Below, piece after piece: positions 1-64,000 of a stretch of 64,000 nucleotides of DNA (positions within the stretch are counted from its first letter, which is position 1; every line of letters begins with the position of its first letter). Position numbers and translations under genes: made by a program. The notes below the pieces were generated by a model. The model saw nothing but the letters and a program-made list of their open reading frames with translations, did not search any database and was not told the origin of the DNA. The stretch spans positions 310,001 through 374,000 of the forward strand of contig JAOANU010000002.1 of assembly GCA_034387635.1 (NCBI GenBank). Reading direction: 5' to 3'. Origin of the DNA: Rhodosporidiobolus odoratus. Its lineage: Eukaryota > Basidiomycota > Microbotryomycetes > Sporidiobolales > Sporidiobolaceae.

Positions 1-76
1 GCTCGAGTGCTTTCTACACTGGCGCATGCGCAGTGTCTGCTAGTTGCGCACCGTGGCCCCCAACGAACCCGACCGT

Positions 77-3000
77 ATGCCGCCAACCTCGGCTTCTGCA
101 GCAAATCCTCCGCCTCGAAGTCCGGCAACTTCTGCTCCAACTCCTGCGCCCGAGCAGTACAATCTCGAAGACCAACTCACTCAGCGATACAGGGATGGAT
201 CAGCCGCCGACTCGGACGCGCCGCCTGTCTTGCAGCCGTCCTCTTACAGTTTCGACGTGGACAAAGACCGGAAGCGACGGAACGAGGGTGCGACAGGCGA
301 TGCATCGCATCGGCAAGCGGATCAGCCGAGCGAGATGGACGAGCGACCGAGTTACGGGACAATGGCTTATGCACAGCAGGTGTTCGCGAAGGAGGGTTGG
401 ATGCCAGCTTTGGAAAGTGGTGCGTTGTTGTCCATACGCTTACCGCTTTGACATTGTTCTCTGTTGACGGGCCTGACATACGTACTTCTGACTGGCCTCG
501 CAGAACAAGAGGGTGAGCGTCGACGCATGCTACGGCGATATCGCCTGCACGAAGCAGAACGAGTAGTCGCCATCGACGACCTGTCACAGCTTGTGCGAGA
601 TGTGTTCGGCTGCGAGGCCGTCATGATCAACATTGGTGAGTGCTATTCCTTAATCCGCGCTACTACCACGGTCGAAGTAACCCCGCTTACCTTCGCTGTT
701 CACATTTCCCGTCGGCTGTAATGTTCACGTTGAACCTCGACAGTCTTCGAAGATCATGTTTTGTTCATCAGCACAAGCGGATGGGATCAGGATGAAGCCA
801 CGAAGACGTGCTCGGGCTCGCTTCGCAAGTCTTTCTGCTCCCATACGGTATGCATGCCATCCCTGCCCTCCTTCCGTTCCCCTTTGCTTATGCCCCTTTG
901 ACCCATAGATGGGAAAAGTGGGGCTTCCTTCCTTACAGTTTACTTCTGTCCTTACTGACAATCGATGAATACAGCCGGCTGGATCAGGATGTTTTGTCCT
1001 CGAGGACGTGCAACAGGACTGGCGGTTTGCCAACTCCCCCTTGGCTAAGAAGGACGGTAGCTCTGGTCAGGCAGATGAGGCAGGCAGGATTGCATTCTTC
1101 GCTTCGGCGAGTGAGTTCCGTGTCTTACTCCCCGTGCCGGCATTCAACTGATTAGTACATACGCAGATATCAACTTGCCAAATATCGCCGCACCAACCTC
1201 GAAGCACAAAGCCCTGCCGGTTGGGAGCCTTTGCCTGATAGACTCAAAACCGCGTTCGCTAGACGAGGCACAAAGGAGGATGCTGCAGCGGTTCGCCAAG
1301 ATGGCGGCGAAGGAATGTGCGAAGCCCCTCGCATACCTAAGAAATGTGCCTTTCGCTGATTTCCACCTGCGTGACTCTCACGAACCTCAGTCCAGCTCGC
1401 GTACCACGCCAAGCAAAGTGCGGTGACGGAAAGGAGGGCGGACTACACTGCCGAGGTTCGCTTGTTCCCCTCGTGCTTCTTGCTGCCCGGTGACGCTGAC
1501 CCGCTTCGATTGCAGCTTTTCCGCTCTCTCCTCGTCTATCCTAGTCGAACTACTGTCAAGCATAGAGTCGAAGAGCACCTAGCGACAGATAGTGTGGCAG
1601 CCACGCTTGTTGATCTAACCAATTCCGACTTTGCTTTCGTCCTCGACCTACGAAGCTTCAACAACCCCACGCCACACATCGGAACGGGTGTGCCGCGCAA
1701 ACCACGAGAACGCCGCTCGTCCTGGCAAGGCCGGAATGGACCAAATGGCTGGGAGTCTGCTAAAGAAGGGGTGGAGCGGGTACAAGCAAGCACGGGCAGT
1801 TCACGGCGAGACGCTCGTGTCCATGGACTGGGCTCCATTGGGGTTCTGGATTCGTGGTGCCGAGATCGAAAGATGGGAAAGGCGGGTAAGGATGAGGTCG
1901 AGAGGTGGAAGAAACTGCTCACCAGCAATACCGGACTCGAAGCGGTATCAAATGCTCTGCTTGCTTACCACGAGGTGCGGAGCATGATATTTTTCGGATC
2001 CAGCGCATCTTATCCTTACAACCTTCGCAGACTGGACAAGTCAGCACGACTTTACCGCTCCCGCGAGGCGACGGAACCCAGCTATCCACGCCATTTTTGC
2101 CGCTCATCCCGGACGGCGCAACTGCTCTTGCGAGCGTCCCTATCTTTGACCACGAAGGCGAGCCAGCGCTCTACGTCGTCATCGGCTCGAGGCAGGGGCA
2201 TGCGTTCTTTGCAAGTCGCCCTTTCCTCCCCTTCCGGCGTTTAGGCTTACGCCCCTAATCCGTAGGAACCGCCCGACGAACGCTTCATCACCGGAATCGG
2301 CACGATCTTACTATCAGCATTGCTGCAGGAGAAAATACTCGCAGCCGATCAAGCCAAGCTCGCTTTCCTTTCACAGGTATTTTGGTTGGCCTCCCTGCTT
2401 TGTGCCTCGTCTGACCTCAATTTGTTACAGGTCAGTCACGAAGTCCGGCTTCCGCTTTTCAGCATCGCTGGCAACCTAGACCTCATCCGGACTACGACCG
2501 ATTCCTCGCCCGAGCTCTCCGCAACCCTTGCTCCTTACATTGATGTCGCCGCCGTTTGCTTGGAGACTCTGCGAGATGTGCTCGACGACTGTCTAGAGTG
2601 CGTGCCGTTGCCTTTGAGCTGGTCTCTCTCCCCTGATTCCCTCTTCTGACTCTATTTGCTTCATCGCAGATACTCCAAGCTCTCTAATGCTTCTTCCGGC
2701 GCTCAGCCACCGAAACCGAAAAAGATTGCTTGTCAGCTGGAGACACTCGTCGTCGATGTCGTGAAGTCGTGCATGCACAAGGTCCGTCACCGCGAAGCCC
2801 TGCGAGAGCAAGAAGAATCTACCGTCCCAGAGGAGGAACTGGCGATCAACCTCGTCTCGGATCTTCCGACAGGGATGGAGGCCATGGTGGATGCGGGAGG
2901 GTTAAAAAGAGTACTGCTCAACTTGTTCGGAAATGCGATGAAGGTATGTCGTGGTTCCTTGCCTTTCTGTGGTCTGCGCTCAGCTCGCGCTCTTCCACCC

Positions 3001-4521
3001 CCAGTTCACCCTTCGGGGCGGCGTCACTGTCCGCCTCTCCGAGCCTCCAATCCAACTCAACACCGCGTCGCTGAATGGGCTTCGACCGATCCGTTTCGAG
3101 ATCATCGATTCAGGCCGGGGCATGAGCCCGGAATTCCTGCGAGACTCACTTTTTACGGCGTTTCGACAAGAAGACAGCTTCAGCAATGGCGCCGGACTTG
3201 GCGTGTCACTCGCTTCGCAACTGGTGTCAAGGTAAGTAGTCTTGCCTCGATATTCTGAAAGTACGCTTCATTGACACGCAACCCTCTGTCTTAGAATGGA
3301 TGGACGCATCAACTACGAATCAGAAGTCGGCATTGGCACAACTGCGTCCTTCACCATTCCGCTCGAGATCCTCCCTTCATCGTCAGTCACGCCGCCCCAA
3401 TCCCCTCCCTCGCTTCGCAACCGGGACCTGCGAGTAGAATTCGTCATGTCCTTCGGTGCCCCCCACGGACCTTCTACCGATGCATCTTCTTCAGCCTCTT
3501 CGACTCTCCCGCGTCCAGCGTCCAATCGACCCACGAGCTTCCGGAACTCGCCTCTGTCCACTATCGCCATCGACCACGCCGACAGAGGCTCCGTGACTGA
3601 CGAACAGCAGCAGTCGATGGACCGACGGGTGCACCGCGCGGTGCAAGTTATGAAGCGTGTCGCCTCCGACGAGGCCGATCGCAAGCAGGTGGAGGAGCGG
3701 GAAGACCAAGTGGAGAGCCCCAAGGCGAATCGTGTGGCCCGGGACCGGCAATTGCCCTCCAGTTCCATTGACAAGAAGCAGCGCCTTCGATGTCTCGTGG
3801 TCGACGATAACGAGCTCGCCAGGCGGGTGCTGACAACTTTTTTGAGGACGAGGGTGCGTTGTCGTCCTTCCTTTGCTGATCTCTCTCGTCGTCCGTTTTC
3901 TGCTAGTTGAACCTCCTACCCCGTTCCATTCCAGCCTGCATCCTCATCTGTATCCCAAAGTGCTAACAGAACGTCTCGCAGGGGTACGAATGGGCGGAGG
4001 CCAGCGGCGGCGCTCAGGCCATCGAGCGCTTCAAGTCGTTCCGCCCGCATGTCGTTTGGTGCGACGTTGAGATGCCGGGCGTGGACGGTATCGTAGCCTC
4101 GCGCGAAATGAGGCGCTGGGAGGCGGAGCAGAAATGGCCTCGATGTAAAATCGTACGTTGCGTCGTTCTCGGACCTCTCGCTTTCAACCTCTTGCTGATG
4201 GCCTAGTCGCTGCAGATTGCCGTCTCAGGTCTCGACGAGAACCCGGAGACTCATGGTGACGTCGTCAAGAGCGGCCAGTGTAAGTCGCCTGGTCTGCGCT
4301 TTGCTTTTGACCGGTCGCTTGCTGATTTTGACTCTTTGCTTTCGCATTTCCTTTTGCCGTGCCTTCCCTGGCTTTGCGCCTTAGTCGACCGATGGATCGT
4401 CAAGGGCGGCACGAGCCTTCGAAGCCTAACAACGGACCTCGCCGAAACGGCTGCTTCTTACGCCAAGGACCATCCCTCTGTCAGCGTTTCACCTCCCCTT
4501 GGTGAAGTTCCACGATCTTGA
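77..4521 (+). CDS. hybrid histidine kinase with GAF domain and C-terminal receiver
   Basis: Two-component phosphorelay sensor, probably cytosolic since I see no membrane segment. A disordered Pro/Ser-rich N-terminus leads into a GAF-like segment spread over exons from about 504 to 1480 (RRRMLRRYRLHEAERVV, then DLSQLVRDVFGCEAVMINIG). The histidine-kinase core follows: the H-box SHEVRLPLFSIAGNLDLI near 2437-2490, the N-box LLNLFGNAMK near 2910-2945, and G-boxes IDSGRGM and GAGLGVSLASQLV at 3100-3235. After a Ser-rich linker comes a receiver domain with acidic residues VVDDNE near 3800, phospho-acceptor Asp in VVWCDVEMPGVDG near 4050-4085, and the conserved Lys in WIVKGG near 4395. At least a dozen short introns separate the exons. 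The first in-frame ATG is at 77. An in-frame stop at 41-43 could instead belong to an upstream intron (ctgctag), so the true start may lie outside the window. The target pathway, for example osmotic or oxidative stress, cannot be told from the sequence. Confidence 0.85.
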
Positions 4522-4857
4522 ACCGCGACTTGACACCTCCCTCTTCTTCTTCGACGACATCGTCTCCCTGCAGGGCACTCATTTATCATGTGCCGCGTCC
4601 GCATACCTCTGGCCTTCCTGTGTTGTATTTCAGACATCTTGGCCTTCGCATACGCGCCGATACTCATCTGTAGCCTGTTGTTACTAATAGCATGCGACTC
4701 GTTTCTCGTTCCCTTTCAAGCTCAGTAATAATCTGAGAGGAGAAACTGTCAAAAGAGACACTGCAAGGGGAAGACTGAGCATTGAATTACGCTACGCATT
4801 GGCAACAACAGCTGACTGCGATGGGAGGAGAAGTGGAAAAAGACATGTACAAACCGC
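4522..4857. other. convergent intergenic spacer
   Basis: This is the 3' flank shared by the histidine kinase (+) and the coiled-coil gene (-). I see no coding signal. It presumably holds the two 3' untranslated regions and polyadenylation sites. Confidence 0.5.
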
Positions 4858-6693
4858 TCACCGCCCGCACCTCGCCCAAACTTGATAATCCCGCGCCTTC
4901 TCCTCCTTACTCTTTCGTGCCGTTCCTAATGTCCGAGTAACCACCGCAGCACCCCTCCGATGCTCTAGCTGCTCGACATCATCATCCTTGACTTCGCCTT
5001 CCCGACTGTCCCTCCCTGACGGCCTGTGCTGATCCTCCTCGATCTCCCTCCCTCTAGCTCTGAGTTCTCTCAGCTGATCCGCTCTCTGCGCGATATCTTG
5101 CTGTAGGTGAGCGATGCGGAGGAGTTGATCGCGTTCGCCCGGGTAGTTTTCTCTCCCCGATGCTTGTGCTTGTGCTTGAGTTTCTGCTTCTGCCGAAGAA
5201 CGGGGTCGGGGAGGAAGAGGCGGAATGGTGGTCGATGGAGATGTGGCTGGAGGAGGAGAGGGAGAGAGAGCCTGTGGAGAGGCAGTGAAGAAGAATGTTC
5301 CAGTTGCGGTAGGGAGAAGGAGACCCGAGGGATTGGGAGAAGTCCCGGGAGGTGTAGAAGGGCGAGTCGACGGAGAAGGCGGCAAAGAGACTCGAAGAGG
5401 AGTGTCGGCACGGAGGAGGGGGATGTGCTCTTCTGCGGGATTGGGGCTCGAGGCGGTGGCGGCAGTCGCCGTTGCGACGCTCTCTCGATGTCGGTCGATT
5501 GCAGCAGAGACGCGCCGAGAGGCTTGGACGAGCTGTCGGACGGTGTGGCGGATGCCGTCGGTATTTAAAGCTGACGAGGCAGACTCGAGGGGAGTGGAGC
5601 GGAGCGGGGAAGCTGAAGATGGTGCTCCGGGAGGAGAACGAGGAGTAACTGTTTGCCGAAGAAGGGGCGAAGGTGGACTTGGAGCAAGGGTTGCGGCGCG
5701 CTCAGAAAGGTTGGAGAGGGTTTGCGTGAGTTGCTCGAGTCTGAAAAGGGGGAAAAGTCAGACTGGAAAGAAGGGTTCAAGAGCAACCGAGCGTACCGAG
5801 TGATAAAGCTCGCCGTCCTGTCCAGGTTGTCTCGGGAATCACGCAGAACCCCGTTCGCCACCTCCCGCTCGTCGACGGCAACCTCTGTCCCATCTTCCGT
5901 AGTCCTCTGTATCCGCGCCGTCGCCGCTACCACCCTATCCCGCGTATCATCTAGGCGCCTTCTCACCTGCTCGAGCATCTGCCGCGAGCTCTCGAGAGAG
6001 TTTTCTAGCGAGGAGGAAGCCACCGCGCTCGACTCTATGGTAGTTGTTGTCGGGGAGAGAGGGGGAGGGTAAGGCAAAGTGGCTCGTCTCGCCGCCTGTC
6101 GACTTGCCACTTGATCGACGTTCCGGTCGATACTTCTTAACCTTTCTGCCGACTGCCTGAGCCGATCCAGTCGATCTGCTGTACTGCGACTGATACTTGA
6201 ATGCGGTATCCGCACAGTGGGGGGCATCCCAGTCGAGGCTGAAGCGGCGGCGAGAGCGGACCGTCTTTCCCTGCGTTCGTCGAGCCAGCGGGTCCAAGAG
6301 GCTGCGGAGTCGCTCTCTGGTGCATCGAAAGGAACGGTCGGCAGCAGGGGCAGGATCGGGTGGCTCGGCGAAGGGGTTGAGGCATCGAGGGCAGTGAAAA
6401 GGGGAGAGAGAGGACGGTTTGCTGAATGAGGTCCACTTTCGTCAGAGCCGGTGACTCGGGGCGCAGAACCCCTCGCAGTATCTTCCGTATCGTCTGCTGT
6501 CTCTAGGGTGCCCGATGCGGTCGGGCGAGAATGATTAATAGCAGAGGTGGATTCAAGAGGAGGCGGTGTCGAAGGAAGACGGGTAGACGTTGCTCGGCGA
6601 GGCGAGACTATGGACAGAGATAGATGTGAGTCCTTGCTAGAGTCTAGGCACTTCAGTAAGCTGTCTGAACTCACCTTCGAGCGGTACTCCCAT
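4858..6693 (-). CDS. hypothetical Ser/Pro-rich protein with coiled-coil segments
   Basis: I do not recognise a family. Three exons join cleanly. A 19-nt first exon begins with ATG at 6693 (MGVPLE) and ends at a gtgagt donor. A long exon runs from 6607 down to about 5804. The last exon, entered at ttcag|ACTCGAG near 5741, runs to the stop at 4858. The middle of the protein has heptad-like stretches rich in Leu, Arg and Glu (LDRLRQSAERLRSIDRNVDQ, RQMLEQVRRRLDDTRDRVV, LRDSRDNLDRTASFITR), and another lies near the C-terminus (LLRIAHLQQDIAQRADQLRE). Ser/Thr/Pro-rich, probably disordered regions surround them. There is no signal peptide or membrane segment. The composition suggests a scaffold or cytoskeleton-associated role, but that is only a guess. 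Confidence refers to the gene model, not to a function. Confidence 0.65.
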
Positions 6694-6917
6694 CCCGAAT
6701 ATGATGAGCGAACCGATTCCGAGCCGCCGTCGGTCGTCTCCGTTGAGTTTGCTGATGTATGAATGGGGAGGTTTATCTATATCTGTGACCGTCTGGGAAA
6801 GTAGCAAGCCAGCTGGAGCAGAGGCCTTCGAATGAGAGGGAACTGAAGATGTCGACCCTCCTCTTGATCAATAATCTCGAGCCGTCGCAGCGACAACTGA
6901 ACAGAATAGCCTGAGCC

Positions 6918-7871
6918 ATGCTGAACACGCCCATTGTGTACGTTTCCTCCCGCTTTCCGTAGTCCCGCTGGCTCATCCGCCTTCGCGTGCTGCAGCCCTC
7001 CCATCCCCTCAACTTCTTCTACACCTCCGCCGCAAGCCACATCAACCTTGCCGGCGCCAGCCGACGTGTCGGAGCGGTCAGAATCAGGTATCAGCAACGC
7101 ACAGCTGAACAAGAAGAACCAGTAAGCCTTCTCCATCTCCTCCATCCTCTCTTTCACCGACTTTTTTTTCGTCTTCCCAGCCGCGACACCTGGCCTCGAG
7201 GCAACTACCGCAACTACTACACCTTCCGCCCCGCCTCTTCCGCGCCCGATGGCGCCGTCAATCCTGCGTCTGCCGATGCTTTAGACGGGCGACTCGCCCT
7301 TCTTGAACTATCGCTCTTTTCCGGCAAAACCCTGCTCGACCTCGGCACAAACGCTGGCAAAATTCCGGTAGACGCCTTGCTACACTGTGGAGCGAAGAGT
7401 TCAACCGGCGTCGACATCGACCCCTCGCTCATCGAGGATGCGCAGGCTCTAGCCGCGGAGCGGGGTTTCGAGCCGGACGACGACCGATGTCGTTTCCTCG
7501 CCGGCGATTTTATGAAGGAAGGGTGGTTCCCTGCTACCTTCGGTACCACTCGATTCGACGTCGTCACCCTCTTTTCCGTCACCAAGTGGCTTCATCTCTG
7601 GAACGGCGACGACGGGATGCTCCAATTGTTCCGCTCCCTCCACTTGTTCTTACCACCGGGCGGTGTCGTCGTCGTCGAGCCGCAGGAATGGGACAACTAC
7701 AAGCGAGCGGTTAAGAAGAATAAGGATTTGAGGGAGACGTTCAAGGCGATAAAGATGCGGCCGCCGTTTGAGGACGAGATGCAGGCGGTTGGCTTCACGT
7801 TGGAGAAGCGCATAGAACGGGAAGAGGGTGGGTTCAGCAGACCGCTGCTAGTATGGAGGAAAGAGGGTTGA
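6918..7871 (+). CDS. Bin3/MePCE-type SAM-dependent RNA methyltransferase
   Basis: Predicted to methylate the 5' gamma-phosphate of a small noncoding RNA, like animal MePCE (7SK cap) and fission-yeast Bmc1. Exons are 6918-6937, 6996-7121 and 7181-7871, with GTACGT and GTAAGC donors and CAG acceptors, giving 278 residues. Motifs visible: GNYRNYY just before the domain, the SAM-binding motif LLDLGTNAGKIPVDALLHCG, the acidic ribose-binding step GVDIDPSLI, and the family signature SVTKWLHLWNGDDGM followed by a strand ending VVVEPQEW. The N-terminal 50 residues are Ser/Pro-rich. The protein is compact compared with metazoan MePCE, which has long extensions. The start is set by ATG 6918, because the only other frame that reaches the domain has no ATG. 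Neighbours give no functional hint. Confidence 0.85.
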
Positions 7872-9182
7872 AGGGATATAGAGTTGGGACAGAATGCTCT
7901 GCAGCGCTCAATTACCCGGCCTGGTGAGTATGCTCAGTCTTCGTCTCGGGCCCTTTCGCAGTTGGAGCAGATGTTCTTACTCTCTTCATGTCATCCTGCG
8001 TATAGTACGTCACAAGGCTGTCCGAGTCTAGCTATGACGGGCTCTCTCTACGCCATACGCCCTCAAGTGGCTGTTCAGGCGGAATTTGCATGCAACAAGG
8101 TCAGTCTTGCTGCTGCCGCGGGCCATTTCGCACGCGCCTCAGAACTTGCAGCTATTCAAGCTGCAGTCTGCCTGCTACACACCCATCTGAGAACTGTTTG
8201 TTAGGACTAGGATGCTCGCTCGAGGCGCGCGAGGTTGGCTTCGCATCGTTTCCCTGCCGCCACCTCTTCAAAGTGTTCGCGTGCCTGCTAGTCGCCTCCC
8301 CACAGCCGTATCACTGCGGGCGACAGACCGGAAGCTGCATGCAACATCGTCCCAGCCAGTCCGACGCTTTCCACCTCGCCTCCAAGATTCACTCAACATC
8401 GGTTAGAGAAGCTCCCGAGACGCACATAAGGCAGGATTGCTACACCAATGTACACAAAGACGGCGCAGAGTGTATCATCGCTCAGCAGGTCCTCCGAATC
8501 CGCCCGTACCCCAGGAGAACGAGGACCTCGACAATCGGGGTGTCGCAATCCTTCATTCTCAACGGCACGTTGAAGGAGGGTGCAGACGACGGGAACAGCT
8601 GAACCCTGCTCCGGGACGGAACGTATGCACAGAGCGTATGCTGGGCCTCGTCAGAGCCTTCCTCCGCCAGCCTTTTCCGACCGCCGCCTGGTTCAATTGC
8701 CTCATCAACGTGCGCGTTGCAATAACCTCCCGTCACGTGCTCGACAGCCTGGATACCATCTCGGACAGCGACTCCCTCATTCCTACAGGTCTGCACCCTC
8801 TTCCTCCGGACCACACGGTGATCGACCCTCCGGTGTGTCTCGATTGTTGTCTCGGTGGTATCTGGACTTTTTCCATCCCCCCTCCCCCGCCAACCGGTCC
8901 GCCTGCTGTCAAGGGGGCAAGCCTCAAAACCGTCACCTCACTTTTGCGCTGTTGAGCGAAAGCCGCTGGCGGGACGTCCGGCAAGTTCCATCCAGCGAAT
9001 GCCGGGGGCAGCGCCGGAGATGAGGGTGCTGTTTCTTGGAGGGCGCTGTTTTCACTCTTTTTGGCTGTTTTATGACGGCGGTCATCTGCTGCTTCTTCCT
9101 TCCTTCCTTCCTTCCTTCCTTCCTTCCTTCCTTCTTCAGTTCAGCTCCAACGTTGCACTCTCCTTTCAGTCATCATCAAACC
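7872..9182. other. 1.3-kb intergenic region, no gene recognised
   Basis: Open frames here (for example 8090-8602 and 8437-8955) overlap each other, lack family motifs and do not splice into anything recognisable. The right end should hold the promoter and 5' leader of the secreted DPBB gene, including a TTCC microsatellite at 9096-9134. Confidence 0.5.
9096..9134. repeat. (TTCC)n microsatellite
   Basis: About nine and a half uninterrupted TTCC units end roughly 50 bp before the ATG of the secreted DPBB gene, so the tract probably lies in its promoter or 5' leader. Pyrimidine-rich leaders are common in fungal genes. Variation in repeat number could affect expression, but nothing here shows that it does. 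Confidence 0.9.
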
Positions 9183-10667
9183 ATGCTCGTCCTTCCTTTC
9201 CTCGCCGCAGCTGCCTCGCTGTTTTCCCTCTCGTCTGCCGCTCCGACTCCGCTCGCCAGTCTCGCTCCTTCCTTCGTCGACAGTAGTAGCGGTACGTTTT
9301 CATCTGATTCTATCAAGCTCGTGTACGGCGCACGAACCTGCGGCAGCGGAGGCAACGAGGCGCTGACCTCCCTTTTTCCTCACCCTCTTTTCGCAGACAC
9401 CGCCAACTCCTTCTCCCTTCTCAACAAGCGTCAAACTTGCTCTCTCACCGCCGACTGCAAGAACACTCCGCCTAGCTACGCCAACCGGTACTGCAAATCC
9501 GGTACTTGCTCTTGGCGTGCGTTTTGCTCCTGCCGTCCTCTTCTCCGCCCAACGCTTAATCCTCCTCTCCTCTCGCTCTCACCCGCAGGCTGTCGCTCGG
9601 GGTACACGCAATCCGGCTCAAGATGCGTCAAGGACGTTTCGACCTCGCCGTCCGGATCTTCGACGTCCGGCTCGACTCCGAACAAAGTCTCCTTACTTGC
9701 GCAAAGTGGGGTCAGGTCGTTTACTGGTACCAATACTGGGGCGATCGCTTCATGGTACGCGACTAACAGTGGACAGGACAGTACCAATGGGTGAGCCTTG
9801 GTTTCTTTTTCCCTTGCCCATCATTTCGTGCAATTTGCGGTTGCGGTCAACCCGTCACCGTACGCTCCTCTCGTGGTCAGGGACACTGACGCATGGCTTA
9901 TACCCACAGACATAGTTGGTGCTACTACCCATACACGGTTCGTCCCCCCGCATCTTTGCTTTCCCCCTTTGCCCTTTAACAGACTGACCTAGAATGCTTA
10001 CCCGCAGGATTCAGTCCCCGGCTTCGCCATCTCGCTTAACACGATTCTCAACGATTTCAACGGTGACGCTACTGCAGCTCGTCAGGCTTACTGCGGGCTC
10101 GAGGCGACGGTAACGACTGCGGCTGGGAAGACGGTTACGCTTTAGTGCGTATTGCGCCTCCTCATTTGACAGTCACCAGCCTACATCCCCTGACACCCGG
10201 ATTCCTCTGCAGCGTGACCGACGCCTTCGATGACGCGTGAGTTGCCCTTTTCTCCTGGCTTGATTCTCCTTGGTTTGTTACGTCCTTGAATCTCTCGTGC
10301 TGACTGCGCTACATATTTGACAGATGGGTGAGGACCCCTACATCCATCGATGTCATCAAGAACGCCGTAAGTTGCCTCTCGCTCCCGTTCCCCTTTCCAC
10401 CAGACCCTCAAGCGAGGAGCTGACGACCGGCGTACTCTTTCAGTTCGCCAACCTCTACGGCAAGTCGACGTCGGACAAGAACGCGGTTCTCCAGAACGTC
10501 TCGTGGAAGTTCACGGGTAACAGGAGTGCCAAGGTTTGTTCGTGCCCATTCTCGTCGCCAAACCTTGCTACTTTCCCTCCAATCTATCCCCTTTAAGACG
10601 AGCTGCCCTGGCTCACTGAATTCCTTGATGCCTGCAGTACTCGTACGCAAGCACCGGTTCTGGCTAA
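9183..10667 (+). CDS. secreted Cys-rich protein with double-psi beta-barrel (RlpA/expansin-like) domain
   Basis: Nine exons splice in frame into 265 residues: 9183-9291, 9397-9516, 9589-9790, 9910-9937, 9993-10144, 10213-10236, 10324-10366, 10444-10533, 10638-10667. The start is a clear signal peptide (MLVLPFLAAAASLFSLSSAA), with a possible Kex2-type site (LNKRQT) after it. A small Cys-rich module follows (TCSLTADCKN, YCKSGTCSW, SGSRC), then a Ser/Thr-Gly linker. The C-terminal domain shows the DPBB pattern: ASWYATN near its start, YCGLEATVTTAAGKTVTL, then VTDAFDDAW and a helix-strand end (IKNAFANLYGK, NVSWKFTG). Such proteins are typically cell-wall associated and loosen or bind polysaccharide or act as secreted effectors. 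Which applies here is unknown. The usual second domain of true expansins is absent. Confidence 0.75.
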
Positions 10668-11719
10668 GCCCCGAATCTCTGCTTCTCATTCCTGGCGCCA
10701 GTCTTTTCCTCTGTCTCTCTCTCGCTTCGTGTTTCCCGGGCGTTTTTATTTCTGGTAGATGTGAGGGTTCCTGCATAGCATACGGTCTTTTCTCGTGTCT
10801 CTTTCTTCCGCGCGCTTGGGATTCGGTGCAGTGGAGCTGCAGCTGGTTTGCAATGCCCTTTCTCTTGAACCATGCTGCAGGGGTTGTCGCGGAGAGCACG
10901 TCGAGTAACGTGACGCATCCGCATTTCACGATCAGAGACTCGCTGAGAGAGAAGCGACAGTATGCTTGTCAGGCAGCGAGCTGATAGAAAGAGACTGACA
11001 GAAGGGGGAAAGTACGAAGTAATAGGACACTATAAAGCTGGTCCAGTTTACCAGCGGTGAAGTCGTGTGGGAGCTGTTCATGAGCACCTCCAGGGCTTCG
11101 GTTTGTTGGGAAGCGTTAACCGGCCGTAACTGCGAGTTGTCCAGGAGCAGGCGCAAGGTGACAAGGGAATGCTGGCAGAGGCAACCGAACTGGAGGGCAC
11201 AGACGAGAGCGCAGCAGATCGAGCACAGGAAGCTTGGTGATTCAACTTGACGAGCTTGGTACTGCATGGCAAGTTGAGCGCCGGTTCGAGGTGTGAAAAC
11301 GACGCGTCTCGGGGTCGACAAGTCGTCGAGGGCGAAGTGGAGTAGGCGACACTGGGGTCTGGGTGAGCTGTGGAGCAATGTGACTGGGATACTGGGCACG
11401 TAGACCTGATGGGTGGACGGGCTCGAGAAGCTCTCTAGCGGGACATGGAGTGGTGACAGGCGGACCTCTGTTCGAGCTGGAAAGTGAGAGAAAGACAGTC
11501 GCCGTCTGCCGCTTCTCTCGCTGACTGGAATCAGCTAGAACAGCAGTATCTCATTTAGGTGCGTCTGCAACTCCTCCTGCATGCGCGATCCGCCTTCTCC
11601 AGTGCTCGCTCCTCTCGTCCATCCTCATCCCCCTAGATCCACACCTTTCGTTTCTGTCGCACCACAACACCAGCAAGGGCCATACTCACCCGTATTTCAT
11701 CTCGGCAGACAACTACATC
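10668..11719. other. 1.05-kb intergenic region, no gene recognised
   Basis: It holds the 3' flank of the DPBB gene and the promoter of eIF3d. The open frames on the minus strand (10932-11399 and others) begin at non-ATG codons and show no family motif. I see nothing else that can be supported. Confidence 0.5.
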
Positions 11720-13759
11720 ATGAGCCTCTCATCGCTCATCACTTCCGTCGTTGACAACAACGACGGTTTCGGCCCCTCCGCCCAGCACCTCCCCCCTCAG
11801 TTCAAGGACATTCCTTACGCTCCCTTTTCCAAGAACGACAAACTCGGTCGCGTCGTCGACTGGAACGACTCGCCCGCCGCTACCGCCTCGACCGGCGCCG
11901 CCGCCGCTCCCCGCCAGCAGGGTGGGAAATACTCTCGCGAGCCCAAGGAGGCTTTCGGTGCCAGTTCGGCCGGTCAGTTCGCCTACTACCACGACGAGGA
12001 CGAGGCGAGCTTCTCTGTCGTCGCCGGTGGTGCCGGTGCCAAGAAGCCCGGTCAGCAGACTGGAGGTGGTCTCGCCGGCAGGCAGCAGAACCGCCAGGGT
12101 CAGCAAGGTCAGCAGCGTGGACAGCAGGGCGCCAGGGGTCAGCAGGGTCGCCCCGGTCAGCAGCAGCAGCAGCAACGGGGTCAGCAGCAGGGGCGCTTCC
12201 AGCAGGGTCGCCCGGGTCAGGGTGGTCGCGGTGGATGGCAACGGTACCAGGACCAGCGGACGAGGGACGCCAGTGTCCAGATTGGCAGTGACTGGCAGAC
12301 GTTGGAGGAGATCGAGTTCTCGAGGTTGAACAAGCTGAGGTTGGATGTTGACATTGACGAGGTCGAGACGCTGTACGCAGCCATTCTTTTCTTTCTTTCC
12401 CGCCCTTGCTCACCTCGTCACTGCTCTATACAGGTCTCAACACGGATTCCTCTACGAGTACGATCGTGCCTACGACCGCGTCAACACCAAGAACGAGAAG
12501 CCTCTTCAGAACGTCGACCGTGTCCGCTACAACCCTTCCACCTCCGACGATCCTGTTATTCAGGAGCTCGCTGGCAAGGACCGCGCCCAGATCTTCGTTA
12601 CCGACTCCATCCTCTCCATGCTCATGACTGCTCAGCGATCCGTCTACCCCTGGGACCTGGTTCTCACTCGCGAGGGCGACAAGCTTTTCTTCGACAAGCG
12701 CGAGGGTGGACCTTTCGACTACCCTTCTGTCAACGAGAACGCCGCCGACCCTCCCGCCGAAGACGCCAAGGAGAGCCTTAACACCCCCGCCGCCCTCTCG
12801 CTCGAAGCAACCTACGTCAACCAGAACTTCGCCTTCCAGGTGGTCAAGGAGGAGGGGGACGAATCCCGTATCGAACTCGAGCACCCGAATCCCTTCTACC
12901 AGGCCGAACTCGAGGCCGAACCGCTCGCGTCCTGCGGATTCCGTTACCGCAAGTTCGACCTCTCGATCACGGAAGACGAGGACGTTCAGCTCGTCGTCCG
13001 CACCGAGGTCGACGCCTTCACCCGTGTCAACCCGACCGACGAACCGACCTTCATCAACCTCAAAACTCTCAACGAGTTTGACTCGCGGGCGCAGGGTGCT
13101 GGTGGTGCACCGGATTGGAGGACCAAGTTGGACTCGCAGAGGGGTGCCGTGGTGGCGACTGAGATGAAGAACAACTCGAGCAAGTTGGCCAGGTGGGCGG
13201 TGCAGAGTATTCTTGCCGGGGCCGAGCAGATGAAGATGGGGTACGTTTATCGATGTTCCTTTCTCTCCCCTCTCGCCTGATCTCGAAAAGCTTTGCGTAC
13301 TCCGGCCGCCTTGTTTCTAGCTGACGCTGACCCCCCTCTGCTTCACAGTTACGTCTCGCGTGCCACCCCCCGCGACGCCTCTCGCCACACCATCCTCGGC
13401 TCGCAATGGTACAAGCCTCGCGACTTTGCCGCCCAGATGAACGTCAATCTGTCCAACGGTTGGGGTATTGTCAGGACTGTGGCGGATTTGGCGTTGAAGC
13501 AACCCGAGGGCAGGTATGTCTTGCTCAGGGACCCGAACAAGGTGCGTTTTCCCCGCTTCGCCTATGTTCTTTCTCGTCTGTGAACCATCGCGATGGCTTT
13601 ATGCTGCGTCAACGCCCGCACGTGCCTGACATTCTGGTACATTTCTCGTAGCCCCTCATCCGCCTGTACCGCGTCCCGCTCGACGCTTTCGACCCCGCCG
13701 ACGACGTCGACTCTGCCATCCCTTCCGCAGCAGCCTCGGACGCTGGCCTCGGGTACTAG
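11720..13759 (+). CDS. translation initiation factor 3 subunit D (eIF3d)
   Basis: Subunit of the eIF3 complex on the 40S ribosome. In metazoans eIF3d also binds the cap of selected mRNAs. Four exons (11720-12372, 12434-13240, 13349-13541, 13652-13759) give 586 residues, close to the family length. Family features: an N-terminal conserved patch ([20 protein letters not shown], then [15 protein letters not shown]), a Gln/Gly/Arg-rich RGG-like segment (residues about 110-170), [28 protein letters not shown], and the C-terminal core with RSVYPWDLV and [19 protein letters not shown]. The protein ends in an acidic tail. The start ATG is the first in frame and its N-terminus matches the family. Several fungi, including budding yeast, lack eIF3d, so its presence fits a basidiomycete with a full eIF3. 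Confidence 0.95.
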
Positions 13760-14032
13760 ACACAGAGGGCGAGGTAGATCAGTAGGCGGAGAGAAAAGGC
13801 ACTGTAGGAAGCGCCTAGTTCAGGCTTCAATTTGCGAGATTCGAGTCGTGAAGAAATGGGCAGATTTGTCTGTATTGCTTCTTTCATTAGAGCAGTCTGC
13901 CTCGCCGCTTTTGCGCGGCTCCAGCTCACCCTACGCGAAAGGGTGCAAGACGAGCTGTAACGACGTTGCCAGCTGTCAAGAGGGATCGATTGAAAGTCGC
14001 GACGGCTGTGTTTGTTTCCTGCGATCACCGTC

Positions 14033-15805
14033 ATGAGCGGGCGTCCTCCGCTCCGGCGGGTAGGACTGCTTGCTATAGCTTGTGCTGGGTCTCTGCTACT
14101 CTTGCTGCACCTGACTAGCAACTCTACAATGTCCTCGCTTTCGTGCGCCTGTTTCAGTTCTCTGCATCGCTTGGTCTACTAATTCACTCGTCAGCCCATC
14201 GTACAGGACCAGCACCTTCAGACCAAAGCGCAGCGGCTTCAGCATCGACTCCTCGGTCTTCACATCTCACCTACTTCACGCTGCCGAGACCCCCACCCTC
14301 TCTTTCCTCTCTTCCGTCGCTTCCTTCTCTCTCACAACCCCGAACTCGTCCGCCAGCGTCGCCATCTGCGCCGTACCGACCCACGAGGAAGCGTTCTTGC
14401 CGGAATGGATCACTTGGCATAGATTACTGGGCGTTGAGCGGTTTTATCTTTTTGATAATGACCCGTCGAGGCGGATGAGGAGGCTTTTGAGGCCGTGGAT
14501 TGAGGAGGGGAGCGTGGTACTGTATGAGATTGATTACGAGGGTACGTCTGGACAGTCTCCTACCACTTTTCCCGCTGCGAAACGACCTTGCTGACAGGCT
14601 TTTCTGTCTTCGTCTACCCACACTTTCTCAACGAGCAGACCGCACCGAGGTAGGCACCATCTACCAGCAACACGTCATGCGACTCTGCGAGAAGTACGTT
14701 CTCCCCAAGGTGAACTGGGCAAGCCACCACGACATCGACGAGTTCCTGCTGGTCGACGCTCCGGGATGGTCTCCCTCTCTTCCGACCTTTGTCCCTCCCG
14801 CGCCAAACGCCGACGAGCCTGACGTGGGACGATGGACTTTTCCGCTGCATCAGCGCTTTGAGATGCTCGACGACGCGACCTGTGTGCCGATGCTCAGGCT
14901 GCCTTTTCAAAACTACGGTGTAAAGGAGCTGGGAAGGGAAGAGTTGGTTGTGGAGAGTCAGACAGTTAGGGAGAGGATTCCGCCAGACTTTCACTCGTAT
15001 GGGAAGGTGCGTCTGCTGTTCTCCCGCCTGTGCGCGATTGGAAGGACTAACAAAAGCGCCGAGTTGCAGATGTTCCTGCATTCGGGTGGGAAACAAGGCA
15101 AAGCAGCTTGGATGGGTCCTCGTACGCTCTTCTCCTGCATCTTTCCTTTCCTGCAGATCCTGACCCCGGCGACCGGTTCTACAGACTCGTGCAAATCGCT
15201 ACCCGACTCCGTCATCCTTGATGCGCATGGAAAGGAGATGCGGTTTGACCATGGCACCTTCCCTTACCACGGTGTCCCGCTACCTCAGGAGGGGTTGATT
15301 CTACACCGTGCGTTTCTCCTCGCCTTCCCTTCCCAGACCTAGCGCTTTGGATGCGGGAGCTGAGACGCTCGTCCCCAACTCCGCAGATTATATCCAACGA
15401 TCCCTCGCCGACTGCTACTCCAAGTTCCATGTTCTCTCCACCACACCAAACGACTGGCGAAGCCGGGACGGCCTCAAAGGCTGCGCTCGGAACTACATCC
15501 CCACCGACGCCGAAATCTCTTCTCCTTCTTCCCTAGCCGCTCTCAAGGCAGAACCACAAGGCGAAGAACTAGTTAGTCGGCCGGAGAGCTGGCAAGTTCT
15601 CTTCACTCGAGATGAGCGGGCAAGAGAGAGCTGGCAGGCGAGAATGACGGCGGCAATCCTGAGGGAATGGAGGAAACGAGGGAAGAGTACCGAAGAGTGG
15701 TTATGGGAGGAAGGGGATGAGGAGCGAGATGAAAAGGGGGAGTTGGAGGAGATGCAAGGGGTTGTACAGGTCAGGGATGTTTATATGGAGGTTAGGGGGA
15801 TGTAG
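14033..15805 (+). CDS. GT92-like (DUF23) type II membrane glycosyltransferase
   Basis: Six exons (14033-14142, 14195-14541, 14639-15006, 15070-15121, 15185-15307, 15387-15805) give 472 residues. The N-terminus is a short basic stretch and a single hydrophobic anchor (VGLLAIACAGSLLLLLHLT), expected of a Golgi type II protein. The catalytic domain opens with VAICAVPTHEEAFLPEWI and TWHRLLGVERFYLFDND, the nucleotide-sugar-binding start typical of GT92. A metal-binding DxD-like motif follows (ASHHDIDEFLLVD), then the conserved FPLHQRFEML and a C-terminal GTFPYHGVPLP with LILHHYIQRSLADCYSKF. GT92 enzymes transfer galactose and related sugars. The acceptor here is unknown but is probably a protein- or lipid-linked glycan. 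The last 60 residues are charged and probably disordered. The fourth intron's acceptor is a choice: ctgcag at 15156 leads to a stop, ctacag at 15184 keeps the frame. Confidence 0.8.
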
Positions 15806-16346
15806 TTGTATCCTTGTTTTTTGGGTTTTGAGGTAAGTTATCTGTTCCGGGACCCCGCGATCACCGGTGCGTTCCTTCGCACACGCACATCTGATTGTAG
15901 CTGTCGAAAGATGGGCGCGTGCATTTCCGTGCAGAGCCAGGCGTCCGCGCCACATAACGCAAGTCTCATGCCTCCTCGCGCCTTTACCCTTTGGTGTCTT
16001 CGGCTCGAATGCCGCTCGCGCCGCTGCTTGCTCATACCTGGCTGCGGCCTCGTAATCAGCCGGCATATTGGCTCTCAGCAGTCAGCTTGCTCAGTCAATG
16101 CGGTGATCGTACGGAAAAGGCAACCGCTTATGCTTCTGCTTTCGACATCGTTTCAACTTCTGTCGTTTTCATCCTGTTGAATGGTTGCACTCGCTGTTCG
16201 CTCTCTCTTCCGAATATCTACCTTAGCTGCTGCTCTTCCTCTCGTCGCACTGCCTCTAGCCATTCGCACTTAGTGAGCCTCTTTCCTTGGCTTTTCGACC
16301 CCACTAGTCGCACGCTGACACACCGTGCAGCAGTTCCACCTCCAAG
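15806..16346. other. intergenic spacer
   Basis: This is the 3' flank of the GT92-like gene and the promoter/leader of the nitroreductase. No coding sequence is recognised. A pyrimidine-rich stretch precedes the nitroreductase start, consistent with a fungal promoter. Confidence 0.5.
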
Positions 16347-17327
16347 ATGGCCACCTACGCTGCTCCCGCTCCTACCTCCATCGCCAGCGTGTCCTACCTC
16401 GACGCTATCAGGGCTCGCCGAACTGTCTACGCCCTCTCCAAGTCTTCCCCGATCTCGAACGAACGCATTGTCGAACTCGTCCAGGAAGTCGTCAAGCACT
16501 CTCCCGTTCGTCCCTACTCTCACTGCCTTCCCTTAGACGAGCTGACATGTCGAACCTCCACAGTCCGCCTTCAACTCTCAGTCCACCCGCGCCGTCGTCG
16601 TCTTTGGCGACTCGCATGACAAGGTTTGGAGCGTCACCAAGGAGAAGATCAAAGCAGTCGTGCCTGCTGAGGCATGGCCCGCGAGTGAGCAGAGGCTGAA
16701 CGGCTTCCAGGGTGCTTACGGGTTCGTACAGACTTCTTTTCCTGCCGCTACCATCCCCATCGACCCCTCGCTTCTGCCGCTTCGAGTTGTGTCCCCTCTT
16801 TCTGACAGCAGGCACTGATGCGTCTCTGCACTGCAGCACTGTCCTTTTCTACGAAGACCAGGCCGTCGTCAAGGGCCTCCAAGAAAAGCTTCCCCTTTAC
16901 GCTGAGCACTTCCCTACGTAAGCCCCGGTCCCGCCGCTTCACAACGTGTGTACTATGTAGTAAAAACGGACTGACGCTGCTTCCCCGTTTCCGCCCCCGT
17001 CCAACCCTGCTTCCCTCGTCGACAGCTGGTCTGAGCACGCCCACGGCATCCACGCCTTCGCCCTCTGGACTGCTCTTGACGCCGAGGGACTCGGTGCTAA
17101 CCTTCAGGTACGTATCTCCTGCCAGTTGCCTCGCTCGCGAACACCCCAGTTGACCCATCTTCCACCTCCAGCATTACAGCCCCCTCATCGAATCCGACCT
17201 CGCCTCGGCCTTCTCAATTCCCAAGAGCTGGTCCCTCCGCGCTCAGCTCGTCTTCGGCAAGCCCGAACAACCCGCTGGCAAGAAGGAGTTCAAACCCCTC
17301 GAGGAGAGGGTCAAGGTTTTCAACTAG
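16347..17327 (+). CDS. Frm2/Hbn1-type nitroreductase family protein
   Basis: FMN-dependent NAD(P)H oxidoreductase of the small nitroreductase fold, related to yeast Frm2 and Hbn1, which take part in lipid signalling and redox balance. Five exons (16347-16505, 16564-16721, 16837-16917, 17026-17107, 17172-17327) give 211 residues, the usual length. Motifs: SYLDAIRARRTVYALSK with the two Arg that contact FMN phosphate, VQEVVKHSPSAFNSQSTRAV (FMN-binding SxFNxQ), VLFYEDQ, the C-terminal ALWTALDAEGLGANLQHY, and ending LRAQLVFGKP plus EERVKVF. No targeting signal is seen, so it is probably cytosolic. The ATG at 16347 is the first in frame and the start fits the family. Confidence 0.9.
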
Positions 17328-17743
17328 ACGAGCAGTTGTAGCTTGGAAAGGGTGTACATGGTGATTTAGAGTGTATGGTTCGCGATGTCAATTCAGTAAT
17401 TCAGTGTCTTTTCCTGCACCGTTCGCAAGCCGTGCCGTAAATCCAGGGGAAGAGACGCCTGGCCACCTCTGTACCTCTGCAAGAAGCGTTCTCGCAAGCC
17501 GCAAACAGCTTGTGTCGCAAGCGCCAGTGTCTCTCTCTGTGCCGTTTCAGTGCGGTGGAGGGGGACAACCGGAATGTAGCGAACGATACCAATCCAACTC
17601 GTGAACAAACTAAAACTAAACGAGGCAGAAGAAAGACAATCCTGTACAAACTTCCTCTATACCTATCCGTGCAGCCACAGGGAAAACTGATCGTAAACTG
17701 GAGTGGGTAGCTGGGCGAACCTGCGCCAGCCTTGCGAACTTCC
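17328..17743. other. convergent intergenic spacer
   Basis: This lies between the stops of the nitroreductase (+) and MFS (-) genes. No gene is seen. It should contain both 3' untranslated regions. Confidence 0.5.
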
Positions 17744-20504
17744 CTAGACCCTCCAGGTCTTCTTCTGCTTCATGAGGAAGAAGCAACCGACCGAGAGGAT
17801 GCTCCCACCAACGGTGAGCATGACGGCTAGGAACGAGGGGACAAGTTAGCCTAGACTGTATTGAAAGAGCAGGGCTTGGACGCACCGGAGAAGACAATGG
17901 GGTGAACAAAGTCGTTGTGGTTTTGGGCGAGAAGCTTGCCAGCGATCGGGTTGCCACCAACAGCAGCGCCAGCTACGGCGAGGAACGCTGTATTGCGATG
18001 TAGATCGTCAGTGTCCAGTCTGCAGGTGGGGACGCGAAGAAATACCACAGACCGATGCCCTGACGAAGACTGCGGAGTTGGGAAGGTCGAGGAAGGACGG
18101 AGCAATGTTCGAGTCAGTCAGGTCTCCGGAAACAGCCTATGGGTAGAGGACCAGGACCACCGCGAACAGTAAGCGAAAGAGGCTCACCCAATCTCGCTCA
18201 AATGGTCCGACATGGACACAATTACAGGCGAGACGAGCGAGATGAACCCGCCGCTCAAGAATCCGTACAGCGCCGCAAAAACCACGATACTAGCCGCATC
18301 GGTGCAGAGCTTCATGAAGAAGAGGAGGATGCCGGCTGAGAGGCAGCAGATGCATTGAACGAGGAAAGGCCCGGTGCGGTCGGCAATCAGATTGGGGATG
18401 GTGCTGCGGGTCACAGCGATCAGCGTGCAGAGCGTGAAAGCGAACGGGGGAGTGGACTTACCGGCCTCCGAATGAGCCAGCGTTGAAGATTGCAAGGAGG
18501 TAGAAGGAGAGGTTGGTGTCGAGACCGTTTGCTTGGCCGTAGACTGTGGCAGAACAGGACATCAGAACGCATCGACGACGGAAGACGAGCTCGAAGGCAC
18601 ATACCTTGGATGTAGAAGTTGGGGAACCACAAGCCTGCGACGAGGAAAGGGATTAGGTCAGTTGAAGCCACAAGCTGGAACTGCGTATCTCATCGTACCG
18701 AAATTGAGAAGCTGCGTGGAGCGAGAGCTGATCAGTATGCGTGCGAGCAATCTGTAAGAAAGAGAGAGACGTACCGTGGCGCCGATGATGAGGAAGGTGT
18801 ACGGTGCAGAAAAAAGCTGCTTGAACGGTGCGGGAGGCGGCTTCTGGATGAGCTTGCGAGCCGGATTAGGCGACATGATGAGGTTGGCAATCACAAGGCA
18901 GGCGGCTACAAGGTAGCCGGCTAGAGGGGCGAAGCGGGTAAGCGAGAGAACCCGGGCAGACGGGTAGAAGGAACACGCACTGTCGTGGACACCGGCCGAG
19001 AAGCCAACGTCCCGGTTGGCGAAGAGCTTATTTAGCATGACTGCCGGAGCCAAGAAGAGGAGAGTTAGTTGAAGGCGGCAGCCGAAGAAAACGGAGGAGC
19101 TTACTCGGGAAAGCAATGCCGCCCAACGAAGATCCGCTGGCAACAATGCCGATGGCCAGGTTGCGCTTCTTTGCGAACCAGTGACTTTGAATGCTCATGG
19201 ACGGAAGGAACAACAAGCCGCAGCCAATCCCGCCCATGACACCCTGGATCAGCATAGCATGCCAGAATTCGCTAGCCTCCGGGATGAGGAAGACGCTGCA
19301 AGGCAAGAGTGAGCTCATAGGAGAGAGCCATAGTCAGTAGCTAGACATACCTAGCGATCCAAAGGGCCGAGCCGACAGCAACTAGCAAACGGAAACGACC
19401 TTTGTCGAAAAGTGGTCCGGCAACAAGCGCCATCGAGAGGGTCAGACAGAGCTGGACACTGCCGATCCAGGAGATGTCGGACTCTGAGTGATCTTGGAAG
19501 ACATACTGCACGTAAAATTCCGTGTAAGCGCACTAGAGCGATTGGAAGCAGCGCGAGGACAAAGGGGATGGGCGCGGTAGACGGTGACAGACGCACTTCT
19601 TTGTAGTAGCTCTGGAAGACACCGAAGGCATTGACGTAGCCAAATGTCGAGAACAGAATGAGCTGTATTAAGAGAAGATCAGCACGATCTTCTCTCTGTC
19701 TGAAGACTGCCAGTGATCCCCCAGGCTAGCTCAAGTGCACAGCCCATGACGAATGGGGGGAAAGATGACAGAAACGCGTACCCAGCCACCAAGAACCGTC
19801 AACCAGGCTTTCAGCCCACCGTCCGGCGGTGGGGCGACCTCGGCTTCGCTGCTGACGGGACTGGGGAGTGCCGACTTGGACTGCTTCTCATGGTCGACGT
19901 GCGCTGAAGGCGGGTAGTGGACAGGTGCGACTCCGAGTCCTTCTCCGGCAAGAGCAATCGAGCCGGCCTGCCCATCCTCAATCTTTTCCTTGAGCGAAAT
20001 GCTGTCCTCGGTGTCGTCCTCATAGACGTTGTCTGCAGCCCACGACGATGTACTCGTCAGCAGCAGCGGGCGCGACGCAGAGGCAGGCGGAGGAAGTTTA
20101 CGGTAGGACGATGCCGGGGATGTTCTGCCTGCCTTCGGGGCCTCCTCAACCTCCTCGTCGGTGTTCTCCTCTTCTTCTTCCTGAACCGCACTGATGGGGA
20201 TGGAGTGTTCCGTGGCCCTGCTCGTCGACCTGGTGAGACCGGGTGGGGCGGCGGCTGCGAACAGAGGGTCGATAGACTGGGATGGAGATAGTTGCGCTAG
20301 CGAAGAAGACGACGGTTCGGAACGGGTGAGGTCGACGAGGTCGGAGGCTTCGCTCGCCGCACTCGCTACGCTCTGGCGAGACTTGGGACGCTGCTGCGAT
20401 GCGCCGGAAATGGTGCGAGACAAGACCAAGTCCGCCATTCTTGCGAGGTCGGCTGTCTCGTTATCGAAGGACGGATCAGCCGGTGAAGCTGATCGTTGGC
20501 TCAT
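17744..20504 (-). CDS. MFS transporter, monocarboxylate-transporter (SLC16)-like
   Basis: Predicted plasma-membrane carrier of the major facilitator superfamily, closest to fungal monocarboxylate transporter homologues (Mch/Esbp6 group). The first exon (ATG at 20504) encodes about 230 residues of acidic, Ser-rich cytosolic N-terminus, which ends in the family signature PPPDGGLKAWLTVLGGW just before transmembrane helix 1. Later exons show membrane helices and the loop SHWFAKKRNLAIGIVASGSS typical of the helix 4-5 region (19100-19200). Further helices lie at 18200-18500. The last exon ends with ILSVGCFFLMKQKKTWRV at 17744. Introns are numerous. Substrate cannot be read from sequence, and several fungal members have no proven monocarboxylate transport. 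The long N-terminal extension is a likely site of regulation by phosphorylation. Confidence 0.85.
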
Positions 20505-21229
20505 CTTGTCAAGTTTAGTCTGTGAAGTAGGAAAAGGTCAGAAGAAGCAACGGCGCGCCTCGACGCTTCTGAGGGGCTTAGGGGAGCTCGCTCAGAGGCG
20601 GTGGGGACCAGTGAAGAGGGAGAAAGGGGAGCACACCTGCGTGCACACGCCCGGTCGAAGCCCGCTGGAAAGAGGAGGCCAACATTAGCGTCGTTGCAAC
20701 CGCGCGCTCCGGATGGCTACGAGCCAAACGGGAAACAGACGACCTTCTCAACCTCGCCAGTGGAAGAACCGGAGACTCACCTTATGGAGCCCTGCGCAAG
20801 GTGTGAGTGTACGAGAGAACGGCAAACATCTCCACGACGCTAGATTAGGAGGATTAGGGCGGGAGGCGATGTCCGCGGACGCCCTTCATCTCTCCGGGCG
20901 CTAACTTACCGGGACGACCAGCGGGTCTAACCGAGCGTGTTCAGCGCGGACCAAAGCACCTTACCCATTACCCAGACCTTAAGTTAGCCAGCATCAGTTC
21001 AATCGCGGGTAAACGCGGTCGGAGGCGGCAGCCATACGAAGGTTAACGGCGAGAACGGAGAAGGCGGACAAAGGATTTCGAGTCACATTTGCTTCTGCAT
21101 CGTATTCTGTGCCAGATGCGCTGATGCCTGCCCCGGTGCGACCAAGGTGCGACCGCTGCAGGTGCAATCGCGAGTGAAATGCAGTACGGGATACGTCTGA
21201 TCCAAACGACAGTACAAGGTGAGGAGTAT
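20505..21229. other. intergenic region, upstream of MFS gene
   Basis: It contains the promoter and leader of the MFS gene and the 3' flank of NOP14. Open frames in it have no recognisable motifs. Confidence 0.5.
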
Positions 21230-24200
21230 CTACCTGCGACCCGACCTGGCCTTGTCCTTCCGCTTGCCCTTGTCCTGCTCGAGGAAGATTAGATGTCAGA
21301 AAGCGCAGTGACTGGCGGAAAATCAGGAACGAACCCTTGTCCGGTCGAAGGCCTTCTCCTCCGCTCGCTCGTCTTGCAGCCCACGCATAATTTTCGTGAT
21401 CTGCACGCGGGCCAAAGGTAAAATACACGGAAGACGTCAGCAAGCGATAAAGAGCACGAATGGGAGGAGACTGCGCAACGCACCTTCTTCTCGTACTGTT
21501 GATCGTCCGTCTTCTTCCTCTTCTGCTCCTCCATAGCCAAGAACCGGTTGTCCCCACGCAGTTCTCGCACGGCACCCTTCTTCTCCTTCCTGTACAACTG
21601 CCGGATCTTGCTCTGTTCGGCACGCTCCGAGTCGGGGTCGAACTTGCGGTTCGGGTTGAAGCCTTCGTCAAACTTGGGGAGGTAGGTGGCGAGGGGGATG
21701 GCGCGGTGGGTCTGGAGAGTAAGAGGACGACGAGTGGAGAGCGAGAGCTTGAGGGTACGGGCCAAAGATGCGAGGGTGGTATCGACTTCGTCCTGCCGTA
21801 GAAACGGTAGTGAGCTCCGGACACGCTGATGCAGAACCGGACGACGTACTTTGTGTGCCTTCGACAGCTTCTCTGCCTTAACGCCCTTGAGGACCTTGAT
21901 CACAGCGCCGAACATCTCAGGGAAAGCCTCGCTGTCGCTTGCACCGACTTTGAACTGCTCCACCAGCTTGAGTGCGGTATTAACCAGCTCAGCCTTGAGC
22001 TGCTCCGCCTCTTTACCCTTCGGCGCATTGGCCTTACTAGACAACGCCTCGACAAGCGACGCGGTACCGCTCAGAGTGGCAGCATCGGTAGGCGAAGAGC
22101 GGACCTTCAGCGCCTTGACGTGTTCAGCGCCGAGGTCGGGGCATGGGAAGTTGCCAGGGAACGTCTTCTGGCTGGAGATGGCGGAAGAAGTAGGGAGAAG
22201 GATGGCAAGGGAGAGTGTGAGGAAGTTGAGCGCCTCTGGCACGACACGCTTCGCGTCCTGCTCGTATTGCGCAGCAAGCGTGCACAGGAACAGGCCGCTG
22301 GCGATGTCAGCCAGGGAACGGATCCGACACTGCGAGAGGTACTCCGTAATGAGAATGAGGGCGGGCGCAGCGACGGGGTGGGAGAGATCGGAGGTCGACC
22401 AGGTCATGCCGACGATGCGAAGAAGGGTGAGCTCGGGGAGGGAAGGCCAGGTCTTTGCGGACGGGGTTAGGGGACCACGAGCGAGACCTCGAAGAAGGTT
22501 CTTGTGCATGAGTGAGAGCTTGGCGGTGTAGTGCGGCGCAGAGGAGAGAGGGTAGGCGTGGGTGAGGGTGAGGAGAGGCGGAAGGAGGGAGTTGACGGTG
22601 GTATAGGTCGTGGAAGACGGTGAAGCGCAGAGGTAGATGACATGGTCGAGGAGAACATTGGTGAAGACCTGTAGATGAAGGAGTACTGGTGAGCGGGGAC
22701 TGTAAGCTGGAGACGGCGAAGAATAGATGGCGACCTACCTGCAGCTTCTCCTTGTTGCCCTCCGCCAACCCCGGGTGATACAAGGTCCGTATTCGCTTAA
22801 CCACCGTAACCGTGTCTTCCTCTTTGACACCGGACGAGCTGAGAAGCTTTGCAAACTCGGCGTGGGTGGATGGGCAAGGGAAGGTGTATGGTAGCTCGCC
22901 GCGGGCGTCCCGAGCGGGCGCAGACGGGCCAGCAACAAGCGCCTCAGTGTCGCCTATGAGGTCTTCGGCGCCCTCTTCGTCTGACGAAGCCGCGTCGAGA
23001 TCACCGACATCCATCTCATCCTCACTGCTCGTCTCTTCCTCATCCTCCTCGCCCTCCTCATCTTCATCATCATCCTCTTCTTCTTCCTCGCCTCCCTCTT
23101 CCCTTTCACCGCCGCCGACTGCCAGACCACCGCCCAATCGCTCACTGCCCTTGACCGCGTCCGCACCCCCTTCAAGCCTCTCCTCTAGATCCTCCGCTTC
23201 ACTCCCATACTGCTCTTCCAGATAGCCATCGTCGAGATCATCCCCCTGAGGTCTCCGCTTGCCCTTCTTCTCCCCCCTCCCATCTCCCTCATCGTCAGTC
23301 GAGTCGTCCCTCTCACCTCTCTGCCTCTTCAACCGCCTGTCCTCCTGATTCTTCAATGTCTCAGCCGCTTCCTGGGCAAGCTCAAGCGGTGTCTTGAGCC
23401 TGTTGGTAGCTTGTGCTCGAGGTTCGAGGGCGAGTTGGCGAACATAGAGGTCGTAAGGGTCTTTGTCGTCGTCGTCTGCCTTGGGTGCCGGAGCTGGTCG
23501 TTCGCCAACTTCGTCGAGTGCTGCTACAGGTGCTGCCGGAGGAGGTGAAGGTGACCGCTCCGCATCAGAATCATCGGCCAAAGAACCGCCAATGAGCTTT
23601 CGCAGCAGGTCGCGGTCGACACCAGACTTGGCGGAAGAGGCGGCGAGAGCAGCTTCGAGTTCTTCGTCGTTGAGCTCGTAGGTCGATCCGTCCTCGTCTG
23701 AGTCTCCTTCGTCATCCTCATCCTCATCCTCGTCACTTTCTTCGCCCGAAAGCTCCTCATCCTCGTCACCGCTGTCCTCCGCAGCAGGAGTAGCCTTCTT
23801 AGCTGACGGGGCAGTCGCAGCGGATGATGAAGCGGCAGGGCGGGTCAAGCCATCGCCTGCGAGTACCGATCGAAGGTCTTTCAGCGAGGCGTCGAGCTCG
23901 AGTCGGGTCGAGTCATCGGCGGATTTGACACGTTGTCGCTCGGCCTGAGTGCAGTGACAATGAGCTGAGGGGAGCACTTCAGTAGGGAGAGTAAGGGGTG
24001 AGAACGTACCTTGTGCATCTTGCTCTTGGCGACGACCTCCTCCATAATCTCGGCATGCGTCTTCTTCCGTTCCGGCTCCTGCACGTAGGGTAGGTCTAAG
24101 CATCTCGAGAGGCATGGTAGGAGCGAGGGAAACGAGAACGCACCTCTTCCTCCGGTTCCGCACCCATTTTCCGCCTGTTCAGCAGCGGCTGCCTGTTCGC

Positions 24201-24842
24201 TCCCTCGCTCACTCCGAGCCCTCCCCATCCTCTATCTTCCAGCTTGTCCTCGTCTCCAAAGCCAAGCGTCCTGCCGCCGTGCGTCAGCTCGAATCCAGCC
24301 GCATCGTCTCCCTCATCCTCGAGGTTGAAGCGCGTCTTCTTGCTCAAGCGGCTCTGGCGTTCAGCGGTGAAACGCTCGAGAGCCTTCTCTTCAGGCGTGA
24401 GGTGAGAAGCGCTCTCGCCGAAACGGTGGTCGACGAAAGTGGAAGAGTGGGTGCGGGCGTCGAGCATGGGAAGGAGGGTTTTCTTGCGCTGGTTTCATGG
24501 CAGATGTGGCTTGTCAGGGTGTCCTGAAAGGTCTACGCGAGGCCCGTGAGTGCGTACCTGCTCCATGCCAGCTGATCTCGCCTTTGCCGGCATGCCCTTG
24601 ACTCCGCCCTCCTCAGTCCCCTTGCGAGTGACGACGCTGAACTTTGACTTGACATCGCGCTGATCAAAGACGGAGAGCTCGTCGGTAATGGCTTGTAGTT
24701 TTGCACTCCGGTGGTATTGCGAGGTGGCGGAGAGTTGTTTCCTCTGCTGTTGTCGCTTGCGAGGGTCTTTGGGGTTTGAAGTTCGGCTGAGTCCCGAGTC
24801 CCTCAGTTTTGAGCGCAACTGAGTGAGTTGTGACCCTCCCAT
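21230..24842 (-). CDS. NOP14: nucleolar protein NOP14, small-subunit processome
   Basis: Component of the U3 snoRNP/90S pre-ribosome needed for 18S rRNA maturation, acting in the nucleolus. It begins MGGSQLTQLRSKLRDSGLSR at 24842. Conserved Nop14 blocks follow in order: TFVDHRFGE, LTPEEKALERFTAERQ with RFNLEDEG, LTHGGRTLGF, KKTHAEIMEEVVAKSK and SKMHK. Long Asp/Glu-rich tracts lie at about 23000-23110 and 23690-23770 (EEEEEDDDEDEEGEEDEEE). The conserved C-terminal half covers LPYTFPCPSTHAEF, GMTWSTSDLSHPVAAPALIL, ITEYLSQCRI and KFDEGFNPNRKFDPDSER, and ends in a basic tail after KIMRGLQDERAEEKAFDRTR at 21230. Several introns interrupt it. The acidic insertions resemble those of other Nop14 proteins. 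Start and stop are both well supported. Confidence 0.95.
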
Positions 24843-25594
24843 AGGTGTATATAGCTCTAGAGTGTAATCGAGCGAGGGTGGAATCGGATAATCAACTCAG
24901 CCAAGCCTCGAGCTCAGAGTATTATAAGTTACAGTACATAGTCTCAACTTGCAACCTCATCCGCTACCTCGATACATGCTACCATTCGGATCTGCACCTG
25001 CTACTAGCACATGCTCAGCGTCAAGCTACTCGCCTACTCGCGGTGCTTCTCATCATCGATCGACTCGCCTTCCCCCACGCCTCTCTCACCTTTGGCCCGA
25101 CCGCAAGCATGCAATGTACAGCATTCAGATGTCGCGCTACGACGCCGAGCCACAACAACATCTCAACATCCAACCTACAAGGCCGGAAGCGTGAGTGACA
25201 GGGTTGGACAGGGCGCACAGAATAGCGGGCTTCAGCGACTCCAAGGCGGGGCGGGGATGTCATGAGTTGCTATACTCCGGACGGGCTGGTTGTCGGTCAA
25301 GGGCAGAGGCGTCACATTGGCAAGCTGCCGGACTGCGCTGCGCCTCCGCGGCCGATCGACGCCTTTTCGCCTCGACCGGCTGGTCTTCTTCTGCTGCTCC
25401 CATCCCGTCCTACTCGCTCTACACCTGAGAACATCCAGCTGAACAAGCAGTCCTTCCAAATTCGACGTCTGCAACAGCCATTGAATAATCGGTCCACGTT
25501 CACTCTCCCCACCGGCATCTTCACCTCCTTGACTTAGCGTCACTACGCCTCGGTCGAATCCCTCGAGCAGTCATCCAAGATTCCCGACCCCCGT
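24843..25594. other. divergent intergenic region with short unassigned ORFs
   Basis: It lies between the NOP14 start (-) and the hypothetical gene at 25595 (+). A true ATG opens a 91-codon frame at 25262-25537, but it shows no family motif and may be part of a leader. No other gene is seen. Confidence 0.45.
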
Positions 25595-26494
25595 ATGCCC
25601 CCTCCAAGCCGTCAAGTCTCGCAGTCGCCCTCTTCCGACTCGCCTGCCTCCGCCGAATTAGACGACCTCGCTCTTCTCGGCCAAGGGTCTGAAGGCACAG
25701 ATGGCTTGCATAGAGTACAGGAGACGGTCAGAGGAAGTGCGGTGGCGAGGCAGCACCGCGAAATTGCACGAAACCGCATCACCTCGTCTCACTTTCCTCT
25801 GGCTTTCCCTTCAGCTCGCTCTGCCCTCACCACTGTACAACACCATCGCCGCGACGATCACCAAACAGTTCCCTATCCTTGCACCACTGTAGACGATCAC
25901 ACTTCTTGCTCGCGAGCCGAAAATCGCTCCCTCCTCGAAACCCTCGACGACGAAACGCTCGCGGCTTTGGCGACAGAGCTGAGGGAGATCGGTTTGGCGA
26001 AGCAGGCTCGGTCGAACGAAGCAGGCGTCCTGCCTACCCTAGCAGAGGCGAGTGAGGAAATCGAACTGGGCGGAAGCGCAGCCAGGTTGAACAGGCGGGA
26101 GGAGGAAAGGAGGAGAGCGTCTTTCCCGGCGCACCTGCCCTTCCCGACCTCACCTACTATACCTTCTTCTTTCTTCTCTGTCGACCACGCTACACGTCAC
26201 CGGTCCTCCCCTGCCGCGCTGCCATACTCAGCCGGCGCTTCCTTCGGCAATCCTCTTCCCGCGACAGTCAGACCCGGTGTTCCTCGAAGCCCACCTCCGC
26301 CCTACTCTGTCTACGACCCTCTACCTCTCTCGACGTCCGTTCGGCTCGCGAGTGCCTCAGCGACTCGCACGCTGAGTCGTGGAATGGACGAAGGCTTGGA
26401 GGAGGTGACGAGCAGATGGGAAAGGACCGACGTTTGCCTCACGTCTGGAGCTTCTTCGACGCGTGCGCACCGGACTGGACATCAGCCTTGGTGA
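25595..26494 (+). CDS. hypothetical protein with Pro-rich PPPPY motif
   Basis: A single uninterrupted ATG frame of 299 codons. I do not recognise a family. The first 30 residues are Ser/Pro-rich with an acidic patch (SAELDDLALLGQGSEG). The middle has an amphipathic Leu/Glu-rich stretch (LLETLDDETLAALATELREI, then GLAKQARSNEAG, LAEASEEIELGG). The last third carries RSPPPPYSVYDPLPLS, where PPPPY is a potential WW-domain ligand of the PPxY type. There is no signal peptide or membrane span. Being intronless is unusual among its neighbours, so the model may be missing exons on either side. A short Cys-containing open stretch at 27103-27210 after a ttccgcag acceptor-like site could be a further exon, but I cannot connect it reliably. 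Confidence 0.45.
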   Translation: MPPPSRQVSQSPSSDSPASAELDDLALLGQGSEGTDGLHRVQETVRGSAVARQHREIARNRITSSHFPLAFPSARSALTTVQHHRRDDHQTVPYPCTTVDDHTSCSRAENRSLLETLDDETLAALATELREIGLAKQARSNEAGVLPTLAEASEEIELGGSAARLNRREEERRRASFPAHLPFPTSPTIPSSFFSVDHATRHRSSPAALPYSAGASFGNPLPATVRPGVPRSPPPPYSVYDPLPLSTSVRLASASATRTLSRGMDEGLEEVTSRWERTDVCLTSGASSTRAHRTGHQPW

Positions 26495-27771
26495 TCGAGC
26501 TGTACAGTGCGAGGGACGGGTCGAGCAAACGGCAGTAATGGCTTGGCGCAGGGGAACCGGAGAGTGGACTTTTCTCTCGAAGCGGTGCGCAGCTCCTGGG
26601 GTCCGTCTACGCCTGTGACGGCTATTCTATCGTGGGATACCTGTATCTCTGACCTTTGTATTTGTCTGATTTTGTCTGCTGTTCGTACCGCAATTTACAG
26701 CTTATTCCTCCTTCCCCAGTCCCCTCCCCTTGAACTGGCAGGGCAGGGTTTCAATCCTTATTACCTCCTATCCCTGCACTGCACTCGGATCAAGTATCGC
26801 CCTGCTGGCTAGCTTTCGGCAGAAGGCTGCAGTAAGGTGAAAAGGCTGGAAAAGGATCGGCTCGGAAGGGGCTACGCACCGAACCATCTCCTTTCCAGGC
26901 AGCCCACACCCCTTCCTGATGTGCGCGTTCCTCCTCGCTCCTCCCTGGCCGGCTGGTCCGCGCCGCCTTAAATGCCCTTAGAGGGCAGCTATGGAAAGCC
27001 GCTCAAGTTAACTCAGTTGGCTACGGGTGCCTTCAGCCATTTCCGCCTGTGAAGTCAGGCCTAGCTATACTGGTATCGACTGCGCTGACGAGGCTTTCCG
27101 CAGTGCCAATACTGTATGAGGCGAGATTACTCGGCGGAGAAGGAATTTGAGAAGGTCAGCCCGAGTATCGTCGACGAGATACGCGGTGGAACAGGATCAT
27201 TCAGGCGGCCATGATACGTCGCGACGTCCCAGGAGCTTTCTACATCGGGGTAGGAAAGCTAGAACTATGTATACAGTCGGGAAGTGTGGAACAATCAGGG
27301 TTGCCAACCTCGCCTGATCTCGCTCGTCATGGGCTGGCATTCTGCGTGATTGAGCTCCACTCCTCCAGTGCCATCCTTTGCTCCATTGCCTTCCACGGAC
27401 GAGGCTCGCTGAGGGCATGTGGACGCAGACTTGGTCCATGTACCTTTCCCTTTGCCTTGTTCGCCGCGAACCCCGTGGACAGCCGCCGGTGAGGAGCGCC
27501 ACTGCCCACATTCACCCGGAAGCCCTATAATGCTGACACCGTACGAAAGTCTGCCTCGTCGGCTTTTCGAAATCAACTCGAACCCAACGCCTTTTCGTGG
27601 ACTGGTCAGCGGAGAAAGTCACACTCGTTCACAGTAGGCGGAAGGTGTACAGAAAGGTGAGGGCGAGGGTGAGCTGTAGTAGGCCTGACGCGGAGGAAAA
27701 TGCTGCAAAGATGCACTGCGGAATGCCTCGTATATACCTCTCCTTTCTTCTAAGCTCTATTTCTACTAGAT
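26495..27771. other. 1.3-kb region without a recognised gene
   Basis: It holds the 3' flanks of the hypothetical protein (+) and the OYE-type gene (-). A short open stretch near 27103-27210 begins CQYCMRRDYSAEKEFEK after an acceptor-like site. It is too short to call. I see no tRNA or other RNA gene. Confidence 0.4.
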
Positions 27772-29514
27772 TTACTTCTTCTTGTCTGCCGGCTTGGTCA
27801 TCATCCTGTACAGAGCCTAGTCAGTTGAGGTAAGCGGCAAGAAGAGAAGGGGAGACTGCGCACCTGGTGTAGCCATACTGGTATTGACCAGGAACGTTGA
27901 CGACAATACCGAGCTCTTGAGCCCAGTTGAAGACGAGGTCGGCATCCCGCAAAAACTCGCGGGCGACGGAGATCTACGCAAGATGAGACAATCGTCAGCT
28001 AAATGGCTGGGACAGAGGAAGAGGTGAGAGCAATACTTACGATGTCGGCCTTGCCAGCCTGGAGAATCTCCTCAGCCTGCTTGCCGTTGGTAATCAAACC
28101 GACGCAAGAGATGGGGATAGCCTCCTCCGGAGTGAGCGACTTCTTGATCTCCTCAGCGAAGCCAACCTGCAGAACACAGAGCGTTGTCAATTTTGCGAAG
28201 AGCAAAGCAAAGAAGGTTGGAGAGACGCACCTGGTATCCCGGACCAACGGTGATCTTCTGCTCGGGCGTGTTACCGCCCGAAGAGACATCGACAAGGTCG
28301 ACGCCGAGCTTGATAGCCTCCTTGACGTACACCTTGGACTGCTCAATTCCCCAGCTGATCCACTCGCCCTTGTCGTCCTTCTCACCGGCGGGGTACCAGT
28401 CGGTGGCGGAGATCCTGAGAAGGAGAGGCTTCGAGGCGGGCCAGACCTTGCGGACCTCGGCGATGCACTCGAGGGGGAAGCGGAGGCGGTTCTCCCTTTG
28501 GTGCAAAGACAGTCAGTGCCGGCTTGCATGACGGCTCAGCAGCGAGGAAGAAGAGGAACCTACAGGCTTCCACCGTACTTGTCCGTCCGCTTGTTGCTGA
28601 GAGGGCTGAGGAAGTTGTGGAACATGTAGCCGTGGGCCGAGTGGATCTCGAGGACGTCCGCTCCAGCCGCATCAGCACGACGAGTAGCATCAACCCAAGC
28701 CTGGGTGAGCTCCTTGAAGTCCTTCTCGGTCATCTCCCTGGGGAGCGGGAAAGACTTCTCGTTGAAGGAGACGGCCGATGGCGCCATGACATCCTCAGTC
28801 CAGCCGTTGGCAGCGCCGTCTGTGGCGACGTGGGAGCTGAGCGGCTTGGAGATGGTAGGAGTGTGAAGCCACGGGGCGAGAGTGGAAGTCTTGCGACCAC
28901 CATGTGCACTGAGCAAAGAGCCTGTCAGCCATTGAGCGGGACAGGCCTGATAGAGTAGACGTACAGCTGGATAGCGGCCTTGGAGCCTTGAGCCTTGATG
29001 AAGTCAAAGACACCCTTGAGGGCTTCCTGCTGCTTGTCATTCCAGAGACCAGAGTCTTGCGGGGTGAGGCGACCATTCGGGAGGACGGAAGTAGCCTCGA
29101 CCATGACAATCGCAGCTCCTCGAACAGCCATGCTGCCGAGGTGAACGAGGTGCCAAGGAGTCAAAACACCCTGTTCGGGGCCTTCCGGGGCGCAAGAGTA
29201 CTACGCAAAGAGCGCGAAGTCAGCTTGCGGAAAAGGAACAGGAAGAGGCTGCAACTCCTGTCTCTAAGAGAGGGCCGCGGACGCACCTGGCACATCGGTG
29301 CAACCCAGATCCTGTTCTTGACCTCCATCTTGGCCGTCTTTCCAACAATGTACGGCTGGAAAAGCAGCGGAAGATCCTTGTTCTGCGGCCAGTCCTCAGC
29401 TGACATGGCGGTTCCAGGTGCTGGGGTGGTCTGCGGCTGGTAGAAGGGTGCATTCGGGACGAAGGGGAGGACAACCTCGGGGTGCGGTGGGGCGTAAGAA
29501 GCGTCGTCGGACAT
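27772..29514 (-). CDS. old yellow enzyme-type NADPH dehydrogenase (YqjM-like)
   Basis: FMN-dependent ene-reductase that reduces C=C bonds of activated alkenes. Exons on the minus strand join from ATG 29514 (MSDDASYAPPHPEVV) to stop 27772 (ending MMTKPADKKK). Family motifs: KNRIWVAPMCQ spliced to YSCAPEG, where the Cys is the flavin-tuning residue of the YqjM class. Also visible are PWHLVHLGSMAVRGA, QLAHGGRK, the active-site His pair in LEIHSAHGYMFHNFLSPLSN followed by RTDKYGGS, DLVDVSSGGN, and the FMN phosphate-binding strand near the end (ISCVGLITNGKQAEEIL, then KADIVSIAREFLRD). Length, about 420 residues, is normal. Odd: a 9.8-kb tandem Crypton lies 3 bp before the start codon, so the original promoter at 39285-39775 has been displaced. 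The coding region itself looks intact. Confidence 0.9.
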
Positions 29515-29517
29515 AAT
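29513..29517. repeat. left flanking direct repeat ATAAT
   Basis: ATAAT directly precedes the first element base (GTATCTGAAG at 29518) and recurs at 39285-39289, directly after the last element base (TATATCCAAT ending 39284). It may be the duplicated or recombined target core. AAT also occurs at all three element borders (29515-29517, 34398-34400, 39282-39284), so the true core could be just AAT. Confidence 0.6.
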
Positions 29518-30468
29518 GTATCTGAAGAGCGTTACCACAACGAACCCACGGGCCTCGGCTCGTTAGCCGACCGATCGGCGGCCTGAGCGGATCTGGTTGG
29601 CTGCCGCGCGGGATTTCGTTACTTTGACTTTACACTGTGTAACGGCGCTGGTACCGCTCGTGTTATCCATCGTTAGTCGTGTAAAGCCCTGTCCGCGCAA
29701 GCCCGCCTGCCTCACTTCGTCACCCTTTACACGCTTGGTGGCCGCTTCTCCAACTCCGCCTCTCATCGCTCGTCTTCTCTGTGTCCTTCCTAGCCTTATA
29801 CACGGCTCTACAACTGCCTCAAGAGCCGTCTGGTCGGGCATTACATACTCAACGTTGACGCCAGAGAAGCGACTCCCTTTTCCCTCGTCAACTCTTCCTC
29901 GACTTTTGCGCTGGTCGCACCCACTCAGATCGCTGTCGAACTCATCAACAAACTACTCCAGTACCCTCTCAAGCGATACACAACCCACTCGCGCCTCCGC
30001 ACACCCTTGTCTCTATCTTCCCTCTTTCGTCCTTGCCGACTCTCTCGCTCTCGTGCCAGCTCGACCACTCAGATGGGCCACCAGCACGTCCGACCAGCTC
30101 ATTGGGTGCTCGGTAGGCAGCTATGCAGGGTTGCTGAAGCAATATGAGGTGCGCTATTCTCCTTTCTCGCGCGTCTTCTGCTCCCGGATTCGAAACCGCA
30201 ACGGTCACGGCCTTGTAGCATGGTGGGGCGCGGCAAGCAAAGAGTGCTGTAGAGTTCTGCAACACGGCTGCACCAATAATGGCAAAGTCAACAATGGAGA
30301 GATAGAGAAGCTGTTAGCGCTGTTCCTTCTCTTCTCCTTCTTCCGCTTTCTCCAGGCGCGAAGAAGACAAGCTGATAATGCATAGGGGATTGCAACAAGC
30401 AGGAAGAATAGCAAGACTACAAAAGTGAGCAGAAAATAGACGAGAGCGATAGCGAAATCAAACTAACT
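29518..30468. other. left arm of Crypton unit 1, function unknown
   Basis: About 950 bp lie between the element end and the recombinase stop. A 262-codon plus-strand frame without ATG (29597-30385) stays open in both units, the only indel there being a 6-bp in-frame change. A 92-codon ATG frame on the minus strand (29563-29841) exists in both copies, one substitution apart. Neither resembles a known protein. The arm probably holds recombinase binding sites and regulatory sequence, and it now forms the upstream region of the OYE-type gene. Confidence 0.4.
29556..29582. repeat. subterminal inverted repeats near Crypton left end
   Basis: CGGCT-CGTT-AGCCG (29556-29569) overlaps a second imperfect palindrome, GCCGACCGATCGGCGGC (29566-29582), 38-65 bp inside the element. 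The same sequence is at 34439-34465 in unit 2. Tyrosine recombinases usually bind short inverted repeats beside the crossover core, so this is a candidate site. That role is an inference. Confidence 0.4.
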
Positions 30469-33400
30469 CTACCTCAGAACCCACCGTCGGGCATCCTCGA
30501 CCAGGTCCTCCTCCCTCTTCGCCTTGGTGTCATCCCCCTTGTCTGCAGGAGACATCCTGTCGTGTACACCCCTCAACCCCGTTGAAAAGCGGGAGTCAAG
30601 GAACTGACAGACCCTGGCCTCGGTCCATCCGAGCTGCTGATGCATCCTCTCGACGAGGGCGACGACAAACTTGATGCGGTGGTAGTGAGAGGCAGTAGTC
30701 CCATTCTTTGCCTTCGTCCTCCACTCCGTCTTCCAACCATCCTCGAGCTGCATCAAACTGATCCTTCCATCCAAACCTCGACGCCAACGCTCGACCTCCT
30801 TTTCAACCGACAACAGCTTATCGATCTTATAAGCCGGAACCCAGCGCCCACTTGATGACAGAGCTCCTTTAGCGTAGGTCCAGGTGAAGGAGATGGTGGC
30901 AATGAGGGAGCCGTAGCGGTCGACCAACCTCTGCATCTCATCCCGACGGTTGTCCGGCGCTGACTGCCACGTGAAGGGTAGGAGGATCCGAGGAGGCGTG
31001 TCGGTATCAGGGAAAGGTGCGAGTGTGGGCGCTGCGACATCGAATGGGGGGCGGGTAGGCTGGCCACGATAAGGAGTCGGCTGTGGGGCGGAAGACTGTG
31101 CCGAGGAAGAGGAAGAGACACGGGACTGAGCCTGTGGTACAGATGGGGCGCGTTGATGAGTCAAAGCTGGAGGTTGGACGGGAGACGAGGTGGCAGGACA
31201 AGAAGGTGGAAGCGGTGCAGCGACAGCCGATGCAAAAAAATGGGAAGGGGGAGGGGGAAGGCGAGGGGATCCGACGCTATAGTGGAAGGGTGGCTCTTGA
31301 CCGGGCGGAGCAAAGGTCGATGAGGTAGAAGGCGGGTAGGGACAAGGGTAGTGGGCTGGGGGTCTTCCGAGGGGCTGTACGGGCTCGGTCTCTGCTGAGA
31401 AGAAAAGGAGAAGGCGGGCTGAACGAACGCGGTTGGCGGTGAGGCAGAAGGGAAGGACGGTGGGGGAGCTGGCTGCGAGTTTGGGTTGTAGGAGGCGGCA
31501 GCTAAGGCCAAAATCAACGGTTAGTTAGGCATTGCCGAGGAGAAGGGGAATAAGGCTCACTTTTGTTCGGAGTTTGGGACGCAATCTGCACGGGCTAAGA
31601 CAGTCAGCGCACGAGCACAAGCTGACAGTGTATAAGGAGAGAGCGCACCGGTTGTGCAGAAGTGGTGTGGACCGCCATTAACTTCTCGAACATCCCCTTG
31701 ATCTCCTCCATCCCGTCCGTAAATTTCCGCTCTGCGCGCTTCCTCTTCTTCCCCCCACCACTCGCATCAAGTCCGCTCAAAGCCTCGCCCAGATCCGCTA
31801 CTTCCGCTCTCAGCTCGAGGAAGGACCGTCCAACAGCGGCGGAATGCTGCTGAAACTGAGCCACGAGGGAGGGAAGCGGTCGCTTGTCCGAGGGCGTCGT
31901 TGACCGCAGTCGGTAGGTCAGCGTGCTTCTTTGCATGCTCTACTTCGAGGTCGGAGACACGGCTGGCAAAAGAACTGGCATAGGATTGGAACTCGGTGGA
32001 GGAGAAAGGATGGAAGGAATAGATTGCAGCCTTCTTGTACTGCGGGTAGAGGAAGGCGAGGTCTTGCAGCAGGACCGAGCGGAACCAGATGAGAGTGTTC
32101 AAGAACCCGTAGAGAGCGAGGTCGAGGGCCTTCGGGTTTGCGGCAGCCCGCTTGTGGTACGCTTTGAGCTCGTCTTCAACCCATGGCCACAACTCCTTGA
32201 GCAGGCTTGGTGAAGGGTCTGCACACGAAAAGAAGCAGAGAACAATCGGTCACGTCAACATGAGGAAAGGTGCGGGAAAGGCAGGACCAGGACGGGTCAC
32301 TTGGAGCAGAGACAAAACAGTGGAGAACGTACCGACTTCTGCTCGAGGCAAGAAATAACGCTCTGGGTAGCGCCCATCGAACCCAGCGAGAGCTACCAGC
32401 GCCGATAGCGGAAGCTCTCGCATGTATGCCGCGCGAAACGAACCGCCATCGCGCCATCCGCCCAAAGCCTTCGTTTCGTCTTCGGTTGCCCCGCCGGCAA
32501 TCGCCGATCTCGCGGCCGTACCGCGCGCAGCGTGCGTCGTATGGGAGGTGTGGATGTCACCTTTGTCGTGTAAGCCTTTGATGGCGTTGTTGTGAGCTGA
32601 CAGCCACGAGAGGACCGGCTAGTCAGCTTGAAGGAACGGGGAAAGGGAGGAGAAAGCGTGGAGGGAGAGCTTACTTGCGTAGGCCATGTCCTTGTCAAGA
32701 TCTTCGCCCTCGGCGTTCTTGGCCATCCGCCCCGGGAAGAGACGCCGAGCATACCAATTCCGGTGACCGTAAGGACTCATGCCGGCAATGCCGGACTTGA
32801 AGTCGGGCTCAAAGGAAGGGCGCTTGTTCGTCAGCACCTGATCGACCATGAAGAGAAGCATGGCGACCATGAAGATGCCGCAGAAGGTGGGGTCGCGGTG
32901 TCGAAGGATACCGACCTGGTCGAGCCGGCCTTCTCGATTCATCTTGCCGTTGTTGGAGAGAATGACAAGAAGGGGGAGCTTCGTCTTCCCACCAGGAAGG
33001 TCGTGTTGGTGATAGGTGAGGTCGCTCCAGGCAATTTGACGGATATTGTCGCCGCGGAAAGCGGTGCTCAGAGCAAGGAAGAAAAGGGCGAGATTACGGA
33101 TGTCGGTGGCAGCGGTGGACACAGCGGAAGGACGGGCGGCCGTGAAGATCTGGTCGAATACATCGAGCTGTTGATCCGTTGTAATGCGTTCTTGCAGCGA
33201 GCCCTGAGCCTTCGACGACATTCCTTGCTCCGACCGCTTCGCCTCATCCTTCTTCCATAATTCCTCCAACTGGCGGATCGAAGCATCGTCGCGTAGCTTG
33301 ACGTTTGGGATGGCGGGGAAGCGGTGCACCGTCTCGCGACGTTCCTTCTTGAGCGAGGAGACCATCTGCGCAGAAAAGCGAGAAGGGAGAGATTAGCTCG

Positions 33401-34218
33401 AATATCCACAGAGTCAATGTCAGGTGACTCACCTGCTGAAGCGAGGTTCTACCCAGCTTGCCCTTCGTCTGCTCGCTCGGTTCATCTTGGTACCATATGA
33501 GAAAGAGGTAGGCTTTGACCGGGGTGATGGGGTAAGGCGAGATCTTTCCGGCGTACTCGTTGGCAGTGTCCTTGAAGAAGTTGATATAGCGCTTGAGTTT
33601 GTTGTTGTAGATTGAGTTGGTTGTGGTGTTCTTGCTGTGAGCGCGAGCCCGAGCGACGGCATCTTCGCGAGCAAGTATGCCGAGTTGGGCGAGGTAAGCG
33701 TCGCCGTCTTGATTGCTCTGCGCCGCTTCCGTGAGGGCGACTTTGGCGGCTTCTGCCTTCGATACTGCAGAGGAGATTTCGTCAACGGATTGTCCCGGAC
33801 GAGTGTGAAGCGGATCGAGGAGGAAGAGTAAGAGTACGCACGTAATTCCTCTCCAGCTGAGCGATGGCACACGCGAGAGCAGTCAGCACCGCTCAGTTGC
33901 ACGTAAGGAGACCTTGACCTACCAGCAGTAATCTCCCCAGCCTTCCGCCGTTTGCGCTTCGCCTTGCCTCCGCCCGCGCTCTATTCGCGTACACACGAGG
34001 GCCGTTCAGTCACGCGCTGACCCGTGCCATAGTTCAGCGGGTCGATACGCACTGTAGTAGTAGCGGACACGCTTGTTCCAGCAAGTTCATCGTTGTCGAC
34101 GGTGGGAGGACCCTGCGAGGACGAGGAGGTGAGGGGGGCACGGAGTGATGATACGAGAGCAGCGACGGACGATGCTGAAGGTCGGGTCCATGTGTGCGGA
34201 GACTTCTGAGTTCGCCAT
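30469..34218 (-). pseudogene. Crypton tyrosine recombinase gene, unit 1, frameshifted in its C-terminal part
   Basis: Catalyses integration and excision of the element. I place the start at ATG 34218 (MANSEVSAHMDPTFSI), followed by short exons with a basic nuclear-localisation-like stretch (KAKRKRRKAG). An N-terminal core-binding region follows (NKLKRYINFFKDTANEYAGK). The catalytic domain shows the first Arg in AFRGDNIRQIAW, HxxR-like HTTHAARGTAA, and the Tyr nucleophile in WRDGGSFRAAYMRELP (32410-33070). A helical segment and a Pro/Ser-rich linker lead to a GCR1_C-like domain (DKLLSVEKEVERWRRGLDG, EDGWKTEWR) ending at 30469. An extra GGGA near 31870 and an extra GG near 31360 disrupt the frame after the catalytic domain, so the GCR1_C part is probably not translated in frame. 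The catalytic exons are open. Confidence 0.8.
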
Positions 34219-34397
34219 GAGCGTAGCCGAGCAGCCAGATAGCGAGAAGTGCGCAAACGAAGTAATAGAGAGATGATTAGGCGCGCGTTGTGGAAAGCAA
34301 TACGTTTCAGGGCATAATGTTTGTTATCCCCGCGTTACCCCCCGTTTCCGTCCAACAACCCTAATAACGGTCTAATGCGGCTTTGTATGTTATATCC

Positions 34398-34410
34398 AAT
34401 GTATCTGAAG
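34398..34410. other. head-to-tail junction between Crypton units
   Basis: The right end of unit 1 (TATATCCAAT) abuts the left end of unit 2 (GTATCTGAAG) without extra bases. The same end-to-end joint would exist in an excised circular element, so this sequence shows what the circle junction should look like. Confidence 0.8.
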
Positions 34411-37400
34411 AGCGTTACCACAACGAACCCACGGGCCTCGGCTCGTTAGCCGACCGATCGGCGGCCTGAGCGGATCTGGTTGGCTGCCGCGCGGGATTTC
34501 GTTACTGTGACTTTACACTGTGTAACGGCGCTGGTACCGCTCGTGTTATCCATCGTTAGTCGTGTAAAGCCCTGTCCGCGCAAGCCCGCCTGCCTCACTT
34601 CGTCACCCTTTACACGCTTGGTGGCCGCTTCTCCAACTCCGCCTCTCATCGCTCGTCTTCTCTGTGTCCTTCCTAGCCTTATACACGGCTCTACAACTGC
34701 CTCAAGAGCCGTCTGGTCGGGCATTACATACTCAACGTTGACGCCAGAGAAGCGACTCCCTTTTCCCTCGTCAACTCTTCCTCGACTTTTGCGCTGGTCG
34801 CACCCACTCAGATCGCTGTCGAACTCATCAACAAACTACTCCAGTACCCTCTCAAGCGATACACAACCCACTCGCGCCTCCGCCTCCGCACACCCTTGTC
34901 TCTATCTTCCCTCTTTCGTCCTTGCCGACTCTCTCGCTCTCGTGCCAGCTCGACCACTCAGATGGGCCACCAGCACGTCCGACCAGCTCATTGGGTGCTC
35001 GGTAGGCAGCTATGCAGGGTTGCTGAAGCAATATGAGGTGCGCTATTCTCCTTTCTCGCGCGTCTTCTGCTCCCGGATTCGAAACCGCAACGGTCACGGC
35101 CTTGTAGCATGGTGGGGCGCGGCAAGCAAAGAGTGCTGTAGAGTTCTGCAACACGGCTGCACCAATAATGGCAAAGTCAACAATGGAGAGATAGAGAAGC
35201 TGTTAGCGCTGTTCCTTCTCTTCTCCTTCTTCCGCTTTCTCCAGGCGCGAAGAAGACAAGCTGATAATGCATAGGGGATTGCAACAAGCAGGAAGAATAG
35301 CAAGACTACAAAAGTGAGCAGAAAATGGACGAGAGCGATAGCGAAATCAAACTAACTCTACCTCAGAACCCACCGTCGGGCATCCTCGACCAGGTCCTCC
35401 TCCCTCTTCGCCTTGGTGTCATCCCCCTTGTCTGCAGGAGACATCCTGTCGTGTACACCCCTCAACCCCGTTGAAAAGCGGGAGTCAAGGAACTGACAGA
35501 CCCTGGCCTCGGTCCATCCGAGCTGCTGATGCATCCTCTCGACGAGGGCGACGACAAACTTGATGCGGTGGTAGTGAGAGGCAGTAGTCCCATTCTTTGC
35601 CTTCGTCCTCCACTCCGTCTTCCAACCATCCTCGAGCTGCATCAAACTGATCCTTCCATCCAAACCTCGACGCCAACGCTCGACCTCCTTTTCAACCGAC
35701 AACAGCTTATCGATCTTATAAGCCGGAACCCAGCGCCCACTTGATGACAGAGCTCCTTTAGCGTAGGTCCAGGTGAAGGAGATGGTGGCAATGAGGGAGC
35801 CGTAGCGGTCGACCAACCTCTGCATCTCATCCCGACGGTTGTCCGGCGCTGACTGCCACGTGAAGGGTAGGAGGATCCGAGGAGGCGTGTCGGTATCAGG
35901 GAAAGGTGCGAGTGTGGGCGCTGCGACATCGAATGGGGGGCGGGTAGGCTGGCCACGATAAGGAGTCGGCTGTGGGGCGGAAGACTGTGCCGAGGAAGAG
36001 GAAGAGACACGGGACTGAGCCTGTGGTACAGATGGGGCGCGTTGATGAGTCAAAGCTGGAGGTTGGACGGGAGACGAGGTGGCAGGACAAGAAGGTGGAA
36101 GCGGTGCAGCGACAGCCGATGCAAAAAAATGGGAAGGGGGAGGGGGAAGGCGAGGGGATCCGACGCTATAGTGGAAGGGTGGCTCTTGACCGGGCGGAGC
36201 AAAGGTCGATGAGGTAGAAGGCGGGTAGGGACAAGGGTAGTGGGCTGGGTCTTCCGAGGGGCTGTACGGGCTCGGTCTCTGCTGAGAAGAAAAGGAGAAG
36301 GCGGGCTGAACGAACGCGGTTGGCGGTGAGGCAGAAGGGAAGGACGGTGGGGGAGCTGGCTGCGAGTTTGGGTTGTAGGAGGCGGCAGCTAAGGCCAAAA
36401 TCAACGGTTAGTTAGGCATTGCCGAGGAGAAGGGGAATAAGGCTCACTTTTGTTCGGAGTTTGGGACGCAATCTGCACGGGCTAAGACAGTCAGCGCACG
36501 AGCACAAGCTGACAGTGTATAAGGAGAGAGCGCACCGGTTGTGCAGAAGTGGTGTGGACCGCCATTAACTTCTCGAACATCCCCTTGATCTCCTCCATCC
36601 CGTCCGTAAATTTCCGCTCTGCGCGCTTCCTCTTCTTCCCCCCACCACTCGCATCAAGTCCGCTCAAAGCCTCGCCCAGATCCGCTACTTCCGCTCTCAG
36701 CTCGAGGAAGGACCGTCCAACAGCGGCGGAATGCTGCTGAAACTGAGCCACGAGGGAAGCGGTCGCTTGTCCGAGGGCGTCGTTGACCGCAGTCGGTAGG
36801 TCAGCGTGCTTCTTTGCATGCTCTACTTCGAGGTCGGAGACACGGCTGGCAAAAGAACTGGCATAGGATTGGAACTCGGTGGAGGAGAAAGGATGGAAGG
36901 AATAGATTGCAGCCTTCTTGTACTGCGGGTAGAGGAAGGCGAGGTCTTGCAGCAGGACCGAGCGGAACCAGATGAGAGTGTTCAAGAACCCGTAGAGAGC
37001 GAGGTCGAGGGCCTTCGGGTTTGCGGCAGCCCGCTTGTGGTACGCTTTGAGCTCGTCTTCAACCCATGGCCACAACTCCTTGAGCAGGCTTGGTGAAGGG
37101 TCTGCACACGAAAAGAAGCAGAGAACAATCGGTCACGTCAACATGAGGAAAGGTGCGGGAAAGGCAGGACCAGGACGGGTCACTTGGAGCAGAGACAAAA
37201 CAGTGGAGAACGTACCGACTTCTGCTCGAGGCAAGAAATAACGCTCTGGGTAGCGCCCATCGAACCCAGCGAGAGCTACCAGCGCCGATAGCGGAAGCTC
37301 TCGCATGTATGCCGCGCGAAACGAACCGCCATCGCGCCATCCGCCCAAAGCCTTCGTTTCGTCTTCGGTTGCCCCGCCGGCAATCGCCGATCTCGCGGCC

Positions 37401-39284
37401 GTACCGCGCGCAGCGTGCGTCGTGTGGGAGGTGTGGATGTCACCTTTGTCGTGTAAGCCTTTGATGGCGTTGTTGTGAGCTGACAGCCACGAGAGGACCG
37501 GCTAGTCAGCTTGAAGGAACGGGGAAAGGGAGGAGAAAGCGTGGAGGGAGAGCTTACTTGCGTAGGCCATGTCCTTGTCAAGATCTTCGCCCTCGGCGTT
37601 CTTGGCCATCCGCCCCGGGAAGAGACGCCGAGCATACCAATTCCGGTGACCGTAAGGACTCATGCCGGCAATGCCGGACTTGAAGTCGGGCTCAAAGGAA
37701 GGGCGCTTGTTCGTCAGCACCTGATCGACCATGAAGAGAAGCATGGCGACCATGAAGATGCCGCAGAAGGTGGGGTCGCGGTGTCGAAGGATACCGACCT
37801 GGTCGAGCCGGCCTTCTCGATTCATCTTGCCGTTGTTGGAGAGAATGACAAGAAGGGGGAGCTTCGTCTTCCCCACCAGGAAGGTCGTGTTGGTGATAGG
37901 TGAGGTCGCTCCAGGCAATTTGACGGATATTGTCGCCGCGGAAAGCGGTGCTCAGAGCAAGGAAGAAAAGGGCGAGATTACGGATGTCGGTGGCAGCGGT
38001 GGACACAGCGGAAGGACGGGCGGCCGTGAAGATCTGGTCGAATACATCGAGCTGTTGATCCGTTGTAATGCGTTCTTGCAGCGAGCCCTGAGCCTTCGAC
38101 GACATTCCTTGCTCCGACCGCTTCGCCTCATCCTTCTTCCATAATTCCTCCAACTGGCGGATCGAAGCATCATCGCGTAGCTTGACGTTTGGGATGGCGG
38201 GGAAGCGGTGCACCGTCTCGCGACGTTCCTTCTTGAGCGAGGAGACCATCTGCGCAGAAAAGCGAGAAGGGAGAGATTAGCTCGAATATCCACAGAGTCA
38301 ATGTCAGGTGACTCACCTGCTGAAGCGAGGTTCTACCCAGCTTGCCCTTCGTCTGCTCGCTCGGTTCATCTTGGTACCATATGAGAAAGAGGTAGGCTTT
38401 GACCGGGGTGATGGGGTAAGGCGAGATCTTTCCGGCGTACTCGTTGGCAGTGTCCTTGAAGAAGTTGATATAGCGCTTGAGTTTGTTGTTGTAGATTGAG
38501 TTGGTTGTGGTGTTCTTGCTGTGAGCGCGAGCCCGAGCGACGGCATCTTCGCGAGCAAGTATGCCGAGTTGGGCGAGGTAAGCGTCGCCGTCTTGATTGC
38601 TCTGCGCCGCTTCCGTGAGGGCGACTTTGGCGGCTTCTGCCTTCGATACTGCAGAGGAGATTTCGTCAACGGATTGTCCCGGACGAGTGTGAAGCGGATC
38701 GAGGAGGAAGAGTAAGAGTACGCACGTAATTCCTCTCCAGCTGAGCGATGGCACACGCGAGAGCAGTCAGCACCGCTCAGTTGCACGTAAGGAGACCTTG
38801 ACCTACCAGCAGTAATCTCCCCAGCCTTCCGCCGTTTGCGCTTCGCCTTGCCTCCGCCCGCGCTCTATTCGCGTACACACGAGGGCCGTTCAGTCACGCG
38901 CTGACCCGTGCCATAGTTCAGCGGGTCGATACGCACTGTAGTAGTAGCGGACACGCTTGTTCCAGCAAGTTCATCGTTGTCGACGGTGGGAGGACCCTGC
39001 GAGGACGAGGAGGTGAGGGGGGCACGGAGTGATGATACGAGAGCAGCGACGGACGATGCTGAAGGTCGGGTCCATGTGTGCGGAGACTTCTGAGTTCGCC
39101 ATGAGCGTAGCCGAGCAGCCAGATAGCGAGAAGTGCGCAAACGAAGTAATAGAGAGATGATTAGGCGCGCGTTGTGGAAAGCAATACGTTTCAGGGCATA
39201 ATGTTTGTTATCCCCGCGTTACCCCCCGTTTCCGTCCAACAACCCTAATAACGGTCTAATGCGGCTTTGTATGTTATATCCAAT
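34401..39284 (-). mobile_element. Crypton DNA transposon, unit 2 (right copy)
   Basis: Same structure as unit 1, with its recombinase gene at 35358-39102 on the minus strand. Its C-terminal exons (including 35358-36404, 348 codons open, and 36491-37075, 194 codons open) are intact. One extra C at 37871-37874 shifts the frame inside the catalytic-domain exon. Flanked on the right by ATAAT and then by unique sequence that leads to the RING-finger gene. Confidence 0.85.
35358..39102 (-). pseudogene. Crypton tyrosine recombinase gene, unit 2, frameshifted in its catalytic domain
   Basis: Same exon plan as the unit 1 gene: start MANSEVSAHM at 39102, stop at 35358 after DLVEDARRWVLR. The catalytic residues in AFRGDNIR and, further on, HTTHAARGTAA and AAYMRELP are all encoded. 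A fourth C at 37871-37874 (three C in unit 1 at 32988-32990) shifts the frame right after LTYHQHDLPGG, separating the first catalytic Arg from the other residues. The coiled or helical segment, Pro/Ser-rich linker and GCR1_C-like domain are in one frame here. GCR1_C is a DNA-binding domain also found in the yeast activator Gcr1, and its pairing with a tyrosine recombinase is the Crypton signature. Two substitutions in catalytic-domain exons relative to unit 1 are both synonymous (CAT/CAC His, GAC/GAT Asp). If the extra C is a sequencing error, this copy would be full length. Confidence 0.8.
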
Positions 39285-39289
39285 ATAAT
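39285..39289. repeat. right flanking direct repeat ATAAT
   Basis: Partner of 29513-29517. It follows the last element base directly and borders unique DNA (GGTGCTGGAAG). Confidence 0.6.
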
Positions 39290-39775
39290 GGTGCTGGAAG
39301 AAAAGCTGAAAATCAGCTGTGATGAAGCGCCGGCTGGTCCTCTTGCGCAGTGGCTCGACGTACCGAAGCTACACTGCAGCAGGCGAGCCGCGCGGGTGAG
39401 GCAAGGCAGGGCAGGAGATGTACGAGGGTCAGTGAGGTGTGACCTTCGCAATCGGGAGAGGAGGACACAACAAGCAAAATGGGAGGGGGGAAGGGCGTAC
39501 AGGTAGTGTGCTGTGGTTAGAGTGTCAGGAGTGAAGAGTAGGAGGTCAAGAAGCTGTAGTCGGGTTCCTCCACTTGAGCGAAGTTGGCTCACCTCAGCCG
39601 ACCGGGGAATTTCACCGCGTTCAACTCTCGACTGCCTCGCTGACCTGCTGACTGGGCTGAGACAGCAATCAGATCACTCCACAACCTCAAAACGCGTACC
39701 ATCACTCCCCTCGACGACGCCAGCGTCACCTCCTCTACGGCACAAACACCCGGAGCAGCCAGAGCGGTCAACAGC
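39285..39775. promoter_or_regulatory. former divergent intergenic region of the OYE and RING genes
   Basis: About 490 bp between the Crypton array and the RING-finger start. Removing the array would place the OYE-type ATG directly against this segment, so it was probably the shared divergent promoter region of both genes. On the minus strand a pyrimidine-rich stretch with an acceptor-like ttttcttccag occurs about 20 bp from the insertion point, possibly the end of a leader intron. The open frames inside it have no motif. Confidence 0.5.
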
Positions 39776-40288
39776 ATGGGAGTCGATGTAGAGAGGTTCG
39801 TAGCAACGTTACCGGAGTACTTGACGTGTGCCGGTACGCTTCAGACGCGTTCGTCCTCATCTCGAAGCTGAACTGCCGCATCGTACCTCGCCTCCTCTCT
39901 CCTGTCCCGCAACTCGGTTCTTTCGCCTGAACAGTATGCTTCGACGCGGCCTGGGAACCTTTTTTATCGTGCGAGCAGAACGAGCATGTACTATGCCAAG
40001 ACTGCTGGGCCAATCTTTTCATGTCGACCGGTGGCGGTGCCGGCGCAGCCTGTCCCACCTGCAGAGCGCCATTCTGCAGCAGAGCCAAAGTCTCTCCTGC
40101 TCTCAAGCGTGCTCTAGCCAGCTTGACGTAAGCCGTCTATGTTGTCTCGCAGGTCCCCTTTCCAATTGACATGTTGCCTTTCCTCCGCAGCCTCAAGTGC
40201 AAAGACTCTCGCTGCTCGTGGACCGGCTCGATAGCTGACGACCCGCAACATCTTCGTACTCAGGTGCGCTTGCCCCGTGTCGTCTATA

Positions 40289-40335
<47 letters not shown>

Positions 40336-41567
40336 GCCTGACCTTCCTCTTCATCGGGCAGTGCCACTACCGCCCGGTCATTTGCAAAGACTGCACGACA
40401 CAGTACATCTTGGCTGAAGCTGCCAATCACGACGGAGTATGTCCGAACAAGTGGATCGAATGCACGAGAGGGAAGGCCGACTGCGGGGGAATCGCCAGTG
40501 GCGGACTGTTTATGAGGAAGGATCAGAATGTACACGATGACCGCTGCATGAGCTATCCGTGGGCTACACACCTCCCCCTCTATCCAGAGTATGAGCTGAC
40601 ATCCCGCCTCCTTAGATGCACCATCACCCCTTCCTGCGCAACTCGCACTTCTCGCCGAAACCTCCCTGCTCACGAAGCGCAATGCGGCGATACCTCCCGC
40701 CGACTGAAAGCCCTTCAGGCTGAGCTGGACATGGTCAAGCAGGCGCTGACGAGGAGGAATGCTGAGCTGTTTGCGTTGAAGAAGGAGAAGGACGAGAGCT
40801 CGAAGGGAGGATCACCGTCTAACTCCAAGGATGTGACGGGTACGAAGGGGACGGGGATGGACCGCTCCCCAGGTTCTCGCATTCGAGGCATCCCGTTCGT
40901 GCCCACCGACCCTTCCATGCCTGCAGCAGCGCAGAGTGGTGGTAAGGCCTGGGATCGCTCGTTCGCCTTCTCTTCCTTCCAGCCTACTCCTACGGATCCA
41001 CGTTACATAGCATTGGAAGGGCCGACTCCCGCAGCGGCTGGACAGCGTCTCTTCGATACCGCCATGTCAATGTCGACCTCGTCCAGCGGCAAAAAAGCGC
41101 GAGCAGCAGGCAGGATGTCGAAATCCCAGCATGGCCGCCTCTCTTCTCCTGCCGCCGAGTCAGGCCTCTACAACTTCGAGACCCCATTCGCCTCCACTTC
41201 CAAATCTGTACCTTTCGCCTCTTCGTCCAAAGCCGCCTCTTTCGCCTCTTTCGCCTCTTCGAACAAAGCCGCCGCTTCCCCCGCCTTGACACCCTCTTCC
41301 TCACACAACCTTCCACATACCCACGCTTCAGCCTCAGCCGGGAGGCGTAAGCTAAGAACCTCGACCTCCATCCTCGACCTCACCGGCTCGGATGACCTCG
41401 ACGAGCGGGATAACCCCTCCTCCCCTGCCTCCTCAGCGCCCAGGCCAGGACTCGCGCCCTCCTCTTCTGGGTCGTATGACCATGTCGTACTCAGTCGCGT
41501 CAAGCGTCCCTCGTCGGCGGTGTCGGTGGAGCTTGGCGGGGAGAATAAAAGGAAAAAACCGGATTGA
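39776..41567 (+). CDS. RING-finger protein with TRAF-type zinc-finger region, putative E3 ubiquitin ligase
   Basis: Five exons (39776-39833, 39935-40127, 40191-40263, 40362-40558, 40616-41567) splice in frame to 490 residues. The N-terminus is a RING: LPEYLTCAVCFDA, LSCEQNEHVLCQDCW, then ACPTCRAPF, giving paired Cys/His ligands. A second set of Cys/His pairs follows (LKCKDSRCSW, CHYRPVICKDC, NHDGVCPNKWIEC, CTITPSCATRTSRRNLPAHE then AQC), resembling TRAF-type zinc fingers. A coiled coil (RLKALQAELDMVKQALTRRN) comes next, and the rest is Ser/Ala-rich disorder with a C-terminal basic patch. RING-TRAF proteins are usually ubiquitin ligases. The substrate is unknown. The fourth intron could be retained without a stop, because the frame stays open through it. 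Intron 3 contains a 44-T tract. Confidence 0.75.
40291..40334. repeat. uninterrupted 44-T homopolymer in intron 3 of the RING gene
   Basis: The run ends 27 bp before the acceptor ggcag and would serve as an extreme polypyrimidine tract. It is far longer than any other T run in the window. Its exact length is likely to vary or to be mis-called. Confidence 0.9.
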
Positions 41568-42242
41568 GAAACAGGCTTGCATGGGGTCTTCCAGTAATTG
41601 TCTTTCTATCTTTGTCTTCGTACGTATCTGTCTCCGCACTCCGCAAGCAAGCGAGCACCCATCTCTTCTGCTCGACAGCATACACCACAAAGCTTCCTTG
41701 ACCGTCCTCCTGCCCGATTCCTTCGATTCGTCCCATCCTTTTCCTCTGCCGCAGCTGCATTTCGCTTGAACCCGTCTAGTTCCGTACATATATTCCGTCA
41801 CGTTTCTTCCCCACCCTCGCTACGTCCCCCTTGCACGGCCAGGTCGCAGCAGAAATAGCGCTCAACAAGAGTCGCCTTCGGCAAGCATACCTCATCGCCT
41901 TTTCTTGAGCCTTCGCGCTCCTCATCACCGCCTCGACCTTTCACCAGCTCAAGTAGGCAATGTATGCTGAGGAAGGCGCAAAGGGTATGAGGGTAGAATA
42001 GCCTTTGAAGGACTCGCATGCGCTGGGCAAAGGGACTGCTCGCGATGTATTTCAAATTTCTCGCTTTTCCTTCATTAGCAACAAGCTATTCGGCAGTGGC
42101 GGTATCGCAGATTTCAGCACGAGAGCTAGGGTACTGCCGCAAAGGCTTGCAAGCGGATTCGCGAAGAAAAGGGAAGACCAGTCGACCCAGCCGAAGTTGA
42201 GCGACGCATCTCCCCTTTGAAATTCGTCCTTCTCCTCGCTTG
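41568..42242. other. intergenic region
   Basis: This is the 3' flank of the RING gene and the promoter/leader of the CBS-PB1 gene. No gene is recognised. Confidence 0.5.
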
Positions 42243-45034
42243 ATGTCTAGGATCCCCGTTCCTAGTCACCACGCACCTAGTTCACCTTCACCTGCTCAAC
42301 CTTCGTTCCCACCCAGCAACACTATGAATCGCGCACAAGGCAGGAGGACAGATTCCGTCTACTCGTCCTCGAGTCTCGTCTCGTCAAACACGCCCAGTAC
42401 ACCTCCGACTAGCGTGGGAGGAAGTGATGGATTGGCAGAGACTCGCAAGAGGCAGAGCAGGAGGGACGAGGTGAGAATCCATCGCTTCGAGGTGTTGAGG
42501 GAAGAGGAGAGTAGGTTGCAAACACCAGGCGGGGAAGCATCGAGGGGCAGGCTGAAGTGAACAGCGTCTGTTCAGCGCGCTTACGCTCTATGTGCGGCAA
42601 TGGGGCCGCTCTCGAGGTCTCCTGACGCCTTTCCAAGGTGCCGGGGCCTGCTCCACCTCAACGAGGCAAGCTCGTGGCTTCCGCGATCATGAGTTAGCGC
42701 AAGCCACTTTCGACCTGCATAGTCTAGCTACAGAGCGGTGAACGCAAGAGATCGCAGAGTGCGGGTCCTAATCTTTCCTTCCTATTTCTTCGCAGGCCAT
42801 CCGCAAGAAAATCGAATCCGAGCTGTCCCGCAAGCGCCCTCCCTCGAAGCGCAGTGGTACCTCGCAGCAGCAGCAGAGTCGTCAAGCCCGCCCAAAACAG
42901 GGAACCGTATCCGCCCTCCGCCCGCTCGCTGCTCTTACCGTCCCAGCCGCGATGAGCGTTGCTGAGGCATCGCAGCTGTGCGCGGCCAAAAGGACGGATT
43001 GTGTGCTCGTAGTAGACGAGGACGCTCACCTCTGCGGTATCTTCACGGCGAAGGACTTGGCTTTCAGGGTACGTCGCGTTCCTAGCCCTTCACTCTTTCC
43101 CGACCGATCACCGCATCAAGCTGATTTGACCTTGTCCTAGGTTGTCGGCGATGGCCTTGATCCTCGCGTGACTCCCGTCTCCGCTATCATGACCCCCAAC
43201 CCCATGGTCACTCGTGACTCGACTTCCGCAACCGAAGCGCTTCAAACGATGGTCACCAAGGGTTTCCGTCATCTGGTAAGCTTACCTTCCTCTTCCTGCT
43301 AGAGCATATGATCTCCTCACTGACGAGCTTCACGGTACAGCCCGTCTGTAACGAGGAGGGAGACGTTGTCGGTCTCCTCGACATCACCAAGGTCTTCCAC
43401 GAATCGCTCGAGAAGCTCGAGAAGGCCTACGGTTCCTCGCAGAAGCTCTACACTGCTCTCGAAGGTGCACAAGAGCAGTTCGGCGGCGCCGACAACACCG
43501 CCAACCCGCTTCTCGCTTATGTCCAGGCCCTTCGCGACAAGATGTCCTTCCCGGACCTCGGCTCGATCCTCGATGCTCGCACGACTGCCGCTACCATCAC
43601 CGTCAAGACGAGCGTGCGCGATGCCGCTCGTCTCATGCGTGAGAAGCGTACCACCGCAGTCTGTGTAATGGAGGACAATGGCCAGCGCATCGCCGGTATC
43701 TTCACCTCGAAGGATGTCGTTTTGCGTGTCATTGCGGCAGGACTGGACGCCAAGACTTGCAGCGTCGTCCGTGTTATGACGCCTCACCCGGACGTTGCGC
43801 TTCCGAGCCTCAGCATTCAGGATGCGTTGAGAAAGATGCACGGTGAGCCTTGTTACCTTGACCGATGCCGGATTGAGCCGTGGCTGACTTCGTCATTCTC
43901 TGTAGATGGTCACTACCTTAACCTTCCGGTCGTCGACGACTCGGGCGCGCTCATCGGCATTGTAGACGTCCTCAAGCTCACCTACGCGACCCTCGAGCAG
44001 GTACACCCGTTTGCCCATCGCGTTGTGCCTTCATACTCATTGTTTCGCTGCAGGTCAACACTCTGCACTCTGACGCGGGCGCCGACCCCGCTGGCGGCCC
44101 CCTTTGGGGACGCTTCTTCAGCGCCGCGGCTGAAGCTGGAGACGACGACACCGAGTCAATGGTCTCCGGTGCTGGCATGTCTGAAGCGCAATCCTCCCAA
44201 GCTCCCTTCCAGACCCCGACCAGACCGCAACACCGCTCAAAGGACAGCATGGACACTCCGGGCTCAGAGCTCTTCCCCGGCGACTCAGCTTCCGTCATCA
44301 ACGAAGACAACGCTTCCGACCTTGGCGGGGGTGCTCGTCGGGCCGGCGGTCAGCCCTCCTCTCTCGGCGGTGCTCAGCTCCCTATAGTCGACGATGGCAC
44401 CTACCTCTTCAAGTTCGTCGCCCCGGGAGGTACCAACCACCGCTTCCAAGCCCGCTACGACTCGCACGAGTTCCTCACCGAGATTGTGTCCGGCAAACTC
44501 TCCTCGGACCCCTTCTTCACCGCCGCTGCTTCCACCGCCGCTCCTACCCCGGCTGAGGGCAAAGAACCCGCCGCAGCGGTGGTCATCCCCGATCCTAGCG
44601 ACTTCCAGCTCTCATACCGCGATGACGATGGCGACCTCGTCCTCATGACTGCCGATCGGGATGTCACCGATGCGGTCGAAACGGCGAAGAAGCAGGGCAA
44701 GGACCGCGTCGTACTGCACGTTACCGGCGGGAGTACCTGGAAGGCAGCCTTGGCAGCCAATGAGCCAAAGGGGGAGGAGAAGCCGCCTGCGGTTGTTACG
44801 ACCAAGAAGCTCGTCGTTGTCGAGGAAGGGGATGAGGCGGAGCAGGAGGAGGAGGAGGAAGAGAAGGAGAAACCAGCGCCGAGGAAACGCAAGGCCAAGG
44901 CGGCGAAGGAGGAGGATGAGCTAGTCGGTGGCGTCCTTCCGAAGGAGTACCTCCTTCCCGCCAGTATTGGTTTCCTGGGTGTCGTGATCGCTGGTGTCTT
45001 CATTGCTTCTCGCGCCGGTGGGTCTTCCCGCTAA
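42243..45034 (+). CDS. four-CBS-domain, PB1-domain protein with C-terminal membrane anchor (Mug70-like)
   Basis: Six exons (42243-42470, 42796-43068, 43141-43275, 43341-43842, 43906-44000, 44054-45034) give 737 residues. After a disordered N-terminus come four CBS repeats: AAMSVAEASQLCAAKRTDCV/GIFTAKDLAFR; VSAIMTPNPMVTRDSTSATE/LPVCNEEGDVVGLLDI; AATITVKTSVRDAARLMREK/GIFTSKDVVLRV; and VMTPHPDVALPSLSIQDALR/LPVVDDSGALIGIVDV. CBS pairs usually bind adenine nucleotides and act as energy or ligand sensors. A PB1-like domain follows (YLFKFVAPGGTNHRFQARYD, FQLSYRDDDGDLVLMTADRD), then a Glu/Lys-rich segment and a single hydrophobic helix (ASIGFLGVVIAGVFIAS) at the extreme C-terminus, suggesting a tail-anchored protein. 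The architecture matches fission-yeast Mug70 and other fungal CBS-PB1 proteins, whose role is not well defined. ATG 42243 is the first in frame. Confidence 0.85.
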
Positions 45035-45379
45035 GCGCACCTCCCTCTCCCTTCTTATCCTTTCCACTACCGCGTGTACACCCTCTCCATCGTCTCCTCA
45101 ATACCTCGCACCTCAATGTCTTCCTTTGGAAAACTTCAATGCGTGCCTACATTCTTTCGCTTTTCATCCCCGTAACCCTTTGTTTAGTCATCGAAACTAT
45201 CTGCACTGCACAACTACTCTCACGACAGAAACCAACGTAAAAGAGAGAGTCTGACTTGCCCCTCATCGTTTCAGAGGTCTATGCTGTTCCTCCATACGCC
45301 TGCTTGCCCGTAGATCGAAACACTGCGGGACACACTCTAGTATTACGCGTCCCGCCAGTACTCTAAACTTTTAGCCATC
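45035..45379. other. convergent intergenic spacer
   Basis: This contains the 3' flanks of the CBS-PB1 gene (+) and the decarboxylase (-). Nothing else is seen. Confidence 0.5.
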
Positions 45380-47464
45380 TCACTCCTCCATGACCCGCTC
45401 TAACACACGCTCGACCACCTTCCACTCCCTCCCCTCCTCTAGCTCGGTCAACCAGTTACTAACCGCCAACCGAACCGCTTTCCTGCCCCTCCACGCCGTA
45501 CCCGTAAGGAAGATCTCGTTCGACTCGTTGAGAGCATTGAGGAACGTCGCTGCTGGATCGGGATTGTCGACAGAAGCGACCCGATAGCGAGCAGGTGCAG
45601 TGGAAGATGGGGCGAAAAGGACAACGTTGAGGATGCGGAAAGCGAAAGGATCCGGGTCATCCAGAGAGGCGGAGGGAGGGGTGAGGACGTCATAAGCCGA
45701 GTGGGAGCGGAGGAAAGATTCGACTTGACGGGTGAAAGTGATGTTGCGCTGAACGAGGGCGGCGTAGCCTTCTCGGCCTAATGATAGCAGAGACGCTAGT
45801 ACGGGAAGGGCACGGCTGCAGTGCGAGGTTGTCAGCGTGTCTTCAGTAAGCCGGAACGGGGAGCCAAGGAGTCGAAGTACAATCGCCTTGAGTTCTCGAT
45901 GTTCATGAACAAAGGGCTTGGGAGTGCACGGCTGGCGTCGAGCTTCGGGTGCAGGCTCGCGGAGCTATCTATCGCGGCGGAAGGGGTCGCAAGGTAGGCT
46001 GGAGCATTGGCGCCGGGACCGGTAAGGTTGAAGAGCGAAGTGGTCGAAGAGGGAAAGGGTTTCGGGCGCGAGAAGAACAGCCCACAATCGTAGGGAACGT
46101 TGAGCCCTGTAGTACTAGATCGTAAGCTTACATTTTAGAATGGCAGGGCAGAGATGTCAGGCTCACACTTGTGGGCATCGCTTGTGATCGAGTCGCCGAG
46201 TGCGAGATGCGCCTTGTAAGGCTCGAATTCGGGGTGAAGGACGGCAAAAGCGCCAAAAGCGGCGTCGATGTGTAGCCATGCTCCATACTTGTCCGCCAGG
46301 GTGCGAAGAGCAGGCGTGTCGCGATTGATCGCACCTGAGGGAAGGCGGGTCTAAGCCTTGAATGGTGGTAAGGAAGGGAAAAAAGGGCGCACCCGTGTTG
46401 ACTTCCCCGAAGGACGTAGCGATGATCGACCCTCTACCCTTTTCGACATTGTCCGCGAGACGCTCCTCTAGTCTTGCGAGATCGAAGCAAACAAGCCGTC
46501 CTTGGGCCTCGAGCTTTCCATCGCCAAGCTCGACGACATTCCTCCTGCCGATACCCACTAGCGCAGCTGCTTTGCGAACGCTCGCATGGGCGTCTGCGAT
46601 GAACACGTCGACCTCGACGCCGCCGAAGCCGTCTTCAGAAACGGACCACGCTTCTACACCCTGGTGGTGCTTCACAGTCGCAATCGTCCAGTCACGTCCG
46701 AGGGCGAGGCCGAGGATATTCGAGGCAGTAGCGCCTGTGGTGAACGTATTCTGGCTGAAGTTGGAGGGCAGGGAAAGCAGGGAGAGCAGGTAGGACAAGG
46801 CGAGACCTTCGAGGGCGACAGACGCTGTAGCGGCAGGCCAGTGGACCTGGACGCACGGGTCATAGGAGGTAACGAGCTAGATAGTCATGGAAGCGAGCGT
46901 CAGTCATTGCTATTTGGACCAGCGAGCGGGGGCAGCAAGAAAGATGGAGGAGAAGAAGCAGAAAAACAGTAAGATGCGAAAGATCGGAAGAGGGTGGACC
47001 AGCAACATACCTGATCCGCAATCTGCGCTGCTGGCGTGACCCCGCCAATGACCAATCCAAAGCAACGAGGGCCGGCCTGTCCAGGCATCAAAGCAGGCGC
47101 AATGGTTTCCAGGAGATGCGATGTGGTGGCTGCGATGTAAGCGTGTCAGTCAGCTCGCCGCCAGCCTCGTGATGCTCTGCCGCAGCCGGGGATGCACACC
47201 TGTCAGTCCCAACCCCTCTGACGGCAAGTCGGCCGGCAACTCCGTCAAACATCGCTCCACCAAGTCCTTCGTCGAGGCGACAGGGCCTTCGTGCAAGTTG
47301 TGGGCTCGTTCCTCGATAGCCGCATGGGCTCGTTTGAGCTGTTGCTGTACTAACGTTGGGTCTGGTAGGAGCTCAACGGAAGATGAGTCGGCCGGAACTG
47401 AAGATAAGGAACGGCGGGAATGCAGCCACTCACCGTAGGACCCAGATTCTGCGGCTGTCGGCAT
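45380..47464 (-). CDS. group II pyridoxal-phosphate-dependent decarboxylase
   Basis: Amino-acid decarboxylase of the aromatic/glutamate-decarboxylase superfamily. Several exons join from ATG 47464 (MPTAAESGSYGEWLHSRRSL) to the stop at 45380. Family features: GPRCFGLVIGGVTPAAQIAD (early substrate-pocket region), FTTGATASNILGLALGRDW (phosphate-binding region), HIDAAFGAFAVL with the Asp that pairs with the PLP ring nitrogen, and SDAHKWLNVPYDCG with the PLP-binding Lys. The C-terminal small domain ends RLAVSNWLTELEEG. The length fits, about 510 residues. The His that stacks on PLP should lie in DAHASVRKAAALVG. Substrate is uncertain (aromatic amino acid, diaminobutyrate or other), since this class is hard to assign by sequence. 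No targeting peptide is seen. Confidence 0.85.
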
Positions 47465-47983
47465 TTCAGCGGATGGTTTGCAGCTTGTGTATGACCGTCA
47501 AGCGAGTACCATGTGTATGTGGAAAGGGGTGACCGGTGAAGCCGCACCGCCATACGGCCCCGAGATCGGGATGGAAGCGGACGCGCTGGCGACTTCGCGG
47601 GGTTTGCAGTGAGATTCCAGGTGCGCTTCAGGTAGACCGGTAGTCGCATGTCGAGCGGCGATCAGGAGCTGGCGGCAGAGCCGTTGAAACGTTGACGGTC
47701 GACCTCATCAGAAATTTTCCGTCATCACCTCGAGCTCCGCTGCGCTCCCTCGACCTACTTTATCTGCTTGATCGCGGTCTAGGGAGAGTTCTGACTTGGT
47801 GCTGACCCATCGTAGTTGAGCTATGCACAGGCCGGGATCGCCCTTGCGTGTCGTCGTCCGATTGTCTCGTCGAGGCGCGGGTTTCCACTCGTGGTAACAA
47901 GAGCCCGCAGTCTCAATTGGCTCGTTCTCCTTCCCTCTCCTGCTTCTCGTCCTCGCTCGAGCGTGTGTGTCCTGCGATAAGGA
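47465..47983. promoter_or_regulatory. divergent intergenic region
   Basis: About 520 bp between the divergent starts of the decarboxylase (-) and the fucosyltransferase-like gene (+). It must contain both promoters. I recognise no specific factor site. Confidence 0.5.
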
Positions 47984-50305
47984 ATGCGTGTGGATCGACA
48001 AAGTCTGTCACCTTTGTTGGGTGATGATGGTTTCCCTTCCCTCAAGTCTCCCGTCCGTCGACTACGACCACTCCTCTTCTTCGTCCTCCTTGGTGGAGTT
48101 CTTACCGCCACCACCGCCTACCACTCTGGTTCGACCTCCTTCGAACCCTTGAAGCAACGGATAGCAAAGTTTGGCGAACTGGTTCATCATGGTCAAGGTG
48201 CCGTCCTGCCACCCGTCGAATGGAGTGAAGAGGATCGGGCACTGCGAAACTACACGTGGGAGGCGCCAGAGGTTCACCCGAGTTTGACGCAGTTGGTTGA
48301 CACGCTCTCTCCAGTGCGTTTCGTTTTCTCCAGTCTTTTCTGCGAGGCTGTTTGTGACTGACCTGTCCTTCCAGGCGCAACGGAGAGTGCGAGATTGGAT
48401 CTTCCAGACTCGAACACTGTCCCTTCAGGGGACGGGCATTGGGCTAGGCGCGTCGAATCCACCACGAGTAGTGGAGCAGGCGCCGCCCATGAAGACGCAC
48501 AGAGAATTGCCGCGAGATGGCGAAGGACCCGGGCTGTACGAAGCTGGTTCGAGGAACAAGTGCGTCCGCTTCCCCATCGCCGTCGTGGGACAGCTGCTCA
48601 CACGCCGTGTCCGCAGGTACTATGACCTCGTCACGGAATGGCAGACCGGGCGACGGAAGGAAGAGTGTGAAGCAGGCGACTGGGAGGCGAACTACACCCA
48701 GATGCACAAGGACGTCGTGAGCGGCAAGAAGGAGCCGCAGATTCTCGAGTTTGTCTGCCACGAAGGCGGCTATTGCGGCGGTTATGCGGATCGGTTCGTT
48801 CTTGTCTCCTGCTCTAACTCCTGCCGCCTGACCCCTTCTCCCTTCTCTGCAGTATGCTGGGAATCGTTACCACTTTCTTCTACTCCCTTATAACCAATCG
48901 CGCGTTCTTCATGACCTGGGAACACCCCACGCCTCCCGACCTTATCTTCGATTCTCCCTTCATCGATTGGTCTCGCCCATTCAACAAGTCTTCGGCCACG
49001 CCCATTCAATATCCGTTCAACAGCACGAGCATGAACGCGACCAAGTACTCAATCCAGGCCCACAACTGGGATTGGCAGCTCGACCACTTTTTCCCCAAAT
49101 TCCAGAACGACTTTGGCGAGGGAAAGAACGCTAGCTGGCTTCAAGTACGCTGTCCCATCTTGGTAAAGTTACGAAAGGAGCTTACCACGATGTTTCTCCT
49201 TAGCTCGACATCAACCGTGGCGTCGTTTTCCGCTCTTTCTACTACGACGCCCTTCTCCCTCGTATTGAAGAACTAGGCATCAAGTTCACCACCGCCTATA
49301 GCTGTATCATGAACTACCTCTTCCGTCCGAAGCCCGCCGCCCTCAATTTCATCACTCAGTACACTTCCCTTTTCTCCCTTCCCGAAGTCTTCAGCATTGG
49401 CATCCAGGTTCGAACGGGCGATGGGTCTATGGTGCGTGCTTCTCCTGCCGCCCTCGCCCTCCGACATGAGAGCTGACCTGTCTCGCCACAGTTCTACCCG
49501 GGTCAAGACCGCAACAATGTAACCGTCCACCAACAATACTTTGACTGCGCCGCCCAACTGGCCAAACGTTACGCTCACCCTACTCAAAAAATCGTCTACT
49601 ACCTCATCACCGACTCGAACACACTCGAAGAAGACGCCTTGCGAGTCTTCAACGGAACGGTGGTGGTCAGTGGAATGGAGCAGTCGCATGCTGAGCTCAA
49701 GTTTTTGGGTAAGAGCGGGGCAGAGGTCGCGCAGGGGTCGGCGGATGGGTACATGAACACTATCTCGGAGAGCTATATCTTCTCTGGTGAGTCGTCGTTC
49801 GGTTCTTCGAAGTCTCCCCACTCCCATCCTTTTTTCTGCCCTCTTTCCCATGAAACCCGATGCGGGTTCTTCGACCTGGAAGCTGATCTCGTCCCGGACC
49901 ACACAGGTACCGACTTCCAGATCCTGACCATGCGTTCCGGCTTCGGCAAGATCCGTACGTTCCCTTTGACTCTGCCGCCCGATCTGTTCCGTCATTCCGT
50001 CTGACCACCGACGACCTTCGTTCGTAGCCACTTGGCAACGCGGCAAAGACCACACTACGGTCCGCATCTTCAACCCATACCTCGACGGGGCCATGACCAA
50101 CCAAGTCAAGGCTAACAATGGGGGCAAGCTCCCTCCTCCGATTGATTGCTCGAAACCTTCTTCGCAAGTCTTCCTCCCTTCCTTCCTTCTGTCTTTGCAA
50201 GCCGTGCTTGAATCGTCCAGCGCCCGTCTCACCAAGCTGACTTTGTCGTCCTTTGCACTCTCTCTCGCTTATGTAGTATCGTTTCTTTCGCCAATCTCGC
50301 CCTAG
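47984..50305 (+). CDS. fucosyltransferase-like type II membrane protein, copy A
   Basis: Eight exons (47984-48313, 48375-48559, 48617-48793, 48853-49144, 49204-49431, 49492-49786, 49907-49954, 50028-50305) give 610 residues. A signal anchor (LRPLLFFVLLGGVLTATTAY) near residue 30 implies a Golgi lumenal catalytic domain. That domain resembles the GT-B fucosyltransferase superfamily: a substrate-region motif GYADRMLGIVTTFFYSLITN with RAFFMTWE, a nucleotide-site motif SIGIQVRTGD, then YYLITDSNTLEEDAL and the late motif FSGTDFQILTMRSGFGKIPT. Several NxS/T sites suggest glycosylation. It is paralogous to the gene at 56081-58407. The C-terminus after PPPIDC is uncertain: the unspliced frame adds a hydrophobic tail to 50305 that the paralog lacks, and an alternative last intron is possible. 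Sugar donor and acceptor are not proven. Confidence 0.75.
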
Positions 50306-50829
50306 ACTGGTTCGTCTCCCTCTCCCTTTTCCTCTCCCTCTGCCTCTCCTGTCTCCTTGCCTTCTCATCGTCGCGTTTCTGATAACTCACCTGACTTCCT
50401 CGCTGCAGGTCTCTGGGCTAGAAACAGCAAAGAGCTCATCTCGCATCGGACGGTCGCTGCATCATCATCTTTCATCGACTGGCATCTCTTCTCACTCTAT
50501 CAGTTCATCGGAATTTTCAACATCGTGCAGTACCGGAATACTTACTAGAGCATTGTCCCCTTCTCGCCCTCATCACTTGACTCTTTTTGAGCTGGGATAT
50601 CTCTTCTTCTTCTTCTGATTCCGTTCCGTACAGGGTTTTCTTTTCGGCTATCTAGCAACGTGTTATCGTATAGACTGTCATTCTGTGCCTCCTCAATCGG
50701 TCTGCGTCCTCAAACTGCGAGGTAAGCGCTTGAGGAACGGGACTTTCTCATGACGACAGGAGAGCACGCCAAGTACGGTTAAAGCACTTTATTCTCATTT
50801 CTGGATCATCATCTCCCTTCTCTCCACAT
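50306..50829. other. convergent intergenic spacer
   Basis: It lies between the stops of fucosyltransferase-like copy A (+) and RPN12 (-). A ctgcag acceptor-like site near 50409 followed by an open stretch could belong to an alternative last exon of copy A. Otherwise nothing is recognised. Confidence 0.45.
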
Positions 50830-52493
50830 CTACACGATACTCTCCAACTCCCTCGCGTACCCCAAAGTAGCAGTTATCACCTTGAGCCTATCAAGTTCCT
50901 TGCCATCGTCTGCTGAGGAGGAGGAGAAGCCAGTCGTAAGGGACGTGGGCGCGCCGGTGCTTCCGGTGGCGTGACGGGAGGGGTGAAGACGAGAGGTGGG
51001 GAAGTGGAGGAGGGAGGTCGAGGGGTCGAGGTGCCAGTTGCGCTGTGTATTCGATTGCGGTTGGAAGGCGAAAAGAAGGGGGGGGGGGGAGGGGGGGGCG
51101 GAAGGGAAAGTCAGTCCGGCTAGCTCTTCTCCTCGGGACAACGGGCTTACAGCGCCTAGCTAGAGATGTGTGGACTCCGAAAACTAGAGCGCAAGGCCCA
51201 CCCCCAATCGCGAAAGAGGAAAAAAAACAGAGAACGCACCTCCACCGCAAACTTTTTCACCTCGTCCTCAGTCTCAAAGAACAACAAAGTCCTCGCATCC
51301 CTCAATGGCAAGCTCTCGTAGGCCCTCTCGTCGCAAGCGGCGATTTCGCTGCGGACGGTGGTGAGGAGGGTAGGGGTGAAGTGGGAGAATTCGGCGAGTG
51401 GGAGAGAGGTGGGGATAGAGGCTGAGGGGGAGGGACGGCAGAGGGACCAGACTCGGGAGTAGGAACCTTCCATGAGGGAACGTTCGAGCTGCGGAATCGT
51501 TCCGTCGTGGCTAGTCAGCTCTTTGCGTCATGGGAGACCCGAAAGTAAGGACAGTTCGCAATAAGGGTCGAGACACACCTGCAACACCCACTTGACTTCC
51601 TTACTTTCCAGCAAGCCCTTCTTCTTTTCGTCGCTTCCTAGCGCTTCCAGCAGGGTGTGGAACTCGGCGATGCGGTTTTGAGAGAGGAGGCGGAGGAGAG
51701 AGAGGGAGAGGAGCGGGGCTTCGGAGGCGGAGGCGGGCAGGAAGGCACTGTGGACGTGACAGGCCAGTAAGCTTACGGCGAGACGAAACAGGACGAAAGC
51801 AGAGAAGCGAAGCCGTGAGGAACGAGTAGGAGGTGAAAGAGAAGAAATGCAAGATGGGGATTTGGGAGAAGCAGGATGTACAGATGGGGAGGTGGCAAGA
51901 AGCTGAACGTACGCAAGATCGTTGTAATACGTTCCCAACAAAGCCAAATACCGCTCAAACGCCGGCACGTCGTCCGTCCTGATGGAGTGCAGCGCGCCAA
52001 TCTCGAACACTTCGCGTGCCGTGGTGAGGGCGTTGACGTCGACCTCGCTTGACGAGGTTGAAGAAGAGGGTACGGAGGGGATGAGGAGGGAGAGGGTGGA
52101 GAGTTCAATCTGTGAGAGGACGGAAGGAGGATCAGTCGGATGTAGGGAAAGTGGGGGTTGATGAGGCTGAACACGAGCACGGGAGCCGCGCTCGCGCACA
52201 GCAGGCCACATGGTACAGACGCATCGTATTTCTTAGTCCCGACGCAACTCGCGCAACTGCCTGGCTGCCCGGGTAGGTAATGACGAAGTGGGTTCGGAGA
52301 GCAGTCACTGGAGGGCTGCCCGCGTTCTCGCCGCTCTTGAGCTTGGCCCTGCTGTCTCCGGTATGCAAGAGGGGAGCAGGACTGAGGGTACCTTTAGCTG
52401 AGTGAGCAACCTAGAGAGTGCCGACTTGTCTGCGGCGTCTCCCTTGTTCCACTCTTGCTTCAACTGGTTGTAGAGCTCGATAGCCTGAGTCAT
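50830..52493 (-). CDS. RPN12: 26S proteasome regulatory subunit RPN12
   Basis: Lid subunit of the 19S regulatory particle (human PSMD8), the last lid subunit to assemble. ATG 52493 gives MTQAIELYNQLKQEWNKGD. Exons on the minus strand then encode AREVFEIGALHSIRTDDVPA with FERYLALLGTYYNDL, LLRLLSQNRIAEFHTLLEAL, KEVKWVLQ, LERSLMEGSYSRVWSLCRP, the CSN8/PSMD8-like helical block (LLTTVRSEIAACDERAYESL, ARTLLFFETEDEVKKFA) and a short C-terminal exon ending ARELESIV at 50830. Length, near 290 residues, is typical. The last intron contains long G runs (51078-51098). The gene is transcribed divergently from the proteasome core gene PRE3, 309 bp away, suggesting co-regulation. Confidence 0.92.
51078..51098. 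repeat. G12-A-G8 purine tract in an RPN12 intron
   Basis: On the transcribed strand this is a C-rich pyrimidine tract inside the last intron. The length of such runs is prone to sequencing error. No function is implied. Confidence 0.85.
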
Positions 52494-52802
52494 GTCTGTA
52501 GTGATGTGCAAGTGTTCGAGTTGCTGTTCAGCCGAGTTTAATTGTTGTCGCTTTGAGGCGAGAGATGAAGAAGGGGAGGAGGGGCGGGGACGTTTCGAAG
52601 CTGCAGTTGAGGGTGCCAGGGTGGATGTATGACTAGGGGGGTTGAAGTATAGACTGTAGACTGTAGACTGAGTCTGGTAAAAGTTGAGATCAAAGAGTTG
52701 TGAGATGTTGTTACATAAACTGACGACGCTCCTTGAATCCTCCGCTTCTCTTTGCTGAATCCCCCTCTCGGCATCTCGCTTCTCTCACCACTTATAACCA
52801 CC
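52494..52802. promoter_or_regulatory. bidirectional promoter region RPN12/PRE3
   Basis: These 309 bp separate the start codons of two proteasome genes. I looked for the yeast PACE element (GGTGGCAAA) on both strands and did not find it. A triple TAGACTG-type repeat occurs near 52655-52672, and PRE3 has a pyrimidine-rich leader. Shared control is inferred from the arrangement only. Confidence 0.6.
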
Positions 52803-54089
52803 ATGGCTACTGAATCTGACTACCTACACCACTCGTCTGGATCTCAAATGGTCCCAGATGTATCCCGCTTGAAATCTGGCGAGATGAACCTCGGAACTTC
52901 AATCATGGCCGTCGCCTTCCCCGGCGGAGTCGTCATCGGTGCCGACTCGCGTACCACCATGGGTTCCTACATCGCCAACCGCGTCACCGACAAGCTCACC
53001 TACCTCCACGAACGCATCTACTGCTGCAGGAGTGGGTCCGCCGCCGACACTCAGGTCAGCCTACCCGACTCTCCCTTGCCCAAAGTGGCGCCCGCTCGTC
53101 AGGGACGGTTCACCACCTCGGACAGGCTTACGCACTGGGAACAGTAGGAGTAGCTGCGAGGGGGCGACGTCAGGCGTCCAAGACACGCGAGACGGAGCAC
53201 GGCGAAGCGGATCAAGACTGCCCCCCGTTGCCGCCCCACTCTCGTGGTAGAAGCGGAAGGCACGGGCAGCGAGGCGTGTGTGCACGGTGTGAGAAAAGAC
53301 GTGGCGAACGAGCACAGTGCAAGCCTGGTTGACGCAGAACTAGCGCTGACTTTACCATTTCCCATCTGCTCGACTTTCACCTTCTCTGTCCTGCGTTGGC
53401 CTTGCCCTCCATCCTTCGCCTGCCCCTCCTCTATATCCCTCTACCTGCTCACCTCTCAATCACTCGCCTCTGACCCCTCCATCTTCGCTGCGTCTGCCCT
53501 CCGACCCGCTTACAACTCACAGGCAGTAGCCGACGTCGTCCACGCCCAACTCGGACAGTACGCCATGACGCACGGTGAACGACCGAGCGTTCACGTCGCA
53601 GCAAACATGTTGGAAGGGATGTGCTACTCGAACAAGTTTGTCCTTTCCTCCCTTTTCCTCCTGCATCAGTCATTGACCTCTTTAGCTTGCAGGGATAAAC
53701 TCTCGGCGGGGATCATTGTAGGTGGTTGGGACCCTATCAATGGCGGTACCGTGTACAACATTCCCCTGGGAGGGGGTTTGTTCAAAGCCCCCTGGGCCAT
53801 CGGAGGCTCTGGATCGACATATATCTACGGATACTGTGATTCAACCTACCGCGAGGACTGGGGAAGGGATGAGACGGTGGAGTTTGTCAAAAACGGTAAG
53901 AAAAACCCGGCAGGCGAACGGCTCGTCGTTCAATGCGCTGACCTCGCTTGCTTTCCAGCCCTCGCCCTCGCCATGTCTAGGGACGGGTCATCCGGTGGCA
54001 CGATCCGTCTCGCTGTGATAGGAGAGAGCGGCGTCGAGCGTGTGTTCATTAGCGGTGATCGCCTGCCGGAACACTGGGAGAAGGCCTAA
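52803..54089 (+). CDS. PRE3: 20S proteasome beta-1 subunit (PRE3, caspase-like)
   Basis: Catalytic N-terminal-nucleophile threonine protease of the 20S core, cleaving after acidic residues. Exons 52803-53054, 53523-53635, 53693-53895 and 53959-54089 give 232 residues. The propeptide ends in EMNLG, and the active-site Thr is the first residue of [20 protein letters not shown], which also shows the conserved Asp (GADSR). The catalytic Lys follows in VTDKLTYL. Further on are [45 protein letters not shown] and a C-terminus [15 protein letters not shown]. Intron 1 is 468 nt, far longer than the 50-120 nt typical here. An ORF through part of that intron has no motif. Reading frame and length fit the family exactly. 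Confidence 0.95.
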
Positions 54090-54231
54090 ACCCTGTTGTA
54101 AATCTTTTTCCTCTCGCTTTTTTGGTGCTCAGCAACGATTCAATGGTTTTTCCCTACCTGGCTAGACTGAGACTGCCACTCTCACAGCAAAGATAGGGTT
54201 CACTCGTGTACAGTACCTTTGCAAGCTCGAA

Positions 54232-55941
54232 TCAAAGAAAGAGGAAACTAAGCGAGATGTCGAGGCGCTTCTGTTCGTGCTTGCGATTTGACAGGGCATG
54301 GGTCCGCTCCTTCACTTTCTCCACATCCCACTCCCAGTCTTCGCTCCACGCGTACTTGCCCTGTCCCGTCCGAGTTGCCACCGCAACACCCTGCTCGTCC
54401 ATCGCATTCAACCTCTGCACCTCGTCATCCCAATACAAACGAACTTTCTGCGGCATGTTACGCGCCGAGACAGTGACGACACCGAGCGTTGCCGTGTGAG
54501 CGTGGCAGGGCACGACGCGGAGATCAAAAGCTGTGTGTGATGCGCAGCTGGCTGTACGAGTACGCTTGCGCGGATGGAATTGCGTAAAAAGATCGTCCCG
54601 AACGACACGGATGAGCGTTGACCCTCGTGACCTCCCGCCACGAGGCGAAGTAGCGAGGGAACGAAGGGCTCGGCGCGATGAGGGAGGAGTTCGGTACGGT
54701 AGGTCGTGTTGAGCGCTTCGAAGAGGGACTGCTGAATGGTGTCGAGCTCGAGGGGGGGTAGGTTGCGCGGCATTGATACTCTGGAGACTCTCTTCGCTCC
54801 ACAGTGACCCGTTACCGAGGCATGGGGGTGTACAAGGCGCCTCGGGAGCGGAGCGGAGAACCTTGTCGTGTACGATGTTCCCCTTCTCGTTACCACCCTG
54901 GCTACCTGGCTTTGATTTGTTGTGTTTGCGGCGAAGAGAAGGCAACACGGCAGCGACGCTCAGGCTGCGGTCTTGAAACCCTGCGAGCGAGATGCAGCCG
55001 GAGAGGGAGGGGTATATCGGTAGAGGGGACAATGGCGGAGACGGGTGTGTCGGGGAGGGAGGTCCTTGAGATACTTGACCAGGTCGCTGGACATCACAAC
55101 CGATCCGCCGGGCTGCAAATCCGCGCCGCCGAAGGCGATGGCCGTACCACGACAAGCGCAGAGGACGGCTTCGGCCAACATGGCTTCTTGATGTTTCGGC
55201 TGGGGGATCGACTGAAACCGCGCTGCCGGCAAAGGACAAGAAGACGTCGAGCTCGATACCGAGGCGCTTCGCTGCCGCGAGGATGGCGCGGATATGGTAT
55301 TGAACGAAGGTCACGTGGGCGTCCTTCGAAGCGGGAGATTGCGGCTTTGCAGGCGAGGGCCCAGCAGCTGGTAGGGGAGGAGAAGCGGGGGAGGGGGGTA
55401 CGGCTGGAGAACGGACGGTGATTCTGATGGTAGAGCGCTTCAGAGAGAGAGGGAGGCCTTGAGGCAGGGTGGCTTGCGCTGCAGGGTTCAACAGTGCGCG
55501 CGACTACATTCGCTTCGACTGGACTGCGAAGCTGTGGTGACCTGCGACGTAGCAGGGAGGTTCTTTTGCTCCCGATATAGCAGCTCATTGCTGACGAAAG
55601 ACGGAAAGAAAAAAAGGAGGCTCGCTCAGTTGTTCTCTCTGAGCGCGTCCGGGGCTCGCACGGCCGGTCACGTTGTGGGCAGCAGCGACGAGATCCCTGA
55701 GACAATAGCTTACGGGCAGTCTAGATGCGATGCGATCATACGATAAGGAAACCGGACACCCTCCTTTCGAACGCGCGAAAATTCCGTCTAACCAAGAGAC
55801 CTGTGCCGGAAGCAGTCAGATCAGTACGCGTACATTCCCATCGTGGTAAGTCGAAGCCGCCAGACGGTTGTACTGGCAAGACGAGGGCCGAACTGGAAGA
55901 GGGGAAAGAAGGGAGAAAAGGGCGTACCAGTCCTGCGCCAT
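54232..55941 (-). CDS. unrecognised multi-exon gene, approximate limits
   Basis: I cannot assign a family. Several minus-strand stretches look coding but lie in different frames, implying introns. An ATG at 55941 opens MAQDWYALFSLLSPLP and continues to YNRLAASTYHDGN, which can splice to a frame starting VSWLDGIFARSK and reaching SFVSNELLYREQKNLPA. Further on come LKRSTIRITV, KDAHVTFVQYHIRAILAAAK plus RLGIELDVFLSFAG, then KHQEAMLAEAVLCACRGTAI and MSSDLVKYLKDLP, and finally MPQKVRLYWDDEVQRLNAMD with a C-terminus near 54232. The exon joins are not fixed and one apparent intron would be very short, so frameshifts are possible. No signal peptide or transmembrane segment stands out. It sits tail-to-tail with PRE3. 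Confidence 0.4.
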
Positions 55942-56080
55942 CTCGCTAAAGCTCTTCAGCCTGCAGGAGGGCGCATCAGAGTCAGGATCAGCCCTTCGCG
56001 CCACAGACCCCGTACCGAGCCGCAAAGAACTGTAACCCCCTGTGACTCAAGCTCAGCAGGAAGAGAAAAGAGACACCAAC

Positions 56081-58407
56081 TCACGCCTCAGGCGACGAAC
56101 AATCCACTTCTTTCGGCAACTTGCCCTTGTGCTTCTTCTTGACCATTTTGGTATACTCCGAATCGGTATGGGGATTGAAGAGCTGGATTGTCGTGTTGGG
56201 GCGGCCGCGGAGCCAGGTTGCTGATGTGAGGGGAGTCAGGTTGGTCGAAGAGGGGCAAGATTAGGAAAAGGATACGACAGGGAGGTGGAGGGAGAGAGAA
56301 TTGACGGAACAAAAAGGCGTACGGATTTTGCCGAAACCTGAGCGGTAGGTCAGGATCTGAAAGTCGGTAGCTGTAGACCAAAGCAAACTCGGTCGGTTGA
56401 GGTCCACGAAAGTTACGAGGGAGAGTTGAGCACACCCGCAAAGATCCAACTCTCCGCCACAGTTCTCATAAACCCATCCCCCGCTCTCTTGACGGCCTTC
56501 ATTCCCTCACTATGATCCGTCTTGATCTCGATATGCGCCTGCTTCAACCCCGTCACGACGACCTGATCCGGGTACATGGCAAGCGCGTCCTGTTCGAGGG
56601 CGTGCGAGTCAGTGATGAGGTAGTAGAGGACTTTTTGCGAAGGGGCGGCATAGGTTGCGGCGACTTGAGCTGCGCAGCGGAAGTATTGAGAGTGGTAGGG
56701 GACGGTGTTGATGGCGTCTTTGCGAGATGCCCACTGTGATTGGGGACAGACAGAGTCAGACAAGGAGGATCAAAGCAGACAGAGCGGGAGCATGAAAGGC
56801 GAAGGGTGGGAGACTTACCATAGCGTTATCTCCAGTCCGCACTTGCAGTCCGACTATAAAGTACTCCGGTAGAGCGAACATGCTCGTATATTGGGCAATA
56901 AAAGCTAGGACGGCCGGTTTGGGGCGAAGAAGGTAGTTGAGAAGGCAGGAGTAGGCAGACTCCAGCTTCAGTCCAAGGCGGTCGAGGTGAGGCTTGATGA
57001 AAGGGTAGGAGAAAGAGCGGATGACGACGCCGCGGTTGAAGTCGAGCTGCTAGAAAAAGCCTGTTCAGTGAGGGAGGGGGAGAAAGCGACCTGAGAAGGT
57101 CGACGACGACGAACCTGTAGCCATGGTGTGCTGTCTTTGCTCCCGTACTCTGCCACAAAGCGAGGGAAGAAGTCATCAATCTTCTTCTCCTCCCAGTTGT
57201 GGGCGTTGATCTCCTCGCTGTGCTCGAGGAGGGTCGCATTGGAGTAGGGCAGCCCAACAGGCGTGGTAGAGTTGCGGAAAGGGCGTGACCAGTCGATAAA
57301 GGGAGAGTCGAAGAGGAGATCGAGCGGAGCGGGTTGCTCCCAGGTCATTGAGAAGGCGCGGTTCGTAAGGATTGAATAGAGAAAGGTGGACACCATGCCC
57401 AGTATTCTGCGGGCGGGTATGTCGGCATGAGTCTCGAAAGCTTGCCGCAGCGCGAGGCAAAGCAGCCACAGGGGCTAGCGGGAGAGGTATTCTGAGGGTG
57501 GGGAATGAAGGGTCAGAGGAAAGAGAGCACGAACCGGTCTGCGAAGCCGCCGCAATATTCACCGTCCCGGCACATAAACTCGAGCAGCCTCGGTTCCCGC
57601 TTTCCGCTCAGCATATTCGCCTGTAGCTCCGCAAAGGTATCCTCCCAGTCACCCTTTTCGCAGACAGTCGGTGGTCGACCCGTTTGCCATTCCCGAACAA
57701 GGTCGGAGTACCTGCAGAGAGTGTAGGTGAGCATCATGTAGCGGTGAGCATGTCGACATGCAGTGAACATACTTGTCGTAAGACCCATCCACGAACAGGC
57801 CCGGTCCCTCGTCTTCTGCTGCCTGTCCGGCATGCTTCTGCCCAGCTGCTGCAGGTCGAATCGGTTGCGGCGGATCTGTTGCGCCAAGCCCTATCCCTGT
57901 ACCACCGGTCGACTCGACTCTCGAGCGCAGTAGCCACTCGCGCACCCTCTGCTGGTCCTGAACAAGCAAGCAAGACGCTTCAGCTCCCCTGCCCAAACAG
58001 AAGAAAAAGGAAAAAGTGCGAACCGGCGACAGCTCTTCCACCCTCCTATTCAGGCTTCCGTGCGCTTCCGGCGCTGCCCACTGGTACTTCCGCAGTTGCC
58101 GATCCTCCTTACTCCACTGCACCCGTGGTTGCTTGCTCATCGCCCGGTTGACCGTATGTGGCTGCTGCTGAGCGTCGACTGCTTCCGCTTGTGCGACGGA
58201 CGCATGTGCCGGCCGGCTGGGAGCAGCTCGCTCTGTCTCGACCGCGCGCGTGCTGGCTGTGTCCGCGCGGAAAGCAAGGAAGGCGGCGAGAAAAGCGAAT
58301 GGGAGGAGGACAGCGAGAGAGCGGGTGAGTCGGCGGCGCAGGCGTGGGACTGTGTAGGCGTCATCTTTCAGTGTAATCGGCGTCCCTAGCAAGCGTATTG
58401 TATTCAT
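56081..58407 (-). CDS. fucosyltransferase-like type II membrane protein, copy B
   Basis: Paralog of the gene at 47984-50305 with the same order of motifs and similar intron positions. ATG 58407 starts MNTIRLLGTPITLKDDAY, and a signal anchor (SLAVLLPFAFLAAFLAF) follows. The lumenal domain has VQWSKEDRQLRKYQWAAPEA (copy A: VEWSEEDRALRNYTWEAPEV), GTGIGLGATDPP, GPGLFVDGSYDKY, YCGGFADRILGMVSTFLYSI, TNRAFSMTWEQ, DSPFIDWSRPF, FIVGLQVRTGD, YYLITDSHALEQDAL and FAGTDFQILTYRSGFGKIPT. It ends KLPKEVDCSSPEA at 56081. Golgi glycosyltransferase function, probably fucosyl transfer, is inferred from the GT-B-like motifs. Divergence from copy A is clear, so the duplication is old. Confidence 0.78.
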
Positions 58408-60085
58408 TGTCCGGAGGGGGAGCAGGGAATTCGACCGCGTCGAGGACGCGACCAAATCTTTCTGCGTCGTCCTGCCTTGCCTCAATAACGCTAGAGCCCG
58501 CCTCCTTGCCTTGGAGCCTGTCAAGAGCAACTCCTGCGCGTCTCTATCCCATCAAGTCCTCCTCCTTTCTCGTACTCGTCCAACGCTGAACCTCATCGTC
58601 CGACCCAGTCGCAGGTCGTCGCCAGCCCGTACGTACGTCGCTGCTCGTGTCAGGTTTATGCCGAGGGATGGTAGCAGATGTGCCCGGATGACCCCGCCTG
58701 CGATTGAGTTACTGTTCAAACTCAAGGCCGTCCCGGTTTCCCCTCTCCAAAACAGCTTTGCCGCCCCATTTGCCCTCACACCGCCGAACCACTGATGGCA
58801 AAGAGTAGGCAGTAGGCGACGCTGACGTGGAGAAGATAGTGAAGCCGTAGGAGGTTCGTGCAATGTCGGCGTCCGAAGTCTCCAGCTTCGTTGCGGCGTC
58901 GAGGTCAGTACTCGGCTCATTCCACTGCAGCGCCTCTTGCTGAGCCGCTGATCGACTGTCGCTCTAGCAATTTCAGCTTGGTGCAGGCTTGGCATAGGCC
59001 TCGACCTGCGCTCTCGCTGCTTCGTTGATCAAAGTCACTATGTCGCTCCCGCTAGTCACAGATCGTTCATGCTCCCCCTCGTCTCGGACGCCCTCTCATA
59101 CGGTAAGGACGCTCAGCTTCAGGCAAGCCAGGGCACTGAAACACCAGCAAGCGAGACGAAAGCACTCTTTCTTCCCAGCTTAACTGAGAAGGCCAAGTCG
59201 TGCGTTTTCCCTCGACTCGCTCGCTCCAGATCCTGCCACTGCCCCATGTCCACTAGGGAGCGAGATAGCGAGAGCCTCGCGGACAAAAGACAACCTCAGT
59301 CGTGCAAGAACGCCCGCAGTGCGCTCCCGTCCCGCCGAGACCTTTTGAACCTTCTCAACGGTGGCATCGAAACTGTAGCGGATCGAGCCACAGGTTCGGG
59401 TCCTGCGGGTCTGCGGAGCCGACTGAACGGGCGGGATGAACACCGCCGATCGTATCTGCCGTTGAACGACGCCTACTCGAGGTAGGTTCGTGCAGGAAAA
59501 GGAGAAAGTGGAGAGGGAGAGAACGGGGACAATGGCCTCCCCAGCTGCGCTTCGTTCAAGTGTCTCCTGCTTGCTGATACAAGTGCTCCTTCGGAGCCCC
59601 GTGTGCCCCGATCGCTAAGTCTGGGCGAAGTGCCTCCTCGCCAGGCCTGATCCCCTCTCTGCTCTGAAGAGCTTGCGACCGGCCGAAGTCACGAGACACA
59701 GCTGCTCTGACGCTCAAAGATCAGTAGCAGGGTGTGCTCGAAGCTCAACGGTGGGGGTGCGAGACGACGCCGCCAAGAAGATGTAGGACGATTGGGAAAA
59801 CCAGTCGAGAAGGCCTTGATAAGCGATGGGTAGACGTGAGCGACGTGCTGGAGTCGCCGTGAAGCTGTGCGAGGAGCGAGGTCCATCCTCAAAAGGATGT
59901 GAAGTAGAAGAGTGAAGAGTGAGAGGGGGAGAGAGAAGTAAAGGGTCACCTCGTCTCGCCGCAACCAAGCATGAATAGGTCTGCTAAACCAACAATGACA
60001 GTACAGGCTATGACAAGGGAACACATACAGCGGAGTAGTAGAACCTGCAACGAGAAAGGAGGGAAAAAGTGGAAATGCCGTATCC
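58408..60085. other. 1.7-kb region without a recognised gene
   Basis: It contains the promoter of fucosyltransferase-like copy B and the 3' flank of NOB1. Plus-strand frame 59069-59485 and minus-strand frame 58552-58995 are open for about 140 codons each but have biased composition and no motif. I could not connect them into a gene. Confidence 0.45.
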
Positions 60086-61955
60086 TCACTTCCGTCTCCT
60101 CGCTTCGTTGACATTCCGCCTGCCCATTCCAATAATCGGTAGCCCGCTCTTGTCCACTCGAATCTCCCCACCTGCGCCGTTCTTCCCTCCCCGTTTCCGT
60201 CCCTTCGGGTTCTCAATCCCGCCCTTCCCGCCCCCGATACCCATCATCTGCGCCTCCAAGCTGCCCGTGTCGGCGAACCACGCTGCGGTCGTCGACGAAT
60301 TGGGCAGCAGTCCCGCCTTGCGCTTCTCCTCCTCGTCGAGCATTTGACGCTGCAGTGCTCGCTGTTCCTTCTCCTTCTTGATCTCGGCACTGCGCACACC
60401 CTTGATCCACTCCTTCTGATCTTCTCGCACGACGATCTCCGAGTGTGCGCCGCTAGCCCGTCCCATCTTCGGATTGGGGAGGGAGTACTGCGTGCCTCGC
60501 AGGCGATAGTTGTAGTTCGATTTGAGGTGGAGGATGTATCCTTGGGGGTTCTGAGGCGTGGCGGGAACGTAGGTGATGGAGGTACGGAGAAGAGTGGCGC
60601 CACCGCAAGAAGGGCAGAAGCGCTTGTCGGGGTTCTTGCAGAGCCTGCACAATGGAGAAGCGTTAGCCTTCGCCGAGATCTTGCGATTGCCGAGTTCGGA
60701 GCGAACAGAGAAGCCCGAACGTACTTGAAACACGCATGGCACCTTAACACCCATGTCCTGACCTCCTTGACCCTCTTTCCTCCGCTACCGAGCACGTTCA
60801 GTCCCATCTGCAGACCGACGTTTTGCATTGCAAAATCGCCTGTCAATAATGCAGCCTTGAGGATCGTCCGTGGTCGAGGTGCTGGCGCAGGGGTGGCGGC
60901 AGAGGTGGAGGAAGACGCTTCAGGCGCGGAGAAAAGGCCAAGGTCTCGAACCTTGTGCTCGAGGACGTTATCCGGCGTGATCCAGGACCCGCCAGACGCA
61001 TCGGATTCGGCGTCGGAGTCTGCCGCATCCGCATCTTCATCGAGCGAACCTTCGAGTTGTGCGGGTTGTTCAGACCCTGCTACATCGGCTTCTTCCGAGG
61101 GGTTGGACGTTGAGGCGGCGGGCGTAGAGGTGGAGGCGGAGGGAACGTCGGCTGCGGACGTGGGAGCTGGTGCTAGCGCAGGCGCAGGTGCAGGCGCCGC
61201 AGGAGGACTTGAAGGGGAGCCGGCAGTGGTAGAAGATGCTGAGGGTACAGGCGGAGGGGGGGTCGAGGTCGATGCGACGGGCTGTACGTCCTCGGCCGCG
61301 GCTGCTTCATCGTCTGAAACAGCCGCATCCCCCATGCTCAGCGACTCGATATCCTTCTCCAGACCGGACGTTGTCTCCTGCTCCTGGGCGGACTCTTTTC
61401 CCTTCCCGTCACCTTCTTTCGATTCTCCGGCCACTGACTCCTGCTTCGGCGGTCCTGTCAGCACCTGACCGGGATAGTCCCGCACGCGCCAGCTTCCATT
61501 CTCCTCCAGCTCGAGGGTGAGGCAGAGGGCGAGAACGCGGATGTCGGCGGTGGAAAGGACGGCGATATCACCGGTCTTGCGAGCAAATGCGGTAACTGCG
61601 GGATCAAGCTGTAAGCTGCGATAAATCCGGAGATGACAACAAATCACGCACTGCGGGCAATGGCTTCGGCTGACGGTTCCCTCATCTCGAATCCGTCCTT
61701 AGTCCGGGTCATTTCGTCGGGTTCCTTACCCTCCTCAGGCGTGTCGGCGGGCAGGTGCATCTTGGCATCTTCGACAATGGTCCTGACATTCTTGGACCGC
61801 ATCTCGGTGGCCAGAACATCGGGAACGACGAGGTAGTGGGTTGCGAGACCTCGAAGGGAAGAGAGAGGGGCCTCGAGTAGCGGAGCCGAGTCGAGGATGA
61901 GCCACTTGGCTGTAAAGTCGCGGGCTGAAGCTTTGCTCTGCTTCTTTGATGGCAT
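60086..61955 (-). CDS. NOB1: 20S pre-rRNA D-site endonuclease NOB1
   Basis: PIN-domain nuclease that cleaves pre-18S rRNA at site D in late cytoplasmic pre-40S particles. ATG 61955 starts MPSKKQSKASARDFTAKWLI. PIN residues: LILDSAPLL (first Asp), VVPDVLATEM, then TAFARKTGDIAVLSTADIRV (acidic pair). A long Ala/Pro/Ser/Glu-rich low-complexity segment (about 60950-61400) separates PIN from the zinc ribbon. The ribbon has paired Cys in RCHACFK and CKNPDKRFCPSCGG, the latter after an intron near 60650-60730. The basic C-terminus (LHLKSNYNYRLRGTQYSLP, GGGKGGIENPKGRKRGGKNG) ends at 60086. It is longer than yeast Nob1 because of the linker. Divergent from LEU2. Confidence 0.93.
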
Positions 61956-62112
61956 ACTGGCTGAGTTGAGACGTGAGAGTGAAGCGGAGGTCGAGCTTGG
62001 GAAAGTGAGAGAGCGCTGAGAGAGATGAGACAATCAACTTGAACAGGCTACATTGACCTACACCGCTCTATCAGCTTCACTCTACGCATACCCCATCGGA
62101 TCCATCTACAAC
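61956..62112. promoter_or_regulatory. short bidirectional promoter region NOB1/LEU2
   Basis: Only 157 bp separate the two start codons, so both promoters must overlap or extend into the transcribed parts. I did not find a canonical Leu3 site (CCGGNNCCGG) in it. Confidence 0.55.
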
Positions 62113-63688
62113 ATGCCCGCTCTTAAGATTGTCGCGCTCCCTGGAGATGGAATCGGTTGAGTCCTTCCCCCTCATCAAGAGTCAACTTCCGAACATGCCT
62201 GTCCACCTCACGTGGCTGGTTGAAAGCCTTGATCGGGGGTACTTGGGAGCGCTGTCGAGGAGACAGAAGTGGAACCGAGGTCGATGAGGGTCGTGGAGAA
62301 CGACCGCAGCCCCTCCATCTCTCGGAAGCGGTAGTCGGGTCGCTCCGCCGGCGCGACTGGCGACAGCAGACGGCGTAGAAGAGCTCTCTCTGCGGAAGTG
62401 CTGACCGTCGCGTTCATCGACAGGTCCCGAGGTTGCCGCCCAGGCCATCCGTGTCCTCGAGACTCTCTCAGCTCACACCGACCTCAAGTTCGAGGTTGCC
62501 GAACACGACTTCGGTGGCATTGCCATTGACAACCACCAGAACCCCCTTCCTGAGTCCACCCTCAAGGCGTGCCAAGAGGCGGACGCCATCCTTCTTGGTG
62601 AGTTACGTCTTTCTCGCGAAGCCTTCTTTGCGAGCGCCCCAATCATACTGAATCCGCTGACTTGCCGTGTCTTCATAGGTGCCGTTGGTGGCCCCAAGTG
62701 GGGTACCCACCCGACTCTCCGTCCCGAAATCGGTCTCCTCGCCCTTCGCAAAGCCCTTGGACTCTACGCCAACATCCGTCCTGCTCTCTTCCCCGCCCCT
62801 TCCCTCGTTGCCCACTCGCCTCTCAAGGAGCACATCGCACAGGGCACTTCCATCGTCGTCGTCCGTGAGCTGATTGGCGGTATCTACTTCGGAGACCGCC
62901 GCGAGGCTGTCGCTGGCGCTACCGAGGGCGAGGACGCCATTGCCTTCGACGCTTGCACGTACTCCGTGTCCGAGGTTCAGCGCATCACCCGCATGGCCGG
63001 CTACCTCGCCAAGCTCAGCAACCCTCCTCTGCCCATCCACTCTGTCGACAAGGCCAACGTCCTCGCTACTTCCCGTCTTTGGCGCCGTGTTGTCGGCGAG
63101 ACGTGCAAGGAGGAGTTCCCTGAATTGGCGCTTGACCACTCTCTCGTCGACTCTGCTTCCATGGTCATCTGCTCCAACCCTCGCAAGCTCAACGGTATCG
63201 TCCTTAGTGCGCTTTTCTCACTCCGGTTCTCACCCCGCTTTCCGCCGCCTCCGGTTGTAGCGAGAAACCATGGCTTACAATCTTTTCTTGTAGCTGAGAA
63301 CCTCTTCGGCGACATCCTCTCCGACGAGACTTCCGTCATCCCCGGCTCTCTTGGTCTCCTCCCCTCCGCATCGCTCGGAGGTATCCCCGACGGCTCCTCT
63401 CGCATTCCCGGCCTCTACGAACCCATCCACGGCTCTGCGCCCGACATCGCCGGACAAAACATTGCCAACCCCATTGGCACCATCCTCTCCATCGCCCTCA
63501 TGCTGCGATACTCGTTCGGCAAGGAAGCCGAGGCTCAACTCGTTGAGGAGGCTGTTCGTGTCGTGCTCGATGACGAGAAGTCTGGCGGTTTTGGCTTTAG
63601 GTCGAAGGACCTTGGCGGCGAGAAGACCACGACCGACGTTGGTGACAAGGTTGTCGAGGTTCTCAAGGGCCTCCTCGAGAAGAAGTAA
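62113..63688 (+). CDS. LEU2: 3-isopropylmalate dehydrogenase (leucine biosynthesis)
   Basis: Oxidises and decarboxylates 3-isopropylmalate to 2-oxoisocaproate with NAD+, the third step of leucine synthesis. Exons 62113-62155, 62424-62597, 62679-63206 and 63294-63688 give 379 residues, the normal length. Signatures: [11 protein letters not shown] split by the first intron, [58 protein letters not shown], then [20 protein letters not shown] and [20 protein letters not shown], which contain the substrate/metal Asp residues and the NAD+-binding loop. The first intron, 268 nt, is longer than average. No clear mitochondrial presequence, so probably cytosolic. Confidence 0.97.
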
Positions 63689-63899
63689 GCGTGAGGCAAC
63701 TCGTAGGAGCATTCGTTTGTTGAGCATTTAGTAGCATATATATCACGTCCACCTTGTGCAAAAAAGAAGCCAGCTTGGCGGCGGCGCTGTCACTCTAGCC
63801 GGGGACTCCGGTCATAGTAGGGCCAGGTTCGCCCCCGGTTCTACTAGCCTCTTTCGGCTTGTGCAAAGCAGACCGGCCCTTTCGACGCCGCCGGAGAAG

Positions 63900-64000
63900 C
63901 TACTCCGTCGTCGTCACCCTCTCGGCACTTTTGACCTTCTCAACCGCCTCGCCCTCCTCCTACTTTCTCAGCGGATGGAAGTACCGCTTGATCGGCACCG
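63900..64000 (-). CDS. possible C-terminal end of a gene running off the right edge
   Basis: On the minus strand a short open stretch (EGEAVEKVKSAERVTTTE, stop at 63900) follows a tag|GAG acceptor-like site at about 63963. Upstream bases could be intron or the end of another exon (IKRYFHPLRK). This is weak evidence. It could equally be noncoding 3' flank of LEU2. Confidence 0.25.

Follow-up and report, generated by a model that had tools for sequence, protein, structure and literature searches.

The 64-kb window, by which we mean the whole stretch of DNA analysed here, contains two 4.88-kb Crypton units arranged head to tail, and this array is probably a CryptonF-type dimer made by its own tyrosine recombinase (YR) or by a relative acting in trans. 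Self-BLAST of the window (E ≤ 1e-10) returned one repeat pair, 29515-34400 against 34398-39284 on the same strand, with an identity of 99.65% over 4,893 columns, 4 mismatches and 4 gaps. The two units together, referred to as family A, extend from 29515 to 39281. Copy 1 lies at 29515-34397 (4,883 bp) with its gene on the minus strand, and copy 2 lies in the same orientation at 34398-39281 (4,884 bp). They are distinguished by eight events, namely 4 substitutions and 4 indels of 6, 2, 4 and 1 bp, in agreement with the first-pass annotation, which had described two 4.88-kb units fused end to end with about eight differences.

The three boundaries of the array were compared, and all of them contain the trinucleotide AAT, at 29515-29517 on the left, at 34398-34400 in the dimer junction, where it is present in a single copy, and at 39282-39284 on the right. 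The left boundary reads ...GTCGGACAT|AATGTATCTG, the junction ...TATATCC|AATGTATCTG and the right boundary ...TATATCC|AATATAATGG. The AAT is preceded by the host bases GACAT at the left boundary, as opposed to the element bases ATCC at the junction and the right boundary, and it is followed at the right boundary by host ATAATGG, which is different from the bases at the other two boundaries. This is the layout of n units and n + 1 cores of a site-specific insertion, with a common core of only 3 bp. Because AAT is common to the boundaries, the left edge can be placed at either 29515 or 29518, and the extent of 29518 to 39284 given for the array earlier is right within this ambiguity.

An assembly artefact, in which allelic or circular copies were joined in tandem, is an improbable origin of the array. 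The structure is known from the assembly rather than from reads, and two of the four indels fall in homopolymer runs, as an artefact might have it; the eight differences, however, include duplications of 4 and 6 bp, the flanks of the array occur only once in the window with no duplication by self-BLAST, and a like array is found in a second family on a different contig.

By its predicted domains, family A is CryptonF-like, combining a tyrosine recombinase (NDC10_II with catalytic R, HxxR and Y) with GCR1_C, and the earlier identification of the units as Cryptons is supported by the R-H-R-Y residues of the YR and by GCR1_C. The gene was modelled on the minus strand with the splicing read by eye, and its N-terminus is uncertain. 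In copy 1, the spliced model stays in one frame through the recombinase domain. Upstream exons at 34112-34053, 33980-33923, 33856-33842 and 33764-33433 (all within 33433-34112) are followed by an open exon at 32675-33365 that holds the first half of the YR catalytic domain (NDC10_II, 7.2e-8; catalytic arginine at ~33054-33056), and then by an exon at 32333-32596 in which HxxR (~32523-32534) and the catalytic tyrosine (~32424-32426) were located by alignment, the frame alone giving no Pfam match. In copy 2, the C-terminal part of NDC10_II was matched in an open frame at 36494-37132 (Pfam, 7.3e-10). GCR1_C (PF12550) matched in both copies on the same strand, downstream of the YR exons of the by-eye splice model, at 30472-31401 in copy 1 and in an open frame at 35361-36407 in copy 2 (Pfam, 2.6e-7). 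NDC10_II was above its Pfam cut-off in family A and also in a second family, B, while PF00589 was below threshold in family A (0.013), and no DDE domain was found in the 7 family A frames scanned by Pfam, which are a subset of the frames of the unit. An alignment of four groups, consisting of copy 1 of family A, families B and C described below, and a single relative on C10, showed invariant R113, H29-R32 and Y65. We also considered whether a host gene had been duplicated in place, and rejected this reading because YR and GCR1_C are present in the array and its relatives are scattered through the genome.

The first-pass annotation had called the units complete, which does not hold for their coding content, since the by-eye gene model is frameshifted in both copies. 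In copy 1, a 4-bp tandem duplication (31865-31868, minus strand) puts the sequence beyond the YR domain out of frame and leads to a stop at 31767, by which the GCR1_C stretch is severed from the YR exons. Two extra bases in a G run of the same copy and strand (31358-31359) bring the sum with the 4-bp change to 6, yet the stop intervenes. In copy 2, one extra base in a C run (37871, minus strand) causes a frameshift inside the YR domain, and the frame is lost before the H-R-Y residues of HxxR and the catalytic tyrosine. Sequence error might account for the 1-base and 2-bp changes, which fall in homopolymer runs; the 4-bp duplication is of a different type. With this gene model, the genome shows no intact family A gene. 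The window array is a fairly recent but probably immobile relic, as judged from its reading frames. Recombinase activity "caught recently", as the array had been described, holds only in a relative sense: substitutions amount to ~0.08% (4 in ~4,880 bases), and the gene is broken in both known copies.

Other Cryptons, which the first-pass annotation had proposed to look for, are present in the genome. Searching it with the YR exon gave 18 matches, three of them inside the window's own two copies, and families B and C were defined by comparing 9-10 kb stretches around the YR relatives. Family B (3.75 kb) was found in 8 copies, which occupy 7 loci, and family C (3.79 kb) at 5 loci. Compared with the reference copy of family C, two copies were 99.3-99.4% identical, one was 81-82% identical, and a truncated one was 77-78% identical. 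A DNA search of the 24.8-Mb genome found no family A copies other than the two in the window, all such counts being lower bounds. Families A and B show 31% identity over the matched part of the YR. Families B and C carry NDC10_II and GCR1_C, except for the truncated C7 copy of family C, which has no GCR1_C match; in family B, both domains lie inside one 475-aa open frame (L027:4689-6113). No sequence match to a solved structure was obtained at E ≤ 1 for the C-terminal frame of family B. Two more single YR relatives, at C7:971681-972661 and C10:713969-715381 (L025), are apparently decayed, with internal stops, and neither of them gave a GCR1_C match.

Six solo loci set the ends of family B to the base, with a left end of GACCTTCTCAA, a right end of TTACCTTCTCAA and unrelated flanks outside them at the 7 loci. 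Families B and C both insert at a core common to the two element ends, and the family C core, CCTTCTCAA, is the same as in family B. The right end of family C reads TTACC at 4 of the 5 loci, which are those where the right end was found. The left flanks of the five family C loci are GGCC, GACC, GACC, GGCC and AACC, and because they vary by locus, the left-hand bases derive from the target. At one family C locus (L037), the host DNA beside the right end repeats the core with the same flank (TGACCTTCTCAATCCAGTC); we read this repeat as a native picture of the empty target, and it supports insertion at a pre-existing core. A 116-bp relic of the family B left end (C1:349196-349317) likewise begins at the core. 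The direct repeats at the ends are 9-10 bp long in families B and C, at several sites, and 3 bp long (AAT) in family A, at one site.

A second dimer was found at C15:481117-488618 (L027 with L028), where two family B copies with 99.79% identity lie head to tail. Its junction reads TTACCTTCTCAAACCCG, so that right and left ends meet at a single 10-bp core, ACCTTCTCAA. Because the family B ends are set by the six solo loci, the exactness of the C15 dimer at its ends is a real test, and the dimer breaks exactly at those ends. No solo copy of family A was found, so that its ends are defined chiefly by the array, and an argument from exact ends is partly circular there. The earlier argument that the breakpoints of a segmental duplication would seldom coincide with the element ends therefore holds for family B and is partly circular for family A. 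We rejected segmental duplication with breakpoints independent of the element ends on the family B result, the family A test being weaker.

The presence of a dimer in the distantly related family B strengthens the reading that a recombinase made the array. Of the 15 loci with YR homology, 2 hold dimers; the 15 comprise one of family A, seven of family B, five of family C, the C10 relative and the decayed match at C7:971681-972661; the C1 relic and a weak GCR1_C match on C20 (E 0.1) were left out of this count. A tandem duplication by microhomology or slippage (AAT...AAT in family A and ACCTTCTCAA...ACCTTCTCAA in family B), with no recombinase involved, is unlikely, though the best of the alternatives. 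A microhomology of 3 bp is ordinary at duplication junctions, the family A ends are defined mainly by the array, and the 10-bp direct repeat at both ends of family B could serve as a substrate for slippage. However, such an event would be needed twice, in two families among only 15 YR loci, and in family B it would have had to occur exactly at the ends set by the solo copies. In the variant table of the 8 family B copies, each C15 copy has private changes, and one substitution is common to both of them and to the C31 copy; no variants exclusive to the C15 pair were found in this table, which was read by eye. This pattern, weak evidence given the few events, fits an origin of the C15 dimer at or near insertion.

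The distribution of short words also bears on the family A boundaries. CGTTA/TAACG occurs 8 times in the family A unit, and 7 of the 8 lie within the two terminal 170-bp windows, which in copy 2 means five at the 3' end (34413-34558; copy 1 counterpart at ~29530-29675 by offset) and two at the 5' end (39217-39253; copy 1 counterpart at ~34333-34369 by offset). As a control, internal window pairs were sampled, and the best word was taken for the terminal and control sides alike. At k=5, none of 369 internal pairs (170-bp windows) or 326 internal pairs (250-bp windows) was as extreme as the CGTTA ends. The control was weaker at k=6, where 3/325 and 5/274 control pairs reached the observed value, and at k=7 the signal was absent (266/340 and 290/293). 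The clusters at both unit ends suggest, at k=5, that the family A boundaries are true element ends, which argues against slippage in this family. Comparison of the first 350 bp with the last 600 bp of family A revealed inverted words of 8-10 bp, the nearest of which are 105 and 28 bp inside, and none at the extreme ends. The C10 relative (L025) was rejected as a guide to the family A ends, as CGTTA/TAACG is unclustered around its gene.

End-concentrated words were also observed in the other two families. CGGACTC lay in the terminal 300 bp in 6/6 instances in family B and 7/7 in family C, and in the family B control, 1/165 pairs (170 bp, k=7) and 3/127 pairs (250 bp, k=5) reached the observed value. 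In families B and C, as represented by L027 and L036, both ends carry a palindromic word, CGAGTCCGGACTCG, or parts of it, and AGTCCGGAC was near the ends in 4/4 and 4/4 cases. These last two words are possibly binding sites of the recombinase or of GCR1_C.

In the mechanism that we propose, the recombinase would recombine a short core at an element end with the core carried by a different molecule or copy. By one route, a circle could enter the end of a resident copy; alternatively, a dimeric circle could enter an empty site, or the left end on one sister chromatid could recombine with the right end on the other. Every one of these routes would lead to n units and n + 1 cores at a single site, and the observations fit the circle and sister-chromatid routes equally, so that a free circle, for which the dimer is indirect evidence, would be one candidate route. 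The first-pass annotation had derived the dimer from a circle; a dimer made by a recombinase is indeed the best reading, with the circle as only one of several ways to it. We infer both the agency of the recombinase and the route from the structure of the array, its gene family and the dimer of the second family. Frameshift decay of both family A copies would then probably have frozen the array.

Unequal homologous recombination, acting on two copies that are allelic or nested, is a far less probable origin than the recombinase reaction. Near-identical copies are good recombination substrates, and the element ends would be preserved if dimers pre-existed. But recombination of this type amplifies or shrinks an existing dimer and cannot found one, and one copy at one site cannot yield a single-core dimer by long homology, the cores here being 3 and 10 bp long.

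Prokaryotic integrative elements and temperate phages offer a parallel to a dimer made by a recombinase. Their tyrosine integrase can put a circle into the end of a resident copy, which gives n units and n + 1 cores. The arrays described here have the same arrangement as these tandem integrations, but they are eukaryotic and known from sequence alone. Starships are also fungal DNA elements mobilised by a YR, but they are much larger and have DUF3435 captains, whereas the units here are 3.75-4.9 kb long and carry NDC10_II and GCR1_C. Their domains and catalytic residues place our families in CryptonF as defined by Kojima and Jurka (2011, PMC3212892); the core lengths found here fall outside those reported there. 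As described in that paper, CryptonF elements, e.g., Crypton-Cn1 of Cryptococcus neoformans, combine a YR with GCR1_C, as do the families here, and they have short direct repeats but no terminal inverted repeats at their ends, which may also hold for the units here. The spliced genes and these protein families point to a probably fungal host; CryptonF is also reported in that paper from oomycetes. The terminal direct repeats of Cryptons are given there as 4 or 6 bp, in contrast to 3 bp in family A and 9-10 bp in families B and C. Unlike CryptonF as described in PMC3212892, two families here occur as head-to-tail dimers; the word "tandem" is used a single time in its main text, within the title of a cited work on P elements, and we claim no priority. 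According to PMC3212892, it was Goodwin et al. who, drawing on prokaryotic elements as an analogy, proposed that Cryptons are excised as a circle and reintegrate at a short core. Two single-core dimers from two families in one genome, together with solo family B copies for comparison, form the footprint that the circle model predicts, and they would provide a natural system for measuring dimer resolution, circle junctions and target use.

The core of families B and C is an abundant word in the host genome. GRCCTTCTCAA has 1,694 sites (843 + 851), a count that takes in the occupied left ends, compared to 32 (14 + 18) for the reversed pattern, and TGACCTTCTCAAC has 281 (135 + 146) compared to 0 + 0 for its reverse. 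In the window, CCTTCTCAA occurs 8 times (9416, 17209, 20743, 27147, 56937, 57348, 59350 and 63935), against a mean of 0.86 and a largest value of 4 in 100 shuffles. It was found 17 times in 137,582 bases of host DNA, where 9 words were commoner; most of the other top-ranking 9-mers were tracts of purines or pyrimidines. When the masking was widened slightly, 15 host CCTTCTCAA sites were left, 7 of them inside stop-to-stop frames of 150 aa or longer; such frames take up 66% of the host DNA. When the sites were split post hoc by the two preceding bases, all GRCC sites (7/7) were outside such frames, and 7/8 of the other sites were inside. This grouping, post hoc and of 15 sites, suggests that the host word may be a non-coding element. 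Non-autonomous family B derivatives were rejected as the source of the abundance, as one 116-bp relic was found and inspection of the 25- to 31-base flanks of the other sampled core sites revealed no element end.

From these data, we tentatively propose, with somewhat less than even confidence, that Crypton recombinases in this genome repeatedly build dimers at resident copies and that two families have adopted the abundant host word GRCCTTCTCAA, perhaps a non-coding regulatory element, as their attachment core. If so, landing sites would be scattered across the host genome, and one site-specific reaction would serve both to insert copies and to stack them.

To the left of the array lies an NADH:flavin oxidoreductase-like gene on the minus strand (28000-29514), whose likely ATG (29512-29514, by inspection) touches the left boundary. 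Oxidored_FMN was matched at 7.5e-23 on the frame 28563-29003 and, under the cut-off, at 0.0017 on 28156-28512. Pfam gave no match on the frame that holds the proposed ATG, and the start and extent of the gene were placed by inspection. Because the likely ATG abuts the left boundary, the array would, on that reading, lie within the 5' region of this gene, and the upstream region of the gene would be displaced by 9.8 kb. Among the copies of the elements, indels were about as frequent as substitutions, with 4 compared to 4 in family A and 15 blocks compared to 17 columns in family B; several of them in the two families are 3-9 bp long, and the 4- and 6-bp ones of family A are tandem duplications. 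On the right of the array, a run of 44 T was observed at 40291-40334 of the window, in or near a plus-strand open frame.
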